Part shown: positions 1-64,000 of the stretch, piece by piece
How the letters are laid out: each line of letters starts with the position of its first letter
Numbering within the stretch: position 1 is the stretch's first letter
Made by a program: the position numbers and the translations under genes
Origin: Armatimonadota bacterium
Lineage (GTDB): Bacteria > Armatimonadota > Fimbriimonadia > Fimbriimonadales > Fimbriimonadaceae
Length of the DNA: 64,000 bases
Reading direction: 5' to 3'
Assembly (NCBI GenBank): GCA_037138755.1
Contig: JBAXHT010000001.1
Span: 653,805-717,804 of the forward strand
Notes under the pieces: model-generated
Told to the model about the DNA's origin: nothing
The model's database searches: none
Seen by the model: only the letters and a program-made list of their open reading frames with translations

Positions 1-103
1 ATCCCCAGAATGAGAAATTCTTAAAGCTCTCCAGAGCTAAAAACTTGGGTCGATGCATCTTAGCCACCTGAAATACTGTATCAGGATTTGTCTCAGACGA
101 CAA
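1..103 (-). CDS. possible 5' part of a gene leaving the window
   Basis: The minus-strand frame is open from position 163 to the window edge. Possible starts are TTG at 103, GTG at 67 and ATG at 58. The translation from 103 (beginning SSETNPDTVFQVAKM after the start) looks protein-like, and the residues just before it (FLHLDGNGL) resemble a leucine-rich repeat. The fragment is too short to assign a family, and chance openness of this length cannot be excluded. Confidence 0.25.
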   Translation of the reverse strand, partial: MSSETNPDTVFQVAKMHRPKFLALESFKNFSFWG

Positions 104-214
104 ACCATTGCCATCTAAATGGAGAAAGGTTAATGATAAACAAACTTGTTCTGATCGGGCTTGTCACACAGTTGGATACTCGACCTCCCGAAACATAACC
201 GAAGCCAAGGAGAA

Positions 215-2566
215 CTAACGCCCTGTTCGAGTTGACATTCGCTCCGAATAAACTACCGCCGCAACGATAAACAACTCGGGCAAGTCGAAGTCGGCGAGGA
301 TGGCGCCGTCTTTACCTAAGGAGAGGGCTTTGATCGCGTTGACCTCGTCGCCGTTTCCGTGAGCCTCCAGGGCCTGGTTCGCGTGCTTCGAGCGCTTACC
401 GCCGATGGTAAGGAGGGTGATCATGAGCTGATCTCGCTCCATGCCGGCGCTCATGAGGGCTCGGTAGGCTTGGCTTTCGACTCCGTAGATTCGCGCAACG
501 CCGAGGAGGCAGCGACGGCGGGTGGTCATAGAGACGCAGCTTTTGGCGACTTCGAGGATTCGGGGGACATCTTCAAGGGTTCCGTTGACGCCGAGCGCGT
601 AGGCGACTTCGGCACAGCCTTCGTCGTCGTAAAGTACGAGGGAGGCTCGGCAGGCATCGGCGGTTTCTTTCAGTTCAAGTTCTCCGGCGGCTTCGGCTGC
701 AGCGATGCGGACGGAGGGGTGCTTGTCGGTGAGAGCGTGGCTGATTGTCGCCGCAATTCCGGGTGCCTCTAGATTCCGGAGAGCCTGCAGAGCGGACCGT
801 CGCAAGTCAGGATCGGAAGGATTCTCCGCGGCATGAATCAAAGCATCAACCGCTGTCCGGTCCTCTCCAGCACCGGGAAGTTGAGCAATCGACCGCGCCG
901 CTGCGCGACGCAGTACCGAACGCGGGGCGTCCAAGAGCTTGATTAGCTCCGGAATCGCTGCCGGGTCGCCTAGGTCGCCCAAAGCTTCCACCGTTTCTTC
1001 TTCGACCAAATCTGGGTGGTCTCGGAGCTGGTGTATGAGATCCTCAACCGCCGCCTGGTCTCCAAGCCGCCCAAGTGCCGAAGCGGCCTGCCGACGAACC
1101 CGCGGCGAAGGATCGTGAAGAGCCTTGATCAGTTCATCCGAAGCAAGAGCAAAGCCATGACCCGCGATCTTTTGGATCGCGTGTTCGCGCTCCTCGGCGT
1201 CGCCGCTCTGGGTAAACGTCTTCATTGCTCGCAGCCCTTTGGGCGTCACGCTCTTCAGATTCCCCATCGTCTCGCGGAACGAACGGCTACCTTCCTCACG
1301 CACCGGTATCAGCAAGAGAAGGGCGACAAACCGGATCCCGACCGCGCAGATGAAGGTGAATTTGTAGGCAAGGTCCGTATCATGCCCGGTTCGGAAGAAA
1401 CTGAGCATCGCCGCGCCAAGCAGCGGCGGAACTGCGCCAGCAATTGACTGAATTGCCATTGCCGAACCCAGGTATGTCGAGCGCTCTTCCGGGGGGGACG
1501 TCGAGAAAATGATGTTGTATTGGCAAAGAGCGACTCCGCTGAAGACCATGCCCATCAAAATGTGACAACTGTAGAGAAGTCCAATATTGAAGGCCATGTG
1601 CTCAGTTCCGGGTTGAGTAAACAGCCACGCCGTCGGCGTCAGCAGCATCCCCATTCCGACCAGCCCAAGAATCGGCTTGTTACCGTACTTGTCCGACAAG
1701 AACCCCCAAAACTTGGACATCGAGATGTTCCCCGCCGCATGGAAGAGCCCAAGGAGCTGGACGTGGGTCTGATCAAATTTCAGACTCTCGAACGCATAAG
1801 CCGCCCACAAGTTTCCGGCAAACGATTGGCCGGCAATGAATACAAACAAGAACAGAATGACTCGAACAAACTGTTTGTTCTTAAAAGGGGAAACAAGCGC
1901 ATGAACCGTCTCCTGCACGTTCGCCCGAATCGGCTCCTCACGCGTAACGTCCGCCATTTTGAAGAAGTAGTGCATGCTCACAAAGCTGAGCACGAGCCCG
2001 AGAATGAACACTGCCGAATAGCTTTTCTCGCCAAAGTTCGCCTTCTTTAAGGCATCAACAAGGAGTCCACCGAGCAAACCGGTTCCAGTTCCAATCGCTG
2101 CGTTGAGCGAGTTTCGTTTGCCGTAGAATGCGCCGCGCTGGGAATCCGGGACGAGGCGGGCAAGCCAGTCACCATAGATCGGGTTGACCATGTTGACTAC
2201 CAGCGAGGCGATACCGCTGAAAATCAGGATGATCGTCAGCTTTGAGTTTGCGCTCCAGATGGAGATGAGCGGAAGGAAACAAAGTGGGATATGCAGCAAT
2301 CGCCATATTAGCCCTCCCGGCGCGACGTACTTCTTGAAGCTGACAAAGCTCCGACCCCAGACAGAACCAGGGATTTGGGCGAGGCCGCAGATTGCGGGGA
2401 TGGCAGTGAGCAGCCCAAGCCAGATATCCGCCGCATGAATCTCCTTGAGATAGCCGACGATGAAACTTCCGCCAACGAGGGTGATAAAGGCGGTGGCGAA
2501 GGCACCATCAAGATTCGCCGCACGCAGCGTACGGAGCGATTCGAGACGGTTAGGCTGGCCTTCCAC
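215..2566 (-). CDS. MFS transporter with C-terminal HEAT-repeat domain
   Basis: About 783 residues. Residues 1-430 form a twelve-helix major facilitator domain with hydrophobic segments alternating with short loops. Residues from about 450 to 690 are HEAT/PBS-lyase-like helical repeats, with recurring phrases such as VRRQAASALGRLGD and VLRRAAARSIAQL. The last 100 residues are helical without a recognised family. MFS proteins are usually near 400 residues, so the cytosolic tail is an addition that probably binds a partner or regulates transport. The substrate is unknown. The longest frame starts at TTG 2572, but GTG 2566 lies 6 bases after a -10-like TAAACC and is preferred here. Confidence 0.85.
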   Translation of the reverse strand: MEGQPNRLESLRTLRAANLDGAFATAFITLVGGSFIVGYLKEIHAADIWLGLLTAIPAICGLAQIPGSVWGRSFVSFKKYVAPGGLIWRLLHIPLCFLPLISIWSANSKLTIILIFSGIASLVVNMVNPIYGDWLARLVPDSQRGAFYGKRNSLNAAIGTGTGLLGGLLVDALKKANFGEKSYSAVFILGLVLSFVSMHYFFKMADVTREEPIRANVQETVHALVSPFKNKQFVRVILFLFVFIAGQSFAGNLWAAYAFESLKFDQTHVQLLGLFHAAGNISMSKFWGFLSDKYGNKPILGLVGMGMLLTPTAWLFTQPGTEHMAFNIGLLYSCHILMGMVFSGVALCQYNIIFSTSPPEERSTYLGSAMAIQSIAGAVPPLLGAAMLSFFRTGHDTDLAYKFTFICAVGIRFVALLLLIPVREEGSRSFRETMGNLKSVTPKGLRAMKTFTQSGDAEEREHAIQKIAGHGFALASDELIKALHDPSPRVRRQAASALGRLGDQAAVEDLIHQLRDHPDLVEEETVEALGDLGDPAAIPELIKLLDAPRSVLRRAAARSIAQLPGAGEDRTAVDALIHAAENPSDPDLRRSALQALRNLEAPGIAATISHALTDKHPSVRIAAAEAAGELELKETADACRASLVLYDDEGCAEVAYALGVNGTLEDVPRILEVAKSCVSMTTRRRCLLGVARIYGVESQAYRALMSAGMERDQLMITLLTIGGKRSKHANQALEAHGNGDEVNAIKALSLGKDGAILADFDLPELFIVAAVVYSERMSTRTGR

Positions 2567-2600
2567 GGACAAGGTTTAGGTTACCGGGAACCCGATCAGA

Positions 2601-3395
2601 TTATCTCGGACGAGCCACGATGATCCCTTCGGTTTTGGAGCCAGAAAGGTACTCCGAAAGCCTTTTATCAAAAGTGACTTTATGCTTTGTGCTGCTGGCA
2701 TGGACGAAGTGAGGGACGCCTTTCTCGACGACGATTAGGCCGACATGGGTGATGTCAATGCCTTTGACGCCGCCAACGAGGCCGATGATGTCGCCGGTCC
2801 TTAACTGCTTTTCGGCATTAGGAAGCGCCGAGACGGGGATGTACCATTTTTTTCGGGCGTTGCTCTCGGCTTCTAGTTTGCGGAGTCGAGGAAGCAGATC
2901 AGGGTTGGCACTGAGCGCGGCATAGCGGTCGGGATGAACCGACATATAGCTGACCTTCCGGGTCATTGGGACAGAACCGGGGAGCTTTGCGCTGAGGTCG
3001 GTGATCGTTCCTTTTCGGGAGTTATCGAAGAACCAGTCGGTTGTGTAGTGCAGCCTTGAAAGGTAGCCATCGACGCGGCCACCCCAGTAGCGGGTTTTTG
3101 TAACCGCCACCCTCAGCTTCTCATCGGTCGGATCAGGGGTTCGGGCCAAGGCGAACACGGTCTCCACGAACGTCACGCAGTCCAACCCAGAGAGGAGAAC
3201 CGTACACTTTTCCTCATTCGGAGTCTGGTCGAGGGTCGCTCCGACGTACGGCGTGCCAAGGAACTTCCTGGCGAAGAACTCCATTCTCTTGCCGATGGGC
3301 TGCCGGTAGACGCCCGCCATGGCCGCCTCCTTCGAGAGGTCATCCACCATCAACGGCACAGTTTGGATGCAAATTGCGGCGAGGAAACCGAGCAT
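2601..3395 (-). CDS. DUF1460 family amidase-like protein
   Basis: 264 residues. An N-terminal hydrophobic stretch (about residues 1-16) could be a signal peptide. The family is an NlpC/P60-like cysteine peptidase fold related to N-acetylmuramoyl-L-alanine amidases. The nucleophile would be Cys73 in GLDCVTFVET and the catalytic His would be His217 in DITHVGL. This suggests action on cell-wall muropeptides, but no substrate is proven. The frame is open up to 3602, but that extension overlaps the AraC gene out of frame. ATG 3395 lies 10 bases after the AraC stop, so the two genes probably form an operon. Confidence 0.8.
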   Translation of the reverse strand: MLGFLAAICIQTVPLMVDDLSKEAAMAGVYRQPIGKRMEFFARKFLGTPYVGATLDQTPNEEKCTVLLSGLDCVTFVETVFALARTPDPTDEKLRVAVTKTRYWGGRVDGYLSRLHYTTDWFFDNSRKGTITDLSAKLPGSVPMTRKVSYMSVHPDRYAALSANPDLLPRLRKLEAESNARKKWYIPVSALPNAEKQLRTGDIIGLVGGVKGIDITHVGLIVVEKGVPHFVHASSTKHKVTFDKRLSEYLSGSKTEGIIVARPR

Positions 3396-3405
3396 TAACT
3401 CCACT

Positions 3406-4227
3406 TTACTCCGATAGCCCACGGAGGTTTTCGATCTGAAACTGCTTCGGACGTTTTCCGAATTCGACCAGGAAGGCGGTCGAGAACTGCCCCGGGTCCG
3501 GCACACCGACGCTCTCACCGACTTCTTGAAGCGGATAGCCCATGAGCAGCAGGTGCGCGGCGCGGCGCATTTTGCGAATTCGAATCTCCTTCGCCACCCC
3601 ATGTCCGATCTCGTTGCAAAACCGTCTTTGCAGTGTGCGACTTGCGGTTCCCAGATGGTGAGCTACATCGTCCACTGTGACTCTCTGGGTACAGTTGGCT
3701 TCAATGAAACGCACGGCGCGGGCGACGTCGAGCGAGGGCTCGCTGGTTGGCATCTCGGAACCGAAGAAGGTCAGTCGGCTCATTGCCGCCAGCGTGAACG
3801 CCTTGGCAAGAGCTTGTCGAACGGTTGACGAACTCGCCTGATACGTGATTTCGGCTAATGCTAGCAGATCGTTACAGTCTTGCCGAAGAGTCTGGTGACC
3901 CGAGAAGAACGCCCCAAGGAGCCGATCTTCGTCCGATGGCGTACTGGTTGCGGAATTCCTCTGGGTAAACGAGACGAAGAACAGCGAGAGGTCGCGAGTC
4001 TGAAACGATCGAATCTCGTGCGGGTGATCCGCCGCCGAGGCAAACAGGGATCCGGTGCTCAAGGGAAAGACTTCGCCACCGTCAACATATTCCCCAGTTC
4101 CCGAGCGGACCAGGCAGATCTCCCAGTACGGATGCTGGTGCGACGAGTTCGTTGGCTCAATGTCGAAATTGACAATCCCCCCAATCTCGATAGAGAGCGA
4201 AAACGTGCAGTTGGCGTATTTTCTCAA
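3406..4227 (-). CDS. AraC family transcriptional regulator
   Basis: 273 residues from the TTG start at 4227. The N-terminal 140 residues form a cupin-like ligand-binding domain (HPYWEICLVRSGTGEY, then HPHEIRSF). The C-terminal 100 residues are the AraC/XylS double helix-turn-helix, with VTVDDVAHHLGTASRTLQRRF in the first helix-turn-helix and PDPGQFSTAFLVEFGKRP in the second. An ATG at 4308 would add 27 residues but would overlap the coding start of the divergent dioxygenase gene, so an internal start is preferred. The gene is divergent from phyH and may control it; a split GATATTC/GAATATC inverted repeat lies between them. Confidence 0.85.
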   Translation of the reverse strand: MRKYANCTFSLSIEIGGIVNFDIEPTNSSHQHPYWEICLVRSGTGEYVDGGEVFPLSTGSLFASAADHPHEIRSFQTRDLSLFFVSFTQRNSATSTPSDEDRLLGAFFSGHQTLRQDCNDLLALAEITYQASSSTVRQALAKAFTLAAMSRLTFFGSEMPTSEPSLDVARAVRFIEANCTQRVTVDDVAHHLGTASRTLQRRFCNEIGHGVAKEIRIRKMRRAAHLLLMGYPLQEVGESVGVPDPGQFSTAFLVEFGKRPKQFQIENLRGLSE

Positions 4228-4237
4228 ATTACTGTCT

Positions 4238-4280
4238 GATATTCCTATTTGATTATGGGAGTGAGTTGGCTTAGAATATC
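4238..4280. promoter_or_regulatory. inverted repeat between AraC gene and phyH
   Basis: GATATTC at 4238-4244 and its exact inverse GAATATC at 4274-4280 are separated by 29 bases. The second half-site overlaps the -10 of the phyH promoter. AraC proteins often bind split half-sites, so this is a candidate operator. A 7-base repeat can arise by chance. Confidence 0.35.
4249..4277 (+). promoter_or_regulatory. sigma-70-type promoter of the phyH gene, leaderless
   Basis: TTGATT at 4249-4254 and TAGAAT at 4272-4277 are separated by exactly 17 bases. The ATG at 4285 begins 7 bases after the -10, where transcription would start, so the mRNA would have no leader. Confidence 0.65.
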
Positions 4281-4284
4281 TAGT

Positions 4285-5067
4285 ATGAGTATGACTGTTG
4301 CTTCGCAATCATCCATCCGATCCGACTTCGACCGGGACGGCTTCTACTTGGCCAAAGGAGTTTTTTCGGCTGCTGAGATTGCCGCCCTTGAGGCGGACTT
4401 TGATCGGATTGTTGCCCAGATCACCTCAACTGGGGAAGAAACCAACGCCAAGTGGGGTGGTCCCGAAATGGAGCGGATGGGCGTTCAGAACACGGTGGTG
4501 ACTCACACCCATAACGTCCAGAAATACTCAGCGACTTGGGCGCGGGCGATGTTTCATGAAAAGTTCTTGGATGTCGCGGAGGCGATTCTTGGACCGGACA
4601 TCATCCTTCACCACTCAAAACTCTTCCAGAAACCTGCCGAGAACGGCGCGCCGTTCCCGATGCACCAGGACTGGGATCACTTTCCGACGATCAAAGATAC
4701 GATGATCGCGGGGATTATCCACGTCTCAACGGCAACCGACGAAATGGGTTGCCTGCGGGTTTATCCGGGAACGCACAAGCTCGGCCGGCTGCCGATTTCT
4801 TACCGCAGCCAGGACAGCGAACTCCTCAGCAAATACCCGTTAGAGAACGCAATCCCAATTGAGGCAGAGCCTGGTGATGTGGTGTTCTTCCACTACTACA
4901 CGATCCACGGCTCGATGCCAAACCGCTCGAACCAGACCCGGAAAACGGTTCTGGTTCAGCTTCACGCGGGCGATGATGTGCAGGAAGATGGAGTTTCGCA
5001 TCCCTACGAGCGGTGGGCATTGCGAGGCTTTAATCATCAAGCGAAACGCAGTTCTGTAAACGATTAA
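4285..5067 (+). CDS. phytanoyl-CoA dioxygenase (PhyH) family protein
   Basis: 260 residues of the Fe(II)/2-oxoglutarate-dependent PhyH family, which hydroxylates small organic substrates. The metal triad is visible as His127-x-Asp129 in PMHQDWDHF and His208 in YTIHGSMPNRS, followed by an Arg that would bind 2-oxoglutarate. Length is normal for the family. An in-frame ATG lies further upstream at 4249, but ATG 4285 (or 4291) fits the promoter position. The gene is followed 41 bases later by the tryptophanase-like gene, so a joint role in amino-acid or aromatic metabolism is possible but not shown. The substrate cannot be read from the sequence. Confidence 0.85.
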   Translation: MSMTVASQSSIRSDFDRDGFYLAKGVFSAAEIAALEADFDRIVAQITSTGEETNAKWGGPEMERMGVQNTVVTHTHNVQKYSATWARAMFHEKFLDVAEAILGPDIILHHSKLFQKPAENGAPFPMHQDWDHFPTIKDTMIAGIIHVSTATDEMGCLRVYPGTHKLGRLPISYRSQDSELLSKYPLENAIPIEAEPGDVVFFHYYTIHGSMPNRSNQTRKTVLVQLHAGDDVQEDGVSHPYERWALRGFNHQAKRSSVND

Positions 5068-5108
5068 CGGCGACTTTGGTCTATCTCTTGGCGTCCTAAT
5101 CCCACACC

Positions 5109-6467
5109 ATGTCGGAAATTATTGAGCCGTTTCGTATCAAGGTCGTAGAACCCATCCGTCGAACCACGCCGGCGGAGCGCGCGGAGATCCTAAAAAGAGC
5201 GCATTACAACACCTTCCTCATCGACGCCGATGACGTGCTGATCGACCTTCTCACCGATAGCGGAACGAGCGCGATGTCGGCCGCCCAATGGGGCGGAATC
5301 ATGATCGGTGACGAGAGTTACGCGGGCTCGCGTTCGTTCAAGCGGTTCGAGTCAACGATTCAGGAAATCTTCGGGTTCAAACACGTGGTCCCGACCCACC
5401 AAGGCCGGGCTGCAGAAAAGATCCTGATGAGCATCGTCGGCGGTGCCGGGAAGGTCATTCCGAACAACAACCACTTCGACACCACCCGCGCCAACGTCGA
5501 ATTCACCGGAGCCGAGGCCCGAGACCTGGTTATCAAAGAGGGTCGCGACCCGGCCTCGATGCACCCGTTCAAAGGCAACATTGATCTCGAATCGCTAGAG
5601 GCCACCCTAAAAGAGGGAAAGTGCCCGATTGGGATGATCACGATCACCAACAATACAGGCGGCGGACAGCCCGTTTCGATGGCAAACATTCGCGCGGTGT
5701 CGGCTCTCTACCGCAAGCACGGAGTGCCGTTTATCATCGACGCTTGCCGATTCGCGGAGAACGCCTACTTCATCAAGGAGCGCGAACCGGGCTACGCTGA
5801 CAAGACTCCACGCGAGATCGCAAAGGAGATTTTCAGCTACGCCGACGGCGCGACGATGAGCCTTAAGAAGGACGGTTTCGGCAATATCGGCGGATTCCTA
5901 GCCCTCAACGACGACGCAATGGCGGAGCAGGCTCGGAACCTGTTGATCCTTACCGAAGGCTTTCCGACCTACGGCGGCCTCGCTGGGCGAGACCTTGAGG
6001 CTCTTGCAATCGGCCTCAACGAGGTTCTCGATGAAGACTATCTTGAATACCGGCTTGCCACCATCCGATATCTCGCCTCGCGGCTAGCAGATAGTAATGT
6101 TAACATCGTCCAGCCCCCCGGAGGACACGCGGTTTACGTCGATGCCCGCTCATTTTACAACCACATTCCTGCAAGCCAGTTTCCCGCTCAGGCCCTGGTC
6201 TGCGATCTGTACCTGGAAGGCGGAATTCGCGGTGTCGAGATCGGTTCGGGGATGTTTGGACGTTGCGTCGACGGCGTAGAAGTGCCAGCGGACCGCGAGC
6301 TGGTGAGGCTCGCAATGCCGCGCCGGGTGTACACCCAGGCCCACGTCAACTACATTGGGGAGGTCTTCGCTCGTCTTGCGGCAAAGCGCCACGAAGCCAA
6401 GGGACTGAAGATCACCAAACAGGCTCCGATTCTGAGGCACTTCACAGCGTGGTTCGAGCCGGTTTGA
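5109..6467 (+). CDS. tnaA: tryptophanase / tyrosine phenol-lyase family, probably tryptophanase
   Basis: 452 residues of the PLP-dependent beta-eliminating lyase family, which cleaves tryptophan to indole (or tyrosine to phenol), pyruvate and ammonia. The cofactor lysine is Lys254 in TMSLKKDGF. The conserved LLTDSGT, PTHQGR, GGQPVSMAN and FAENAYFIK blocks are all present. In tyrosine phenol-lyase the substrate-selecting Arg lies in MERGI; here the matching segment reads VEIGS, as in tryptophanase, so tryptophan is the more likely substrate. No TnaC-like leader peptide is visible in the 41 bases upstream. A -10-like TAATCC ends 6 bases before the ATG. Confidence 0.85.
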   Translation: MSEIIEPFRIKVVEPIRRTTPAERAEILKRAHYNTFLIDADDVLIDLLTDSGTSAMSAAQWGGIMIGDESYAGSRSFKRFESTIQEIFGFKHVVPTHQGRAAEKILMSIVGGAGKVIPNNNHFDTTRANVEFTGAEARDLVIKEGRDPASMHPFKGNIDLESLEATLKEGKCPIGMITITNNTGGGQPVSMANIRAVSALYRKHGVPFIIDACRFAENAYFIKEREPGYADKTPREIAKEIFSYADGATMSLKKDGFGNIGGFLALNDDAMAEQARNLLILTEGFPTYGGLAGRDLEALAIGLNEVLDEDYLEYRLATIRYLASRLADSNVNIVQPPGGHAVYVDARSFYNHIPASQFPAQALVCDLYLEGGIRGVEIGSGMFGRCVDGVEVPADRELVRLAMPRRVYTQAHVNYIGEVFARLAAKRHEAKGLKITKQAPILRHFTAWFEPV

Positions 6468-6492
6468 CGTGCCGGTCCAAAACCTGTATAAC
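6464..6492 (+). promoter_or_regulatory. promoter of the PEP-CTERM gene, leaderless
   Basis: TTGACG at 6464-6469, a 17-base spacer and TAACT-like TATAAC at 6487-6492 form a near-consensus sigma-70 promoter. The -35 overlaps the tnaA stop codon. ATG 6499 begins 6 bases after the -10. Confidence 0.7.
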
Positions 6493-6498
6493 CTGAGC

Positions 6499-7278
6499 AT
6501 GCGATTTGCTTTTGTTGCTTTGTTTGGCTTTACTTGCTCATTCGGTTTAGCGGCTCCGTTTGCAAGGGTGCTGTCTGCTAACCAGCAGATTCGGAATGTG
6601 GATATGGTGACCCAGACGGAGCCACTTTTGTTCACGACTGGCTTGCCTTCCGAGAGTCTCGCGGTCTCAATCGGTGGGACGCAGTACTTCGCTGATCCGG
6701 TCGGAAATCTCTGGACGCCGACATCGAGCGGCTCGATTCCAGCAGGTTCGTTGGGATTTGGGCAAATTGGTGATCTCGATTGGGCGAATAATGGACTTTG
6801 GGGATTTAGCAACGCTAACCAATCGCTGTTCTTTTACGATCTCGGTTCAGCTTCGGTTACCGCAAGCTACTCAATTCCATCGCTCAGCAGTCTGATCGTG
6901 ACCGGGGTTGCATTTCGACCCACCGACTCCTCGATTTTTCTCAGCGCTCGGCAAGGGCTGAACAACGACTTCCTTTTCCAGGTGCCGTCGTCATCATCCA
7001 CCGCGAATCTGATCGGTTCGATGCCGATCAGCGATGCCTTTAGCTACGTCGCGGACATCGACTTCGACCCTACCGGAACCCTCTACGCCGTGTCGTTCTA
7101 CCACCGAGACTTCTACTCGGTGAACGTCTCCACCGCCGCCACATCCTTCATCAGCACCGGACCGCACCGTGATGTTTATGCAATGGCTCTCAACCCCACC
7201 GTCGTTCCTGAACCGGGGACGATTCTCGGACTAGCGGCAGGGATCTGCGGCTACTTGCGTCGGCGCAAAAGCTCGTAG
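6499..7278 (+). CDS. PEP-CTERM sorting domain protein
   Basis: 259 residues. It has a signal peptide (hydrophobic core near residues 3-16, ending in LAAP), a beta-rich body of about 200 residues without a recognised catalytic motif, and a C-terminal sorting signal: VVPEPGTI, a hydrophobic helix and the basic tail YLRRRKSS. Such proteins are processed by an exosortase and placed in the envelope or extracellular matrix. No exosortase gene is in this window. The body resembles a beta-propeller-like repeat protein (WANNGLWGF, VADIDFDPTGTLYAV). Its 3' end overlaps the convergent GH76-like gene by 28 bases. Confidence 0.85.
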   Translation: MRFAFVALFGFTCSFGLAAPFARVLSANQQIRNVDMVTQTEPLLFTTGLPSESLAVSIGGTQYFADPVGNLWTPTSSGSIPAGSLGFGQIGDLDWANNGLWGFSNANQSLFFYDLGSASVTASYSIPSLSSLIVTGVAFRPTDSSIFLSARQGLNNDFLFQVPSSSSTANLIGSMPISDAFSYVADIDFDPTGTLYAVSFYHRDFYSVNVSTAATSFISTGPHRDVYAMALNPTVVPEPGTILGLAAGICGYLRRRKSS

Positions 7279-8294
7279 GTTGCAAGCGCGCGAACGGCCG
7301 ACGCCTGATGAATGATCTGGTGCTTGCCTTCCGAGGTTTTTCCCCAACGAGTTCCGAAGAACCCAGCCGAGTTGCGACCCTCAAGCAACTTGGAGACGCA
7401 ACCCTTAGCGTCAAAGTTCTTGGGATCGAGATTTTCGAAGAGAAGGTGAGCGAACTGCAACTCATCGTCAATCGTTCCGTCCGCCTTGACCCAGCGCTTG
7501 ATGCACGCCGATTCGAGCTTTTCGGCGTCCTCGCAGTAAACCGATTTCCCGGTGATTTGCGCCAGCTCCTTCGCGGTGCGAAGCATTAGTGCTGAGTTGT
7601 AGCTCCACTGAGTTTTGTCCAGCGAGCCATCCAATCGAATGTTGTCCCAATAAAGACCATCGGGTGCGAGAAGCTTCGCCTTGGTCCAAGAATAAATTTG
7701 CTGCGCTTTAGCAAGGTGCTGCGGATTCTTCGAATTTCGATAAACCGCAAGGCAAGCCGCCGCCGCCGGACCGTTTGAGCACGTGTTTTTTGACGTCTTT
7801 TCGCGTTCCTTCCAATAGATTCCCCCGCCAAGCTTGTCATCCTCTCCACTCAGCACGTAAGTGAGCGACGCCTCGGCTGATTTCAGCCAGCGTGGATCGC
7901 GAGTGATCTCATAGCTATCGACGAGGGCCATGACCATCCACGCGTTGTCGTCGAAGTACCGATCTTGGTCGCCTTTCTTGTCGGGAAGCACATCAAAGCC
8001 CGGCACAGGCCCCTGAGGGTTCCAATACCGCTCACACATCATCAACACTTGGGTCAAGCGGCTCTTGCGCGAGCTATCCAGCTTTGCCAGCGAATTCTCC
8101 GCCGACAAAGTGACGCCAATTCCCCAGTTGAACATCGGTTGCGACGGATTCGAGTCTCCGCCCACTGACTCGGCCAAGAAGATCGAATCATGAATTCGGT
8201 ACCGAGGAACCAGTCCGGTCCAGAGCTCCTCGGCCGAGCTCAGAGCAAAAATTGGAGACGTAATCATCGCATGAATCAAGCAGATCGAGATCAT
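7251..8294 (-). CDS. glycoside hydrolase family 76-like secreted protein
   Basis: 347 residues. The first 20 residues are hydrophobic and look like a signal peptide. The body is an alpha/alpha-barrel-type protein resembling GH76 endo-alpha-1,6-mannanases. The paired catalytic aspartates of that family would be Asp115-Asp116 in YFDDNAWM; GGGIYWKE and SNGPAAAACLAVYR are also typical. It may degrade alpha-mannan or a related glycan, but the substrate is inferred from family only. It is the last gene of the regulator-prepilin-lipoprotein-GH76 row, starting 5 bases after the lipoprotein stop. Confidence 0.75.
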   Translation of the reverse strand: MISICLIHAMITSPIFALSSAEELWTGLVPRYRIHDSIFLAESVGGDSNPSQPMFNWGIGVTLSAENSLAKLDSSRKSRLTQVLMMCERYWNPQGPVPGFDVLPDKKGDQDRYFDDNAWMVMALVDSYEITRDPRWLKSAEASLTYVLSGEDDKLGGGIYWKEREKTSKNTCSNGPAAAACLAVYRNSKNPQHLAKAQQIYSWTKAKLLAPDGLYWDNIRLDGSLDKTQWSYNSALMLRTAKELAQITGKSVYCEDAEKLESACIKRWVKADGTIDDELQFAHLLFENLDPKNFDAKGCVSKLLEGRNSAGFFGTRWGKTSEGKHQIIHQASAVRALATYELLRRRK

Positions 8295-8299
8295 AGCAC

Positions 8300-8503
8300 T
8301 TACTTCGAGTCGGCACCCAACTCAGCCCGCATTTTAACCTTTTCGGCCTCGGGGACAGGGAGCTTATTGATGCGCTCAAGCTTCTCCTCTTTCGTGAGCT
8401 GTTCGAACGGCTTGGGAGGCACCACGGTGGGATCCTTGGCAACGCCGTAGCCATCGCTGCTTCCACAGCCAAACAGGATGGTCGCCGCAAAAGCGGCGAC
8501 CAA
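8300..8503 (-). CDS. small lipoprotein
   Basis: About 67 residues from TTG 8503, containing a lipobox ILFGC followed by a short, charged, proline-containing tail (VPPKPFEQLTKEEKLERINKL). With the TTG start the signal peptide has no basic n-region and Cys is residue 13. The frame stays open upstream, and an ATT codon at 8521 would give a start [11 protein letters not shown], a textbook lipoprotein signal with Cys at 19. That start overlaps the prepilin stop. The role is unknown. Small lipoproteins commonly follow H-X9-DG prepilin genes. Confidence 0.65.
   Translation of the reverse strand: MVAAFAATILFGCGSSDGYGVAKDPTVVPPKPFEQLTKEEKLERINKLPVPEAEKVKMRAELGADSK
8480..8501 (-). other. perfect hairpin in the lipoprotein signal-peptide codons
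   Basis: GGTCGCCGC and GCGGCGACC form a 9-base perfect stem with a 4-base loop. It lies just after the prepilin stop and inside the first codons of the lipoprotein gene. On the mRNA it could lower translation or read-through into the lipoprotein and GH76 genes. There is no U-tract, so it is not a standard terminator. Confidence 0.5.
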
Positions 8504-8516
8504 GAGGGAACTCTTT

Positions 8517-9437
8517 TTAATTGTTGAACTCCCGGATCTGTCTCATGTTGGTTTGGATTCCTGTTGCCCATGGCTGGCCGTTACCGGGTCCACCTCGGTT
8601 GTATCCACCCCAGAACGGATCGCAAACGAAGGTTCGGTTCGGTCCACCGAAGGATCCCCAAACGTCGGTTGCAACGGACTGGTAAGCGTTGATACTCTTC
8701 GCGTGACCATCGAAGAATCCGAAGTTCATGGTTCGGTTTCCGTTGGCGGGAACCAGCGAGTGGCTCGCAGGGAACGTGCTGGTCTCGGAGCCGATCGCAG
8801 TCGCGCCGCGTCCAAGCTCAGCCGCTTCGATGTCGGGGTAGATGCGGCGGGTTGGAGCCAGCATCGCCGTACCGGCAACGTTGTTGAGCGAGGTGAAGCT
8901 TCCACCGGAGTTGTAAACGGTGCCGCCGTAGATTTCTGGCCAGAAGGTCTGGGCGCAGTTCGACTCGTTGCGGAACGCATCCTTGTTCACCGCATAGCTT
9001 CGAGGGAACCTCGTGGTTTCGTCACCTGGCAATCCAGGTCCGTTGCCGTCTGAGAGTGCGTTCGACCAAGCCGATTCGTTCAGCGGATTCTGGAAGATTC
9101 CACCGTTGCCCGGAGTCGTGTTATAGCCTCCGGCGATCGTGTTTGGCCGTCCTCCGTTCTTGATGTAGGGAACGGTTGCATCCTTCCAGGTGAGCATTCG
9201 TGGGGTCCACCAGTCTCCGTTAGCAACGATGCGGGCTGCAGGAGCCATGTCATCCACGTCGGCAACGTAGATGATCACTCCAGTGGTCAGGTTCTTGAGG
9301 TTGCTGAGGTCTGAAGTGCGTTTAGCAGCGGCCTTTGCCTGGGCAAAAACCGGGAAGAGGATAGCGGCGAGAATCGCGATGATCGCGATGACGACGAGGA
9401 GTTCAATGAGCGTAAAGGCTCTTCGTTGAGTATTCAT
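8517..9437 (-). CDS. prepilin-like protein with H-X9-DG C-terminal domain
   Basis: 306 residues. The N-terminus [19 protein letters not shown] is a type IV prepilin/pseudopilin methylation signal, cleaved before Phe by a PilD-like peptidase; Glu is at the +5 position of the mature protein. The C-terminal [13 protein letters not shown] is the typical phrase of the H-X9-DG prepilin-like family, abundant in Planctomycetes and Armatimonadota. It is probably a surface or secretion-associated pseudopilin rather than a main pilus subunit. It starts 12 bases after the upstream regulator stop, so the two are probably co-transcribed. Confidence 0.85.
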
Positions 9438-9449
9438 TGATTTAATGAT

Positions 9450-10583
9450 TTATTCTTTGTCATTGTTCAGCCATGCCTGGACAGCGTCTAAGGCTGGTGA
9501 ACCGGAGGGAGAGGAAGGGATGAAATCTGCTTTGATGGCGACGGCGCGGGCGTCGCATTTGGGGTTCACAATCTGCTCCAACAGGAGCTCTGCGGCGGCA
9601 ATGCCGATGGCACGCTTCTTACGAACGATCCGGTGGATGTCCCACGGTCGTCGAAGCTCAAGGGCTGGCCACTCGTTGATTGTCACAATCTCGAACCCGC
9701 TATGAACCTTGAGCCCGAGGTCTTCGACCGCGAGCATAGCCTTGAGCCCGAGGTCGTCTTGCATACACACCAGTGCCGTCACGGGATTTTCGCGGCGACA
9801 AAGGGCAAAGAGCGTGTCCGAGACGGCCTGGGCGAGGAGAATGCCGTTATGTTCAAAGTCGCGACCGATCCAGCGGACGTTCTGCTCGCCATCGACGCCG
9901 AGTTCGGATTTGATGGCATCCACAAAAGCTCGGTAGCGCTCCATTGCCGAGGACACGGTTTCTTTGAAGAACCCAATAAACCCGATCTCGGTGTGCCCTT
10001 GCCGTCTTAGCATCCGAACGGCTTCGAACATCGCTTCGCGATCATCCGAGATGACGGAGCTGCCCGCATACCCGGTTGGGATCCGGTCAACAACCACGAC
10101 CGGACAGCCCAAACCGTGAATGCGTTCGAGAAGTTGACCATCGCGCTGATCGGCAATCGGGAAGCAGATCACGCCGTCCGTCTCCTTCGACATTCGCGCC
10201 AGGAAGTTCGCCTCGCGCTCAACGGAATCTTTTGAGTCGCACAGCACCAGCCCAACGGCATCTCCCAAAGTCTCGCGAATCCCCTCGATCATCTCAGAAC
10301 TGGGGAAGTCAAAATTCCGGGCGACGCGGTCAAAAATGAGGGCAACCAACTGCTTTCGCTCTCGCCGGCCCCAGGCAACAAACGTCCCCGCGCGCTTTCG
10401 ACTTCGGACGTATCCGTCTTGCTCCAGAGCAGAAAGCGCGCGGTGAACCGTCGAGCGGCTAACGCAAAACTCTTTCGCCAAGTCGGCCTCGCGGGGGAGC
10501 TTCTCGTCAAACGCGAGTTCACCAGCTTCGATTCGCTTCCGAATCAGCTCCTGGATTTCTCGATAATTTGCGCCGTTGGACAT
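9450..10583 (-). CDS. GntR-type DNA-binding domain with LacI-type sugar-sensing domain
   Basis: 377 residues. Residues 1-70 are a GntR winged helix-turn-helix (LPREADLAKEFCVSRSTVHR, then DGYVRSRKRAGTFV). Residues 78-350 are a periplasmic-binding-protein-like sensor of the LacI/GalR type (VALIFDRVARNFDF, DGVICFPIADQ, CPVVVVDRIPTG, VTALVCMQDDLGLKAM). This architecture is that of AraR-like sugar repressors. It heads the prepilin-lipoprotein-GH76 row and probably controls it in response to a sugar. GAGG lies 8-9 bases before the ATG. Confidence 0.85.
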   Translation of the reverse strand: MSNGANYREIQELIRKRIEAGELAFDEKLPREADLAKEFCVSRSTVHRALSALEQDGYVRSRKRAGTFVAWGRRERKQLVALIFDRVARNFDFPSSEMIEGIRETLGDAVGLVLCDSKDSVEREANFLARMSKETDGVICFPIADQRDGQLLERIHGLGCPVVVVDRIPTGYAGSSVISDDREAMFEAVRMLRRQGHTEIGFIGFFKETVSSAMERYRAFVDAIKSELGVDGEQNVRWIGRDFEHNGILLAQAVSDTLFALCRRENPVTALVCMQDDLGLKAMLAVEDLGLKVHSGFEIVTINEWPALELRRPWDIHRIVRKKRAIGIAAAELLLEQIVNPKCDARAVAIKADFIPSSPSGSPALDAVQAWLNNDKE

Positions 10584-10700
10584 TACAAAACCTCGTTGTT
10601 AAGAGCATCATAATCGGAATCTGCGGCAGCTCGGCATTAAGTGAACATATTCATCAGAGATGAACAAATAGCCTCAGGAGCAGTAGGAATCATGAACGTG

Positions 10701-10706
10701 TAAAAT
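10701..10706 (+). promoter_or_regulatory. -10 element of the DUF6717-like gene, leaderless
   Basis: TAAAAT ends 6 bases before ATG 10713. No clear -35 was seen at 16-18 bp. The position matches the other start-adjacent -10 elements in this window. Confidence 0.45.
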
Positions 10707-10712
10707 CGATCC

Positions 10713-11054
10713 ATGAACTCGATTTTTGTCATCAAACCATACAAGGATCTCGGGATGTGGGTCTTCGATGACCCCGAACGAGGAATCATCAAGGAGCCGT
10801 TTGTTGGGGGCGCCGATACGTTGATTGACCTCGCAACGATCGATATTCCGGACGCTGAAGCGGGCTTTGTCATCGTTTTTTCGGCAGATGAATTCCCCGG
10901 ATACCACTTGCGGCTGGACTGGAGACGGCAAGAGATGAGTGGAAACACTTACCACTCGGAGGATTTCGGAATCGATGGCTGGCTCTGCCCGGCGTTGTTC
11001 AAGTACTTCGAGGCGGCTCCGGCGAACATTTTCGTACAATTGAAACCGCTATGA
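10713..11054 (+). CDS. DUF6717-like small protein
   Basis: 113 residues, soluble, with no signal peptide or membrane segment. The pattern MNSIFVIKPYKDLGMWVFDDPERGI followed by IPDAEAGFVIVFSADEFPGY and GWLCPALFKYF matches my recollection of DUF6717, a small conserved family of unknown function. It overlaps the next gene (VOC protein) by 4 bases (ATGA), so the two are translationally coupled and may act together. No enzymatic residues can be assigned. Confidence 0.65.
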   Translation: MNSIFVIKPYKDLGMWVFDDPERGIIKEPFVGGADTLIDLATIDIPDAEAGFVIVFSADEFPGYHLRLDWRRQEMSGNTYHSEDFGIDGWLCPALFKYFEAAPANIFVQLKPL

Positions 11055-11419
11055 ATCTCGGCTGGCTAGACGTTTGCCTTCGAGTGGCTAGCGTCGTCCG
11101 CTCGCGCGAGTTCTACGCGGGGCTAGGCTTTCAGCGGGTGGAAGGCGATGATGCCGAAGGGTGGGCGGTAGTTGTCAACGGCGAGGCGAGGCTGGGACTC
11201 TTTGAGCCGCATTTTATGGGCGATCAGCGGATGATGCTTAACTTTAGGGGCGGCGACGTGCTGGCAAACTATAAAGAATTGGAATCTAAGGGTTTCGAAT
11301 TTGTCGAACCAGCGAAGGCTGGCAACAACGGCGGGGGCTCAGCGAAGCTTGTCGACCCGGACGGAAACCACATTTTCCTCGACACCGCTCCAGGCGAAAC
11401 AAAAAAGATGCCGGACTAG
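11051..11419 (+). CDS. VOC (glyoxalase/bleomycin resistance) family protein
   Basis: 122 residues with the paired beta-alpha-beta-beta-beta units of the vicinal oxygen chelate fold. CLRVASVVRSREFYAGLGFQRV is the first unit, and GNNGGGSAKLVDPDGNHIFLDT is the typical C-terminal strand pair. Members bind a metal and act as isomerases, dioxygenases or drug-binding proteins; this one's substrate is unknown. It is coupled to the preceding DUF6717-like gene. Its stop region overlaps the convergent sugar permease gene by 4 bases. Confidence 0.8.
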   Translation: MNLGWLDVCLRVASVVRSREFYAGLGFQRVEGDDAEGWAVVVNGEARLGLFEPHFMGDQRMMLNFRGGDVLANYKELESKGFEFVEPAKAGNNGGGSAKLVDPDGNHIFLDTAPGETKKMPD

Positions 11420-12375
11420 GTCGTTTGCCGACGCGCGATGCGCCAGCGGTCGATGGCGACGGCGGCGAGGATGATGATGCCAGTGAAGATCTCTTGCTTC
11501 CAGTTGGCGACGCCCATCTGGGTTCCGCCCATGCTGATGGTTGCCATGATGAGCGCGCCGATGGCGGCTCCGATCACGCTTCCTTCTCCGCCGGAGAGGG
11601 AAGCTCCACCGATCACAACCGCCGCGATAATCCGGAGTTCGTCCCCGTTTGCCGAGGTTGGATCACCGAGCGAGGTTCGCGAGAGTGACATCAAACCAGC
11701 AAGGCCGAAGAAGAAGCCAGCGACTGCATACGCCCCAGTTTTGACTCGATCTACGGCAATCCCGCAGAGCTTGGCCGCACTCTCATTGGAACCCACTGCA
11801 ACCACGTTGCGCCCGTAATTGGTGTAGATCATCGCCCACGCCATCAAGCCCAGAAAAAAGATCCACAGCCAGGTTCCAATTGGAAACACGAACCAAGACT
11901 TCGTTTTAGAGATGAACTCGAACAACCAGCCCTCGCCGCCGGTGGAGACGGTTTTCTCGTCCGCGAGTCCCTTTGCGATGCCCCGAATCGCGAGCATCGA
12001 CCCAAGAGTCACGATGAACGGCCCAGCCTTCAGCTTTGAAGTCAGCAGCCCGTTTAGAAGGCCGCAAAACACCCCTGTCAAAGCACATGCAAACACGGCG
12101 GCAAGAGGGCTTTGGGTTCGATTGAAGGTCAGCGCACCAACGACTGACGACAACGCAATGACGCTCCCTGCGCTTAGATCAATGCCCCCGGCGACGATGA
12201 CGTAGGTCATCCCCACTGCTCCGATGCCGATCATTGTCGACTGCCTCAGCAGCAGCTCAACATTGGAAATGCTCAGAAACGTCTGGGGCTTATTGATCGC
12301 GAAGAAGACGTAGATGAGTAGCCAAGCTACGAGCACACCGATGATCTGGTTTGGTTTTTTCCTCATCGAACACAC
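11416..12375 (-). CDS. sugar ABC transporter permease, RbsC type
   Basis: 319 residues with 8-10 membrane helices of the BPD_transp_2 family used by ribose/xylose-type importers. Conserved phrases include GIGAVGMTYVIVAGGIDLSAGS near residue 55 and VVIGGASLSGGEGSVIGAAIGALIM near residue 265. Its start overlaps the ATPase gene by 13 bases. With the ATPase and binding protein it forms a complete importer; the sugar cannot be told from sequence alone. Confidence 0.9.
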   Translation of the reverse strand: MCSMRKKPNQIIGVLVAWLLIYVFFAINKPQTFLSISNVELLLRQSTMIGIGAVGMTYVIVAGGIDLSAGSVIALSSVVGALTFNRTQSPLAAVFACALTGVFCGLLNGLLTSKLKAGPFIVTLGSMLAIRGIAKGLADEKTVSTGGEGWLFEFISKTKSWFVFPIGTWLWIFFLGLMAWAMIYTNYGRNVVAVGSNESAAKLCGIAVDRVKTGAYAVAGFFFGLAGLMSLSRTSLGDPTSANGDELRIIAAVVIGGASLSGGEGSVIGAAIGALIMATISMGGTQMGVANWKQEIFTGIIILAAVAIDRWRIARRQTT

Positions 12376-13751
12376 TCCGCGACGAGCTCTTCGGAGGATG
12401 TCGCCTTGGCGTCATAAATTCCCACCAGCCGCCCCCGATTCATGACGCCTATTCTGTCACAAACTCCCAAAAGTTCTGGGAGGTAAGAGCTGGCCAACAA
12501 TATCGCCGCCCCACCCCTTGCTGCTTCATCAATAAGCCGGTAGATTTCGGCCTTACTGCCGACATCAACCCCTCGCGTGGGCTCATCCAGCAAGAGCAAT
12601 CGGCAATTCGAATGGAGCAACCGAGCGAAGGCCACTTTCTGCTGATTACCACCGCTGAGGCTACCGACGGTCTGGGCAGGGGCACCGGCCGCCACTCCAA
12701 CTGTCGAAATCCACTCTGCACCTTGCGCCAAAACTTGCTTCGGCTTGCTCAGGAAACGGTTACGGGTGGGCATCGTGATATTCTCCGCGATGCTGAGCGG
12801 CAAGGTAACGCCGTCTAGTTTGCGATCCTCGCTGACAAAACCTACTCCCTGCCGCCATTGTCCTAGACCGCTACTCGAACCCGAAATCATTCGTTGCAAG
12901 CCGAAAACTGTTCTCAGCAGTTCAGTCTTCCCCGCCCCATTCAAGCCTGCGAGGCCAAGGATTTCACCTTCCCGAAGTTCAAAGGAAACTTCATAAGGCT
13001 TGTTCGCCTCTCCAGTGAGGTTTTCAACTTTGAGCACGACCTCACCTGGACTTCGCTCCGACCTCGGGAACAGATCGTTGACCTCACGACCGACCATATG
13101 ACGAACAATGTCTTGATCCGAAAACTCACCCAGCAGCCCGGAGGCAACGACTTGACCATCACGAAGAATCACGCAGTCATCCGAAATGGCTCGCACTTCC
13201 TCGAGGAAATGGGAGATGAACACAACCGTCTTGTCTGCACTTTTCAGGCGGCGGACAAGCTCGTAGAACTTAAGCTTATCGGCCTCTGTGAGGCTACTTG
13301 TGGGCTCGTCCAAAAGGATGACCGGGCTGTTTTTGACCAGAGCGCGCGCAATTTCGATCACTTGACGTTGCGAGATCGGCAGATTGCTCGTAATCTCTGC
13401 AGCTTGCACTTCGGGAAATCCGAGGTTGTCTAGGATCCCCTGCGCTTTTGCTTGAAGTTTTCTAGGTGAAAAGCGAATGCCCTGAGCCGAGCCTAAAAAG
13501 AGATTCTCTGCCGCCGTCAGATGGGGGCAGAGCAACAGCTCTTGGTGTACAAGATGGACATCACGTTGCTCAACGCCGGTGAGTCCCGCATCAGGTTGGG
13601 TCTCACCCGCCAGGAGCCGCATCAACGTGCTCTTGCCACTACCATTCTCACCAATAACAGCCAAAACGCGACCAGGTTTCGCTTCAAACGAAACCTGGTC
13701 GACGGCCTGAGTTGAGCCGAACGCCTTACTGAGACCCTCGACTCGAAGCAT
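12363..13751 (-). CDS. sugar ABC transporter ATPase with two ABC domains, RbsA type
   Basis: 462 residues with two ABC domains. The first has Walker A GENGSGKST near residue 34 and Walker B VILLDEPTSS near residue 145. The second has GLNGAGKTE near residue 268, the LSGGNQQKVAFARLL signature and LLLLDEPTRGVDVGS near residue 390. Members are usually near 500 residues, so this one is slightly short but has all key motifs. It sits 3 bases after the binding-protein gene and energises import through the permease. Confidence 0.9.
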   Translation of the reverse strand: MLRVEGLSKAFGSTQAVDQVSFEAKPGRVLAVIGENGSGKSTLMRLLAGETQPDAGLTGVEQRDVHLVHQELLLCPHLTAAENLFLGSAQGIRFSPRKLQAKAQGILDNLGFPEVQAAEITSNLPISQRQVIEIARALVKNSPVILLDEPTSSLTEADKLKFYELVRRLKSADKTVVFISHFLEEVRAISDDCVILRDGQVVASGLLGEFSDQDIVRHMVGREVNDLFPRSERSPGEVVLKVENLTGEANKPYEVSFELREGEILGLAGLNGAGKTELLRTVFGLQRMISGSSSGLGQWRQGVGFVSEDRKLDGVTLPLSIAENITMPTRNRFLSKPKQVLAQGAEWISTVGVAAGAPAQTVGSLSGGNQQKVAFARLLHSNCRLLLLDEPTRGVDVGSKAEIYRLIDEAARGGAAILLASSYLPELLGVCDRIGVMNRGRLVGIYDAKATSSEELVAECVR

Positions 13752-13754
13752 GAC

Positions 13755-14768
13755 CTACTTTGGAAGAACGTTCTTGACGGCTTCGGACTCCAAGTTGTCC
13801 TTGGTGACGAAAACCGCGCCGGAGTCGATCTTGTCTTCAATCTTTTCGCCCTTCAGCTTGGCAACCATCTTGGTCACCCCGAGGTAGCCCATCTTGAATG
13901 GATCTTGGAGAAGGAGGCCCGTGATCTTTCCGCTCTTTACCGCCTCAATCAACTCCTTCGATGAGTCGAAACCGACGAGCTTGACCGAACCCAGCAAACC
14001 GGCTCCATCGAGAGCCCGCATCATTCCAAACGTAGTCGACTCGTTGGGCGCAAACACTCCATCAATACTCAACTTTTCGCCTGACTTGAACCGTTGGATC
14101 AGGTTCTCAGACGCCGTCTGAGCGGTCTCTCGGGTTGCTCCGCCGTACTGTTCTTTGCTCACAACTTCGAGTCCAGCCGCAGTCGCTCCGTCGATAAAGC
14201 CCGCCTCGCGATCCATTGTGCTGGCGGAACCTTCTTGGTAGCGAAGAATAATCACTTTGCCCTTGCCACCGAGAGCCTTTGCCATCTCTTGTGCAGAGGT
14301 CTTTCCGGCGCCGTAGTTGTCGGTTGCGATGAACGAGGAAGGCTTCATTCCGCTGATTGCGCTATCAACAACAAGAACCGGAATTCCCGCTTCGACGGCT
14401 TCTTTTGCAGGTGCCGCCAGAGCGTCCTTGTCGAGCGGGCAAAGAACGATGCCGCTGACTTTCTCATTTGTGAAGTTCTCAACGACTTTCACCTGTTCAG
14501 CCCGGTCGTCTTCTTTCACGGGAGCTTTCCAAACGAGCTCGACTCCAGTTTCTGCCGCAGCCTTTTCAGCGCCTGCCTGCATTGTCTTCCAAAACTCGTG
14601 GAGAGAGCCTTTGGGAATGAAGGCGATCTTGAGACCAGCTCCGGGCTTGGTCGAGCTTGGCGCGGCGGCGGCGCTAGATGTTCCTGACTCTCCAGCCGAG
14701 CCGGAGGACGACCCACATCCGATCAGTAGGCAACCAAGGACAACGGTGGCGATAAGCTGCTTGAGCAT
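13755..14768 (-). CDS. sugar-binding lipoprotein of an RbsB-type ABC importer
   Basis: 337 residues. Lipoprotein signal with lipobox LLIGC (Cys18), then a Ser/Gly/Ala-rich linker and a periplasmic-binding-protein type 1 domain: KIAFIPKGSLHEFWKTMQAGAEKAA, GIVLCPLDKDAL, GIPVLVVDSAI, then FKMGYLGVTKMVAKLKG. It is the first gene of the importer operon and captures the sugar outside the membrane. A -10-like TATGAT ends 6 bases before the ATG. It is divergent from ftsY, whose start is 64 bases away. Confidence 0.9.
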   Translation of the reverse strand: MLKQLIATVVLGCLLIGCGSSSGSAGESGTSSAAAAPSSTKPGAGLKIAFIPKGSLHEFWKTMQAGAEKAAAETGVELVWKAPVKEDDRAEQVKVVENFTNEKVSGIVLCPLDKDALAAPAKEAVEAGIPVLVVDSAISGMKPSSFIATDNYGAGKTSAQEMAKALGGKGKVIILRYQEGSASTMDREAGFIDGATAAGLEVVSKEQYGGATRETAQTASENLIQRFKSGEKLSIDGVFAPNESTTFGMMRALDGAGLLGSVKLVGFDSSKELIEAVKSGKITGLLLQDPFKMGYLGVTKMVAKLKGEKIEDKIDSGAVFVTKDNLESEAVKNVLPK

Positions 14769-14774
14769 TTTGGA

Positions 14775-14780
14775 ATCATA
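14775..14780 (-). promoter_or_regulatory. -10 element of the sugar importer operon, leaderless
   Basis: TATGAT on the minus strand ends 6 bases before ATG 14768. No good -35 is visible at the right distance. Confidence 0.5.
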
Positions 14781-14832
14781 CCAAGTTGCTCGTCGTCAGA
14801 GTTGGATTGGAGCTCCAGGTACCCTAGATTTG

Positions 14833-15708
14833 ATGTTCAAGCGGTTGATGGAGCGAGTTGATCGAATGCTCGGGCGGGGCGTGATCGACGACGAGTTCTA
14901 CGAGGAGCTTGAAGAGGCTCTGCTTCAGGCCGATACCCATATCCAGGTCGTCGGTGAGATTCTCGATCAGTTGCGGCAGACCATTCGTGACGAGAAGGTC
15001 ACTGCGCCGGAGGCGATCAAGGATAGATTGCAAAGGTTTATTGCCGACCGGTTTAGGGTTCAGGATGAAGCTGGTCTGGCCGTCGCGGATGAGGGGCCGA
15101 CGGTGTATCTGTTTGTCGGCGTAAACGGAGTCGGCAAGACAACTACGATTGCTAAGTTGGCTTACTTGCTCAAGACGAAGTACCAGGCGAAGGTTCTGCT
15201 TGCGGCGGGCGACACGTTCCGTGCGGCGGCAATCGAACAGCTAGACACCTGGGCGACTCGAATCGGCTGCGACATCGTCAAGTCTCAACCCGGAGCCGAT
15301 TCCGCGACGGTCTTGTTTGACGCGATTACGGCGGCAAAAGCGCGCGGTGCGGAGTTTGTTCTCTGCGACACCGCAGGTCGCCAGCACAGCAAGGCGAACC
15401 TGATGGCCGAACTCGAGAAGGTTCGTAAAGTCACCCAAAAGGCCCTCGGCCACAACCCGGATGAGGTGCTTCTGATTCTTGATGCGAACACTGGTCAGAA
15501 CGCGATTCGGCAGGCCGAAGAGTTCACAAAGGCCGCCGGGATTACCGGCCTGATTCTGACGAAACTCGACGGAACCGCAAAGGGTGGCGCGCTAATCGGA
15601 ATCAATGAGCGACTTCGCATCCCAATAAAATTCATCGGAGTTGGTGAAAAGGTCACAGACCTAAAGGATTTCATTCCGGATCAATTCGCCGCCCAGATCT
15701 TTGACTAA
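14833..15708 (+). CDS. ftsY: signal recognition particle receptor FtsY
   Basis: 291 residues containing only the N and G domains; the long acidic A domain of E. coli FtsY is absent, as in many bacteria. P-loop GVNGVGKTT at residues 96-104, DTFRAAAIEQL as the G2-like insertion-box part, DTAGRQHSKANLM as G3 and TKLDGTAKGG as G4. It docks ribosome-SRP complexes at the membrane and hydrolyses GTP together with Ffh. The frame is open far upstream, but ATG 14833 gives the normal N-terminus. The HIT gene follows after 2 bases. Confidence 0.93.
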   Translation: MFKRLMERVDRMLGRGVIDDEFYEELEEALLQADTHIQVVGEILDQLRQTIRDEKVTAPEAIKDRLQRFIADRFRVQDEAGLAVADEGPTVYLFVGVNGVGKTTTIAKLAYLLKTKYQAKVLLAAGDTFRAAAIEQLDTWATRIGCDIVKSQPGADSATVLFDAITAAKARGAEFVLCDTAGRQHSKANLMAELEKVRKVTQKALGHNPDEVLLILDANTGQNAIRQAEEFTKAAGITGLILTKLDGTAKGGALIGINERLRIPIKFIGVGEKVTDLKDFIPDQFAAQIFD

Positions 15709-15710
15709 CC

Positions 15711-16043
15711 ATGGCAACCCTTTTTACCAAGATCATCAACGGCGAAATCCCCGCCAATATCGTCTACCAGGACGACTATGTTGTTGCTTTTCGCGATATC
15801 ACTCCGGTTGCTCCAACTCACATCTTGATCGTTCCAAGGGCGGAGATTCCTGGGATGGCTACTCTGCCCGAGGAAGGTGATCACCTTCACATCCTCAACG
15901 CCGCCAAAAGGATCGCGGAGCAGGAAGGACTCACTGCTGGCTATCGCTTGGTCATCAACCAGGGCGAAGATGCGGGGCAGACTGTCCCACATCTTCATGC
16001 TCACCTGATTGGCGGTCGGAAGCTCTCCTGGCCTCCTGGCTAA
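15711..16043 (+). CDS. HIT family (HinT-like) nucleotide phosphoramidase
   Basis: 110 residues, full length for HinT. The histidine triad is His94-x-His96-x-His98 in PHLHAHLIGG, and the N-terminal FTKIINGEIPANIVYQDDYVVAFRDI is typical. Members hydrolyse purine nucleoside phosphoramidates or AMP-linked substrates. It follows ftsY by 2 bases and is probably co-transcribed with it. It converges on the M28 peptidase gene with 10 bases between stops. Confidence 0.92.
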   Translation: MATLFTKIINGEIPANIVYQDDYVVAFRDITPVAPTHILIVPRAEIPGMATLPEEGDHLHILNAAKRIAEQEGLTAGYRLVINQGEDAGQTVPHLHAHLIGGRKLSWPPG

Positions 16044-16053
16044 TCGTGTTGAG

Positions 16054-17517
16054 TTAGTTCTTGACGTCTTTCGGCAAGCGGCCCTTATAGTCCCCCAAAG
16101 CGTGGGTCGTCAGATAAACCAGCTTGGCGGTGTTTGCGATCTTGTCGAAGTTGATCTTGTCGACGGTATCGGTCGGCTGGTGGTAGTCCGGGGTGAAGCC
16201 GCAGAAGAAGAAGGCGATGGGGATCCCTTTTCGAGCGAAGTTGTAGTGGTCGCTTCGCGTATAGACGTCCTCTGCGTCGTACTTGAACTTGAACCCGACC
16301 GCGTTGTTTGCTTCCAAAAGGAGCCGATCTAGTTCAGTCGAGATTCGCTTGGAGCCGACGAGGCGCATCGTGTCGGCGTTCTCTTCCACCTTATCGATAC
16401 GCTTCTGATCACCATTTTGAGCCCCGTAGCTGTCGCGACCGATCATGTCCATCTGGAGCTCAGCAACCATATTGTCCAAGTTTACGGGCGAATTATTAGC
16501 CAAATAGGCAGAGCCGAGGAGGCCCATTTCTTCGCCGTAGAACGCCATGAACAGCACACTTCGCTTCGGCTTAACCGGGTTGGTGGCAAGCGCCTTGGCA
16601 ACTTGCATGACGCCGGTAGTGCCAGAGCCGTCGTCGTCAGCACCCCAGTAAATGGTGCCATTCCGATTACCAAGGTGGTCGAGGTGACCGCCGATTCCGA
16701 TGTACTCTTCTTTCAGTTTAGGGTCGGAGCCTTCAAGCTTGGCAACCACGTTCATCACCTTGATCTTTTCGCTCTGAACCGCTGCTTTCAACGAGACTCT
16801 TCCGAGTTCGGTCACCATCGCGGGGATCGCCTTTGGCTGGTAGATCGCTTGGCCAATGGCGTTCGAGAGTGCCTCGCGTCGCACCGTTAACCTGCCGTTA
16901 CCACCGCCAGTTCCAGGGTCGGAGGCTCGCCCCGTCCACCCCGGAGCGGTGACTTTCTCAACAACCGTGATCGTTGCCTCGGCGTCGATGAGCGCAGAAC
17001 GGACTCCTCGATTGACGGTACCGACGACAAAGACGATTTTGCCTTTCAGTTGAGCCGCTACCGTGTCGTCAAGTTTCTCAGGAGTCTCTTTTCCGAGGAC
17101 CAGAAGGACGGCTTCAGCGTTTTTGTCGAGCTTTCCGCTTTGCTGGACACCGATGTCACCAGCGGCGACGGATTTGCCACCGATTGTGATTGCGAGGCTC
17201 TTCGGGTCTGTGCGAACGCGCCAGAAGTCGTTGTACTGGAAGTAGCTTCCGTCGGGCATGACAGACTTGAGGCCGAGCTTCTTAAAGTGAGCTGCGACAT
17301 AATTGGCAGCTTTCTCGAAGCCGGGCTCTCCGGTTCCCCGTCCCTCGCACTCGGGTCCCGCAAGATAGCCCAGAAACTCTTTCCCGTCTTTGGGTGAGAT
17401 TGATTCAAAGCCAGTTTTTAGAAGAGAAGGAACCTCGGCCAGACCAGGCCTGAACTGTGCATTGGCGACGAAGGCCAAGGAGCATGTTAACAACGGAACT
17501 GCGAGACGCGAGCGCAT
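16054..17517 (-). CDS. secreted M28 family metallopeptidase
   Basis: 487 residues with a signal peptide ending near residue 20 (ANAQF). A PA-like insert domain lies around residues 105-200, and the M28 zinc aminopeptidase core follows. Predicted metal ligands are His278 and Asp280 in GGHLDHLG, an Asp in WGADDDGSG (294-296), Glu329/Glu330 in FYGEEMGLLGSAYL, Asp357 in MDMIGRD and the His in YTRSDHYNF near residue 424. It probably releases amino acids from peptides outside the cytoplasm. A -10-like TAAATT ends 6 bases before the ATG. Confidence 0.9.
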   Translation of the reverse strand: MRSRLAVPLLTCSLAFVANAQFRPGLAEVPSLLKTGFESISPKDGKEFLGYLAGPECEGRGTGEPGFEKAANYVAAHFKKLGLKSVMPDGSYFQYNDFWRVRTDPKSLAITIGGKSVAAGDIGVQQSGKLDKNAEAVLLVLGKETPEKLDDTVAAQLKGKIVFVVGTVNRGVRSALIDAEATITVVEKVTAPGWTGRASDPGTGGGNGRLTVRREALSNAIGQAIYQPKAIPAMVTELGRVSLKAAVQSEKIKVMNVVAKLEGSDPKLKEEYIGIGGHLDHLGNRNGTIYWGADDDGSGTTGVMQVAKALATNPVKPKRSVLFMAFYGEEMGLLGSAYLANNSPVNLDNMVAELQMDMIGRDSYGAQNGDQKRIDKVEENADTMRLVGSKRISTELDRLLLEANNAVGFKFKYDAEDVYTRSDHYNFARKGIPIAFFFCGFTPDYHQPTDTVDKINFDKIANTAKLVYLTTHALGDYKGRLPKDVKN

Positions 17518-17523
17518 GTCGCT

Positions 17524-17529
17524 AATTTA
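17524..17529 (-). promoter_or_regulatory. -10 element of the M28 peptidase gene, leaderless
   Basis: TAAATT on the minus strand ends 6 bases before ATG 17517. No clear -35 was found. Confidence 0.45.
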
Positions 17530-17594
17530 CCGAGTTCAACTCCAAATCTGTTCCTGTTAAGCATCCTTTCTGCAGTTCCAACGTAACAACCTGT

Positions 17595-17837
17595 ATGTCA
17601 GCCTGGATCTGTGGGGTCTGCGGAACGCCTTCTAGCGGCGACGCTTGCCCTAAGTGCATGACCGTTCGTCCTTCCAACTTTGAGGGAATGAACCAGCCGA
17701 ACACCTACGCAAGCTTTATCGCTGGACCAGGTTCTTCGCCCCAGTGGGGAGCGGCCCCTAAGGCTGGGAGGCTCATAATCGTCGTCGTGGGCGGACTTCT
17801 TTTGCTAGTTGGGATCATCGCTTCGCTCCGGGGTTGA
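17595..17837 (+). CDS. small zinc-ribbon membrane protein
   Basis: 80 residues. The N-terminus carries two Cys pairs, CGVC at residues 6-9 and CPKC at 18-21, as in zinc ribbons. A Gly/Pro-rich linker leads to a single C-terminal membrane helix (LIIVVVGGLLLLVGIIASL). The zinc ribbon would sit on the cytosolic face with a tail anchor. The function is unknown. A TAACAA hexamer ends 5 bases before the ATG. Confidence 0.7.
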   Translation: MSAWICGVCGTPSSGDACPKCMTVRPSNFEGMNQPNTYASFIAGPGSSPQWGAAPKAGRLIIVVVGGLLLLVGIIASLRG

Positions 17838-17886
17838 GGGATTCACTTTAGCCAGGCACCTTTCGAGCCACACGGATGTTACGTAG

Positions 17887-17925
17887 GAGTGCAGGCTGCA
17901 CTCAATTGAGCATGCGGTACCATGC
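17887..17925. repeat. cluster of short palindromes before the DUF2339 gene
   Basis: GAGTGCA (17887-17893) and TGCACTC (17897-17903) form a 7-base stem with a 3-base loop. The perfect palindrome CTCAATTGAG (17901-17910) follows, then GCATG (17910-17914) with CATGC (17921-17925) around GGTACC. They could serve as a weak terminator for the zinc-ribbon gene or as binding sites for the DUF2339 promoter. Confidence 0.4.
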
Positions 17926-17940
17926 CGTTAGCAGGGTCAT

Positions 17941-20412
17941 ATGGATTCAGAGAGTCGGATCGCCCGGTTGGAACAGAGCTTGGAGGAACTGCGCGAACGC
18001 TTTGTCGCTCTGGAAGCTCTTCTGACGCCGCCCGCGCTGCCTCCGATTGATCGTCCTGGGTTCGTGGCCCAGCCACCCGTTGTTGAAACTTCGCAATTGA
18101 GTCCCTCGCTTCTGCCTCCCGTGGTGACCGATCTGGAGCCAATCGTTTCTGAGACGCTGACCCCATCGCCGCTGCAAACTTACATTGCCGCCAACCGAGT
18201 TCGAGAAGATGCAGAACCGGTGAGGACACAACCTCCCAAGGTTGATCATGACGACTTGGAATACAAACTGGGGATCAACGGGCTATTGCGAGGCGGCGCA
18301 CTGGTTGTTCTCGCCGCATTTCTCTTTCTAGCTGCCGTCATGATTTCACGGGGCTACGTGACCCCGCAGGTTCAATTTGCCGGAGAAATTCTGCTTTGCT
18401 TTGGATTCGCGGCAATCGGCTTCTGGAAACGCGACGAGCGAGAAGAGTTTGGGCAGCTCATGGTTGGTTTGGGTTCAGCAGGGCTGTATGCCAGCTTCGC
18501 CGGAGCCCATCTGTACAAGCATCTGTTTGAAGGCGAGGTCCTGGTGGGGCTTTACGTTTTGCTCAGCTTTTTGAACCTTGGCTATGCACATTTGCGGGCT
18601 TCCAAGTCATTTTTGGCGATCGGAGTACTGGGCGGCTTTGCGGCGGCAATGATGCCGATGAAGGAATCCAAAGTCATTTTGGACATCTGCCTGCACTTTC
18701 TGATCCTGGTGCCTGCCGCAGTGATTACCCTGAAGAATCGCTGGTACGTGGTCGGAGTGGCGGTCTGGGTTGTTTCTTCGTTCGCTCTGGTTCCGATCCT
18801 CGGGTCTGATGCGGCGCTGGTTGTCCGTATGGGAGCCCTGTACGTGAACACGGCGGCCGGATTGTACGTTTGCGGAAAGCTCTTTGAACCCAACGAATTC
18901 GACCGTCATGGATTGCTTCTAACCGCGATGGTGTGCGTTACGGGCATCATCGGATTCTCGGTAGCGGGTCATGCGACGCCCCCTTTGCACGTTTTGGTTT
19001 TCGCCTTGATGAGCGGTGGTGTCGGAGCACTGTTGCCGGCCGAGGGCAAGTCTCGGATGGGTATCTGGCTTGGCTCACTTCTCGTTGCGGCTGTGCTGTT
19101 CCCGATGGGCTTAAAGCCATTGCAAGCGGCGTTTTTGTACTCTGTAGAGGGGATCCTGTTGGGGATTATTGCGATTCGCCGGTTATCGAACGTTGCATTT
19201 TGGGTTGGCCTGATGGTGTTCGGATTATCGCTCGCTGCTTACGCGGTGAAGCTCGATTCCCAGTCGACGCTCCGGTTATGGGCCGAACTGCTGCTGCTTG
19301 CTTCCTTTGCGGTCAACGTCTTTGTTAGTGCTCACTTTGCGCTCAAGAAGTTCGACCGGGATACCGGCGACTTAGCTCTGTTCTTGGGATCTCTCGGTCT
19401 TCTCGCCGTTTTCCTGCGGACGACGGTTTTGACTGTTCCGGGGACGGGAACCGGACTCAAGTGGGCAGAGAGTGCGATGCTGGGACTCGCGGCTTGGAGC
19501 ATTGCCTCGACGGTTGTTGCCTCTCGCGTTCGGCGACTGGGGCTCGTGATTTCTGCTGGCGTAGCCGGAGTGATCGCTGCCGACTTTGCCCTGATCCGCG
19601 AGCCGTCGACTTCACCGCAATGGCTCACCGTTGCGTTGCTGTTTTCTACTGCGCTAAATGCGACGCTTGCGATTACTGCCGGGGCGAAACACTTAGCAGG
19701 AAGCTACCCAAAAGGTGTTCGGATCGCCTATGGAGCGTTGATCTCGGTCATCTTCATTCGCTTACTGCAAGTGGTCGGACATCACAAAGTCGGGGCGTTC
19801 AGCGAAGAAACAATTGTCTATTTTGGATTCGGCGTTTTGAATGCGGTTTGGACGGTTCTGGCACTGCGCTTCCGCCGTTCGGAGACTCTGGTGCTCGCAG
19901 GAACGGCATGGCTCTGTTGCGCGGCGGTTGCGGTCGGAGTCCAGTCCAGTCCAGTCCTTTCGTGGCTCCGACCATCGTTGCAGATCACGTCTTTGCTGAG
20001 CCTGGGGATTCTGTTCTGGATCACACCTCGAAAAGAGGCGGACGAAGGGGGGATCACGTCTTTCGCATCCTTCTTCGGCTTGGTCTTGTCCTCTTTGCTG
20101 CTCACGGAGTTCTTGGTTAGGCCTGGTATTGGGATGAACCGTGTTTCGGCGATCTCGGCGAGTTGGGTGGTTTACGCATTATTCTTGCTCGTGGTCGGGT
20201 TCCGGGCGGAACGTCGATATTTGCGTTATAGCGGGCTGGCGGTGTTTGGGTTGACAGTTGGCAAGGTTGTTCTAATCGACTTGTCAGAGTTGGACTCGAT
20301 GATTCGGGTGGGGATTCTTCTTCTGCTTGGGCTGGGAATGATCGGCACTGGCTACTGGTACATCCTTTGGGATCGAAAGCGCCGTTCGACCGAGCAAGAA
20401 AAGCCTGAGTAA
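17941..20412 (+). CDS. DUF2339 family large membrane protein
   Basis: 823 residues. Residues 1-25 are a short coiled-coil-like helix (SRIARLEQSLEELRERFVALEALL) followed by a proline-rich linker to about residue 95. The signature LEYKLGINGLLRGGALVVLAAFLFL then opens a run of more than 20 predicted membrane helices. DUF2339 proteins are widespread inner-membrane proteins of unknown function. The last helices end in a basic cytosolic tail (WDRKRRSTEQEKPE). It stands alone, with the ArsR promoter starting right after its stop. Confidence 0.85.
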   Translation: MDSESRIARLEQSLEELRERFVALEALLTPPALPPIDRPGFVAQPPVVETSQLSPSLLPPVVTDLEPIVSETLTPSPLQTYIAANRVREDAEPVRTQPPKVDHDDLEYKLGINGLLRGGALVVLAAFLFLAAVMISRGYVTPQVQFAGEILLCFGFAAIGFWKRDEREEFGQLMVGLGSAGLYASFAGAHLYKHLFEGEVLVGLYVLLSFLNLGYAHLRASKSFLAIGVLGGFAAAMMPMKESKVILDICLHFLILVPAAVITLKNRWYVVGVAVWVVSSFALVPILGSDAALVVRMGALYVNTAAGLYVCGKLFEPNEFDRHGLLLTAMVCVTGIIGFSVAGHATPPLHVLVFALMSGGVGALLPAEGKSRMGIWLGSLLVAAVLFPMGLKPLQAAFLYSVEGILLGIIAIRRLSNVAFWVGLMVFGLSLAAYAVKLDSQSTLRLWAELLLLASFAVNVFVSAHFALKKFDRDTGDLALFLGSLGLLAVFLRTTVLTVPGTGTGLKWAESAMLGLAAWSIASTVVASRVRRLGLVISAGVAGVIAADFALIREPSTSPQWLTVALLFSTALNATLAITAGAKHLAGSYPKGVRIAYGALISVIFIRLLQVVGHHKVGAFSEETIVYFGFGVLNAVWTVLALRFRRSETLVLAGTAWLCCAAVAVGVQSSPVLSWLRPSLQITSLLSLGILFWITPRKEADEGGITSFASFFGLVLSSLLLTEFLVRPGIGMNRVSAISASWVVYALFLLVVGFRAERRYLRYSGLAVFGLTVGKVVLIDLSELDSMIRVGILLLLGLGMIGTGYWYILWDRKRRSTEQEKPE

Positions 20413-20415
20413 GTA

Positions 20416-20446
20416 TTGACAATATAGAACCGATTGGTTATATAAT
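20416..20446 (+). promoter_or_regulatory. promoter of the ArsR-SRPBCC operon
   Basis: TTGACA at 20416-20421 is a consensus -35. TATATA at 20439-20444 (17-base spacer) overlaps TATAAT at 20441-20446 (19-base spacer). Transcription would start about 7 bases before ATG 20460. This is the most consensus-like promoter in the window. Confidence 0.75.
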
Positions 20447-20455
20447 CAATCGGTT
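20428..20455. promoter_or_regulatory. 28-base near-perfect palindrome, candidate ArsR operator
   Basis: The arms AACCGATTG (20428-20436) and CAATCGGTT (20447-20455) are exact inverses, and the centre TTATATAA is itself palindromic. Only one base pair of the 28-base site is mismatched. It covers the -10 of the ArsR promoter, so binding would block RNA polymerase. This suggests autoregulation. Confidence 0.7.
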
Positions 20456-20459
20456 ATCA

Positions 20460-20795
20460 ATGGCATCCGACAAACTCAGCCTCGTTTTCTCTGCCCTCGC
20501 CGATCCAACTCGGCGAGCGATTCTTGCTGCGCTGGCCCTTGGGCCGATGCCAGTGGGCGAGATTGCGAAGCCGTTTGCGATGTCTGAGCCAGCGGTCATT
20601 AAGCACCTGAAAGTGCTCGAGAAAGCAGGCCTCGTTGAGACCGACAGGAAGGGACAAATGCGACCCCGAACCCTCAACCCTCAGCCTCTTGCCGAGGCAA
20701 ACAGTTGGGTCGAACAGTATCGCCAACATTGGGAGGCCAGCTTTGATCGGTTGGACGCCTACTTACAAGAACTTCAAGCTGGAGAACAAGAATGA
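20460..20795 (+). CDS. ArsR family transcriptional regulator
   Basis: 111 residues, winged helix-turn-helix. LVFSALADPTRRAILAAL is the first helix and MSEPAVIKHLKVLEKAGLVE the recognition region. The metal-binding ELCVCDL box of ArsR/SmtB sensors is absent, placing it in the group of ArsR proteins encoded with SRPBCC/AHSA1 genes. It overlaps the next gene by 4 bases and heads a five-gene operon. The palindrome over its own promoter points to autorepression. Confidence 0.9.
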   Translation: MASDKLSLVFSALADPTRRAILAALALGPMPVGEIAKPFAMSEPAVIKHLKVLEKAGLVETDRKGQMRPRTLNPQPLAEANSWVEQYRQHWEASFDRLDAYLQELQAGEQE

Positions 20796-21289
20796 AATAC
20801 GAACCCTTTGTGCTGGAACGCACATTCAAAGCCCCCCTTGCCCTCGTTTGGGCCGCGTTTAGCCAAGCCGAGCATCTCGGTCAATGGATGTCACCGAAAG
20901 GGATGACCCCGGGCCGGTGTACTTGCGATTTTCGGGAAGGAGGGATCTATCACTACGAGATTCTTCCGCCTGAGGGACCTGGCTTCTGGGGCCGCTGGAT
21001 CTTTCGAGAAATTGTCGACCAACAATTGATCGTCAACCACGTCTCATTCTCCGATGAGGGGTGTGGCATTACTCGACACCCGATGGCCCACGACTGGCCC
21101 ATTGAGACACTCTCACGAACCAAGTTCACCGAGGTCGATGGAGAAACTCACATTCGTCTGGAGTGGTCAGCTTTAGGCTCGGATCCGATCGCCCTCAAAA
21201 TCTTCGACGATGCTCGGCCAACTATGACTGAAGGCTGGGGTGGGACGATGAACAAGTTGGATGAGTACTTGGAGCAAGTTCAGGCATGA
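20792..21289 (+). CDS. SRPBCC (AHSA1-like) protein 1
   Basis: 165 residues with the AHSA1/activator-of-Hsp90 homology fold, a helix-grip cavity that binds hydrophobic ligands. The start motif ERTFKAPLALVWAAFSQAEHLGQWMSP and the middle block FREGGIYHYEI are typical, and the last helix is GWGGTMNKLDEYLEQ. It resembles the next gene (shared HLG-W, FREGG, HHPMA/RHPMA-DWP and TEVD/FDEVEG blocks), so they are duplicates. It overlaps neighbours by 4 bases on both sides. Ligand unknown. Confidence 0.85.
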   Translation: MKYEPFVLERTFKAPLALVWAAFSQAEHLGQWMSPKGMTPGRCTCDFREGGIYHYEILPPEGPGFWGRWIFREIVDQQLIVNHVSFSDEGCGITRHPMAHDWPIETLSRTKFTEVDGETHIRLEWSALGSDPIALKIFDDARPTMTEGWGGTMNKLDEYLEQVQA

Positions 21290-21795
21290 GCTACACTCCA
21301 CAACCATCGGTCACGGTAGAACGGGTGTTTGCTGCTCCTAAGTCTTTAGTTTGGGATGCGATGACACAGGGTGAACATCTTGGACGCTGGTTCGCTGCAC
21401 CATGTATGCAACCTGGTCCCAATACGATGGACTTTCGGGAAGGTGGAGTTTTCCACTTCTCGATGATCGGCGATGGCGGCTTCAAGATTTGGGGGAGGTG
21501 GCTCTTCCGACAGATTCGAGAACACTCGTTTTATACTCATCACCATTCTTCGTCAGACGAAGGTGGAGGGGTGATTCACCATCCAATGGCGCCAGATTGG
21601 CCACTCGAGTTTTTGACACGCACAGAGTTCGATGAGGTTGAGGGAGGAACTCGAGTTCGGCTGTCCTGGACGGCCTTGGGGTCGGACACCAATGCGCTAA
21701 AGCTGTTCGAGGAGGGCATTCCATCGATGGAGCAAGGCTGGAGCGGAACATTTGACTACTTGGAGACTTTTTTGGAGGGAACCCGAAATGTCTGA
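21286..21795 (+). CDS. SRPBCC (AHSA1-like) protein 2
   Basis: 169 residues, paralogue of the preceding gene. It has ERVFAAPKSLVWDAMTQGEHLGRWF at the N-terminus, FREGGVFHFSMIGDG in the middle and GWSGTFDYLETFLEG at the end. The pocket-lining residues differ from those of protein 1, so the two may bind different ligands or pair as a heterodimer. It overlaps the next gene by 8 bases. Confidence 0.85.
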   Translation: MSYTPQPSVTVERVFAAPKSLVWDAMTQGEHLGRWFAAPCMQPGPNTMDFREGGVFHFSMIGDGGFKIWGRWLFRQIREHSFYTHHHSSSDEGGGVIHHPMAPDWPLEFLTRTEFDEVEGGTRVRLSWTALGSDTNALKLFEEGIPSMEQGWSGTFDYLETFLEGTRNV

Positions 21796-22270
21796 GTTCA
21801 AGTTGGAATTCGCGCCTCGCGGTGACACCGAGATCGTCATGACCCGCAAGTTTCGGGCTCCGAAGGAACTTGTTTTCCGCGCCTACACCGACCCGGTGAT
21901 GGTGAGGAAGTGGATGTGCCCGCCTTGTGGAGAGTCGACGATGCTCGTGATTGATACCGAGATCGGCGGTGTCTGGCGGCACAAGATCGACATGGGCGAG
22001 CACGGAACGTTTGATTCGTTTGGCCAGACCTTGGAGTTCGACGCTCCGAACCGGATTGTTCGGTCCGATGTCGTCAACATCCCTGGAGCACGGGAGAACA
22101 TCGCAACGGAGACGACGACTTTTGCCGAATCCGAAGGAGTGACGACCTTGCAACTCGTTGTGAGGCACATGAGCAAGGAGATTCGTGACGAAAACATCGG
22201 ATTTGCCGAAGGTTCTTGCTCGGCATACGATGCGCTTGAGACGGTTTTGGAGGAGATGCAAAATGCCTGA
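21788..22270 (+). CDS. SRPBCC (AHSA1-like) protein 3
   Basis: 160 residues, belonging to a second AHSA1 subtype together with the next gene. RKFRAPKELVFRAYTDPVMVRKWM is the start motif and IGGVWRHKIDMGEHGTFDSFGQ the central block. A clear Shine-Dalgarno GGAGG lies 9 bases before the ATG. The longer frame from 21752 lies inside the preceding gene and is less likely. It overlaps neighbours by 8 bases on both sides. Confidence 0.85.
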   Translation: MSEFKLEFAPRGDTEIVMTRKFRAPKELVFRAYTDPVMVRKWMCPPCGESTMLVIDTEIGGVWRHKIDMGEHGTFDSFGQTLEFDAPNRIVRSDVVNIPGARENIATETTTFAESEGVTTLQLVVRHMSKEIRDENIGFAEGSCSAYDALETVLEEMQNA

Positions 22271-22742
22271 GTTTAAGCTGGCGCTGGAGTTGCGGGGCGA
22301 CAAGGAGTTGGTATTGAAACGCCAGTTCCGGGCTCCTCAGGAGATGGTTTTCAAGTGCTTCTCTGATCCGGATATTCAGCCGAAATGGGTTGGAAACGGG
22401 ATGGGTACAACGACCCTGTGCGTTGCCGAGAACCAGATTGGGGGCGTTTGGCGGCACACGATGGACATGGGCGAGCACGGAGTATTTGACTCCTTCGGCC
22501 AGATTCTAGAGTTTGAGGCACCGAATCGGGTTGTGCGATCGTACGTCTACAACGTCCCAGTGATCCGCGAGGCAATTTGTACGGAGACGGCAGAGTTTTC
22601 TTATGCCGAAGGCGTGACGACCGTTGAGGTCATAATTCGGCACTTCTCGAAAGAGAACCGAGACGGCCACGCCGCCTCGGGGATCGAGTACGGCGCGGGC
22701 CTCAGCTACGATGCTCTAGAGGCGTTACTCGCTCAGCCATAG
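22263..22742 (+). CDS. SRPBCC (AHSA1-like) protein 4
   Basis: 159 residues, paralogue of protein 3: RQFRAPQEMVFKCFSDPDI and IGGVWRHTMDMGEHGVFDSFGQ match it closely. A Shine-Dalgarno GGAGGA precedes the ATG by about 8 bases. As the last gene of the ArsR operon, its 3' end overlaps the convergent GH52 gene by 18 bases. The two pairs (1/2 and 3/4) indicate two separate tandem duplications. Confidence 0.85.
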   Translation: MPEFKLALELRGDKELVLKRQFRAPQEMVFKCFSDPDIQPKWVGNGMGTTTLCVAENQIGGVWRHTMDMGEHGVFDSFGQILEFEAPNRVVRSYVYNVPVIREAICTETAEFSYAEGVTTVEVIIRHFSKENRDGHAASGIEYGAGLSYDALEALLAQP

Positions 22743-24800
22743 AGTGCTCGTCACACCCCTTGGGTAGTACCGACTGCCGCAGGCCTTGCCCGCCAACATC
22801 TGGTCGCTCCAGGCGAAGTAGGCGTTGGCGGGGTCGAGGAGCCAGTTGACGTGGGCTTTGTCAGCTTCGAGGTCGGGCGCGAAGCCGAGGATGTTCTCGG
22901 CGATCGCTTGGCAGAGGTAGATCTTGCTGAGCCAGGAATTATCGCTGGTGGAACTGAGCTTCCAACCACCTTCTTCGAACTTGCAGACGCCCTTAGTAAG
23001 GACCGTAGTGAGGTGGTTTTTGAGGGCTTCGACGAGCGGTTTTGAGTCTGAAAGGTCGAAGCAGAGATAGTCGAGATAGACCAGGCCTTCAATTGCGGGA
23101 ATGAGACGGGCGGGGACGCCTTCGCCAATAATCGCTGGCATAGTTCCGTCGGTATCGACGGCGGCAAGAATGGTAGCTTCGGCTTTGGCGGCTTGTTCGG
23201 CGGCTGTTTTGGCTTCTTGTGTCAGGCCGAGATCAGCGAAGACCTTGGCGATTAGCTTGTACGCAGCCCAGCCTTTGACGGCGAGATAGAGGTTGTTTCG
23301 GGCTTGGCCGAGGGAGACGTCAAGGCTGTCGTAGGTCGTGATCTCGGCTCCTCCGAAACAGCGGCTGGAGTCGAGACTGATCACTCCGTTTCGCTGGGCA
23401 GGGTCGGGATTATCCCGGTTGAGCATGCTGGCGAGGCAGTTCTTGAGCGTCTCTCGCTTGCCCTTCAACCAGCCGAAGTCTCCTGTCTTTAGCCCGTAAA
23501 CCGACGCGCAGATTGACCAGTTGAGCAACTGCTCGGCGGTCATGTAGCTGAAGCATCCCTTCAGCCCACCCTGCTCGTAGCTCGAGTTTCCGGGGGAGGA
23601 GAAGTTGTTGGAGACGCCCATGTCGTGGCTGAACGAGAGTCCGCCGGGGTACTTGGTATCGTCGCCTGGGAATTGGATGGTGTCTTCGTAGGCGTATCTC
23701 TCGACGAACAGATCGAGTTCGTTTCGAACCGTCCAAGGATTCATCTTGAGTTCGAAGAACAGCTGGTCGATCGTCAGATCAAGCGTGTTCATCATCCGAT
23801 ACTCGCCCTCGTTGACCACCCAAAGCGGGCTCCCATCTTCTCTTTCAAGGAGCTCGGTCGCACCGTAGTAACTGCGAACCGCATGGGCGTGCATAAACGC
23901 ACGGTCTTCGCTGAGCCCTGTTGCGAAGCTAGCATCTTGGGTTTTTGCTTCAGCGGTGAGCGAGTCCGCTCGGCTGAGGGTGTGATTAAGCACTTCCTCG
24001 ATCGAGTTAAAGAATCGGCGGTACAGGTAGCGAGCCTTTATTCCAGTCGTAGCTGTGCCTTCGCGGAAGAATCCGGCGGCGAAGCGGTAGGTTCGCTTTT
24101 CGCCAGGAGGTACGGCGGTCCAGAGGATGCCCGTGCTACCAATGAGGAACGGTTCATTGTCTGGTTGGCGAGAGTTGATGACCATCTCGGGTCGCCAAGC
24201 AACCCCGACCTTAAATCCCGGCTCGTTGGTAGCTAGGGCTACTGATACTCCCTGACCTACCCCCACCAGACCCTTCTGATCAATCACTCTGACACCATCG
24301 TACCGATCCGATCCAGCGTAGCCTAGGAAGACCTTACGTACTCGTTGGCTCAACGAGTTGTCGACTTCCACTTCGATCAGAACTCCGGGACAGATAGCAT
24401 TCTTCAGGCCCTCAGAATCACCCAGAGTCGGATCAGGAACTGCCGGATAAGGTGTGATGACTCGAAATTTGAGGTCTCCAGCGGACCACTCATCCATGCA
24501 TGCAGCAAATTGACGAGAAATGGACTCCCAAGGAAAGTGGCTGATCCGGTTTGGATACGAAAACTCGGCGTTGTGTCCCTCAACGTCGTAATCAGCTGAC
24601 TTGTCTTCAGCGGCCTCGAAGAACGGCAGAGCTTGGTAGTAACCTTCACGATCCGCCTCTTCAAGGCCAACATAGAACGGCTCATCTGCCGGCCCTTTTA
24701 GCTCGTGCCCCAACCCGCCTTTTGCCCCCGGAAATCCCAGTGTTAGCGACGCAAACGCTCCGACTGGCGAGTGATGGGCATTGAACTGAATCGACTTCAT
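22725..24800 (-). CDS. glycoside hydrolase family 52 beta-xylosidase
   Basis: 691 residues, close to the 705 of Geobacillus XynB2 and collinear with it. FNAHHSPVGAFASLTLGFPG opens the N-terminal beta domain. The catalytic blocks are WVVNEGEYRMMNT (nucleophile Glu331 or Glu333) and EITTYDSLDVSLGQ (acid/base Asp491 or Asp494); GWKLSSTSDNSWLSKIYLCQ and YYPRGVTS close the alpha/alpha barrel. It removes xylose from short xylo-oligosaccharides. There is no signal peptide, so it is cytosolic. It follows uxuA by 18 bases, in the same operon, tying xylan backbone and side-chain use together. Confidence 0.92.
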   Translation of the reverse strand: MKSIQFNAHHSPVGAFASLTLGFPGAKGGLGHELKGPADEPFYVGLEEADREGYYQALPFFEAAEDKSADYDVEGHNAEFSYPNRISHFPWESISRQFAACMDEWSAGDLKFRVITPYPAVPDPTLGDSEGLKNAICPGVLIEVEVDNSLSQRVRKVFLGYAGSDRYDGVRVIDQKGLVGVGQGVSVALATNEPGFKVGVAWRPEMVINSRQPDNEPFLIGSTGILWTAVPPGEKRTYRFAAGFFREGTATTGIKARYLYRRFFNSIEEVLNHTLSRADSLTAEAKTQDASFATGLSEDRAFMHAHAVRSYYGATELLEREDGSPLWVVNEGEYRMMNTLDLTIDQLFFELKMNPWTVRNELDLFVERYAYEDTIQFPGDDTKYPGGLSFSHDMGVSNNFSSPGNSSYEQGGLKGCFSYMTAEQLLNWSICASVYGLKTGDFGWLKGKRETLKNCLASMLNRDNPDPAQRNGVISLDSSRCFGGAEITTYDSLDVSLGQARNNLYLAVKGWAAYKLIAKVFADLGLTQEAKTAAEQAAKAEATILAAVDTDGTMPAIIGEGVPARLIPAIEGLVYLDYLCFDLSDSKPLVEALKNHLTTVLTKGVCKFEEGGWKLSSTSDNSWLSKIYLCQAIAENILGFAPDLEADKAHVNWLLDPANAYFAWSDQMLAGKACGSRYYPRGVTSTLWLSE

Positions 24801-24818
24801 TTGCCGACGAGCTTACCG

Positions 24819-25985
24819 TTATATCATCGCCCGAATCCCGGCTTCTAGCCCACGCAACTCAGCCAAACCGCGCATCCGCCCGATCACCCCGTAACCGGGA
24901 TAAAGCCCTGATTTGGTCAGGTCATCCATCATCAGATGCCCGTGATCGGGACGCATGGGAATCGAGCGATTTGCCTGGACAAGAGTCTTTATCACTGCAG
25001 CCATATCGGTGTCGCCATCTAGGTGGTCTGCTTCAAAGAAATTCCCCACGGAATCCCGAGCGGTGTTTCGGAGGTGGAAGAAGTGCACTCGATCCATGAA
25101 CTCCAGCAACATCCCAGGAACGTCGTTGGTGGGCGAAGCTCCGAGCGAACCCGTGCAGAAACAGAGACCGTTTGCGGGGCTTTCACAGCCGCTCAAGAGA
25201 GCGCGAAGATCATCAGCTGTTGATACGATCCGCGGTAAACCAAGCACGGGCATCGGGGGATCGTCAGGGTGAACGGCCATGACGACGCCTTCTTCCTCAG
25301 CGACCGGGCAGACCGCGTTGAGGAAGTAGAGCAAGTTCTCGCGGAGCGTCTCGGCGGACATTTCGCCGTACTCCGCAAGTGCCTCTAGCACCTCTTCTCT
25401 CGTGAACATCTTTGTGCTTCCAGGGAGGCCCTGCATGCAAGAGAAGCGGAGCTTTTCGCGCTGGTTCTCGGTCGCTTCGTCGAACCATTGGTCGGCGGCC
25501 AAAAGCTCTTCGGGGGTGTAGTCATTGGCTGCATTGGGACGTCGGAGCTGGAAGACATCGAAGGCGATGAATGCTGCTTTCTCAAAGCGCAAGGCTAACG
25601 AGCCATCGGGCATCGGATATTCAAGGTCCGTGCGGAGCCAGTCCAACACCGGCATGAAGTTGTAGGTAATGACCTTGAGCCCTTGCTTAGCGACGTTTCG
25701 GATTGACTGCTGGTATTTCTCAATCAGCTCGTCTCGGCTGGAGTCCCCTTTCTTGATCGAATCGTGGACGGGAAGGCTCTCAATGACGGTCCAAGTCATT
25801 CCTGCCCGTTCGATCAGCTTGCGGCGTTCAGCGATGTCTTCGTCCGGCCAAACGTCACCGACTGGGATTTGATGGAGAGCGGTGACGACTCCGGTACACC
25901 CGGCCTGACGGATGTCTCGAAGCGAAACCCCATCGTTTGGCCCATACCAGCGCATCGTTTGTTCCAGCCATCCTTGTCTATGCAC
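24819..25985 (-). CDS. uxuA: mannonate dehydratase
   Basis: 388 residues. It converts D-mannonate to 2-keto-3-deoxy-D-gluconate in glucuronate breakdown. The N-terminal RWYGPNDGVSLRDIRQAG and the metal-binding MRPDHGHLMMDD near residue 350 are family hallmarks; E. coli UxuA has 394 residues. The start is unclear: GTG 25985 gives ten extra residues (LEQTMRWYG resembles the E. coli start), while ATG 25955 begins at MRWYG. A TATGCT hexamer ends 8 bases before GTG 25985, supporting that start. Confidence 0.93.
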   Translation of the reverse strand: MHRQGWLEQTMRWYGPNDGVSLRDIRQAGCTGVVTALHQIPVGDVWPDEDIAERRKLIERAGMTWTVIESLPVHDSIKKGDSSRDELIEKYQQSIRNVAKQGLKVITYNFMPVLDWLRTDLEYPMPDGSLALRFEKAAFIAFDVFQLRRPNAANDYTPEELLAADQWFDEATENQREKLRFSCMQGLPGSTKMFTREEVLEALAEYGEMSAETLRENLLYFLNAVCPVAEEEGVVMAVHPDDPPMPVLGLPRIVSTADDLRALLSGCESPANGLCFCTGSLGASPTNDVPGMLLEFMDRVHFFHLRNTARDSVGNFFEADHLDGDTDMAAVIKTLVQANRSIPMRPDHGHLMMDDLTKSGLYPGYGVIGRMRGLAELRGLEAGIRAMI

Positions 25986-25993
25986 AGCGGCAA

Positions 25994-26008
25994 AGCATAC
26001 AGTATCCT
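25994..26008. promoter_or_regulatory. paired -10 elements of the divergent uxuA and uxaC genes
   Basis: TATGCT (minus strand, 25994-25999) ends 8 bases before the uxuA GTG. TATCCT (plus strand, 26003-26008) ends 6 bases before the uxaC ATG. Only 29 bases separate the two start codons, so both promoters and any operator must overlap. Confidence 0.5.
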
Positions 26009-26014
26009 CACGGC

Positions 26015-27208
26015 ATGTCCACTTCGAGCCTTCGCGACAAGACTTACCGAATCGCCTGCGAAACGCCGATTTTCGACATTCATACCCACTTGGTGGCTCC
26101 GTGCTTCGGCTCGCTGAACCTCTGGGGAATCGATGAAGTTCTGACCTATCACTATCTCATTGCCGAGTTCTTGAGGGTTCGAGGGGATGTATCGGGGGAT
26201 GAATTTTATTCCTGGCCGAAGGCGAAGCAGGCAGCGGAGATCTGGGATGCACTTTTCGTTCAGCGAACTCCGGTGAGCGAGGCTCAAGCGGGGGTAATCA
26301 CGATCATTCATCGGTTGGGCTTTGATCCATCAACTGTGTCTCTTGAGGAGCTGAGGGCGCACTTTCGTGGATTAACCGCCGAAGAGCAGATTGATCGTGT
26401 CTTCAATCTCTCGGGAGTGTCGACAGTGGTGATGACCAACGACCCAAAGGATCCGGCAGAACGAGCGGTTTGGGATGGCGGCTACGTGGCCGACCCAAGA
26501 TTTCTCACGGTACTAAGACTTGATCAAATTTTGGCAAACGGAGACGACGACGGAAATCGGTCGGTCAGTGCGATTAGCGCCTACCTGACCCATTGGATCG
26601 AGAGAATGAAGCCCGTTTATGTTGCGATTTCATTGCCAGAGACTTGGACCTTTTCCGAGGCGACCTTGATTCGAGAGGCTGTTTTACCAGTGTGTCTTGA
26701 GCACAGTCTCCCATTCGCGATGATGATGGGAGTGAGGCGCGGTGTGAATCCGTCGCTTCGGGGAGCGGGCGACGGAAGCGGCTTGGCGGACCTGACCCAG
26801 CTCGAGATGCTCCTTCAAGAGCACCCGTCAAACAAGTTTCTGGTGACGACTCTTGCTAAAGAGAACGCTCACACTTTAGCGGTGATGGCTCGAAAATTCT
26901 CGAACCTCATGCCGTTTGGCTGCTGGTGGTTTGTCAACAACCCTTCGATCATCGCCGAAATCACGGATTTTCGGCTGGAGATGTTGGGGACTTCGTTCAT
27001 TCCGCAGCATTCGGACTCGCGAGTCCTGGAGCACCTGATCTATAAATGGGATCACAGTCGTCGCATTATTGCAAAGCGGCTGGCGAAGCGGTATGAGGCT
27101 TTGGCGAACTCGGGATATGCTGTCAGCGATGACCAGATTCGCGACGACCTTGCCCGGCTTTTGCACCGCAACGCGGAGGAGTTTCTAAGTGTCGCATCAG
27201 CTGTTTGA
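26015..27208 (+). CDS. uxaC: glucuronate/uronate isomerase family protein
   Basis: 397 residues of the amidohydrolase superfamily. It isomerises D-glucuronate to D-fructuronate. The metal-binding His-x-His is in PIFDIHTHLV near residue 23. YEALANSGYAVSDDQIRDDLARLLHRNAEEF matches the C-terminal helix of the family. Classical UxaC has about 470 residues, so this is a short form. The frame is open from 25937, but ATG 26015 follows a -10-like TATCCT and gives the expected N-terminus. It begins the uronate operon. Confidence 0.85.
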   Translation: MSTSSLRDKTYRIACETPIFDIHTHLVAPCFGSLNLWGIDEVLTYHYLIAEFLRVRGDVSGDEFYSWPKAKQAAEIWDALFVQRTPVSEAQAGVITIIHRLGFDPSTVSLEELRAHFRGLTAEEQIDRVFNLSGVSTVVMTNDPKDPAERAVWDGGYVADPRFLTVLRLDQILANGDDDGNRSVSAISAYLTHWIERMKPVYVAISLPETWTFSEATLIREAVLPVCLEHSLPFAMMMGVRRGVNPSLRGAGDGSGLADLTQLEMLLQEHPSNKFLVTTLAKENAHTLAVMARKFSNLMPFGCWWFVNNPSIIAEITDFRLEMLGTSFIPQHSDSRVLEHLIYKWDHSRRIIAKRLAKRYEALANSGYAVSDDQIRDDLARLLHRNAEEFLSVASAV

Positions 27209-27965
27209 CCTGACCGGGCGCACGGCGGTTGTGATTGGTGGGACAAGCGGAATCGGTCGGACCCTGGCACTGGGGTTTGCTGAGGCGGGCGCGAATACGG
27301 TTGCTACAGGACGGAGGCAGGACCTCGTCCAATCGGTTCAACAGGAAATTGAAGCTCTTGGCGTGAAGTCGCTCGGAGAGATCTGCGATGTTGGTTCAGC
27401 AGAATCAGTCCAAGAATTTGCCACCAAAGTTGTCGAAAACCTGGGTGGTGTGGACATCGTTGTTTATGCGGCAGGAGTGACCAAGCGGGCCCCAACCGCG
27501 ACCTTTGACCTCGAAGTTTGGAACCAGAACTTCGACACAAATGTCGCCGGAGCCCTACGAGTGTCTCAGGCCTTTTACGATCCTCTGAAGTACAGCAAGG
27601 CAGCCCGAATCATCAACATCTGCTCCCTCAGTTCCTTCCGCGCATTTCATGAAGTTGCCGCCTACGGAGCCTCCAAATCGGCCCTGCTAAGCCTCACGCG
27701 GAACCTCGGTTGCGAATGGGCGAAGGACGGCATCCGCACCAATGCAATCGTTCCTGGAGTGTTTGTCACCGACCTGAATCGCGAACTTCTGAACGGCACG
27801 GAGCGAGGTCGGGAATTGTTGACGAGAACTCCCCTTGGCCGGTTCGGAGACATTAGCGAGCTGGTCGGAACCGCATTGTTCTTGGCCAGCGACGCAAGCG
27901 CATTTATCACTGGTTCCCACATTGTGGTTGATGGCGGGTTCCTTGCGAGTGGGGTGAATCAATGA
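27189..27965 (+). CDS. SDR oxidoreductase, probable fructuronate reductase
   Basis: 258 residues, classical short-chain dehydrogenase. The NAD(P) motif is GGTSGIG near residue 19, the catalytic Ser is in INICSLSS and the Tyr/Lys pair is in AAYGASKSAL. The GTG start has GGAGGAG 7 bases upstream, inside the end of uxaC (20-base overlap). No UxuB of the long-chain mannitol dehydrogenase type is present, and the pathway step between UxaC and UxuA is otherwise empty; Bacillus uxuB is also an SDR. A role in fructuronate-mannonate interconversion is therefore inferred. Gluconate 5-dehydrogenase is the alternative. Confidence 0.8.
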   Translation: MSHQLFDLTGRTAVVIGGTSGIGRTLALGFAEAGANTVATGRRQDLVQSVQQEIEALGVKSLGEICDVGSAESVQEFATKVVENLGGVDIVVYAAGVTKRAPTATFDLEVWNQNFDTNVAGALRVSQAFYDPLKYSKAARIINICSLSSFRAFHEVAAYGASKSALLSLTRNLGCEWAKDGIRTNAIVPGVFVTDLNRELLNGTERGRELLTRTPLGRFGDISELVGTALFLASDASAFITGSHIVVDGGFLASGVNQ

Positions 27966-29056
27966 TCTCGTTGCTTCCAGCAACCGAGTGCCACTGGGAC
28001 CTCGTCTCGCTTGGCGAGGTGATGCTTCGCCTTGATCCGGGCGATGGTCGAATATCGACCACTCGCACTTTCCAAGCATGGGAAGGCGGTGGCGAATACA
28101 ATGTCGCGCGGGGTCTCAAACGGTGCTTTGGTTTAAGAACTGCCCACGTGACGCGGTTCGCCGATAACCCAGTCGGGGATCTGTTGCGAGACCTCATTTA
28201 CCAAGGCGGAGTCGATCAAAGTCTGATGCAGTGGGTGCCCTTCGATGGAATTGGGCGCGATGTTCGGAACGGATTAAACTTTACCGAGCGTGGTTTCGGA
28301 GTTCGTGCAGCGCTTGGCTGCTCAGATCGCGGACACACAGCCGCGAGTCAGATGAAGCCTGGGGAGATTGATTGGAAGGACATCTTTTCGACCAAGAAAT
28401 CTCGCTGGTTCCACACCGGTGGCATCTTCGCGGCGCTCTCCGACACTACGCCGCAAGTGGCCATCGAGGCCATGCAAGCGGCCAAAGAAGGCGGAGCAAT
28501 GATCTCCTACGACCTCAATTACCGACCCTCTCTCTGGAAGTCAATTGGAGGTCAAAAACGTGCTCAAGAGGTGAACCGAGAGTTGGCGAAGTACGTCGAT
28601 GTGATGATCGGCAACGAAGAAGACTTTACAGCCTCGCTTGGCTATGAAGTCGAAGGAGCCGGTGCGGATCACTCCAATCTCGCCATCGAGAGTTTCCAAA
28701 ACATGATCAACCGCTACCGCGCAGACTTCCCCAACACCAGCGTTGTTGCGACGACGCTCAGAACCGCCAAAACAGCGAGCCGTAATGACTGGAGTGCGAT
28801 CTGCGTCGCAGAAGGAAGACTCTATGAGGCTCCGAAATGGACTGACCTCGAGATTTTCGACCGAGTCGGTGGCGGCGATTCCTTCGCTTCTGGACTCATT
28901 TACGGCCTCCTCACCGGTAAAGATCCTCAATGGGCGGTCACCTGCGGAGCCGCGCATGGCGCACTCGCCATGACCACCCCGGGAGACACGACGATGGTCA
29001 CCCGAGCCGAAGTGGAGCGGGCGATGAAGCAAGGAACCGCGAGGATTGAGCGATGA
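27962..29056 (+). CDS. kdgK: 2-keto-3-deoxygluconate kinase, PfkB family
   Basis: 364 residues of the ribokinase/PfkB family. It phosphorylates 2-keto-3-deoxygluconate at C6. SLGEVMLRLDPGDGRI is the N-terminal strand, GGEYNVARGL the substrate-binding loop and DRVGGGDSFASGLIYGLL the PfkB signature 2 with the catalytic Asp. It overlaps both neighbours by 4 bases. Position between the SDR and Eda defines the substrate better than sequence alone. Confidence 0.88.
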   Translation: MISLLPATECHWDLVSLGEVMLRLDPGDGRISTTRTFQAWEGGGEYNVARGLKRCFGLRTAHVTRFADNPVGDLLRDLIYQGGVDQSLMQWVPFDGIGRDVRNGLNFTERGFGVRAALGCSDRGHTAASQMKPGEIDWKDIFSTKKSRWFHTGGIFAALSDTTPQVAIEAMQAAKEGGAMISYDLNYRPSLWKSIGGQKRAQEVNRELAKYVDVMIGNEEDFTASLGYEVEGAGADHSNLAIESFQNMINRYRADFPNTSVVATTLRTAKTASRNDWSAICVAEGRLYEAPKWTDLEIFDRVGGGDSFASGLIYGLLTGKDPQWAVTCGAAHGALAMTTPGDTTMVTRAEVERAMKQGTARIER

Positions 29057-29664
29057 ACGTCATCGAGCGACTGAAGCAGTCAAAGTTGGTTCCCGTGTTG
29101 AGAGCACCATCGCAGAGCGAGGGGCTACGCCTGGCTCACGCGCTTGTGGACGGGGGTGTAAAAGTGCTGGAGGTCACCATGACGGTTCCCGGAGCGGTTG
29201 ACTTGATCGCGCAACTGAGCCGTGAGCTTCCGAGCGAAATTCTCATCGGAGCTGGCACCGTCCTCAACCCCGAGACTGCCGAAATGTGCAGAGATGCTGG
29301 AGCAAAGTTTATCGTATCGCCAGCGCTCAACCTCGCCACGGTGAACTGGTGCAAACAGGAATCAATCGCTTGCGCACCGGGCTGTCTGACTCCCACGGAA
29401 GTCCTCACGGCTCATGAAGCCGGAGCCGATCTGATCAAGATTTTTCCTGCTGACGCCATGGGCGGAGCTAACTACATTAAGGCACTCAAGGGTCCGTTTC
29501 CGCACATTGAGTTCATGCCGACAGGTGGTGTGAATTTAGCGACAATTCGCGGCTTCTTTGAAGCCGGAGCCGTGGCGGTTGGGGTTGGTTCTAACCTCGT
29601 TAACCCAAAACTTGATTCATCAGAAATAGCGATCCTTACCAAGGAGTTCATAAAAGCGGCATAA
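29053..29664 (+). CDS. eda: KDPG/KHG aldolase
   Basis: 203 residues, full length. It splits 2-keto-3-deoxy-6-phosphogluconate to pyruvate and glyceraldehyde-3-phosphate. The general base Glu lies in VLEVTMTVPGA, the Schiff-base Lys in LIKIFPADAMGG near residue 130, and the phosphate-binding loop is FMPTGGVN. It ends the catabolic branch of the operon; the LacI regulator starts 9 bases later. Confidence 0.93.
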   Translation: MNVIERLKQSKLVPVLRAPSQSEGLRLAHALVDGGVKVLEVTMTVPGAVDLIAQLSRELPSEILIGAGTVLNPETAEMCRDAGAKFIVSPALNLATVNWCKQESIACAPGCLTPTEVLTAHEAGADLIKIFPADAMGGANYIKALKGPFPHIEFMPTGGVNLATIRGFFEAGAVAVGVGSNLVNPKLDSSEIAILTKEFIKAA

Positions 29665-29673
29665 TGATATGTC

Positions 29674-30696
29674 ATGCGGGCAACCATTCGCGATGTGGCG
29701 GAGGCAGCCGGAGTGTCGGCGATGGCCGTCTCAAAGGTGCTCCACGGCAAGGGAACAAACGTTCGAGTCAGCGACTCGAAGGCCGAACTCATTCGGAAAG
29801 TTGCGCGTGAGCTGCACTACCGTCCCAATCAGAACGCACGTAACTTCCGGAATCAGAAAACGAATCTCATCGGCGTCGTTTTCCAACACTTTGAGGGGCT
29901 TCGAGAAGATAGCCCGTATCTTCCGCAGATGCTCAACGGCGTCATGGCGGCCCTTTTTCCGGCAGGATTTACGCTCGGGATTTGCCCTAAACTAGTCCTC
30001 GATGGTAACGTGCCGACGATTGCGGATGGACGATTCGACGGCATTTTATGGACTCGTCCTGACTTTAACGAGGCGAGTGTTGATACCTTCCGGTACTGCG
30101 GAGTGCCGGTGGTAATGCTGCATGCCCCGCCCGGTTCGGCAATGGGCATACCGGCCTTTTGTGCCAATAACGAACTCGCAACCCAACTTGTGATTGATCA
30201 CCTTTTCGAACTGGGACACAAGAAGGTGGCGTTTTTTATCGACCCGATCCCGAATCTCACCGCGGAGGGAGTTACCCGGCGCGATAGCATTGTTCGAGCA
30301 TCCAAGGCTCGTGGCATGCAGTGCGACGTGGTGCTGTCAGATCAGCTCGAGCCTGATCTGTGTGCATACAAGTCAAAGAGCCGACCCCACACGGCAATTA
30401 TCGCGTACAGTGATACGCAGGCCGGCCAAATCCTCATCGCGGCAGAGACACTCGGAATCAACGTCCCTACCGATCTTTCAGTCGTCGGTTTTGATTCATC
30501 CTCGTTTTGCGAGCGCACCCAGCCGAAACTTACGTCAGTTTTTCAGCCCGTAGAGCAAATGGCCCGGGATGCAACCAACTATCTGCTCACGATGGTGAAT
30601 GACTCTGAGTCAACCTGGCGCGAATCCGGGGCGGTGACTTCGCTGTACGACTGCCACCTCGATATCCGCGAATCCACAGGTCCGCCTAGCTCTTAG
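29674..30696 (+). CDS. LacI family regulator of the uronate cluster
   Basis: 340 residues. Helix-turn-helix IRDVAEAAGVSAMAVSKVLHG at residues 4-24, hinge-helix region near residues 45-60, then a periplasmic-binding-like sensor (DGILWTRPDF, VPVVMLHAPPG, HTAIIAYSDTQAGQIL, VVGFDSSSFCERTQPKLTSV). Its place after eda suggests control of the uronate and xylosidase genes by a pathway sugar. CATAAT lies 8 bases before the ATG, so it may also have its own leaderless promoter. The 3' end overlaps the next, convergent gene by 11 bases. Confidence 0.88.
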   Translation: MRATIRDVAEAAGVSAMAVSKVLHGKGTNVRVSDSKAELIRKVARELHYRPNQNARNFRNQKTNLIGVVFQHFEGLREDSPYLPQMLNGVMAALFPAGFTLGICPKLVLDGNVPTIADGRFDGILWTRPDFNEASVDTFRYCGVPVVMLHAPPGSAMGIPAFCANNELATQLVIDHLFELGHKKVAFFIDPIPNLTAEGVTRRDSIVRASKARGMQCDVVLSDQLEPDLCAYKSKSRPHTAIIAYSDTQAGQILIAAETLGINVPTDLSVVGFDSSSFCERTQPKLTSVFQPVEQMARDATNYLLTMVNDSESTWRESGAVTSLYDCHLDIRESTGPPSS

Positions 30697-31969
30697 GCGG
30701 AACCTTTGCGATGATTGTCGATGCACGACCTTTGTCGTTCGCGTAGCTCTGGATCGTCCAGAAGTCGTTCAGGTTGTCGCCGTCTACTACGGTTCCACTG
30801 TAATCACCCCAAGCACCACCTTCGGTCGGAGCGATACCTTCGGCGAATTTGAAGAGCTTTGGGCTGAGCCAAGAAGTGTCTTTGCTCGAAAATAGTGCCG
30901 AGCGAGCACTGATGCTCATAGTTGGGCCAGTTTCTTGGAAGCCGATCAGGACGTCACCAGCTTTGTTAACCGCCATCGTCGTTTCAATGTAGCTATTGAT
31001 CGGGTGGCTCAGCCAACCCGTCTGAACCTTGGTGCCATCCAGGGCGAACTTGTTGAATTGAACTCCGGAACGACCGCTGATGTTGACGGCCTGAGAGAAG
31101 TAGATGTGGCCGCCGATGAGCTGCAGATTCTTTGGGTTCCGATCACCCGAAGCGGTCTTCTTGTCGGTGCCTTTCATCGGCGAAGCTGGTGGCCAGCCGA
31201 AGTATTTGAATCCGTGCGGTTTCTGGGTTCGGGAAACAACAATCGGATCACCCTTTTCATCCTCACCAACTCGCGAGATGATGATGTCTTTGTCGGTAAA
31301 ATCAACGAACACAAGGTCGGCCAGTGGATCGGTTGTGTTCACTGGATGCCCCATCGATCCTTTGAAGTGCCAAACCTTTGCGGGCTTTCCTTTCTTCACA
31401 TCTGCCGCCTTCAGTACGAAGTTCCGTTCCTCGCCGCCAGGGAAGGAGTAGCCGATCCACTTCCGGCTGAACCCGATTCCGCCGCCGTCCACGCCGTTTG
31501 GTGCAGGAACTGGATAAGTGTTCCAGGCTCCCCTTGGGTCAGCGGTTTCGCTGGCCGAAATATTAACTGGCTTTACTTTTTCTTTGTCCCAATACACCCA
31601 AAGGTCAAAGCAAAAATAGCGGTTGTGATGGTCATAAAACATCTTCGGGTCGATGCCATCGTTGAATTCCTTTTGGGGAACCCCGTCAACATAATTGCCC
31701 TTCTTGTCATAGATGATGATTCCGCTATTGGTCCCGTGGAGGACGAAGTTCCCGCCGACCGCAATCTGCGGATCAACCTGGCGATTGCCATCCAAGGAGC
31801 CATCAAACATCAGGATGGAACCGGCGGTTCTCGTATTCCCCCCCTGCATCCGCTTCTTCGCAGTTCCGCCCTTGTTGAAGGTTGCATTCCGGATTGGGGT
31901 GATCGTCTCGACACGAGCAGGGCGAATCGGCTCCTGAATCATGTGGATCAGCAAAGCGGCGGTGAGCAT
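30686..31969 (-). CDS. secreted protein of unknown function, propeller-like
   Basis: 427 residues. A short hydrophobic N-terminus (MLTAALLIHMI) may be a signal peptide. The body has repeated beta-strand phrases rich in Gly and aromatic residues (DPQIAVGGNFVLHGTNSGIIIYDKKG, NLQLIGGHIYFSQAVN, GGAWGDYSGTVVDGDNLNDFWTI), as in beta-propellers. No catalytic motif was recognised. It is divergent from the GH116 gene, with only 33 bases between starts. TAAACT ends 6 bases before its ATG. Confidence 0.7.
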   Translation of the reverse strand: MLTAALLIHMIQEPIRPARVETITPIRNATFNKGGTAKKRMQGGNTRTAGSILMFDGSLDGNRQVDPQIAVGGNFVLHGTNSGIIIYDKKGNYVDGVPQKEFNDGIDPKMFYDHHNRYFCFDLWVYWDKEKVKPVNISASETADPRGAWNTYPVPAPNGVDGGGIGFSRKWIGYSFPGGEERNFVLKAADVKKGKPAKVWHFKGSMGHPVNTTDPLADLVFVDFTDKDIIISRVGEDEKGDPIVVSRTQKPHGFKYFGWPPASPMKGTDKKTASGDRNPKNLQLIGGHIYFSQAVNISGRSGVQFNKFALDGTKVQTGWLSHPINSYIETTMAVNKAGDVLIGFQETGPTMSISARSALFSSKDTSWLSPKLFKFAEGIAPTEGGAWGDYSGTVVDGDNLNDFWTIQSYANDKGRASTIIAKVPPKS

Positions 31970-31975
31970 GTCTCC

Positions 31976-31996
31976 AGTTTAGCTCTTGGGTAGCAT
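31976..31996. promoter_or_regulatory. paired -10 elements between the secreted protein gene and GH116
   Basis: TAAACT (minus strand, 31976-31981) and TAGCAT (plus strand, 31991-31996) each end exactly 6 bases before their ATG. The two promoters share a 33-base gap, so both mRNAs should be leaderless and their regulation linked. Confidence 0.55.
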
Positions 31997-32002
31997 CGGG
32001 AA

Positions 32003-34807
32003 ATGTCCAAGTTGTCCCGTCGCGACCTGCTGAGTGCCGCCGCCATTGCTCCGATAGCAACTGCGGTTCCTGGAACAAAGTCGCTGAGTCTGACAAAGCG
32101 AGACCGGCCAGAGGCCTTTTCGGGTCGAGAGTTGGATTACATCGGAATGCCGATCGGCGGGTGCTTCTCGGGGACGGTCTACCTTGGTGGAGATGGACAA
32201 CTTTGGAACTGGGATGTGTTCAATCGAGGGCAAGTTGGAGCCGTTTCACAGTCAGGAGTTGTCTACATGGGAGACAACCTCCGAGAGCAGGACGGAGCAA
32301 ACTACGTTCGCCCTTCACATCAACAGAGCCCTTTTCGTCAGCGCTTTGACCTCTTTGTAGGCGACGAAAAGCAGCCCAATCGAGCGATTCCAACCGGGCT
32401 GGGGACCAAGTTTGGGCGAATCTCCTTCCGTGGTGAATATCCGGTCGGAAAAGTCTCGTTTCGAGGTGCAGACAGTGACGTCGAAATGGACTTGGAGGCG
32501 TTCTCTCCATTCATCCCGCACGACATTGATCGATCCTCGTATCCAGCGACAACGCTGACTTACACCGTTCGAAACACGGGAACCAAATCGGAGAACTACC
32601 GACTGGTTTACGCACTCGAGAATCCCGTACTGATCTACTCTCGAAAGACTCGGACGGATTTCACGTTGAACTCTGACGTGACCGAAAACGGAATTGCCTT
32701 CAGTGCTTCACCCGTTTCGGCCCCTAGGAGTTTGCGCCCTGACGTCTTGATTGAGGATTGGTCGTCCGGAACATTTGGAGGGTGGACGGTTGTCGGAACC
32801 GCTTTTGGAGACTCTCCACGTCGAGTAGACGAACTGCCTGCATACATGGGATCGGTCGATGCGGGCACGAAGTACGTCGCACACTCGCACCAGACTCGAA
32901 ATGGCGAGGACGTCGGAACGGCTGATCAGTATGTTGGAACACTGACGTCGCCTTCATTTACGGCGACCCACGACTACTTGAACATCCGAGTCGGAGGCGG
33001 GTCTGATTGCCGGGTCTTCGTCCAGGGACATCCTGAGTTGTCGGTCAGCGGGAATAACTCAAATCGCATGGCGTGGAAGTCCATTCCCCTCACGAAACTC
33101 CGAGGAAAGAGCATTCAGCTTGTCATCGAGGACAACGTCAGAGGAGGCTGGGGTCAAATCGGGGTCGGAGAAATCTACCAGTCGGACAATCCTCGCAACG
33201 GTCGACCTCTTGAATCGCTTCCCGATTTCGGCACGTTTGCGGTTGAGATTCTGGACGGTGCCGAGACGACCATTCAAGGTAACGATGTCCGGGTCGAAAA
33301 GACATTTACTTTGGCTCCTGGTGAATCTCGGACGGTTACATTTCTGATCGGATGGAACTTTCCAAATCGTCCCGAGGGAATGCCTGGGAAGACTCATTGG
33401 TATGCGACCCGCTGGACCCGTGCCTCCGACACTCTGGCAGAGATCAGAAGAAACTTCTCAGAGCTGAGAGAGAAGACACTACTTTGGAATCGAACTTGGT
33501 ACAACTCCACACTACCGCACTGGTTTCTAGATCGAACGTTCCTAAACATCTCGACGCTGGCAACCACGACGTGCTGTCGCTTTGATAAAGAGGGTCGCTT
33601 CTACTTCAGCGAGGGGGTTGGTTGCTGTGCGGGTACTTGCACGCACGTTTGGGGCTATGCCCAAGCAATTGCCTACATATTCCCCCAGGTAGAGCGATTC
33701 TTGCGGACTGAGATCGACTTCGGGCGTTTTTGGCGAGAGAACGGCGCGATTGACTACCGGGGCGAATACGGAGGATCAGTTGCTCATGACGGGCAAGCTT
33801 CCTGTGTCCTGAGGTTTTTCCGCGAGCACCTGATGAGCGCGAACAATGAGTTCTTAAAGTCAAGGTACAAGCAAGTGAAGGGCTCCCTGCAATTCCTGAT
33901 CGACGGAGACAAAGACCAGGACGGTCTACTTGAGGGAGCGCAATACAACACTTTGGATGCAGCGTGGTACGGAAAGATGGCCTGGATTTCATCTCTGTAC
34001 ATCGCCGCCCTCCGTGCTGGAGAGGCGATGGCCAAAGAAATGGGTGATAGCCCTTTCGAGTCCCAGTGCCGTCAACTTGCAGAGCGAGGGTCCGCGAACA
34101 TGGTGAAGGAACTCTACAACGGCGAGTACTTCATCCATAAGCCGGATCCCAGCCATCCCGAAGCAAACAACACGAACGATGGGTGCCATATCGACCAACT
34201 TTACGGTCAGTCCTGGGCGCATCAGCTTGGAATACCACGAGTTGTTCCCGCCAAGGAAGGCAAGCGGGCAATGGCCGCCCTCTTCAAGCACAGTTTCTAT
34301 CCGGATATCTGGGACTACCGACGAAAGGTCCGCGGAATCACCGGGGGTCGATGGTACGCAATGCCCGGAGAAGGTGGCTTGATCATGTGTACGTTTCCGA
34401 AAGGCGGAGCCGAGCGAGCAACGGGGAAGGGTGGCGATAGTTGGGCGGCCGCGTACTTCAATGAATGCATGAGCGGCTTTGAGTATCAGGCGGCAGCAAA
34501 CATGATCCACGAAGGACTCGTGACCGAGGGACTCACAGTGGTCCGCGCAATCCACGCGCGCTATCACCCTTCTCTGCGGAATCCGTACAACGAAGTTGAG
34601 TGCAGCGACCACTACGGTCGAGCGATGTCGTCCTTCGGTTGCTACCTGGCAATCACGGGAATGCGAATCAATTCACCCAAAGGTGAATTACGCCTCGATC
34701 CCCGAATGAAGGGCAGATTCGTGTGCGCCTTCCTGGACGCCTCAGGCTGGGGAACTGCGACGTATGAGGGCGGTAAGACAACTCGCGAGTATGCCTACCG
34801 AAGTTAG
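32003..34807 (+). CDS. GH116 (non-lysosomal glucosylceramidase-like) hydrolase, Tat-exported
   Basis: 934 residues. The N-terminus SKLSRRDLLSAAAIAPIATA is a twin-arginine signal, so the enzyme folds before export. LDYIGMPIGGCFSGTVYLGGDGQL opens the N-terminal beta domain. Residues from about 500 form the alpha/alpha-barrel catalytic domain, including DGQASCVLRFFREH, DQDGLLEGAQYNTLDAAWYG and the C-terminal WYAMPGEGGLIMCTFPKGG typical of GH116. A beta-sandwich insert of about 120 residues (VLIEDWSSGTFGGWTVVGTA onward) sits in the N-terminal half, as in some bacterial members. Family enzymes cleave beta-glucosides, beta-xylosides or N-acetylglucosaminides; specificity here is open. Confidence 0.85.
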   Translation: MSKLSRRDLLSAAAIAPIATAVPGTKSLSLTKRDRPEAFSGRELDYIGMPIGGCFSGTVYLGGDGQLWNWDVFNRGQVGAVSQSGVVYMGDNLREQDGANYVRPSHQQSPFRQRFDLFVGDEKQPNRAIPTGLGTKFGRISFRGEYPVGKVSFRGADSDVEMDLEAFSPFIPHDIDRSSYPATTLTYTVRNTGTKSENYRLVYALENPVLIYSRKTRTDFTLNSDVTENGIAFSASPVSAPRSLRPDVLIEDWSSGTFGGWTVVGTAFGDSPRRVDELPAYMGSVDAGTKYVAHSHQTRNGEDVGTADQYVGTLTSPSFTATHDYLNIRVGGGSDCRVFVQGHPELSVSGNNSNRMAWKSIPLTKLRGKSIQLVIEDNVRGGWGQIGVGEIYQSDNPRNGRPLESLPDFGTFAVEILDGAETTIQGNDVRVEKTFTLAPGESRTVTFLIGWNFPNRPEGMPGKTHWYATRWTRASDTLAEIRRNFSELREKTLLWNRTWYNSTLPHWFLDRTFLNISTLATTTCCRFDKEGRFYFSEGVGCCAGTCTHVWGYAQAIAYIFPQVERFLRTEIDFGRFWRENGAIDYRGEYGGSVAHDGQASCVLRFFREHLMSANNEFLKSRYKQVKGSLQFLIDGDKDQDGLLEGAQYNTLDAAWYGKMAWISSLYIAALRAGEAMAKEMGDSPFESQCRQLAERGSANMVKELYNGEYFIHKPDPSHPEANNTNDGCHIDQLYGQSWAHQLGIPRVVPAKEGKRAMAALFKHSFYPDIWDYRRKVRGITGGRWYAMPGEGGLIMCTFPKGGAERATGKGGDSWAAAYFNECMSGFEYQAAANMIHEGLVTEGLTVVRAIHARYHPSLRNPYNEVECSDHYGRAMSSFGCYLAITGMRINSPKGELRLDPRMKGRFVCAFLDASGWGTATYEGGKTTREYAYRS

Positions 34808-34809
34808 GC

Positions 34810-35343
34810 TTATGGGTTGAACCGATGACTTGTCGGCGCTCCGGGGAGCGGGAACGTTGGCATAGGAAAGATGCTCAGGAGGAAGATCAAAATGAGCGAA
34901 ATCGTGAAGGCAACTGCCTTCTGTAGTTTGGTCCACGAGCAGTGCCAGAACAAAAGGAACAATCCGATACCGATCCAGTCGATCAGGACGTCACTCATTC
35001 GTCCGCCCCGCCCAGGAATGTAGACCTGATGGAGCTCGTCGATCAAGGCGTAGGTTCCTGCGAGTCCCACAGCTAATCGGAGTTTTCCGCTTGTTGAGCG
35101 GTAGATCAGCCACCCAAGGATGCCAAATTCGGTAGCGTGCCACCCTTTCACAAAGATCCACCAGACCGACTTCCAAATGGCCTCGAACCCCTCAGGAGTG
35201 ACTCTTACTGGACCCGCCGTTTTTGCAACGGCAGTGGAAAGCTGCCTCACTGTCACCACCCCGCTTGAGGTCGCGAAGATGAACAGCACCCAAAGAATGG
35301 GCCAGAGCTTCGGTTTGAATCCCTTCAAGGCGGAATTGCTCAT
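34810..35343 (-). CDS. VanZ-like membrane protein
   Basis: 177 residues with four to five membrane helices. LWPILWVLFIFATSS starts the first helix, FVKGWHATEFGILGWLIYR is the conserved His-containing block and LIDELHQVYIPGRGGRMSDVLIDWIGIGLFLL matches the VanZ signature with DE and H residues. VanZ-like proteins are of unknown biochemical role; VanZ itself gives low-level teicoplanin resistance. It converges on the GH116 gene with 2 bases between. Confidence 0.85.
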   Translation of the reverse strand: MSNSALKGFKPKLWPILWVLFIFATSSGVVTVRQLSTAVAKTAGPVRVTPEGFEAIWKSVWWIFVKGWHATEFGILGWLIYRSTSGKLRLAVGLAGTYALIDELHQVYIPGRGGRMSDVLIDWIGIGLFLLFWHCSWTKLQKAVAFTISLILIFLLSIFPMPTFPLPGAPTSHRFNP

Positions 35344-35401
35344 CGAGTTGTCGAGATTCTATCACCTTGCCCAAGCCCAACTCGGTAATCTCGGCAGACA
35401 T

Positions 35402-35584
35402 ATGGGACACGTCCGACCGACAGACGAAAAGTTTTTTCGTACGATGATTCGGTTGCTGCATGTCGAAAACTCGCTCACAGGACTATCTGCTGGCAGGCAG
35501 TTCACAGGGTCACTTCACCAATGCGAGGGACAAGATGCTTGCCCTACGGTCGCCTGCCTGTGCGCCTATACTCACGCAGACTAG
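35402..35584 (+). pseudogene. truncated copy of the pdhA 5' end
   Basis: 60 codons starting MGHVRPTDEKFFRTMIRL match the first 50 or so residues of the intact E1 alpha protein at 37272 (MGHVRPTDEQFFRTMIRL). Shared blocks include GSLH-CEGQ-ACP. The copy then loses similarity and stops at TAG 35582. The bases just before the ATG (GGTAATCTCG) are also shared with the intact gene. It lacks the thiamine-binding region and cannot be active. Confidence 0.85.
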
Positions 35585-35590
35585 AGAGGA
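35585..35590 (+). promoter_or_regulatory. Shine-Dalgarno site of the pilin-like gene
   Basis: AGAGGA lies 3 bases before ATG 35594. A TATACT -10-like hexamer is at 35567-35572. Unlike most unit-leading genes here, this one would have a real leader. Confidence 0.5.
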
Positions 35591-35593
35591 AAA

Positions 35594-36214
35594 ATGAGAC
35601 GAGCATTCACCCTGATCGAGCTGATGATTTGCATCTTAATCGTATCAATTCTCGCCTCATTGCTTTTTCCGGTATTTTCCAGGTCCCTCAAAAGTGCCCA
35701 TGGCGTCGGTACGATCTCGAATCTTCGACAATGCTATCTGGCACTCGCTACTTATGAGTCCGATAACTCCGAGTGGCCAGATTACGAACAGTCAATCCTG
35801 GCTTTAGCCAAGGCTCCTACTCACGACTCAGGCGATTATTGGAAAGTATCCCACGGAAAAGTGTATGAGCCGATGATTTACTCTTATGCCTACATTAGAG
35901 GCGTGAAATACTCGTTCGGCTCCGATGCTCTATGGCATGCCTTTCAAAGTGAACAACTCTCAAAGGGGCAAGCTATTCCCCTCTTAGCCTCCGTTTGGCA
36001 GTCGGAGCCACGCACCGAGTTTGTAAGCTCGAGTGCAGTTTTTCCGACTCCCCCATCCTTTTTCCGCTGCTGGGCTGAACGTCGCTGTTTCATTCCTCCA
36101 AGGGTTACATACGTTTTTCTGGCGGGTAATGCGAAGGCAATGCAGTTTAAGCATGAAATTCCGCCACGGCCCTTCTACTGGGACCGCTTGTTTCTAAGAT
36201 CCGTTGAGAAGTAA
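35594..36214 (+). CDS. pilin-like protein with degenerate tail
   Basis: 206 residues. [27 protein letters not shown] is a type IV prepilin-type signal with Glu at +5. The body (SNLRQCYLALATYESDNSEWPDYEQ) follows H-X9-DG prepilin-like proteins, but the C-terminal motif reads FLAGNAKAM, where the Asp of FxDGHAK is lost. The region looks richer in A and T than its surroundings. It is followed after 4 bases by a membrane-protein gene and is bounded by pdhA fragments, so it may be part of an inserted cassette. Confidence 0.75.
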   Translation: MRRAFTLIELMICILIVSILASLLFPVFSRSLKSAHGVGTISNLRQCYLALATYESDNSEWPDYEQSILALAKAPTHDSGDYWKVSHGKVYEPMIYSYAYIRGVKYSFGSDALWHAFQSEQLSKGQAIPLLASVWQSEPRTEFVSSSAVFPTPPSFFRCWAERRCFIPPRVTYVFLAGNAKAMQFKHEIPPRPFYWDRLFLRSVEK

Positions 36215-36682
36215 ACATATGAAGTCATTTCCCACTGTGCCGCCCGCCTTTTGGAGATTTACCGCAAATTGGTCACGATTGCAGCGACTAGTTTTTTGTC
36301 CCCTAATTGTAAGCCCCATTCTGTATTTTGTGTCACTGCGACTCGCCTGTCTAGTGTCGAACTCCTATTGGTACTTATTCCGATTCGATCAGGTGTTTGC
36401 TTTTCAATCCAGCCTTTTCTTTGTCGTGGGCCTAACATTGGTAAACCGGTACTGGTTCATCATCGGCACCTGTTGGGTCTTGGCGCTGACTGTTCTCGCA
36501 GTTACCGTCTCGGTGGGAGTCGAATGGAGAAAGTTTCTCGCTGCTTTGATTTACAATCCGCTCGCAATCGTTCTCCTCATGAGTGTGCTCGGTCCGGTCA
36601 GCTCAATTACCGATACTCGGCGTGGACGCGATTCGTCGGGTCCGTAGCTTTGCACTCCAAGTACAATTGGCCCTCTTCGCGG
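36166..36682 (+). repeat. tandem duplication, copy A
   Basis: The 3' end of the pilin-like gene, the first 142-residue membrane-protein gene and about 35 bases downstream are repeated, diverged, at 36740-37255. Shared flanking phrases include CCCTTCTACTG and GTAAACA before the ATG and GCGATTCGTCGG near the stop. Confidence 0.75.
36219..36647 (+). CDS. membrane protein of unknown function, paralogue A
   Basis: 142 residues with three or four membrane helices. Starts MKSFPTVPPAFWRFTANW and ends LLMSVLGPVSSITDTRRGRDS. The whole protein aligns without gaps to the second copy at 36792. The helices are strongly diverged in sequence while both termini are kept, suggesting selection on the ends. ATG 36219 is chosen over ATG 36204 because the paralogue begins at the same residue. 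It follows the pilin-like gene by 4 bases. No family was recognised. Confidence 0.7.
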   Translation: MKSFPTVPPAFWRFTANWSRLQRLVFCPLIVSPILYFVSLRLACLVSNSYWYLFRFDQVFAFQSSLFFVVGLTLVNRYWFIIGTCWVLALTVLAVTVSVGVEWRKFLAALIYNPLAIVLLMSVLGPVSSITDTRRGRDSSGP

Positions 36683-36732
36683 AACTCTAGGCAGATCTGT
36701 GGGAGATGCTCGTTGAACAGATGAGCAGTTTT
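36683..36732 (+). pseudogene. second, more decayed remnant of the pdhA 5' end
   Basis: A 50-base stretch aligns without gaps to 35386-35435 (first remnant) at about two matches in three, by hand count, including the GGCAGA and AGTTTT blocks. It lies after paralogue A just as the intact pdhA lies after paralogue B. It is too short for a protein. Confidence 0.45.
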
Positions 36733-36739
36733 ACCTCTG

Positions 36740-37255
36740 CGACCCTTCTACTGAGACCGCTTCTTCCTAATATCCACTGAGGAGTAAACAGATGAAATCA
36801 TTTCCCACTGTACCGCCCGAAGTTTGGAACTTTACTGCCAACTGGAAACCTTGGCAGAGGACTCTTATCTGCCCACTCCTCGTTAGCCCTGTGATGTATT
36901 TCTTTACATTATTGCTATCTTGTCTAGCAACTAATTCTTACTGGTATCTGTTTAAACTTGATACTTCCTTTTATCTCCAGTGCAGCTTTTTTCTTGTCAT
37001 CGGTGTTACGCTGATCAATCGTTTTTGGGTCAAAATTGGTCTCGTCTGGGTGCTATTCTTTCTGATTCTGACCCTGTCCCTTACTGTTGGAATAGACTGG
37101 AAGGGAAGAGTGATCACCATGGTGCAGAATCCGATCGCTCTGCTGCTGTTAATGAGTGTGCTCGGCCCGGTCAGCTCAATCACCGAGACAGGGCGCGGAC
37201 GCGATTCGTCGGTTCCGTGACTTTGCCCTCTAAGTAGAATTGGACTTCCACGCGG
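36740..37255 (+). repeat. tandem duplication, copy B
   Basis: Copy B of the unit at 36166-36682. The first 52 bases are a remnant of the pilin-like gene's 3' end with no open frame left; the membrane-protein gene is intact. Confidence 0.75.
36792..37220 (+). CDS. membrane protein of unknown function, paralogue B
   Basis: 142 residues, three or four membrane helices, starting MKSFPTVPPEVWNFTANW and ending LLMSVLGPVSSITETGRGRDS. It is a full-length paralogue of the protein at 36219, with the same length and conserved NSYWYLF block near residue 50. The gene looks A+T-rich (CTTTACATTATTGC). The intact pdhA starts 51 bases after its stop. Confidence 0.7.
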   Translation: MKSFPTVPPEVWNFTANWKPWQRTLICPLLVSPVMYFFTLLLSCLATNSYWYLFKLDTSFYLQCSFFLVIGVTLINRFWVKIGLVWVLFFLILTLSLTVGIDWKGRVITMVQNPIALLLLMSVLGPVSSITETGRGRDSSVP

Positions 37256-37271
37256 TAATCTCGCCAAACAT

Positions 37272-38213
37272 ATGGGACACGTCCGACCGACCGACGAGCA
37301 GTTTTTTCGCACGATGATTCGGTTACGGCATGTCGAGACGGCCCTCTCCGAGCTCTCGGCAGCAGGTCAGCTTCGCGGTTCGCTGCACCTATGCGAGGGG
37401 CAAGAGGCTTGTCCGGCAGGAGCCTGTGCGGCGTTGCTGAAAGAAGACTATGTGACGGCGACGTATCGCGGCCACGGTTACGTTTTGGCGAAGGGGACTT
37501 CGCTGGATAAGGTGATTGCTGAAGTTCTAGGACGGGCGACGGGTTTGTGTAAGGGTAAGGGCGGAAAGATGCACTTATTCGATCAGGAGTTTGGTGTGCT
37601 CGGCACGAACGGGATCGTAGGCGCAGGAGTCGGGACCGCCTGCGGTGCGGCGTTGGCATCCAAGTTGGACGGGACTGGTCGGGTTGCGATGACTGTCTTT
37701 GGAGACGGCGCGAACAACCAGGGGCACCTGATGGAGTGTTGGAATATGGCGGTTCTTTACAAGCTACCGGTCATCTTCTTCTGCGAGAATAATCTGTATT
37801 CCGAGATGACACCGTTGTCGCGTTCGCACGGAAGCGTAAACTTAGCCGAGCGAGCAAGGGGCTTTGGGCTCCACACGGATTCAGTGAATGGCAACGACCC
37901 TCACGCGGTTTTCGAAGTTGTCTCCAAAGCGGCGGATCGAGGCCGCAGTGGCCAAGGTCCGACGTTTATTGAGGCGATGACCTATCGAACAACGGGACAC
38001 TACCAGGCTGACTCCGGCACGGCATATAGAACAAAAGAGGAGGTTGAAGACTGGCGCTCTCGCTCGCCGATATTGTTGCTTCGGCAACGAATCGGGGCAA
38101 AGGCAGACGAGATTGAAGCTGAAGAGCTAGCGGCAGTGCAAGCCTCGGTCGGAAAAGCTTTGGCATCACCTGTGCCTGGGGTCGATCAGTCGATGACGGA
38201 GGTGTTCGCATGA
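37272..38213 (+). CDS. pdhA: 2-oxo acid (pyruvate or acetoin) dehydrogenase E1 alpha subunit
   Basis: 313 residues. Thiamine diphosphate-binding motif GDGANNQG at residues 144-151 with the closing Asn in FFCENN. TYRGHGYVLAKG and GKGGKMHLF are conserved E1 alpha blocks. It decarboxylates a 2-oxo acid or acetoin together with the beta subunit, whose gene overlaps by 4 bases. No E2 or E3 gene is near, so the substrate (pyruvate, acetoin or branched-chain 2-oxo acid) is undecided. Its 5' end has two broken copies upstream. Confidence 0.87.
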   Translation: MGHVRPTDEQFFRTMIRLRHVETALSELSAAGQLRGSLHLCEGQEACPAGACAALLKEDYVTATYRGHGYVLAKGTSLDKVIAEVLGRATGLCKGKGGKMHLFDQEFGVLGTNGIVGAGVGTACGAALASKLDGTGRVAMTVFGDGANNQGHLMECWNMAVLYKLPVIFFCENNLYSEMTPLSRSHGSVNLAERARGFGLHTDSVNGNDPHAVFEVVSKAADRGRSGQGPTFIEAMTYRTTGHYQADSGTAYRTKEEVEDWRSRSPILLLRQRIGAKADEIEAEELAAVQASVGKALASPVPGVDQSMTEVFA

Positions 38214-39175
38214 GCAAGATGTCGTTTGTTCAAGCGTGCAATGCAGGGCTCCGACAGGAGCTTTCGCGCGATCCAATCGTGTTTTTGATGGGTGAGGATA
38301 TCGCCCATTACGGCGGAATGTTCCGGGTGACCGAGGGGCTTCTTGAGGCGTTTGGCGAGGACCGAGTGATTGACACTCCGATCAGCGAGAGCGGGTTTAT
38401 TGGAATGGCGTTAGGCGCGGCGTTGGCAGGCAAGCGTCCGATTGCGGAGCTGATGTTTATTGACTTCGGACTGGTCGCAATGGATCAGCTTCTGAACAAC
38501 ATTGCCAAGACGCACTACATGAGCGGCGGGCGGTGTCCGGTGCCGATGACGATCATCACTCAGGGCGGCGGCTACCGCGGCGCGGCGGCTCAGCATAGCC
38601 AGATGCTGGAGGCTCTGTTCTTACACCTTCCCGGGATCAAAGTGGTTTTGCCTTCCAATCCCGCGGATGCGAAGGGACTCATGGCGGCGGCGATTCGAGA
38701 TGATAATCCGGTCGTCTTCATCGGCCATAAGCAGCTTTTCGGAAAGCAGGGCGAGGTTCCGGATGGGGAGCATTTCATCCCGCTTGGTACATCTAACGTG
38801 GTCCAATCCGGTTCTGAAGTGACCATTTTGACCTACTCGTTTACGGTCGATCTGGCCCTCAAGGCGGCAGAAGCGTTTCCTGGAAAGGTCGAGATTGTTG
38901 ATCTTCGGACTCTAAACCCTCTCGACTGGGCGACGATCGAGGCTTCAGTGCGGAAGACGCATCGCGTGATCGTTGCTCACGAGGCGCACGGGCGGTGTTC
39001 GGTCGCTTCGGACCTTGCGTTTCAGGTTCAGCAACGGCTGTTCGATGAGCTGGACGCTCCGGTTGAAATCGTTGCCGCGCTCGATGCTCCGATTCCGTTT
39101 GCGGTTGAGCTCGAGAACGAGGTTCTTCCGACGGCGGCTCGGATCGAGGCGAAGTTGCGGGAGATGCTGGGTTGA
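38210..39175 (+). CDS. pdhB: 2-oxo acid dehydrogenase E1 beta subunit
   Basis: 321 residues, transketolase-like pyrimidine-binding and C-terminal domains. VFLMGEDIAHYGGMFRVTEGL at the N-terminus, DTPISESGFIGMALGAAL and EIVDLRTLNPLDWATI are typical, with VIVAHEAHGRCSVASDL near the C-terminus. It pairs with the alpha subunit as an alpha2beta2 E1. The following SDR gene overlaps its stop by 4 bases, suggesting one transcript of three genes. Confidence 0.88.
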   Translation: MSKMSFVQACNAGLRQELSRDPIVFLMGEDIAHYGGMFRVTEGLLEAFGEDRVIDTPISESGFIGMALGAALAGKRPIAELMFIDFGLVAMDQLLNNIAKTHYMSGGRCPVPMTIITQGGGYRGAAAQHSQMLEALFLHLPGIKVVLPSNPADAKGLMAAAIRDDNPVVFIGHKQLFGKQGEVPDGEHFIPLGTSNVVQSGSEVTILTYSFTVDLALKAAEAFPGKVEIVDLRTLNPLDWATIEASVRKTHRVIVAHEAHGRCSVASDLAFQVQQRLFDELDAPVEIVAALDAPIPFAVELENEVLPTAARIEAKLREMLG

Positions 39176-39882
39176 GCCTTGCCCTCGTGACGGGCGCGGC
39201 CCAGGGGATCGGTCAAGCCATCGCCAACAAACTTCGGTCCGAAGGTCACGACGTGATCGGCATCGACCGACAACCGGGCGTTGAACTTCAACTTGATCTG
39301 ATGGACCTCGATTCCATTCCCGTTGCGTTGGCAGGACTCGAAAGGTGCCCCCAAATCCTTATCAACGCTGCAGGAATCTGTCTCACGAGACCGTTCTTTG
39401 AAGTCGAGCAAGCGGGCTTTGCGAAGACTCATACCATTAACGTCCAAGCTCCGCTGGTTTTGATGCAAGCGGTTGCCGCACGCCTGATAAAGGAAGGCAA
39501 GCTCGGCTCGTTTGTCAATATCACCAGCAATTCGGCGTTTATGCCCAAACTTGAGCAGCTTGATTACGCCGCCACCAAAGCGGCGCTGATTTCAATCACG
39601 AAGTCTGCAGCCCTTAGCCTCGGCCCCCACGGAATCCGGGTTAATGCTGTCGCTCCTGGAATCACGAACACCCCGCTAACCCAAGGCATCGCCAAGCAGC
39701 GCGCCGAAATCCGAGGCGTCTCGCCCGAGGAAACCCTTGCTCCGGTCGTCGCCTCTCTCCCGCTTAAAAGGATGGCGGAGCCAGATGAGATCGCCCAGGT
39801 CGTCGCATTCCTCGCCTCGGATGCCGCGAGCTATGTGACTGGGCAGACTTATCTAGTCGATGGCGGACAATGGATGCACTAG
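39172..39882 (+). CDS. SDR family oxidoreductase
   Basis: 236 residues, TTG start overlapping the pdhB stop. NAD(P)-binding GAAQGIG near residue 8, NAAG, Ser in NITSNSA, Tyr-x3-Lys in LDYAATKAAL, and the C-terminal VTGQTYLVDGGQW. With the E1 genes it could be an acetoin/butanediol-type or sugar-type dehydrogenase; the operon link favours acetoin or 2-oxo acid metabolism but does not prove it. Confidence 0.82.
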   Translation: MSLALVTGAAQGIGQAIANKLRSEGHDVIGIDRQPGVELQLDLMDLDSIPVALAGLERCPQILINAAGICLTRPFFEVEQAGFAKTHTINVQAPLVLMQAVAARLIKEGKLGSFVNITSNSAFMPKLEQLDYAATKAALISITKSAALSLGPHGIRVNAVAPGITNTPLTQGIAKQRAEIRGVSPEETLAPVVASLPLKRMAEPDEIAQVVAFLASDAASYVTGQTYLVDGGQWMH

Positions 39883-39896
39883 GCGAGCGTTCGTGA

Positions 39897-39902
39897 TATG
39901 AT
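39897..39902 (+). promoter_or_regulatory. -10 element of the small secreted protein gene, leaderless
   Basis: TATGAT ends 5 bases before the GTG start at 39908. No clear -35. Confidence 0.45.
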
Positions 39903-39907
39903 GCCGT

Positions 39908-40315
39908 GTGAAAACATCTCATGGTATCGTTGTCGCCACCGCGCTCGTTTGCGGAACGGCGGTATTTCTTCAGTCCACTCAGGCCCAAGAGCCTCGGCTT
40001 CAAGTTCCGAAGCTGAATACGTCCAAGCTCACCGCGGTTCGCAACTACGAGGTCTATACGTTCGAGAACAAAACGCTTCGGATCGATACGAGCACCGGGC
40101 AAGTCGATTGGTTGTTTTATCCTCAAGGCGACTGGTTCTGGCGGACTGACGAGGAAGGCGGCACCAAACCCCAACCCGGCACAAATCGGTACGTTCTGTT
40201 CAAAGACAGCAAAATCAAAGAGATTCTTCGCATGGATAAGCAAACTGGCCGAACCTGGAAGCAAAGCGTCAACATCACCGGTGCGCCGGTTTGGCTGGAC
40301 TTCATCGCGAAGTAA
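39908..40315 (+). CDS. small secreted protein of unknown function
   Basis: 135 residues, GTG start. A signal peptide ends near residue 26 (LQSTQAQE). The mature part is hydrophilic with strand-like phrases (VYTFENKTLRIDTSTGQVDWLFYP and DWFWRTDEE). No family, lipobox or catalytic motif was recognised. It may be a small periplasmic beta protein. Confidence 0.65.
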   Translation: MKTSHGIVVATALVCGTAVFLQSTQAQEPRLQVPKLNTSKLTAVRNYEVYTFENKTLRIDTSTGQVDWLFYPQGDWFWRTDEEGGTKPQPGTNRYVLFKDSKIKEILRMDKQTGRTWKQSVNITGAPVWLDFIAK

Positions 40316-40341
40316 CCCGCCGTCCGGCTATGCTTAGTCGC

Positions 40342-40851
40342 ATGGCATTCAATGGGCTTTGGCATGCGAGTTTTACGGTCTCGGATATGGAGGCTTCGCT
40401 GGCGTTTTATTGTGGGCTGTTGGGGATGGAATTGCATCACCAGCAGGTTCAGTGCAACGAGTACACGTCCAAGTTGGTGGGCTTTCCGAACGCTGATTTG
40501 AAGGTGGCGATGCTGCGGATTCCGAATTCGTTTGTGGGGCCGTCAAACCACCATTTGGAGTTGGTGGAATATGTTCATCCACGCGGAGAGAAGACGGATG
40601 TCACTACGAACCGGCCCGGCGCGCCTCACTTGGCGTTTATCACCGACGACATTCACGCCGACTATGCTCGACTCGCGGCAGCTGGTGTGCGCTTCAAAGC
40701 TCCTGAGCCCGTGGCTATAGAAGAAGGGGTGAACAAGGGTGGGTTCACGGTGTATTTCCTCGATCCTGATGACATCACACTTGAGATGCTCCAGCCTCCA
40801 GCCGGTCGGCCGTGGGGTTCAGTGAACGGCGTGGAGCTGAAAAAGCCGTGA
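40342..40851 (+). CDS. VOC (glyoxalase-like) family protein
   Basis: 169 residues. LWHASFTVSDMEASLAFYCGLLGMEL is the first half of the vicinal oxygen chelate fold, HHLELVEYVHP carries a metal-ligand His/Glu, and HLAFITDDIHADYARLAAAGV with GGFTVYFLDPDDITLEML completes the second half, giving the His/Glu ligand set of glyoxalase-type enzymes. TATGCT ends 7 bases before ATG 40342; upstream ATG 40330 overlaps that hexamer. The next gene overlaps by 4 bases (GTGA). Confidence 0.85.
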   Translation: MAFNGLWHASFTVSDMEASLAFYCGLLGMELHHQQVQCNEYTSKLVGFPNADLKVAMLRIPNSFVGPSNHHLELVEYVHPRGEKTDVTTNRPGAPHLAFITDDIHADYARLAAAGVRFKAPEPVAIEEGVNKGGFTVYFLDPDDITLEMLQPPAGRPWGSVNGVELKKP

Positions 40852-42074
40852 CAAAACTTGTTCTCCGAACGCGTGAGCAAGACACGTTTGAGAATGCACT
40901 TGCCTGGCAGATTGAAGATTTCCGGAAGGTTCGACCCGACATCGAGATCGAGGTCGTCGCAAAGCCGATCAGCGCTCATCAGCACGAAATGGTGGTTGAG
41001 GAAGGGGCAAAGAACGGTGAGGGCGATCTTTTTCTGTGCTGTACTGACTGGCTCCCAGAGGCTTTTGCGAAGGGGCTGATAGTGCCTCTGGATGGGTTTG
41101 AGCTTCCCGCAGATTGGCCGGATGGCTGGCATCCGGCGATGCAAAAACTTGTGTATCAGGGGGGTTCGCTGATCGGGATTCCCTGGCACGATGGCCCCCA
41201 GATGTTTATCTACTTGAAGCATATTTTCGAGGATCCCGGTCATATCGCACAATTTGAAGCTCGGTACGGCTGGCGGCTCGATGTTCCCAAGACTTGGGAA
41301 CAGTTTCGACAGGTCGCGGAGTTCTTTACCCACCCCGAGAACGATGAATGGGGCTGCATCTGTGCGGGATATACGGATGGGCACAACAACGTTTATGACT
41401 TCCTAATTCAGCTCTGGAGCCGAGGCGGGGTTCTGCTGGACGACGAGTTTCGGCCTTGTTTTGATGGCCCGGAGGGCGTTGCGGGGTTGACGTTTTTGCG
41501 GGATTTATACCGTGATTGCATGCCTCCGGCGGCCCTGAATTTGGGCAGTGTGGAGGCAGGCGACTCTTTTGCAAAGGGCAACGTGGCGATGATGTGGAAC
41601 TGGTGTGGATTTGCGGCGGTTTGCGAGATGCCGGAGTACAGCAACGTGGTCGGCAAGGTCGGCTTGGCCTCGCTTCCCGGCGGACCGGAGTCGGTTTCGC
41701 TGAACATCTATTGGGCGATGACGATCACTTCGGGTTGCGTTGACAAGGAGGCGGCTTGGGCGTTTATGCGTCACATTAGCAAGGCGGACTGCGACAAAGT
41801 GACGAGTATGGTCGGGGCAAACGGAACTCGGCTGAGCACCTGGCGCGACCCTGAAGTGCGAGCAAAGTATCCGCATTACAAGATCATTGAGGAGGTTCAT
41901 GGGCAGACCCGGACTCTTCCCGCGATTCCGGAGTACACCATGGTTAACGACAACATCTCGACCGCCGTTCATGCCGTCATTCACCTCGGTGCTGATCCAA
42001 GACTCGCGTTGGAAGCCTCCCGGTGCGAGGCGGAGTACTTTCTGGAGCAGTCTGGGAGGCTACGACGGAACTAA
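40848..42074 (+). CDS. family 1 solute-binding-like protein without signal peptide
   Basis: 408 residues. The sequence follows extracellular sugar-binding proteins: QIEDFRKVRPDIEIEVVAKPIS, GDLFLCCTDWLPEAFAKGLIVPLDG, PWHDGPQMFIYLKHIFED, then GNVAMMWNWCGFAAV. The start at GTG 40848 (or ATG 40812, inside the VOC gene) gives no hydrophobic signal or lipobox, so the protein should remain in the cytoplasm. No permease or ATPase gene of a sugar importer is next to it. It probably acts as a cytosolic sensor or carrier; loss of export is the alternative. Confidence 0.75.
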   Translation: MTKLVLRTREQDTFENALAWQIEDFRKVRPDIEIEVVAKPISAHQHEMVVEEGAKNGEGDLFLCCTDWLPEAFAKGLIVPLDGFELPADWPDGWHPAMQKLVYQGGSLIGIPWHDGPQMFIYLKHIFEDPGHIAQFEARYGWRLDVPKTWEQFRQVAEFFTHPENDEWGCICAGYTDGHNNVYDFLIQLWSRGGVLLDDEFRPCFDGPEGVAGLTFLRDLYRDCMPPAALNLGSVEAGDSFAKGNVAMMWNWCGFAAVCEMPEYSNVVGKVGLASLPGGPESVSLNIYWAMTITSGCVDKEAAWAFMRHISKADCDKVTSMVGANGTRLSTWRDPEVRAKYPHYKIIEEVHGQTRTLPAIPEYTMVNDNISTAVHAVIHLGADPRLALEASRCEAEYFLEQSGRLRRN

Positions 42075-42088
42075 ATCAGACTCCTTTC

Positions 42089-43105
42089 ATGCCGGATTCG
42101 TTTGTTCCGATCGTGAGCATCGGGGCAGGCGGAATCGTTCAAAACGCTCACTACCCGGCGTATCAAAAGGCTGAGTTTGCGGTTGCAAAGACTTACGATC
42201 TGAATCGAGACTCTGCCGAAAAAGCCGCCATGAAGGTGGATTCCACGGTGTGCGATTCAGTTTCGGAAGCCGAGCTTTCGGGCGCAATCTACGACCTAGC
42301 AGTGCCGGGTTCGGCAATCCTCGAAACCCTTCGCCAGCTTCCCGACGGAGCCTTTGTTCTGATCCAAAAACCGCTCGGCGAAACGCTCGAACAAGCCGAA
42401 CAAATCGTTGGGCTTTGCGACGAAAAGGGGCTGAAAGCCGCCGTCAATTTTCAACTCCGCTGGGCACCCTACATGCTGGCCCTCAAAGATTTGATCGCTC
42501 GGAACGCGCTGGGCGAGACCCATGAGCTTGAGTTCAAGGTCAATGTCCATACGCCATGGGCGGAATGGAGCTTTCTTGAGAAGGCTCCGCGAATGGAGAT
42601 GGTCTACCACTCAATTCATTACCTTGACTTCATTCGCCACCTATGGGGAGAGCCGCGATCGGTGAAGGCTCACTCGATCAAAGACCCAAGCTCGCCGAAG
42701 TTAGATTCTTCCCGGAGCACCGTGATCCTTGATTACGGTGACATGAAGCGGGCAGTGGTGCAGACCTATCATGGTCATGTTGCTCCACCAGGTCATCAGG
42801 AGTCCTATCTGCGAATCGAGGGTACCAAGGGAGCGGCTTGGGTTCAAATGGGCCTCAATATGAACTATCCACAGGGTGGGGACGATCGGCTTGAGTATTG
42901 GATCAGCGGGAATGTTGAGTGGACGAATGTTGCACTCCAGGGCAGTTGGTTCCCCGATGCCTTCATCGGCCCCATGGCGGCAATGATGATCTGGGCGGAA
43001 GGCGGAACGGCCCCGTCGACCGAAGTTCATGATGCTCTAAAGACCATGTTGTTGGTGGATGCGGCGTACAAAAATTCTGACCTTGGTGGAATCCTGCTTG
43101 CGTGA
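42089..43105 (+). CDS. Gfo/Idh/MocA family oxidoreductase
   Basis: 338 residues. Rossmann motif GAGGIVQNAHYPAYQ near residue 12 and the conserved IQKPLGETLEQA block with the Lys of the EKP-like motif. The C-terminal alpha/beta domain includes YHSIHYLDFIRHLWGEPRSV, with His residues near the active site. Members oxidise or reduce sugars and inositols with NAD(P). It lies 14 bases after the solute-binding-like gene, so both may handle the same sugar. Confidence 0.85.
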   Translation: MPDSFVPIVSIGAGGIVQNAHYPAYQKAEFAVAKTYDLNRDSAEKAAMKVDSTVCDSVSEAELSGAIYDLAVPGSAILETLRQLPDGAFVLIQKPLGETLEQAEQIVGLCDEKGLKAAVNFQLRWAPYMLALKDLIARNALGETHELEFKVNVHTPWAEWSFLEKAPRMEMVYHSIHYLDFIRHLWGEPRSVKAHSIKDPSSPKLDSSRSTVILDYGDMKRAVVQTYHGHVAPPGHQESYLRIEGTKGAAWVQMGLNMNYPQGGDDRLEYWISGNVEWTNVALQGSWFPDAFIGPMAAMMIWAEGGTAPSTEVHDALKTMLLVDAAYKNSDLGGILLA

Positions 43106-43367
43106 AGTTGAGCTAACGTTTCCAGTTTCGAATCTGTACCCGGAGCTTGTCAAAAGCTTCGATGCGAGGGGACTTCACTGCAAAGACATGGGTGGGCTAA
43201 AGTCTTATCCTGGTTGTTCGCACTGGCACGTTTCAAAGCCGGGAGAGCCAGGAGTTCTTGAACTCACATATTGGCCGGTTCAAAGTCGATTCTGGATAAA
43301 GGTCGCACATAATCGGAGAGCACCGTGGATTGAACTAGAGATCGACGCGCTTCTTACTGACTACTAG
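43098..43367 (+). CDS. small protein of unknown function
   Basis: 89 residues from TTG 43098, overlapping the oxidoreductase stop by 8 bases. The frame is open from 43059. It is soluble and aromatic-rich (KSYPGCSHWHVSKPGEPGVLELTYWPVQSRFWIKV). No family was recognised. Translation-like composition and coupling to the upstream gene support it, but the exact start is uncertain. Confidence 0.55.
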   Translation: MREVELTFPVSNLYPELVKSFDARGLHCKDMGGLKSYPGCSHWHVSKPGEPGVLELTYWPVQSRFWIKVAHNRRAPWIELEIDALLTDY

Positions 43368-43429
43368 CTCTCAACTACCAAACGTCCCAAGCTGGAACCC
43401 CAAGCCCCGGAAACCCGTTCCTGAGTAAG

Positions 43430-44359
43430 ATGAATCCGAACGTGGCACTGGTATCCATCAATAATCTCACGGTTCGGTACGGGGCATTTACCGCGCTGGA
43501 CGACTTTTCTTGCCAAATCGAGGAAGGATGTACGGGCCTGCTCGGGCCGAACGGGGCGGGGAAAACCACGCTTTTGAAAACGTTACTCGGTTTCATCACT
43601 CCTTCCAGCGGAGGCGGGAATGTGCTGGGGCTCGACCTTTACAACGGTAACAAAGAGATTCGGCAAAAAATCGGGCTAATGCCGGAGCAGGATTGCCACA
43701 TTCCGGGATTATCGGCGGTGGGGTTTGTCGCCTACGCTGGCGAGCTGGCCGGGATGCCTGCGGATCAGGCTCTCCGCCGGGCACATGAGGTTCTTGAATA
43801 CTGCGGGCTGGGCGAGGCTCGTTACCGCAACGTTGAAACTTACAGCACAGGAATGAAGCAGCGCATCAAGCTTGCTCAGGCGATGATTCATGGCCCCAAG
43901 CTCCTCCTTTTGGACGAGCCGACGAACGGCCTTGACCCAAAAGGCCGCGAAGAGATGCTTGATCTGATCAAAGACATTTCACACAACAAGGGGGTCAACG
44001 TTTTAATTAGTAGCCACTTGTTGCCGGACATCGAACGGGTCTGCGACCGGGTCGTCGTCGTGCTTCGGGGCAAGCTGGTCAGCCAGGGCACGATTCGGGA
44101 TTTGAAGAAGATCGAGGGTCAGCCACTGGATGTCGATCTTCGCGAGACCAATGAGGCGTTTGTTACAAAGATCAAGGCGAACGGAGGCAATGCCTCTCCC
44201 ACAACGTACACGACGGTGCGAGTCCAGATTGCTGGAACGAGGGAACACGCGATGAACACGATTCTTCAAACGGCAAAAGACTCTGGCGCGCAAGTGCGCG
44301 GTGTAAAGCTGGCGGAACGCTCGCTTGAGGAAGCCTTCCTTTCGGCGGTGCAAGCATGA
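43430..44359 (+). CDS. ABC-2 type transporter ATPase, first module
   Basis: 309 residues. Walker A GPNGAGKTT near residue 43, ABC signature-like YSTGMKQRIKLAQAM near residue 140 and Walker B LLLLDEPTNGLDP near residue 160. The C-terminal 80 residues form the DUF4162-like tail common in ABC-2 exporter ATPases. It overlaps the permease gene by 4 bases. Exported substrate unknown. Confidence 0.9.
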   Translation: MNPNVALVSINNLTVRYGAFTALDDFSCQIEEGCTGLLGPNGAGKTTLLKTLLGFITPSSGGGNVLGLDLYNGNKEIRQKIGLMPEQDCHIPGLSAVGFVAYAGELAGMPADQALRRAHEVLEYCGLGEARYRNVETYSTGMKQRIKLAQAMIHGPKLLLLDEPTNGLDPKGREEMLDLIKDISHNKGVNVLISSHLLPDIERVCDRVVVVLRGKLVSQGTIRDLKKIEGQPLDVDLRETNEAFVTKIKANGGNASPTTYTTVRVQIAGTREHAMNTILQTAKDSGAQVRGVKLAERSLEEAFLSAVQA

Positions 44360-45360
44360 GCAACTCACCAATTGCCGATCTCAGCTATCGCCACTACGAC
44401 GGCCCGCTAAGCGGCGTCAGTAAGCGCTGGTGGAGCATCGCTAAGATGACGATGCAAGTTGCAACCAAGAGGCGCGGCTTCTGGGGCTGGAGCCTTTTTT
44501 CGGCGTGGTGGTTCTTTATCTTGCTCGCAGTGTTTTGGTTTGCAGATAACGTTTTGGGGAACTTGACTGGCTCGGCTGGAGGCGCAAACGCCTTCTTACA
44601 GCAGATCAAGTGGAAGGATCAGTTTGTCCACGGCTACAGCTACAGTCAGATGATTCTGATGGTCGTCACCCTGATGATCGGAGTTGGGTCGATTGCAAAT
44701 GATAACCGCGCGAACGCGCTTTTGGTCTATCTCAGCAAGCCTTGCTCGCGGTTTGATTATGTTTTCGGGAAGTGGCTCGGAGTCTTCATTCTCATCAGCT
44801 TGGTTTCGTTCGTTCCGATGATGGTGTTTTGGTTGTATGGCTACATGAGCTTTCAGCAATACGGTTTTTGGAAGGACGCCCCATGGCTGTTTTTGAAGCT
44901 CGCGCTGGTCTCTATTTGTTCAGGGGCACTCCATGCGTCGCTTGGCCTAGCGGTCAGCTCACTGTTCAATCAGGGCCGGTTGGCGGGTGCGACTTACGCG
45001 GGAATCTACTTCATGTCCTACATCCTGACGCAGGTGATGAGCGGGTTCAACGCAAGTTCGACATTCCAAAAGACCCCGACCCCAGCGATCGTGCGGCAAC
45101 TTTTCTACGGTTCAATTGATGGAATTCAGATCGGGCTCTCCAAGCTCATCATCGGAACGAATGGTTCGCCACTCTTCCCTGGCATGGGGCCTGGCGGAGG
45201 CGGTGGAGGTCGACGTCGGAACGGACCTCAAATTGATGTGGATCAGTGGATCATTGGGGCGCCAAACGCATCCTGGATCGTGCCGGTGTTTTTTGTTCTG
45301 GTCATCGGCGGATTTGCTGTAGCCTACTCCCGAATCAAGGCCGTGGAGGTGGTGGGATGA
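44356..45360 (+). CDS. ABC-2 type transporter permease, first module
   Basis: 334 residues with about six membrane helices. A cytosolic N-terminus (YRHYDGPLSGVSKRWWSIAKM) precedes the helices, and a Gly-rich loop lies near residue 278 (MGPGGGGGGRRRNG). DNRANALLVYLSKPCSRFDYVFGKWLG is the ABC-2 coupling-type segment. It works with the ATPase before it. The next ATPase gene overlaps by 4 bases, so all four genes form one unit. Confidence 0.87.
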   Translation: MSNSPIADLSYRHYDGPLSGVSKRWWSIAKMTMQVATKRRGFWGWSLFSAWWFFILLAVFWFADNVLGNLTGSAGGANAFLQQIKWKDQFVHGYSYSQMILMVVTLMIGVGSIANDNRANALLVYLSKPCSRFDYVFGKWLGVFILISLVSFVPMMVFWLYGYMSFQQYGFWKDAPWLFLKLALVSICSGALHASLGLAVSSLFNQGRLAGATYAGIYFMSYILTQVMSGFNASSTFQKTPTPAIVRQLFYGSIDGIQIGLSKLIIGTNGSPLFPGMGPGGGGGGRRRNGPQIDVDQWIIGAPNASWIVPVFFVLVIGGFAVAYSRIKAVEVVG

Positions 45361-46274
45361 TCGAGATATCAAACGCTTCGCGATGGTACGGACAGATTAT
45401 TGGCGTCAACGATGTCACCTGCCAGATCGGGCCAGGAATCACCGCTCTACTGGGAATGAACGGGGCCGGCAAGAGCACGTTGATGCGACTCATCACCGGT
45501 CAGATGCACCCAACGACTGGCTCAGTAAAGGTTTTTGGCGAAGAACCCTTCGATAACCCGGCGGTATTTAAGCGGCTGGGTTACTGCCCTGAGATCGATA
45601 ACTTTTATGAGTACATGAACGGGCTTGAGTTCGTGACTTATATGGCCGAGATGGCGGGGTACGGCCGCGCCGAGGCCAAGAAGCGAGCGGCCGAAAAGAT
45701 CGCCATGGTCGGCATGGCAGACCGAGTTAAGAAGCCGATCAAGGGCTACTCAAAGGGGATGCGGCAACGGATCAAGCTTGCCCAGGCAATGGTGCATGAC
45801 CCAGACATCATTCTTCTGGACGAACCTCTGAATGGCCTCGACCCGGTAGGTCGTCACGAGTTCTTGAGCGTCCTCGGGCATTTGTCCGAAATGGGCAAGA
45901 CAATCATCGTTTCCTCACATATCTTGTACGAAGTGGAGCAAATGACTCGCTCGATTCTGCTTCTCCATCGCGGTCGCTTGCTAGCGACCGGAGATCTCCG
46001 CGTCATCCGTGATCTGATCGACAAGTATCCGCACAAAGTGCGGATCGAGACACCGAAGCCACGCGAAGTGGCGGGCAAGTTGACCCAACTCGCTGGAGTT
46101 GTGAGTGCAAAAGTCGACGACCGCAACGAAGTGATTAACCTCGAAGTGAACAATCCGAACGAATTTTACGAAATCCTGAGCCGCTTGGTGCTGGAGGATG
46201 GTCTCCCGATTCTCAGCTTCACTAGCCCTGACAACAATCTGGAATCAGTGTTCCAGTACCTGGTGGAGGGCTAA
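45357..46274 (+). CDS. ABC-2 type transporter ATPase, second module
   Basis: 305 residues. Walker A GMNGAGKST near residue 38, YSKGMRQRIKLAQAM near residue 130 and Walker B ILLDEPLNGLDP, where Leu replaces the usual Thr. It is a paralogue of the first ATPase. The frame is open from 45246 but ATG 45357 gives the normal start. The permease gene begins directly after its stop. Confidence 0.9.
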   Translation: MIEISNASRWYGQIIGVNDVTCQIGPGITALLGMNGAGKSTLMRLITGQMHPTTGSVKVFGEEPFDNPAVFKRLGYCPEIDNFYEYMNGLEFVTYMAEMAGYGRAEAKKRAAEKIAMVGMADRVKKPIKGYSKGMRQRIKLAQAMVHDPDIILLDEPLNGLDPVGRHEFLSVLGHLSEMGKTIIVSSHILYEVEQMTRSILLLHRGRLLATGDLRVIRDLIDKYPHKVRIETPKPREVAGKLTQLAGVVSAKVDDRNEVINLEVNNPNEFYEILSRLVLEDGLPILSFTSPDNNLESVFQYLVEG

Positions 46275-47033
46275 ATGTTGGTTGCCTATCGCTATATGCT
46301 TCGCGAAGGGCTTCGGCTTCGCAAGATGCTTCCGTGGCTCATGTTGGCGTTCGTCGCGTTCTTGTTCGCGATGTTTTGGGGGCGGTTTGCTTCGGACGCG
46401 ACGCCGGCGGATAAATACGTCAACGTCATCAACTTGTTAATCTTTCGACTTCTGCCGCTGTCTGCCGCGATCTACTCAACGATGATCGTTGCACAGGAGA
46501 TTGAGCAGAAGACGATTGTTTACTTGCTCACCCGGCCAATTCCGCGCTGGCAGCTCATCGTCGGTCGATGGGCGGCGACGGCGACAACGGTGGTTGTCAT
46601 CTCGGTGATCGGAATGATTGCGGCCCAACTAGGATCACGCGGCGGCACGGCATTCTTCTTGCGTGACTTAATTGCTGTCGCGCTCGGAGCGGCTGCATAC
46701 ACCTCGTTGTTCATGTTCGTTACGCTGCTGTTCAATCGGGCGTTGATGATCTGCGTGCTGTTTGCATTTGGTTGGGAAAGCTCAGTTCCAAACTTGCCGA
46801 CGGGCCTGCAAGGGCTGTCGATTCTTTCGCACATGCAGGCGATTGCGAAGCATCCGGACGGCGGAGAGAGTGGCGGACAAGTTTTGGATCTGATTGCTGG
46901 TCTCCTCGGGAAAACGGATATGAATCCGCTGACTTCAGGGTTCGGGCTTTTGGTCTTCTCGGTCGTGATGGTCGGATTGTCGGCATACTGGTTCAGCACC
47001 CACGAGTTCATCCCTCGCGAAGATTCGGAGTAG
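46275..47033 (+). CDS. ABC-2 type transporter permease, second module
   Basis: 252 residues, six membrane helices. IEQKTIVYLLTRPIPRWQLIVGRW is the typical ABC-2 cytosolic segment after helix 2. It starts immediately after the second ATPase stop. With the first module it may form a heteromeric exporter, or two related exporters may be co-expressed. The last gene of the operon, it is followed by a 10-base hairpin. Confidence 0.87.
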   Translation: MLVAYRYMLREGLRLRKMLPWLMLAFVAFLFAMFWGRFASDATPADKYVNVINLLIFRLLPLSAAIYSTMIVAQEIEQKTIVYLLTRPIPRWQLIVGRWAATATTVVVISVIGMIAAQLGSRGGTAFFLRDLIAVALGAAAYTSLFMFVTLLFNRALMICVLFAFGWESSVPNLPTGLQGLSILSHMQAIAKHPDGGESGGQVLDLIAGLLGKTDMNPLTSGFGLLVFSVVMVGLSAYWFSTHEFIPREDSE

Positions 47034-47036
47034 AGT

Positions 47037-47059
47037 TGGAGCGCGGACTCCGCGCTCCA
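47037..47059 (+). terminator. hairpin after the double ABC-2 operon
   Basis: TGGAGCGCGG and CCGCGCTCCA form a 10-base perfect stem with a 3-base loop, 4 bases after the last permease stop. No T-run follows, so it may act as a Rho-assisted terminator or mRNA 3' end stabiliser. Confidence 0.55.
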
Positions 47060-47095
47060 CAGTAAAACCGGGTAAACCTTCCAGCAGGCGCGAAC

Positions 47096-48142
47096 ATGGC
47101 GAGATTTGAAGTTTCGAACGACTACCTTCAGCGGTTCTTGGTGGACCTTCTGAACACCCCGTCTCCCACTGGCGACACCGAATACGGTATCGGCTTCATC
47201 GAATCCGAGCTCATGGGTCTGGGTGTTCCCACCGAGCGGACGAAGAAGGGCGCGCTCATCGCTCATCTGGAGGGTCTTCGGTCGACAGAGCCTCGTGCAC
47301 TGACCGCTCACGTGGATACGCTCGGCTTTATGGTCAAAGAGATCAAGCCGAATGGTCGCCTCAAACTCAAGGCGTTGAATGGCATCAACTGGCCAACTAC
47401 GGAAAGCGAAGGGGTCACGATTTCGACCTCCAATGGACGCCAAATCCGGGGTTCAATTGTTCTTGAGAATGGTGCCGCGCACGTCAACAAAGAGGCCGGA
47501 ACGAAGCCTCGCAATGCCGACACAATGGAAGTTCGGCTGGACGAACGCACTCGAAAAGCGGAAGAGACCCGGTTCCTGGGAATCTCGGTTGGCGATTTTG
47601 TTCACCTGGATCCCCGCACCGAGATCAGCGAATCCGGCTTTATCCGCTCGCGATTCCTTGACGATAAGGCCTGTGTTGCCTGCTTGCTCGCCGCGATCGA
47701 AGGGATTCAGAAGAGTGGGTTAACCCCGGTCCAGAAGACGACGATCTTGTTCTCCAACTTTGAGGAAGTCGGTCACGGCGGAATGGACTCGCTGCCATCA
47801 GACTTGGCCGAGATGCTCGTCTTGGATATGGCCTGCGTTGGCGAAGGTCAAGCAGGATCTGAGTACAACGTTTCGATCTGTCTTGCCGATTCTTCGGGAC
47901 CTTACAGCAAGAACCTGAGCGAGAAGCTGCGCGGTCTCGCCTTCCGACGCGGAATCGAACTCATCCCCGACATCTACCCCTACTACGGTTCCGACGGCTC
48001 AGCCTACTGGCGCAGCGGCGGCGGAGCGGAAGTGGCGTTGATCGGTCCGGGCGTGGATACTTCGCACGGCTACGAGCGAACGCACATCGAGGCACTTCGG
48101 GACACTGCTCAGCTCATCGCTGAGTATTTGATCGAAGAGTAA
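47096..48142 (+). CDS. M42 family metallopeptidase
   Basis: 348 residues. Metal ligands: His72-x-Asp74 in LTAHVDTLGFMV, Asp in RFLDDKACVACLL, Glu-Glu in NFEEVGHGG, Asp in LVLDMAC and His in THGYERTH. It resembles the M42-type proteins linked to osmoprotectant (NAGGN) gene sets, but no such genes are near. Members are large tetrahedral aminopeptidases in the cytosol. It stands as a single gene. Confidence 0.88.
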   Translation: MARFEVSNDYLQRFLVDLLNTPSPTGDTEYGIGFIESELMGLGVPTERTKKGALIAHLEGLRSTEPRALTAHVDTLGFMVKEIKPNGRLKLKALNGINWPTTESEGVTISTSNGRQIRGSIVLENGAAHVNKEAGTKPRNADTMEVRLDERTRKAEETRFLGISVGDFVHLDPRTEISESGFIRSRFLDDKACVACLLAAIEGIQKSGLTPVQKTTILFSNFEEVGHGGMDSLPSDLAEMLVLDMACVGEGQAGSEYNVSICLADSSGPYSKNLSEKLRGLAFRRGIELIPDIYPYYGSDGSAYWRSGGGAEVALIGPGVDTSHGYERTHIEALRDTAQLIAEYLIEE

Positions 48143-48162
48143 GAGCTTCATATTCGATGGCG

Positions 48163-48168
48163 TAAACT
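48163..48168 (+). promoter_or_regulatory. -10 element of the aldo/keto reductase gene, leaderless
   Basis: TAAACT ends 6 bases before ATG 48175. The same TAAACT-6-start layout occurs at 31976, 54825 and (7 bases) 59538. Confidence 0.5.
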
Positions 48169-48174
48169 CGTCCG

Positions 48175-49209
48175 ATGGAATATCGTTTGCTAGGCGCATC
48201 TGGGCTCAAAGTTCCCGTGCTCTCATTTGGCACCGGAACATTCGGCGGAAAGGGGGAGTTCTTTGAGGCTTGGGGAGTTTCAGACGTTCAAGAAGCAACG
48301 AGGATTGTCGATGTCTGCCTCGATGCTGGGCTCAACATGTTTGACTCAGCAGACGTTTATTCAAGCGGCAACTCGGAGTCAGTTTTGGGCCAGGCGATTA
48401 AAGGTCGACGCGACCAAGTCCTGATCTCAACCAAAGCAACATTCACATTTGGCAAAGGACCAAACGAAGTTGGGTCCTCAAGATTCCACCTCATCAACGC
48501 CGTAGAGGGGAGCCTGAAGAGACTTGGGACCGATTACATTGACCTCTTCCAGTTGCACGCCTTTGACGCGATGACGCCGATTGAGGAGACTTTGTCAGCA
48601 CTCGATAATCTGGTAAGGGCTGGGAAAATTCGATACATAGGCTGTTCCAATTTCTCTGGCTGGCATCTAATGAAGTCGTTATCGATTTCGGAGCGTTACG
48701 GTTGGTCGCGACACGTCGCGCATCAGGCGTACTACTCACTGATTGGACGGGATTATGAGTGGGAACTGATGCCGCTCGCCAAAGATCAAGGGGTCGGAAC
48801 TGTTGTTTGGAGTCCACTGGGATGGGGCCGGTTGACCGGGAAGATCCGTCGAGGCGCACCAAAGCCTGAAGTCAGTCGCCTCAACAGCAAGCTTGTCGTC
48901 GACAACGGCCCCCAGGTTGATGAAGAGTATTTGTACTCCGTAGTTGACGTCCTCGACGAGATCGCGGCTGAAACCGGCAGAACGGTGCCACAAATAGCCC
49001 TGAACTGGCTGCTCACTCGCCCAACAGTAGCGACTCTGATCATTGGGGCACGGAATGAGGAGCAGCTGAAACAGAACCTCGGGGCACTAGGTTGGGAGCT
49101 CTCGGCGGATCAGCTTGATCGACTTGATCGAGTCAGCCGACCCGCACTGCCTTACCCTTACTGGCACCAGAATGGCTTCTCACGGAACCCGTTCGTCGTG
49201 CCCTATTAG
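48175..49209 (+). CDS. aldo/keto reductase
   Basis: 344 residues. Catalytic tetrad Asp and Tyr in MFDSADVYSSGNSE, Lys in VLISTKATF and His in DLFQLHAFDA; NADPH-binding C-terminal segment LIIGARNEEQLKQNLGAL. It reduces aldehydes or ketones of sugars or xenobiotics with NADPH. Its 3' end overlaps the convergent DUF1501 gene by 4 bases. Confidence 0.92.
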   Translation: MEYRLLGASGLKVPVLSFGTGTFGGKGEFFEAWGVSDVQEATRIVDVCLDAGLNMFDSADVYSSGNSESVLGQAIKGRRDQVLISTKATFTFGKGPNEVGSSRFHLINAVEGSLKRLGTDYIDLFQLHAFDAMTPIEETLSALDNLVRAGKIRYIGCSNFSGWHLMKSLSISERYGWSRHVAHQAYYSLIGRDYEWELMPLAKDQGVGTVVWSPLGWGRLTGKIRRGAPKPEVSRLNSKLVVDNGPQVDEEYLYSVVDVLDEIAAETGRTVPQIALNWLLTRPTVATLIIGARNEEQLKQNLGALGWELSADQLDRLDRVSRPALPYPYWHQNGFSRNPFVVPY

Positions 49210-50396
49210 GCCCAAACCTTTGCAATCTCGGGCATCTTGGGGCCGAGGTGGTTGGTGAGGACCTGTCGATAGTCGTTGACCGGCTTCAGGTCGCCGACTT
49301 CATCGACATCCGCCTTTCCAATCCCCGGCCAGACTCCATCAATCTTGCCGCCGTTCACGCCGTTGAAGACCATCATCACGGAAGCCCGGCCGTGGTCGGT
49401 GCCAAGGCTGGCGTTCTCTTCGATGCGCCGTCCGAATTCGGTCATGATCACCACCGTGGTCTCCTTGCGGAGGTCGCCGAGGTCGTTCAGGAAAGCATCA
49501 ACATTGTTCGCGACCGAGGCAAGGTTGTTTGCGTGGAAGCCGGTATCGGCACCCTGGGCAAAGTGAGTGTCCCAGCCGGTGGTTTCGAGGCAGGCGATCT
49601 CCAGACCAAGCTTGGACTTGATCAGAGCGGAAACCTCCTTCAAACCCTTTCCCAAATAGTCATCTGCATAGGCGGCTCCGCCGCTTGGCCTGTAGTTTTT
49701 AGGATCAAGTTGCTCAATCTTCTTGAGGGCATCAAGCGTGAGTTCTCCAGCACGATGCACGAGGGAGTCATCGCCCTTTTTGTACATGCTCTCAAGATTC
49801 TTGAGAAAAGCCGCATCCGCATCGAGACGAAAATCGGTGACTGATTGGACCACCAGTGGCGCAGGCGCGCCGCGTAACGAGTCAGGCATTGTGTCTGCCC
49901 AAGCGACCGAGCGGAGCGGACCGTCTTGTTCGTTTTGGGTCCTCGTGAGGTACCGGGCGAGCCATCCGTTGGCGGTGCCGCTGTGCCCGGTGGCGCTGCC
50001 AGTTTCCATAGCGACCATTGCCTCAAAGTGACTCCGGGTTCGGTCCTGCGAGCCTACTGCTGGAGTAAGGCAGAGTTCTCCCTTTTCATACCAACTTTTG
50101 AAGGGTTTGAGGGAAGGGTGCAACCCAAAATAGTCGTTTAGCTTTTCGACCTTACCAACCGGAATGCCGACCGAAGGGCGGGCCTTATAGTAGTTATCGT
50201 CCGCATAGGGAACGAGCATGTTTAGCCCGTCGGACCCGCCTCGCAAGAAGATGACAACGAGATTGTGTCCCCGATCTCCAAGCTTGACTTGGCTGAGGGC
50301 CGAGCCGGAAAGGAGCCAGGGAATCAGCCCGGCGGCACCGACTTTGAGAGCCGTCCGGCGGCTCATTGCATGCTCAAAACTCGAACAGTGTTTCAT
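49206..50396 (-). CDS. DUF1501 family protein, Tat-exported
   Basis: 396 residues from ATG 50396 (386 from ATG 50366). MSRRTALKVGAAGLIPWLL is a twin-arginine signal. The body has the sulfatase/alkaline-phosphatase-like features of DUF1501: VVIFLRGGSDGLNMLVPYADDNYY, WDTHFAQ and MTEFGRRIEENASLGTDHGRASVMMVF. The function is unknown. It is nearly always paired with DUF1800, here 6 bases upstream on the same strand. Confidence 0.9.
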   Translation of the reverse strand: MKHCSSFEHAMSRRTALKVGAAGLIPWLLSGSALSQVKLGDRGHNLVVIFLRGGSDGLNMLVPYADDNYYKARPSVGIPVGKVEKLNDYFGLHPSLKPFKSWYEKGELCLTPAVGSQDRTRSHFEAMVAMETGSATGHSGTANGWLARYLTRTQNEQDGPLRSVAWADTMPDSLRGAPAPLVVQSVTDFRLDADAAFLKNLESMYKKGDDSLVHRAGELTLDALKKIEQLDPKNYRPSGGAAYADDYLGKGLKEVSALIKSKLGLEIACLETTGWDTHFAQGADTGFHANNLASVANNVDAFLNDLGDLRKETTVVIMTEFGRRIEENASLGTDHGRASVMMVFNGVNGGKIDGVWPGIGKADVDEVGDLKPVNDYRQVLTNHLGPKMPEIAKVWA

Positions 50397-50402
50397 ACAA
50401 AT

Positions 50403-51716
50403 TTATGCGTATTGGAAGTCAGGGTGGGCGAGCTGACGGGCGAGAATGACCGCATCGGGAGCCTTGACGAACGTATTTGGGATCTTGCCATTTGCCAAGT
50501 CATACACGAATTGCCACCTAGGAAGGAGGTTGGTCGCCCAACTCAGTTGGTCAACGGGGTAGCCATCCGGGAGCGGCCATTCGTAGAGAGGCTGCCCCAT
50601 TTTCTTGAGGTGATTCTGTAGGGCGGGGCCGCCATCGGTTGCCGCTCCGGAGACTCGAAGAGCCGCGCAAAGCAACTCGAACGGTCGACGCATAATCGGC
50701 GGCCCTTCGATGAGCGATGGCGATGTCAGGATTGGCCTCACCATTTTCGGAATGTTGCCTTTACTTTGAACAAACTGGCTCAACACCTCGCGCTCGAGTT
50801 CCGCATTCTGGGCACCAGTGAAGAACTTGACGAGTTTCTTGGCGAGATACTTCCCGGTCTCCTCATGGCTGACCAAGTGATCCACGACCATCTCACCATC
50901 TTTCACTCCGCCACCGGCCGGAACCCTCACGCCAAAGACCTGTTTTGCACCGTCGTCGTGCCTTGTTTCGTCGAACCGAAAGGCACCTTTGGGCTTGGCA
51001 AAGCGGTCCTCCATTGTCCATCCCGTGAGGCATCGGGCGAGTTCCTGGATGTCCTTTTGGGTGTAGCCGCCGTCGATACCCAGCGTATGGATCTCCATCA
51101 GCTCGCGAGCATAGTTCTCGTTCGGGTGACCCTTAAAGTTCTGATTGTTGTCCAGATACACAAGCATCGCGGGAGACTTGGACATGGCTTTTGCCATTGC
51201 TCCAAAGTTGCCCAAAGCGTGTTTGCGGATAATTGCTTCCTCTTCGTTGCCTTTGAAGAACGTGCCGTCGACTTTGCCCGCGTAGATGTTGAAGTGGTTG
51301 CTCCAGAAGTCGACGAGCCGCTCCTTGAGCTGGTTTGTCGAGTAAGTTGCCCGGACGATTGCCGCACTCTGGAGCTGCTGAGTCACCCTCCCACGAGGGA
51401 TTTCCATCAGCTCGACTGGGTGCATCCGCAGGCAGTCAAGCGATTGGAGCTGAATACTCAATTCGAGCGGCTCGTCGAAATCCGCCCGGAGCTGGCGTTC
51501 GATGTACTCTGTTTCACCGAGATCCGCAAATCGGTCTGCTTCTTCAACCGACCATCCGAAGGACATCCGATCAATGATTCTCGCCGAGCGATCTTTTGGC
51601 TTCGCACGGTACTCCGGCGCAGGCTTCCGACGCCGAGCTTCGGTAGCAAGGCGACCACAACCGGCCACCGCCACTCCACTCGCGCCAACCAAGAGTGCGT
51701 CTCGGCGAGAAATCAT
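50403..51716 (-). CDS. DUF1800 family protein, Tat-type lipoprotein
   Basis: 437 residues. The N-terminus carries both a twin-arginine motif (ISRRDALLVGASG) and a lipobox (VAVAGC), so it is probably a folded lipoprotein. DRMSFGWSVEEADRFADLG, LVDFWSNHFNIYAG and the NYARELMEIHTLGIDGGYTQKDIQELARCLTGW block are the DUF1800 hallmarks. The role is unknown. It precedes DUF1501 in an operon with the small membrane-protein gene upstream. Confidence 0.9.
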   Translation of the reverse strand: MISRRDALLVGASGVAVAGCGRLATEARRRKPAPEYRAKPKDRSARIIDRMSFGWSVEEADRFADLGETEYIERQLRADFDEPLELSIQLQSLDCLRMHPVELMEIPRGRVTQQLQSAAIVRATYSTNQLKERLVDFWSNHFNIYAGKVDGTFFKGNEEEAIIRKHALGNFGAMAKAMSKSPAMLVYLDNNQNFKGHPNENYARELMEIHTLGIDGGYTQKDIQELARCLTGWTMEDRFAKPKGAFRFDETRHDDGAKQVFGVRVPAGGGVKDGEMVVDHLVSHEETGKYLAKKLVKFFTGAQNAELEREVLSQFVQSKGNIPKMVRPILTSPSLIEGPPIMRRPFELLCAALRVSGAATDGGPALQNHLKKMGQPLYEWPLPDGYPVDQLSWATNLLPRWQFVYDLANGKIPNTFVKAPDAVILARQLAHPDFQYA

Positions 51717-51720
51717 GGTT

Positions 51721-52221
51721 TTACGCTACCTCGCCAACGGGCTGGCTCTTCAGGGCGGCCTTGAAACCGGCTCCGCCACCAACTACCATCATGAGCGGGG
51801 CAAAAAGGAACCAGCCGAGAACCGGGAGCATTCCGGCGACCACGATGTACCAGGACGACTTACTGAACGAGGCAAAGTGAGATTCTTGTTGGTTCGTCAG
51901 AGCTCGCAGTCGCTCGGCGGCGAGCTTGGCAACCCCAGCGGTGCCAACCATTACGCAAGCGAGGTAGCCCGAAGCGACCATCAAGCCTGCAAGCTTTGCG
52001 AGAGGATTTGGGACCTGAGCAATTACGATGCCTACGAAGCCCAGTAAGAAAGCAACGAGTCCCATTCCGAAACACTTGCCGAGAGAACTCGACACTGCCG
52101 AGCGAGCTTCCTCGACCCGGACGGGGAAGAGAAGAGCGCAAACGAGCATGAAGCTCCACAGCGTGAGAGCGATTCCGGCCAGGGTTGCGACGATTGAGAA
52201 GGAGTCACCGATTGTAACCAT
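51721..52221 (-). CDS. four-helix membrane protein of unknown function
   Basis: 166 residues with four membrane helices (AGIALTLWSFMLVCALLFPV, GLVAFLLGFVGIVIAQV, LMVASGYLACVMVGTAGVA, WYIVVAGMLPVLGWFLFAPLMMVVGGG). The second half resembles bactofilin-like or Yip1-like small membrane proteins only loosely; no family is claimed. It lies 4 bases before DUF1800 and is probably co-transcribed with it. Confidence 0.7.
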   Translation of the reverse strand: MVTIGDSFSIVATLAGIALTLWSFMLVCALLFPVRVEEARSAVSSSLGKCFGMGLVAFLLGFVGIVIAQVPNPLAKLAGLMVASGYLACVMVGTAGVAKLAAERLRALTNQQESHFASFSKSSWYIVVAGMLPVLGWFLFAPLMMVVGGGAGFKAALKSQPVGEVA

Positions 52222-52293
52222 TGCTTTACATCCTTAACTGGAAAGAGCGCGGATGACTACTTTGGAGTTGCAAAGGTTCCATAATCGGGTCTA

Positions 52294-52746
52294 ATGCCCC
52301 ACAGAGAGCGTCCGCTGATAGTCCGATGTGCCTATGGCGCGTTCGGAATTGTATGTGTGGCGGTGGGGTTTGTGGGCATTGTCACCCCCGTGATGCCAGG
52401 GTTCGTTTTCCTGGTGATCGCGCTTTGGGCGTTTCGGCAGAGTAGCGAGCGGATGGAGAATTGGTTGCTTAACAACCGCTACGTCGGGAAAACTCTGCGC
52501 GACTGGGACTCCGGCAGGTCAATGAAGCTTCGGACCAAAGTCGTGGCACTCTGCATGATCTGGGCGGCGATTTCGGTGACGTGCTACAAAATTTACTCTT
52601 CGGCTCCGATCTACATCAAGCAGATTGATTGGACCCTCCCGAAGTGGGTTCCGCTCGTATTACTGGTTGGAACCGTGATCTGGCTTACGGACTTTCTCCG
52701 CCGGGTGCCGCTCGCAGTTGAAACCCCGTCTGCTGAAAATCAGTAA
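52294..52746 (+). CDS. DUF454 (YbaN-like) membrane protein
   Basis: 150 residues with three or four membrane helices. AVGFVGIVTPVMPGFVFLVIALWAFRQSSERMENWLLNNRYVGKTLRDW is the DUF454 signature, with the PG motif in the loop and the helical tail. Function unknown. CATAAT ends 8 bases before the ATG. The next gene starts 9 bases after its stop. Confidence 0.87.
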   Translation: MPHRERPLIVRCAYGAFGIVCVAVGFVGIVTPVMPGFVFLVIALWAFRQSSERMENWLLNNRYVGKTLRDWDSGRSMKLRTKVVALCMIWAAISVTCYKIYSSAPIYIKQIDWTLPKWVPLVLLVGTVIWLTDFLRRVPLAVETPSAENQ

Positions 52747-52755
52747 GAATGGGAT

Positions 52756-53574
52756 ATGTCTGAGCGAAGACAGCCTTCTAGCATCGACCGATTCTTCTGG
52801 ACTCGTGGGGTCGGGCTGTTCGGTTACGTCCGAAATCCAATGGCTTTGGGATTCCTGATCGCTTCGATTTCCACACTCGGCCTCGGTTCCTGCATGACAG
52901 CAATCTCGTTTGCTAGTGGCGGCAAAATGCCAATTGCAGTAGGCATCGTCAACATCCTTGTCGCTCTGGTGTTCGGTGGAATCTCGTTTTGGGCCGGGCG
53001 CCGGGCGAAGAACATACCAACCACAGAAGTCCGGCTTTCATCGCAAGCCAGAGGGTTGCTCACACGAATTGGGCAGCACATCGGTTGGCATGACACCAGC
53101 CACGACTGGGATTGGGCAGGCGGGCAAGCCGGGAACTTCTTGGTAGGCTTGTTCGGCAACAAAACTGCCGCGAACGTGATGGCCGCCCCGGCCGCCGCTC
53201 TGTTGGAGAACGCTTGTTCCGAGTACAACCGAGTCTGGGGTTTGCTCAAAATCGCTGATGGATCAACGGGGAGAGCCAAGCAACTCGTACCGCAGATGCG
53301 AGTTGCCGCTGATGAGGCAATGATTAGTATCCTGAACCAGGTCTCACTATTGGACAAAGCTCCGGAGACTCAAGGAACTATAAACGCCCAGACAGGGCAG
53401 CAAACTGGCAAGCTCAAGGAGCTTGCAGATCACCTAGAGGCAATGCTCTCTGAGCCAGCTTCTATCGCAGACCGGCTGGTGTCATCAAACGTCATGGATG
53501 GGGTTCTGGACAACCTGAGAATGGAGCGGATCGCAAACGACGAACTCCGAGACTTCAACTCCACAAACAACTAA
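52756..53574 (+). CDS. membrane protein of unknown function
   Basis: 272 residues. Two membrane helices lie near residues 32-50 and 58-76 (FLIASISTLGLGSCMTAISFA, IAVGIVNILVALVFGGISFWAG). The C-terminal 190 residues are soluble, Ala-rich and helical, with an Asn/Ala-rich segment NFLVGLFGNKTAANVMAAPAAALLENACSEYNRV. No known family. It probably shares a transcript with DUF454. Its 3' end overlaps the convergent ATPase gene by 20 bases. Confidence 0.7.
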   Translation: MSERRQPSSIDRFFWTRGVGLFGYVRNPMALGFLIASISTLGLGSCMTAISFASGGKMPIAVGIVNILVALVFGGISFWAGRRAKNIPTTEVRLSSQARGLLTRIGQHIGWHDTSHDWDWAGGQAGNFLVGLFGNKTAANVMAAPAAALLENACSEYNRVWGLLKIADGSTGRAKQLVPQMRVAADEAMISILNQVSLLDKAPETQGTINAQTGQQTGKLKELADHLEAMLSEPASIADRLVSSNVMDGVLDNLRMERIANDELRDFNSTNN

Positions 53575-54769
53575 TCGGGACGGCGTGGATGTCGCTCGTC
53601 AGGGCTTTGGCCTCGGTTCCGGTGTGGAGCCAGATTCCCCTGTGCCACTTGTCACCCACGACTTCTTTGACGTAACTCAGCCGCTCCAGAGATTGCGGAC
53701 TGGGAACCGCTTGGTCTTGGAAGTCGATGGCAACGATCCGTCCGTCTCGGGCTTCGATCAAAAAAGGTATCTCCTTGTTCTTCACCGTCCTCATATGAAA
53801 CAGCTCTGCGCTGACCTCTGCGGTCTGAATGAGACGCAGGAGTTCATTAGCGAGGAACGTCTCAAGCATCGCGGCTCGTAGGTCACCTGGTCGAGTGAGT
53901 TGCTTTTCGTCAACCTGGTTCAGATGGCAAGCGAGGCCAGTGTCGACCAGGTACGCCTTCGGCGTTCGGGCGAGCTTTACTTCGGCATCCGCCGACCATG
54001 CCGGCACACTCCGAATGAGATAGAGAGCCTTGAGAAGGTCGACGTAGCGCGTGATCGACGTGTGAGGCAGATTTGTTTCACGGCTGAGCCCACTCAAGTT
54101 GAGCGGAGTTCCGGACCGTGCGGCCAGCAGGCGAAGGAGCTTTGGGAGCTGGGTGAGGCCATCGATGTTCGCGAGGTCGCGTACGTCGCGGTCGAGAAGA
54201 GTTCGGATGTAGGATTGGAACCAGGGGTCTCTTCTTTTCGCGGGCCGTTGGGCAGGTTCAGGGTAGCCACCACGAGTGATACGCTCTTCGAGCTTAACGA
54301 AGTCTTGACGACTTTCCAAGACTTGAGGGTTGTCGAAAACGTCATCGACCCAGTTGTAAGTGTGGCCCTCCAGTTCGCATTGGGAGAGGGGTTGGAGGTC
54401 AATGATTTCCATCCTTCCGGCGAGTGAATCTGCCACTTTTGGGAGGAGCAGAACGTTAGCCGAGCCAGTGAGAATGTACGATCCGGGCTTCCTGGCTTTG
54501 TCGACGGCAAGCTTCAATGGTAGGAACAAACCCGGTGCTCGCTGGATCTCGTCGATGATGAGCGGGGCCGGGTGGGAATGGAGAAAATCTGCCGGGTTGT
54601 TCGTGGCGTGTGCCAGAAAGACGGGGTCGTCCAGCGTCACGTACTCTCGCCCTTCGCCGAACTTAGTGGCGAGGGTCGATTTGCCGCACTGCCGTGGTCC
54701 GACAATGATCACTACCGGTGTATCTTGGAGCGCGTCCGCGACCGTCCGCTCAGCCATCCTTGGAAACAT
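53555..54769 (-). CDS. AAA ATPase with DUF4143 domain
   Basis: 404 residues. Walker A GPRQCGKST at residues 24-32, Walker B PLIIDEIQRAP near residue 78, arginine-containing sensor region GSANVLLLPKVADSLAGRMEII, then a winged-helix segment (LLAARSGTPLNLSGLSRETNLPHTSITRYVDLLKALY) and the DUF4143 C-terminal nuclease-like domain (FHMRTVKNKEIPFLIEARDGRIVAIDF). The function is unknown; such proteins are common single-gene accessory ATPases. The longest frame starts at 54847, but ATG 54769 lies 6 bases after a perfect TATAAT. Confidence 0.9.
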   Translation of the reverse strand: MFPRMAERTVADALQDTPVVIIVGPRQCGKSTLATKFGEGREYVTLDDPVFLAHATNNPADFLHSHPAPLIIDEIQRAPGLFLPLKLAVDKARKPGSYILTGSANVLLLPKVADSLAGRMEIIDLQPLSQCELEGHTYNWVDDVFDNPQVLESRQDFVKLEERITRGGYPEPAQRPAKRRDPWFQSYIRTLLDRDVRDLANIDGLTQLPKLLRLLAARSGTPLNLSGLSRETNLPHTSITRYVDLLKALYLIRSVPAWSADAEVKLARTPKAYLVDTGLACHLNQVDEKQLTRPGDLRAAMLETFLANELLRLIQTAEVSAELFHMRTVKNKEIPFLIEARDGRIVAIDFQDQAVPSPQSLERLSYVKEVVGDKWHRGIWLHTGTEAKALTSDIHAVPISCLWS

Positions 54770-54775
54770 TTCACG

Positions 54776-54781
54776 ATTATA
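54776..54781 (-). promoter_or_regulatory. -10 element of the AAA ATPase gene, leaderless
   Basis: A perfect TATAAT on the minus strand ends 6 bases before ATG 54769. The region 17 bases further upstream lies inside a 12-base inverted repeat. Confidence 0.6.
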
Positions 54782-54786
54782 CCAAC

Positions 54787-54815
54787 AATAATTCCCCACA
54801 AAATGGGGAATTATT
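54787..54815. promoter_or_regulatory. 12-base perfect inverted repeat, candidate shared operator
   Basis: AATAATTCCCCA (54787-54798) and TGGGGAATTATT (54804-54815) are exact inverses with a 5-base spacer. It lies between the divergent ATPase and hydrolase genes and covers where both -35 regions should be. Divergent flanking genes argue against a terminator. Confidence 0.6.
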
Positions 54816-54824
54816 TCTACTCGG

Positions 54825-54830
54825 TAAACT
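54825..54830 (+). promoter_or_regulatory. -10 element of the alpha/beta hydrolase gene, leaderless
   Basis: TAAACT ends 6 bases before the GTG start at 54837. The -35 region falls inside the inverted repeat at 54787-54815. Confidence 0.5.
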
Positions 54831-54836
54831 AGAGCC

Positions 54837-55601
54837 GTGACCTCCAAAGAAGCCTACGAGCTGTTCATGACGCCTCCGCCTCAATCGCCAAGGGCGAGAC
54901 GGGAGCAGGAGTTGCTCGCCCGAGGCGAACCTTTGGGGTTAGTAGTACAAGGTCACCGGTTGCAGGGTCGAGCCTGGGGCAGCGGCAGAAACGTCCTCGT
55001 CCAACACGGCTGGGGATCGCGGGGAACCGCAATGTGGGCCTTCGTTAAGGCACTTGAACCGCATTTTCGAGTGATTGCTCTCGACGCTCCGGGCCACGGG
55101 GATAGCGAAGGCACCCGCTCAAACATGTTTCTCTTCGCCCACACTATTCATCAGGTCAGTGAGCATTTCGGCCCGCTCCATGCGATTGTGGCTCACTCGA
55201 TTGCCGCCGCCGCAACGCCTAAAGCAACGTCCTTGGGAGCAAATGCCGACCGTTTTGTGCTGATCTCGGCGAGAAATGAACTTGTCGACTTTCTGACCAG
55301 ATTCTTTGAACTCTCAGAGATCGACTCAGGTCTCTCACCGGAGGTCCATCAACACTGGAAGGACGAGTTCGGCTGGGACTCGGTCGTTGCCGCTACGCCA
55401 AGCCTGATTGCCCCAAGCATTCGAAAGCCCGCACTCATCATCCACGACGAAGAAGATGAAGATATCAACGTGAGCGAAGCGCACACCTTACATGCGGCCT
55501 GGCCCGGGTCCGAGCTAGTGATCACCCAAGGCCTGGGTCATGTTCGCATCACTCGCTCGGCAGAAGTTGCCGAGCGCGTGCGCGAGTTTCTACTTGCCTA
55601 G
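54837..55601 (+). CDS. alpha/beta hydrolase
   Basis: 254 residues, GTG start. VLVQHGWGSRGTAMW is the oxyanion-hole strand, the nucleophile elbow is AHSIA (Ser in the usual position but both flanking Gly replaced by Ala), the acid Asp is in IIHDEEDEDI and the His in GLGHVRI. It hydrolyses an unknown ester or amide. Its 3' end overlaps the convergent amidohydrolase gene by 12 bases. Confidence 0.85.
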   Translation: MTSKEAYELFMTPPPQSPRARREQELLARGEPLGLVVQGHRLQGRAWGSGRNVLVQHGWGSRGTAMWAFVKALEPHFRVIALDAPGHGDSEGTRSNMFLFAHTIHQVSEHFGPLHAIVAHSIAAAATPKATSLGANADRFVLISARNELVDFLTRFFELSEIDSGLSPEVHQHWKDEFGWDSVVAATPSLIAPSIRKPALIIHDEEDEDINVSEAHTLHAAWPGSELVITQGLGHVRITRSAEVAERVREFLLA

Positions 55602-58250
55602 ACGCTGCGAATACTTATCTCGAAGCATCGTGTGCTTACTGGTCAGCGGCCTTGGCTGACCGCTGATGAATACGTATCGCATGGTCGATGTGACGTCGAG
55701 CGGATCGCCGTCGGTAACGATTAGGTTCGCAATCTTGCCCTTTTCGACCGAGCCGAGGCGATCTGAAACTCCAAACATCTCGGCTGGCCACAGGGTCAGA
55801 GACTTAAGGGCGTCCTGCCGCGAAAGACCGTAGGCGAGGTGCATCCCGACCCGTAGCGGGAGCATCATAACGTTTGATCCTTCTCCGCTGGAAAAGGCAA
55901 ACTTGACGCCAGCCTTGGCAAGCATCGCTGATCGCACATAAGGCGTGTCGTAAGGATCCCAAGCGTTGCTCACTGAGTTTGCGCCCAACGTGCTCTTTCC
56001 AGCAACCGGAAGAATAACGGGAATTCCGCTCTCCTTCAGAATGGCGGTCTCCTTCCAAGCCTCGGTCGCGCCAGTCAGGACGGCCTTCAGTCGATACTTC
56101 TGAGCAAATGCAACTGCTGAGCGGATCGCCGATGCGCTGGAGGCAGATAGCACAACCGGCTTTTGGCCGAGCACATAAGGAAGCATTGCTTCGTACTTGA
56201 GGTTAAGGGGAGTGGAGGGCTCGACTCGCCGTTCTCGCATGTAAGCAATCGCCTTATCGAACTGGCCCTCGACCGCACGGTCGATCTGAGTGTTACTTGC
56301 GGAGGTGCCTTGGACGGCTCCGCCAAGGAACTCGTACCACTGTTCAAGCTGATTTCGGGTGAGATGCGCGTCTCCCTGCTTTGGCGCCCCCCCGAAGAGT
56401 GCCGAAGAGTCGATCTCGTCGCAAAGATCGAATTCCATCTGCGAGCGTCCGGCAGAGAAGTTGACGATCAGCGCGGCCTTGCGCTCCACGCCGAACTCCT
56501 CAGTCGTGTACCCGTCAGTGTTGATCACCGCGCCTTGGCCCGAGAACGAGCCTCCGCTTGGGGCTGAGAAGCAGTTGGTGACTCCGTTAAATTTGGCGGG
56601 GCCAAAGTGAGCGCTCTCGCACCAGAGGTTGGTCAGAGAATCTAACTCCGGATTAAAAACCCCAAACTCGCGGTTGTCGTTCATCACCGGGATCGGGCTG
56701 ATTTCCATCAATCCGATGGACGAATTTGCGTCAAAGAAGCCGGGGAACACGTGCTGTCCTCGGGCACTGATGACGCTGGCACCTGCGGGAATCTTCACCG
56801 ACTTACCGACGGCGGTGATCTTTCCATTCTCGATCACCACCGAGCCATCGGTGATGTCTTCACCGCTGATCGTGTGGATTGTGGCTCCCTGAATGACGTA
56901 CGAAGTCGACTTTCGAGGAAGGCTGGTGCCTTCCCAGTTGTTCATCTTTCGGTCCAGGTGCTGCTTAGCTGTCGAGGTCTTGTCGATCCCAAATGCGTCT
57001 CTGCGCTCGAAGAACACGTCACCTTCGATCATCGTCATCACGCACTTGGCTTGCGTACTGAGTGGCGTGCCATCCCAGATCGCAATATCCGCGTCCTTCC
57101 CGGGTTCGAGCGAGCCGGTCCGATGGTCGATTCCGAGCTCTCTCGCGGGGTTGATCGTGATCGTTTGGAGAGCCTGCTCCTCGGTGAGTCCCCCAAAGCG
57201 AATGGTCTTCCCGGCGTCGACATTGAGCGAAGTCGTTCCGGAGAGTCCGTCGGTGTTGATCGAGACGTTGACTCCCGCCTTCTGACAGATCCAGGCGTTC
57301 CAAGGGATGCAGTCGTAGCCTTCTTGCTTAAAGCTCCATTCGTCGCTGAAGATCGATATCCCGACCTTCGCTTTCGCAAGCTCGGGTGCGATCTTATACG
57401 CTTCAAGGGCGTGCTGCATGGCGCCGATCTTGAAGCCGAACTCCTGCGAGAGCCGAACCATCATTAGCATCTCATCGCTGCGATAGCTGTGGCACTGGAT
57501 CCAGATCTTTCGATCGAGAATGTCGCTCAGAGTCTCCAGACGGAGGTCCCTTCGCGGTTTGACCTTGGTCTTCCCTGAGTTGAAGTCTGACCATGCAGAC
57601 TTGTACTTCTTCGCCTCATTGAAGCCGTTTCGGTAAACCTGCTCCTGACCCATTCGGGTGTTGGGATAACGGGTTGAGTTGTTTGACGACTTCCGAGTGA
57701 CGTTCTCGCCAAGCGCAAACTTGATCATTCGCGGAGCATCGGGGATCGGTGCTTCGGTAGCAGAGCGGCCGTACTTGTACTTCAGAACCATGCTCTGTCC
57801 ACCAATGTTGTTGGCTGAGCCGTGAAGCACCATCGCCGAAGTGTGCCCGCTGGCGAGGGCGGTCCAAACGTTGATTCCGCTCAGGTTGAGCACATCGCCT
57901 ATCCGAACTTCTCCGGTGATGCTTTCAGAGCCCTCGTTAGTACCATCTGCACCACGGTGGGAGTGCCCATCAATGATTCCGGGGACGACCACTTTGCCAG
58001 TCGCGTCGATCACCTTGGTACCGGCAGGAGCGGTGAGGCCGCGCCCGATCCGGATGATTTTTCCGTTCTGGACGAGTACATCGGTGTTGTCAAAGCTACC
58101 CTTGGTGGCGGTCATGACTCGCCCGCCTTTGATCAAGCAGTTGCCGCTCGTGACGGTGGATGGCTTGCGGTGAGCTTCAAGCTCAATTGGGAACTGTTGG
58201 GCACTGGCAAGCGAGCCGAGCATCAGGGCGAGAAGCGAGAAGTGCTTCAC
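55590..58250 (-). CDS. secreted protein with two tandem amidohydrolase domains
   Basis: 886 residues with a signal peptide (MKHFSLLALMLGSLASA). The first domain (about 40-440) keeps metal ligands: His-x-His in GIIDGHSHRG, His in IWIQCHSYRSDE, His in GAMQHALEAYK and Asp in NTDGLSG. The second domain (about 460-886) repeats the fold, but its matching segment is VFPGFFDANSSIGL, with no His-x-His, so it is probably non-catalytic. It may cleave amides or cyclic compounds outside the cell. It overlaps the next gene by 4 bases. Confidence 0.87.
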   Translation of the reverse strand: MKHFSLLALMLGSLASAQQFPIELEAHRKPSTVTSGNCLIKGGRVMTATKGSFDNTDVLVQNGKIIRIGRGLTAPAGTKVIDATGKVVVPGIIDGHSHRGADGTNEGSESITGEVRIGDVLNLSGINVWTALASGHTSAMVLHGSANNIGGQSMVLKYKYGRSATEAPIPDAPRMIKFALGENVTRKSSNNSTRYPNTRMGQEQVYRNGFNEAKKYKSAWSDFNSGKTKVKPRRDLRLETLSDILDRKIWIQCHSYRSDEMLMMVRLSQEFGFKIGAMQHALEAYKIAPELAKAKVGISIFSDEWSFKQEGYDCIPWNAWICQKAGVNVSINTDGLSGTTSLNVDAGKTIRFGGLTEEQALQTITINPARELGIDHRTGSLEPGKDADIAIWDGTPLSTQAKCVMTMIEGDVFFERRDAFGIDKTSTAKQHLDRKMNNWEGTSLPRKSTSYVIQGATIHTISGEDITDGSVVIENGKITAVGKSVKIPAGASVISARGQHVFPGFFDANSSIGLMEISPIPVMNDNREFGVFNPELDSLTNLWCESAHFGPAKFNGVTNCFSAPSGGSFSGQGAVINTDGYTTEEFGVERKAALIVNFSAGRSQMEFDLCDEIDSSALFGGAPKQGDAHLTRNQLEQWYEFLGGAVQGTSASNTQIDRAVEGQFDKAIAYMRERRVEPSTPLNLKYEAMLPYVLGQKPVVLSASSASAIRSAVAFAQKYRLKAVLTGATEAWKETAILKESGIPVILPVAGKSTLGANSVSNAWDPYDTPYVRSAMLAKAGVKFAFSSGEGSNVMMLPLRVGMHLAYGLSRQDALKSLTLWPAEMFGVSDRLGSVEKGKIANLIVTDGDPLDVTSTMRYVFISGQPRPLTSKHTMLRDKYSQRLGK

Positions 58251-59530
58251 TTCGCACCTCCCTTGGTCGGGTCAACAATTGGGGTTCCGGCGATCCAAAG
58301 ACCCTCCACTTTGCTTGTTTCACTTTCCATTGGGCCACTCATCAGGACGAGATTTGCCATTTTTCCGACTTCGACGGTGCCGAGTTGGGAGTCTAAGCCG
58401 AATATTTTTGCGGGATTGATCGTCATTGCTTTGAGGGCATCGTCGACCGGGAGGCCGTTCTTGATAAGGACCCGGATGTTCTTGAGGAAGTCGCCAGGCG
58501 AAGTCCCGGAGCTGAACGCAACGGGGATTCCGGCCCGGAAGAGCTTCGTCGGAGCGGAAATCTGTTCTTTCCAGCGGTCAAATCTTTCCTGTTTGAACTC
58601 CGTAGGAGTTCGATCAGCGGGGGCAACCGTGTCCTTGTCAGGTTCCACCGAAGGGGCATCATTGTAATCGACCATCAGCAGAACCGCAGCCTTCGATTTG
58701 GTCAAGGTCGGGATTGTCTTGTAAGCATCGCGTCCACCGGCGATCATGAAGGGAAAGCTGAACTCGGCGGCAATGCGAGCGGATCGATCGATCTCGCGGT
58801 CAAGACTGACTTCAAATACCCCGGCCCGCTTTCCGGTCATAAGTGGGCCGAGGTCGGTCAGAGCCTTGAGGTTGTCCTTCGGGGAGCCGACATCGACTCC
58901 TTCGGCGGTGCTTTTTGCATCGGCCAGTACTTGCCGCATCAGAGCGATGACGCCCAAGATATTAGAAGGATAACCCTCTCCCGAGCCCCCGCGGTAGGAC
59001 ATCCCAAAGGGTCCATCCGGGTTGATGATTCGGTCTTTGGCTGTTGATGGAAGGAGGTTGACGATCGCTCCTGCGCCCCGGATAGAGCCTTTGTTTGGTG
59101 CGAGAAACGCTGTGGTTACCCCGTTCTCGTAGAGGCTAGAGTCCTTCTCAAAGTCGAGAAGCGAGGCGGCGGAATAGTCTGAGTAGATGCCTTTGCGATT
59201 CCCGGCCCACATGTAGGGCGGGGCGGTGGTATTGGTTTCTGGTCGCCCTTCTTGCTTAGGTTCAGGAGCTGATTTTTGGAGGCGAGTCGAGTAGGCGTCG
59301 ATGAAGCCAGGATAGAGAAACTTGCCCTTTCCGGAGATTTTGGTTGGGTTGCCAGAAAGATTGAGGATGTTGCCGACCGCCAAGATTTTCCCGTCAGCGA
59401 CGAGAACGCTCTGGTTTTCAAGGGTTCTGCCGTCGCCGACTTTGACGGTGACATCGGTGATAACTGTGATTCCGCTTTGGGCCACCGCAACAACTGGCGC
59501 AATGCAAACCAGTACCGGAAATAATCGCAT
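58247..59530 (-). CDS. secreted amidohydrolase-like protein lacking His-x-His
   Basis: 427 residues with a signal peptide (MRLFPVLVCIAPVVAVAQ). The fold begins as an amidohydrolase (VLVADGKILAVGNI, KFLYPGFIDAYSTRLQKS), but the expected His-x-His after GFID is replaced by Tyr-Ser. The C-terminal block INPAKIFGLDSQLGTVEVGKMANLVLMSG is normal. It is probably a non-catalytic or altered partner of the next gene, with which it is coupled. ATG 59530 follows TAAACT by 7 bases; the frame is open to 59875. Confidence 0.85.
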   Translation of the reverse strand: MRLFPVLVCIAPVVAVAQSGITVITDVTVKVGDGRTLENQSVLVADGKILAVGNILNLSGNPTKISGKGKFLYPGFIDAYSTRLQKSAPEPKQEGRPETNTTAPPYMWAGNRKGIYSDYSAASLLDFEKDSSLYENGVTTAFLAPNKGSIRGAGAIVNLLPSTAKDRIINPDGPFGMSYRGGSGEGYPSNILGVIALMRQVLADAKSTAEGVDVGSPKDNLKALTDLGPLMTGKRAGVFEVSLDREIDRSARIAAEFSFPFMIAGGRDAYKTIPTLTKSKAAVLLMVDYNDAPSVEPDKDTVAPADRTPTEFKQERFDRWKEQISAPTKLFRAGIPVAFSSGTSPGDFLKNIRVLIKNGLPVDDALKAMTINPAKIFGLDSQLGTVEVGKMANLVLMSGPMESETSKVEGLWIAGTPIVDPTKGGAK

Positions 59531-59577
59531 GACGGGCAGTTTAGCCAGCCATCTATCCGAAAATCTAGGGAATCTGG

Positions 59578-59621
59578 TTGACACTTGTGCGTTTGTACGT
59601 TGATATAATGGGCGAGTACAA
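59578..59621 (+). promoter_or_regulatory. promoter and possible operator of the Panacea pair
   Basis: TTGACA at 59578-59583 faces GATATA (59602-59607, 18-base spacer) and the overlapping TATAAT (59604-59609, 20-base spacer). TTGTAC (59593-59598) and GTACAA (59616-59621) are inverse half-sites flanking the -10. A leader of about 25 bases would precede ATG 59642. Confidence 0.55.
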
Positions 59622-59641
59622 TTCGTCCAACAATAAAGAAC

Positions 59642-60208
59642 ATGTTTGATCCGCTGCTTCCTGCTAACACGATCGTCCAATGGCACTTGGAGCAAATGGT
59701 GACGGTAACACCTCTTAGGGTCCAGAAGGTTCTGTATTACTCTCACGGTTGGCATCTGGCACTCGCTGGCTACCCAATGGTTTCCTCCCCGATGGAGGCT
59801 TGGACATGGGGTCCTGTTAACCCTCGGGTTTACGCCGCTTTTGAGAGATACAGCAAAGATGAACCTATTCGGCATCTCGCTTTTCGCGAGAACGGTGAAT
59901 CTAGAAAACTTGAGGATGAGTCAAACGAGCACTCCAGATACGCGGCATCGCTCGCTCGAGCGGTGTGTGACTCTCTGAAGGGCATGAGTGATACTGCACT
60001 CTTTGAGTCCACTCATGAAGAGGGGACACCTTGGGAGGTCGCCGTCAGAGATTTTACGGCAGAGTTTCAACGACCCCCGGAGCCTTGGGACCACGAAGCC
60101 ATTTCGAATGCGAAGATAAAGCACTTCTTTGCCGCACAATTGAATAATTCAAGTGGAGAAACGGCGGCGGTCAACTCATCATCCAGGAGCGACTCAAGCT
60201 CAAGATGA
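59642..60208 (+). CDS. Panacea-domain (DUF4065) protein, candidate antitoxin
   Basis: 188 residues. VTPLRVQKVLYYSHGWHLALAGYPMVSSPMEAWTWGPVNPRVYAAFERY is the Panacea/DUF4065 signature at residues 20-70. In SocA and PanA proteins this domain neutralises, or helps degrade, very different toxins encoded beside it. The last 25 residues are Ser-rich. The next gene overlaps by 4 bases (ATGATGA), the usual layout of toxin-antitoxin pairs. Confidence 0.85.
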   Translation: MFDPLLPANTIVQWHLEQMVTVTPLRVQKVLYYSHGWHLALAGYPMVSSPMEAWTWGPVNPRVYAAFERYSKDEPIRHLAFRENGESRKLEDESNEHSRYAASLARAVCDSLKGMSDTALFESTHEEGTPWEVAVRDFTAEFQRPPEPWDHEAISNAKIKHFFAAQLNNSSGETAAVNSSSRSDSSSR

Positions 60209-60927
60209 TGAGCGGGTCACCATTCGGAACCGGTGGTCCCCCTCAAGGTGCTGGAAATCCGCCAGCGCTCCCCTCTGATCCGCCAATGAATCCTGATCAG
60301 GATGATCTGCGGGGTGCGAATAGTGGTCAAGAAGGACGGGTTGATACTCCGTTCGGACTCCTGAGCCGACTCATTCTGGATAAAGGAGATAATCTTCGTA
60401 TACGGGAGTTTTCCTTTTTATTGGCACTTCTGCTAGTTTTTGGAATTCTTCTCTATGACAACAATTTGGGGCGGTTGCAAACCTACTCGAGTGGCATTCG
60501 CTCACTCTACAAGATAATTGCAAGCGGTGCCATTTTTGGATTCGTCGGTTTACTCTATTTGTCGCTATCTGATCATCGATTCAAATTCAACTGGAATCTG
60601 CTCTGTCGATTGGGATTGTTTGGACTGTTACTGATTTCTTCGCTCAAGTACGGCGTCCCCATCTTCAAAAGTCAGTTTGCTACGGATTCAAGAAGCGGTT
60701 TACACGATGCATCCTGGAAGGAAAGCGTCCGGGTACTGTCTGAAATGCACTACCAAGCGGACGTGTCCAAGGCACGTCAAAGACTGGCGGAAGTAGAGCA
60801 GACTCCAAAGTCTTCTGTGCACACCGAGGTCGCTCGACAAGAGATGGTCATGAGAGCCAAAGTGATCTATTCTCAAGACATCTCAGAAGCGATGCTAGAG
60901 AAGTCCGAGCGCGAAGCCAATTTGTGA
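60205..60927 (+). CDS. membrane protein, candidate toxin of the Panacea pair
   Basis: 240 residues. Residues 1-45 are Pro/Gly-rich and acidic. Three membrane helices follow near residues 70-85, 105-122 and 130-148 (SFLLALLLVFGILLY, IIASGAIFGFVGLLYLSL, LCRLGLFGLLLISSL). The last 85 residues are charged and helical (SKARQRLAEVEQTPKSSV). No known family. Coupling to a Panacea gene suggests the toxin side of the pair, acting at the membrane, but this is inference; it may instead be a membrane sensor. Confidence 0.65.
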   Translation: MMSGSPFGTGGPPQGAGNPPALPSDPPMNPDQDDLRGANSGQEGRVDTPFGLLSRLILDKGDNLRIREFSFLLALLLVFGILLYDNNLGRLQTYSSGIRSLYKIIASGAIFGFVGLLYLSLSDHRFKFNWNLLCRLGLFGLLLISSLKYGVPIFKSQFATDSRSGLHDASWKESVRVLSEMHYQADVSKARQRLAEVEQTPKSSVHTEVARQEMVMRAKVIYSQDISEAMLEKSEREANL

Positions 60928-60949
60928 ATCCGATGTTAATACCGCATCG

Positions 60950-62983
60950 CTAAGCCGAGGATACGACTTGCAAGTTGGCCATCGCCCGGTCGTGGTTAGG
61001 TTCAATGGTCAAAGCCTGGCGATAACAACCCTCGGCACCTTGATCCAGATTCATTTGCGCCATGGCGTTTCCAAGGACAAACCAGCCGTCGGCAAAATCT
61101 GGACGAAGCTGAAGTCCCACATGGTACATCTCGGCGGCTTGTGGATAGTAGCCAAGTTTATAGAGTAGGTCGCCGCAGCTGAATTGGATGTTCGAGTCCA
61201 AAGGCGCCAGAGCCATCGCTCTGCGGAAGCACCCGAGGGCGTCATCCAAGCGACCCGCCGAAGAAAGCGCATCGGCCCATTTCATCAAGAGGTTTGCATC
61301 CAGCGGCTGATACTTCTCAAGCATTTGGAAAGGCGTCAACGGGTCCCCGAGCTTGATCATCGCGAATGCCCAGGACTCCCAAGTGCCTAGGTCTGCCGGG
61401 TTGGCATCCCAGGCGGCCTTGTAATGTTGACTCGCGGTCGAAAAATCGTTTCGAGCAGCGGCGACCGTCCCTAGCCCGCGCTCAGCGGCCCAGCGAGTCG
61501 CGGCGTTGCTCAGGGCCATCCGGTAGGTCAGCTCGGCTTCTTCAAACCTTTCGAGCCTGACAAGCGCGTCTCCGCGTCCGAGTAACGCTGGCGGATAACC
61601 AGGTTGCCGCGATAAAGTTTCGTCGTACCACTTCAGCGCTTCGGACCAGTTTTCTTGAGCGCCGAAGATCATGGCCTTGTGGCCATAGCGCCGAAAATCG
61701 GCGATGGCTTTATCGCCGACAAAGTTCTCGGGCCATTCGTGGGCGAGGCAGCGGTCAACTGCGGCATGAGCTTCTTCGTAGCGACCCAAGTTAAAAAGGG
61801 CGATCGACCACAGATACTCGTTGACGATTCCGCTGTAGGCCGTTCCTGCACACAGTTCGCATACTTTGACGGCTTCTTCAGATCGGCCGTCCATATCGAG
61901 AGCAGTGGCCCAAATTTGGAAGGCGGAACAGCCGTAATCGGCACCAGAGGCGGCGATGTTTCGGACGCATTTTTCGGCGGTCTCGGCGGCTTGCTGGTAG
62001 GTTTTTGCCACGAACTGGGTGTTCGCTAGGTTAAAAAGCTGAAAAGGATCGTTGGGATTGCCTGCAACCGCCTTCTCTAGCATCTCAAGGGTTCGGTTAA
62101 CCTTGTCTTTCGATTTCACTAATTCCTCGCGGTACCCATCATGATGGATTTTTGCCGCTGGAAGCGGAGTCCAAGGTAGCCCAAGTGCAATCAAAGAAGG
62201 TGTGATCTGCTCATGGATTGGCTCGGAAAACTGAACGCCGGGAATCCGTCGGAATAGACGGGTCGGAGAGTGAACGAACTCAGTAATCGTCCCCGACTCG
62301 TCGAGGTAGTTCACGATTTCAATGCTGAATCCGCCGATGTGCGGCCGACAGACCGCCTTCTGAAACTCTTCAAAACACGAAGGATCAAGTTGCTCGTCGG
62401 CGTCGATCCAAAGTGCCCATTCCCCGCTGGCTAACGAAAGTGCGTGGTTACGGGCGGCAGAAAAATCTTTGATCCATTCGAAGTAGCCTTCGATTGCGCC
62501 AAATCGCCGGGCGATTTCCATCGTACGGTCGGTGGAGCCAGTGTCCACAACAACGATTTCATCGACGATCCCTTGAAGTGAGGCGAGACACTTCTCCAAA
62601 ACCGCCTCTTCATTTTTGACGATCAGGCAAGCAGAAATTCGAGCGCCGATGCCGGGTTCAGGAGTGTACGGATGAGCGTTTAGCCAACCATCTGCCGAAA
62701 CGTCGGCACGGGAACGTCGTTGTGCCACCAGTTGGCGGCAATAGTAGTAACGCGACAGAAACAGTTCAAGATCATGGTGTCGTGGGGCGCCGATCGTCTC
62801 GGCAAACCTCTGCGACGCAGCCTCTTCATTGCCGAAAAAGGATTCTACAAAGAGGTACTCGCATAGCAAATCGGGATTTGTTGGCTCCTTTTCAAGAGCC
62901 AAAGCCAGTTGCTCACGCGCCGCCAGAAAATGGTGCTTCTGCAGGCTTTCTCGGGCTTGTTGGGCAACTGGATGGGGCTTCAT
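60950..62983 (-). CDS. glycosyltransferase family 2 with TPR repeats
   Basis: 677 residues. A TPR-like N-terminus (about 1-95) leads to a GT2 domain at about 110-290 with ISACLIVKNEEAVLEKCLASL, EIVVVDTGSTDRTMEIARRF and the metal-binding DAD in WALWIDADEQL. The rest is a long run of TPR units (WSEALKWYDETLSRQPGYPPALLGRGDALVRL and similar). This SunS/TPR-GT2 type often modifies proteins or envelope glycans; the acceptor is unknown. It overlaps the MerR gene by 4 bases. Confidence 0.88.
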   Translation of the reverse strand: MKPHPVAQQARESLQKHHFLAAREQLALALEKEPTNPDLLCEYLFVESFFGNEEAASQRFAETIGAPRHHDLELFLSRYYYCRQLVAQRRSRADVSADGWLNAHPYTPEPGIGARISACLIVKNEEAVLEKCLASLQGIVDEIVVVDTGSTDRTMEIARRFGAIEGYFEWIKDFSAARNHALSLASGEWALWIDADEQLDPSCFEEFQKAVCRPHIGGFSIEIVNYLDESGTITEFVHSPTRLFRRIPGVQFSEPIHEQITPSLIALGLPWTPLPAAKIHHDGYREELVKSKDKVNRTLEMLEKAVAGNPNDPFQLFNLANTQFVAKTYQQAAETAEKCVRNIAASGADYGCSAFQIWATALDMDGRSEEAVKVCELCAGTAYSGIVNEYLWSIALFNLGRYEEAHAAVDRCLAHEWPENFVGDKAIADFRRYGHKAMIFGAQENWSEALKWYDETLSRQPGYPPALLGRGDALVRLERFEEAELTYRMALSNAATRWAAERGLGTVAAARNDFSTASQHYKAAWDANPADLGTWESWAFAMIKLGDPLTPFQMLEKYQPLDANLLMKWADALSSAGRLDDALGCFRRAMALAPLDSNIQFSCGDLLYKLGYYPQAAEMYHVGLQLRPDFADGWFVLGNAMAQMNLDQGAEGCYRQALTIEPNHDRAMANLQVVSSA

Positions 62984-63246
62984 GCGGCTCGTTCGCTTCG
63001 TTGTCTCGCAAGGAACTTGCGAGCACCAGCGATGCTGAACATTTCGTCTCGGACGAGCCGTTTGATCGTGAAGACGGTTTGAATGTCCTCTGGTCGGTAG
63101 CGTCGCTGACCGCCGTCGGTTCGCACTGGCTCAAGAAACTCCTCGAACTCACGCTCCCAGTACCTCAGCGTGTGGATTTCCACCGCTGTGATCTTGCTGG
63201 CAACGCTAATGCTTACCAATCCTTCTGACTTTCGCCTTTCACTCAT
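62980..63246 (-). CDS. small MerR family regulator
   Basis: 88 residues, essentially only the MerR DNA-binding domain: ISVASKITAVEIHTLRYWEREFEEFLEPVRTDGGQRRYRPEDIQTVFTIKRL. It lacks the long dimerisation helix and effector domain, as in small MerR-like HTH proteins. It is coupled to the glycosyltransferase gene downstream. AAGG lies 8 bases before the ATG. Effector unknown. Confidence 0.85.
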   Translation of the reverse strand: MSERRKSEGLVSISVASKITAVEIHTLRYWEREFEEFLEPVRTDGGQRRYRPEDIQTVFTIKRLVRDEMFSIAGARKFLARQRSERAA

Positions 63247-63323
63247 CGTTTGCCCTTACTCAGGTTGAATTGAAGCGTTATCCGCCTCACACGATGATGT
63301 ATTGGTAGGTTGCTGGCAAATAT

Positions 63324-63399
63324 GCAGGGGAGATGGGAAGTTTTCACTGGGATCGCGGGCGTCTCGCCTGCAAAAGCCTCGTAGTCTTTCGCTGATCCC
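63324..63399 (+). other. possible alternating RNA/DNA structure upstream of the M14 gene
   Basis: GCAGG-g-GAGA (63324-63333) can pair with TCTC-g-CCTGC (63362-63371). The same right arm can instead pair with GCGGGCG (63355-63361) as CGCCTGC, and GGGATC (63349-63354) can close on GATCCC (63394-63399). The foldings exclude one another. No known riboswitch family was matched. Confidence 0.35.
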
Positions 63400-63431
63400 G
63401 ACCGAGCCGAAATGTTGGTACCGCAGTGGGA

Positions 63432-63437
63432 TAGACT
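63432..63437 (+). promoter_or_regulatory. -10 element of the M14 carboxypeptidase gene, leaderless
   Basis: TAGACT ends 6 bases before ATG 63444. No good -35 at 16-18 bp. Confidence 0.45.
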
Positions 63438-63443
63438 AGCAAA

Positions 63444-64000
63444 ATGTTCTCGGCCGCCCTCGCCACCGTCTTGCTAAGCCGCCTCCAAGCCGACGCAAAT
63501 ATGCACATGAACGGACCGTTCAACAGCGGAGTCCCGACTCCCGAATCGGTGCTGGGCTACAAGATCGGATCGCGAATCACGACCTACCGTGAGCAAGAAA
63601 GGGTCTACGACGCCATCGCCGCCAAGGCGGGTGGAAAAGTGCAGCGGATCGACTACGGCACTTCCAACCAAAACTTTCCTTTGAGGGTGTATGCCATCTC
63701 CTCACCCAAAAACATCGCGCGGTGGGAGCAGATTCAGAAGGCAATGGAGAAGGCGGGCAGCACCGGCACTGAGCCGCCGAAGGATACTCCAGCCATTGTC
63801 TGGATCAACCAGACGATCCATGGCAATGAACCTGCCTCGTTCGAGTCGGGCATGGAGTTGTTCTACAACCTGGTCGCAGGCAAAGGCGAATTTGCTAAGT
63901 CCCTCGATAACACCGTCGTCATCCTTAACCCCGTTTACAATCCTGACGGTCACGAGCGATTCGCGGTCGGCTATAACTCCTACGCCCGAGGGAACTACCA
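63444..64000 (+). CDS. M14 family zinc carboxypeptidase, 3' end outside window
   Basis: At least 185 residues, open to the window end with no stop. The N-terminal 17 residues are hydrophobic (FSAALATVLLSRLQA), a likely signal peptide. The zinc motif His-x-x-Glu is in TIHGNEPASFESGMEL near residue 130. Just beyond it, NPVYNPDGHERF carries the conserved Asn-Pro-Asp-Gly block of M14 peptidases. The catalytic Glu and the third zinc ligand lie beyond the window edge. It probably trims C-terminal residues from peptides outside the cytoplasm. Confidence 0.85.
   Translation, partial: MFSAALATVLLSRLQADANMHMNGPFNSGVPTPESVLGYKIGSRITTYREQERVYDAIAAKAGGKVQRIDYGTSNQNFPLRVYAISSPKNIARWEQIQKAMEKAGSTGTEPPKDTPAIVWINQTIHGNEPASFESGMELFYNLVAGKGEFAKSLDNTVVILNPVYNPDGHERFAVGYNSYARGNY

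Follow-up and report, generated by a model that had tools for sequence, protein, structure and literature searches.

The window, meaning the whole 64,000-nucleotide stretch of Fimbriimonadaceae DNA (phylum Armatimonadota) analysed here, carries an array in which a pilin-like gene (P) and two genes for small membrane proteins (M1 and M2) lie among copies of the 5′ end of an E1-alpha subunit gene. The array consists of the following features.

35380–35584, plus strand: copy A, a truncated E1-alpha 5′ end with 22 nt upstream (repeat alignment)
35594–36214, plus strand: P, a pilin-like protein of 206 aa with a prepilin N-terminus (PF07963 above cut-off)
36219–36647, plus strand: M1, a multi-pass membrane protein of 142 aa (ATG start, open reading frame, alignment with M2)
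36648–36735, plus strand: copy B, a short E1-alpha 5′ remnant lying between the two units (3′ border approximate)
36736–36787, plus strand: what is left of a second P gene, only its final codons, interrupted by an internal stop (sequence comparison)
36792–37220, plus strand: M2, a multi-pass membrane protein of 142 aa, paralogue of M1 (ATG start, open reading frame, alignment, structure model)
37250–37426, plus strand: copy C, corresponding to copies A and B, at the 5′ end of the intact E1-alpha gene
37272–38213, plus strand: intact E1-alpha subunit gene, host gene at the putative insertion site (PF00676)

P matches PF07963 with 28.5 bits (cut-off 21.2), so the prepilin N-terminal motif is present, and it scores 28.5 against TIGR02532 (cut-off 16.3). 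Its structure model, predicted from the single sequence, has a mean pLDDT of 39 and is confident for the N-terminal helix only. Like the GspG/ComGC pseudopilins (TIGR01710, NF040999, TIGR02532), P has a prepilin N-terminus, which matches over the first 24–84 residues; unlike GspG, it reaches 43.1 bits against a cut-off of 88.85 and has a C-terminal part of its own, with invariant columns such as D..D.W. In a scan of nine proteins PHROGs returned only prepilin-end matches for P, and a weak PADLOC match of P (E 0.005) was set aside. The window genome has 10 matches to T2SSE/PilB-type ATPases (PF00437) and one to prepilin peptidase (PF01478), which makes the processing and assembly of P plausible.

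M1 and M2 align without a gap over 142 residues with 81/142 (57%) identities and an E value of 4e-63, a likeness beyond chance; an in-frame TTG at 36204 would lengthen M1 by five codons if used. The window genome holds no third M copy. The structure model of M2 (pLDDT 66.8, low confidence) has helices at residues 9–16, 20–51, 58–98 and 114–135 and two short strands, and no extra domain beyond these. Throughout, membrane segments were called with a simple hydropathy window, and gene calls are open reading frames in partly fragmented genomes. The M pair had been described earlier as A+T-rich compared with its surroundings, and the base composition agrees: the G+C content is 50.2% for M1, 46.7% for M2 and 49.2% for P, and the 1-kb bin 36001–37000 stands at 0.481, with 0.518 and 0.561 in the adjoining bins and 0.499 (60001–61000) as the lowest value among all other bins of the window. 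The strongest AT skew of the 1-kb bins, −0.307, lies elsewhere, at 19001–20000.

The start of the E1-alpha gene is present three times, before P, after M1 and, as part of the intact gene, after M2. In copy A the repeat proper spans 35380–35556, and the frame stays open for 60 codons from 35402, up to 35584. The repeat extends past the M genes and also covers the E1-alpha start and the last part of the pilin gene. The intact gene encodes a protein 94% identical to one from Fimbriimonas sp. D15.bin.35, which marks the genome as Fimbriimonas-like. Two relatives (L022 and L023) have a single E1-alpha gene with a cassette-free upstream region, which in L023 is collinear with copy A, and their genomes (G291, G292) gave no P-family match at E up to 1e-5. 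When the two sides of the window array are placed on these empty sites, they overlap by 165 bp in one relative and 168 bp in the other. The array may thus have been inserted at the E1-alpha 5′ end, duplicating about 165–177 bp, or may have been cleanly lost from both relatives; the remnant E1-alpha copies favour insertion.

Alike ends and diverged cores in M1 and M2

The earlier note had observed that M1 and M2 share MKSFPTVPP at the start and VLGPVSSIT...GRDSS near the end while their middle diverges. Both observations stand: residues 1–9 are identical at 9/9 positions and residues 119–142 at 21/24, against 45/98 over residues 21–118. The same contrast is found at the DNA level. Nucleotide identity is 77% over residues 1–20, 86% over residues 119–142 and 54% over the core (21–118), and the proportion of synonymous differences (pS) is 0.50, 0.30 and 0.90, respectively. 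With rounded synonymous counts, the ends (13/33) differ from the core (65/73) with p 2.5e-7 in a Fisher test. Where the residue is identical, the same codon was kept at 21/32 positions in the ends and 12/41 in the core (p 0.0024; Met and Trp codons excluded). A control in which the third-position pattern was rotated is weaker, because 12/142 rotations gave an end–core contrast as large as the observed one. The flanks beyond the M genes are also more alike than the coding core (54%), with 47/62 identical positions in the P end and 63/95 after M.

Since pS is lower at the ends and the non-coding flanks are more alike than the core, the ends have the look of DNA that came to be shared recently, and the cores that of far older alleles whose proteins have stayed similar. 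DNA duplication explains the alike ends better than a role as protein binding sites does. The earlier note had proposed that binding to a partner, possibly P, keeps the ends conserved, and this proposal fits their high amino acid identity and their dN, which is below that of the core; it is nevertheless very improbable, as synonymous and non-coding divergence is low there too, the ends are absent from the other 20 M proteins aligned, and the positive-inside rule, read by eye, would place both ends in the cytoplasm, away from the outer domain of the pilin. The alignment of all 22 M proteins contains no invariant or nearly invariant column, ends included.

M genes beside P in other Armatimonadota

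The M family had been called unrecognised, and our searches bear this out. M1 and M2 gave only below-cut-off matches in Pfam (US6 and QueT for M1, US6 for M2), and the 22 M proteins together matched ten Pfam families, one member each, with a best E of 0.00094 and below the family cut-offs. In NCBIfam, 12 M proteins gave three weak matches, one member each (best E 0.005), and a pilin accessory model was absent from their matches at E<=0.1, although the library may hold no such model. We set aside all of these candidates as weak, below cut-off or single-member, namely US6, QueT and eight other Pfam families, and CbiQ, an antiporter subunit and Cas5p from NCBIfam. PADLOC and PHROGs returned nothing for M1 and M2 in the scan of nine proteins, and a profile search of solved structures with M found none clearly related (one match at E 0.38). 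Plasmid and phage records gave no match to M2, and viral contigs none to a 27-base stretch of it.

Among 100 other genomes, the sole clear homologue by sequence (G010; 29% identical, E 1e-22) sits directly 3′ of a P homologue; the next match had an E of 0.006. The earlier note had named, as an outcome against it, a family with no homologues anywhere and relaxed selection along its full length. We found neither: the homologue side is thin, with one clear case (G010) in 100 genomes, and relaxed selection in the M1/M2 core is not borne out, the core dN being about 0.42 with saturated synonymous sites.

Further M genes were found through P. We built a P profile (A3) from 12 sequences with the general prepilin end left out; at E up to 1e-6 it matches at least 27 places in at least 22 of 291 genomes of the phylum, counting the 12 seeds, which match their own profile by construction. 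It had no match in 343 genomes of the phylum of a Phycisphaerae record (L055), an empty result that carries no weight without a positive control. A tree of 23 P proteins, leaving out four fragmentary or weakest of the 27, is mostly unresolved (3/20 inner branches well supported) and was therefore not used to argue transfer.

An M-like gene adjoins P at 22/27 loci (11/12 seeds and 11/15 non-seeds). We accepted as M an open reading frame of 110–185 codons with at least two hydrophobic segments, on the same strand and within about 150 nt of P. The automatic rule found 21 of the 27; the 22nd (L105), missed because its frame has an upstream GTG start, was added by inspection. The five P loci lacking M are L096 and L139, two at contig ends (L141, L147) and the weakest P match (L145). 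At control pilins, taken from L074–L092 minus L074 (cassette-like set) and L078 (a P family member), the same rule found M at 0/17. Outside the 27, locus L107 is rule-negative yet has V-, S- and M-like frames (V and S are described below) beside its prepilin gene. Gene order varies, with M preceding P at L097, L144 and L176–L179. Because identity to M2 is only 7–17% outside the G010 homologue (28–29%), the common descent of the M proteins is argued from position, size and hydrophobicity, and M proteins at different loci may possibly be unrelated membrane proteins.

Given the pairing at 22/27 P loci compared with 0/17 controls, P is the likely partner of M, as the earlier note had surmised for the adjacent pilin-like protein. 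Seven P–M loci (the window, L097, L098, L101, L102, L106 and L144) lack, by the rule, both V and S in their vicinity, and the genomes concerned (G000, G006, G005, G037 and G031) have no V among the matches listed, so M can accompany P alone. That M stands with P where V and S were not seen also points to P as its partner; these seven loci were chosen for containing both genes, and L096 and L139 have P alone.

The four-gene cassette and its borders

In genomes other than that of the window, P and M form part of a cassette of four genes, the other two being V and S, in the order V-S-P-M or V-S-M-P. We recognised no such cassette in open-licence papers near the topic. V lies near P at 12/27 loci by script, and a cysteine-rich frame likewise at 12/27. 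Three of these loci call for comment: the cysteine-rich frame of L096 has no V nearby and is probably due to chance, the S-like frame of L143 (one of the nine sequences in alignment A4) is 3.4 kb away on the opposite strand, and at L099 V is downstream of P and was missed by the rule.

V is a membrane protein with several hydrophobic segments, usually followed by a thioredoxin-like CxxC domain. In an alignment of 11 V sequences two CxxC pairs, at positions 115/118 and 178/181 of L094, are invariant, and a third at 276/279 falls in the thioredoxin-like part. The V protein of L100 (G012; 4846–5865) lacks the thioredoxin part and continues instead into what by eye is an S-like cysteine-rich tail, and no separate S gene was seen at that locus. 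VKOR/DsbB membrane thiol oxidases occur fused to thioredoxin. V resembles such fusions in its two CxxC pairs, its multi-helix membrane part and, except at L100, its thioredoxin/glutaredoxin-like domain; unlike VKOR, none of the 11 V proteins matches PF07884 at E up to 1, no DsbB model matched either, and profiles detect only the glutaredoxin/thioredoxin part, and that weakly. PHROGs gave a thioredoxin match for one V and none for S or M among the nine proteins scanned. When V was compared with a VKOR protein from the same genome (L093), hhalign gave a probability of 15%, with the alignment falling on the cysteine pairs. The S peptide is small and rich in cysteines, begins with a hydrophobic stretch and has six cysteines that are invariant in nine sequences (A4); it matched no family apart from one weak single-member match.

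A V profile (A5, 11 seeds) matches at least 24 places in at least 16 of 291 genomes. The window genome is not among the matches listed; it keeps P, M and a second M, and the rule finds no S close to its P. We opened four places that are not among the 27 P loci (L176–L179, in G003 twice, G062 and G046:C5), and all four carry V, S, M and a prepilin gene in the order V-S-M-P; G046:C5 has a weak match to the P profile (E 2.1e-6), listed under G295, which by its coordinates is the same genome as G046. Another, L180, shows V and the start of S before the stretch examined ends. At L178 (G062; 2052–2922, minus strand), in another family of the phylum, the full cassette has two tandem, diverged M genes, 54/130 identical with a score of 217, compared with at most 58 in 300 shuffles. 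An IS110-type transposase gene lies upstream of the cassette at L176 (1463–2101).

Verru_Chthon pilin cassettes are likewise repeated, lineage-specific and equipped with prepilin-type proteins. Of 12 P proteins, three match the Verru_Chthon model TIGR02596 and one matches TIGR02599, all weakly and perhaps through the general prepilin end; we know of no counterpart of V, S or M in those cassettes.

The duplicated E1-alpha end has parallels at other cassettes. We aligned the 1.2-kb flanks (shorter at contig ends) of 20 + 3 cassettes, leaving out L096, L136, L139, L141, L143, L145–L147, L179 and L180, which have too little flank or no M. The two flanks aligned with scores of 60–298 at 8/23 cassettes, and the other 15/23 had no such repeat. 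The best score was 34 in 380 mismatched flank pairs and 30 in 373 random intervals, which came from the window and five related loci and so mostly not from the cassettes' own genomes. Two of the eight repeats, at L098 and L108, have further direct or inverted copies in the same locus and were not counted as gene-end duplications. At the remaining 6/23 cassettes the end of a neighbouring gene is duplicated on the far side:

Window: E1-alpha 5′ end, 163 aligned nt
L142: fucosidase 3′ end, 177 aligned nt
L100: last 29 nt of the S7 gene and the following palindrome, 150 aligned nt
L103: 3′ end of an AcrB-type gene, 77 aligned nt
L177: 3′ end of a 240-codon open reading frame, 85 aligned nt
L178: near the 3′ end of a 416-codon open reading frame, 47 aligned nt

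In all six, a long open frame next to the cassette contains or adjoins one copy of the repeat, and the repeats of L142 and L100 occur exactly twice in their respective genomes. At the inserts of the window, L100, L103 and L142, neither terminal inverted repeats nor a common end motif was conspicuous. Integration through an attachment site on the cassette itself, recombination of a circular molecule and true target duplication are possible origins of these duplications. Among the surrounding features, we noted a tyrosine recombinase gene adjoining the P–M pair of L101 (4138–5436), a recombinase fragment (6679–6924) near the P gene without M at L096, three partly palindromic repeats of about 145–175 nt around the P–M pair of L098 (4709–6753), and many local repeats around the cassette of L108 (1–5750), where one stretch reads N.

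Possible roles of M

The closest known counterpart of M in action would be the TfpY-like proteins, which are encoded beside a pilin gene, have been reported to interact with the pilin and were proposed to aid pilus assembly without entering the pilus; TfpY itself comprises 235 aa, in which three helices at the N-terminus precede a periplasmic β-sheet domain (PMC11841053). M resembles TfpX/TfpY/TfpZ of Pseudomonas aeruginosa and other Pseudomonadota in being small, multi-pass, associated with a pilin type and encoded beside the pilin, the last at 22/27 loci. Unlike TfpY as described there, M has about 140 aa and three to four hydrophobic segments with no periplasmic domain, and unlike the whole TfpX/TfpY/TfpZ group it has no profile match and sits in a cassette with V and S. 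The 142-aa M2, in its low-confidence model, lacks the architecture of three helices plus periplasmic domain in about 235 aa. Being shorter and without that domain, M was not filed as a TfpY member; it is most likely a pilin-specific membrane accessory protein that acts in a TfpY-like manner.

We give a slight preference to the reading, drawn from gene content and sequence, that M1 and M2 are M copies of a mobile Armatimonadota pilin cassette and that M is an accessory of its own P. V would form the disulfides of S, prepilin peptidase would cut P, and type II secretion or type IV pilus motors would assemble it; M would stay in the inner membrane and help its own P into a pseudopilus, as has been proposed for TfpY and PilA, and S would be displayed on this pseudopilus or expelled by it. 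In the window, P and M would have entered at the E1-alpha 5′ end, duplicating about 165–177 bp of that gene, with a diverged second M unit in tandem, and the alike ends of M1 and M2 would mark recent DNA joins around old, diverged cores. The window pair looks like the leftovers of a four-gene package in which a pilus-like protein is coupled with a secreted peptide rich in cysteines.

The main rival of the accessory reading is that M confers immunity to S, which would resemble a disulfide-rich bacteriocin, with V carrying out its maturation and P its export, and with M1 and M2 as orphan immunity genes kept against the peptides of neighbours. Small multi-pass membrane proteins ending peptide operons fit bacteriocin immunity. 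M is very divergent, is duplicated with divergence in two genomes and is present at seven loci where S was not seen, all of which suit this reading. Immunity alone, however, leaves the retained P at those seven loci unexplained, a modest argument because the loci were picked for both genes and L096 and L139 have P without M or V, and in the V-S-P-M order M adjoins P rather than S. We consider immunity unlikely.

Still less probable is that the pair is functionless, decaying junk of a broken cassette. This would agree with the lack of V among the matches listed for the window genome and of S near P by the rule, and with copies A and B, like the second P gene, being remnants. Amid these remnants, however, P, M1 and M2 are full open frames, and the M1/M2 core has the dN noted above together with saturated synonymous sites.

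Armatimonadota genomes carry dozens of pilin-like genes; for Fimbriimonas ginsengisoli, 79 PulG-type pseudopilin genes as well as fimbriae were reported (PMC4072686). The cassettes may, on a tentative view that we hold with low confidence, constitute an undescribed mobile element with a dedicated pseudopilus. The element's own oxidase would make a disulfide-rich peptide for this pseudopilus to bear or eject, M would serve as the matching partner in the membrane or confer immunity, and the element would settle at gene ends, duplicating about 50–180 bp there with no recombinase of its own. To our knowledge, most pilin-like genes of Armatimonadota have no known role. The cassette gives such genes a testable job, by linking a pilin subfamily to a partner in the membrane, a peptide rich in cysteines and a protein resembling thiol oxidases, and the duplicated ends of host genes at some cassette borders raise the question of how small gene packages with no recombinase of their own move.
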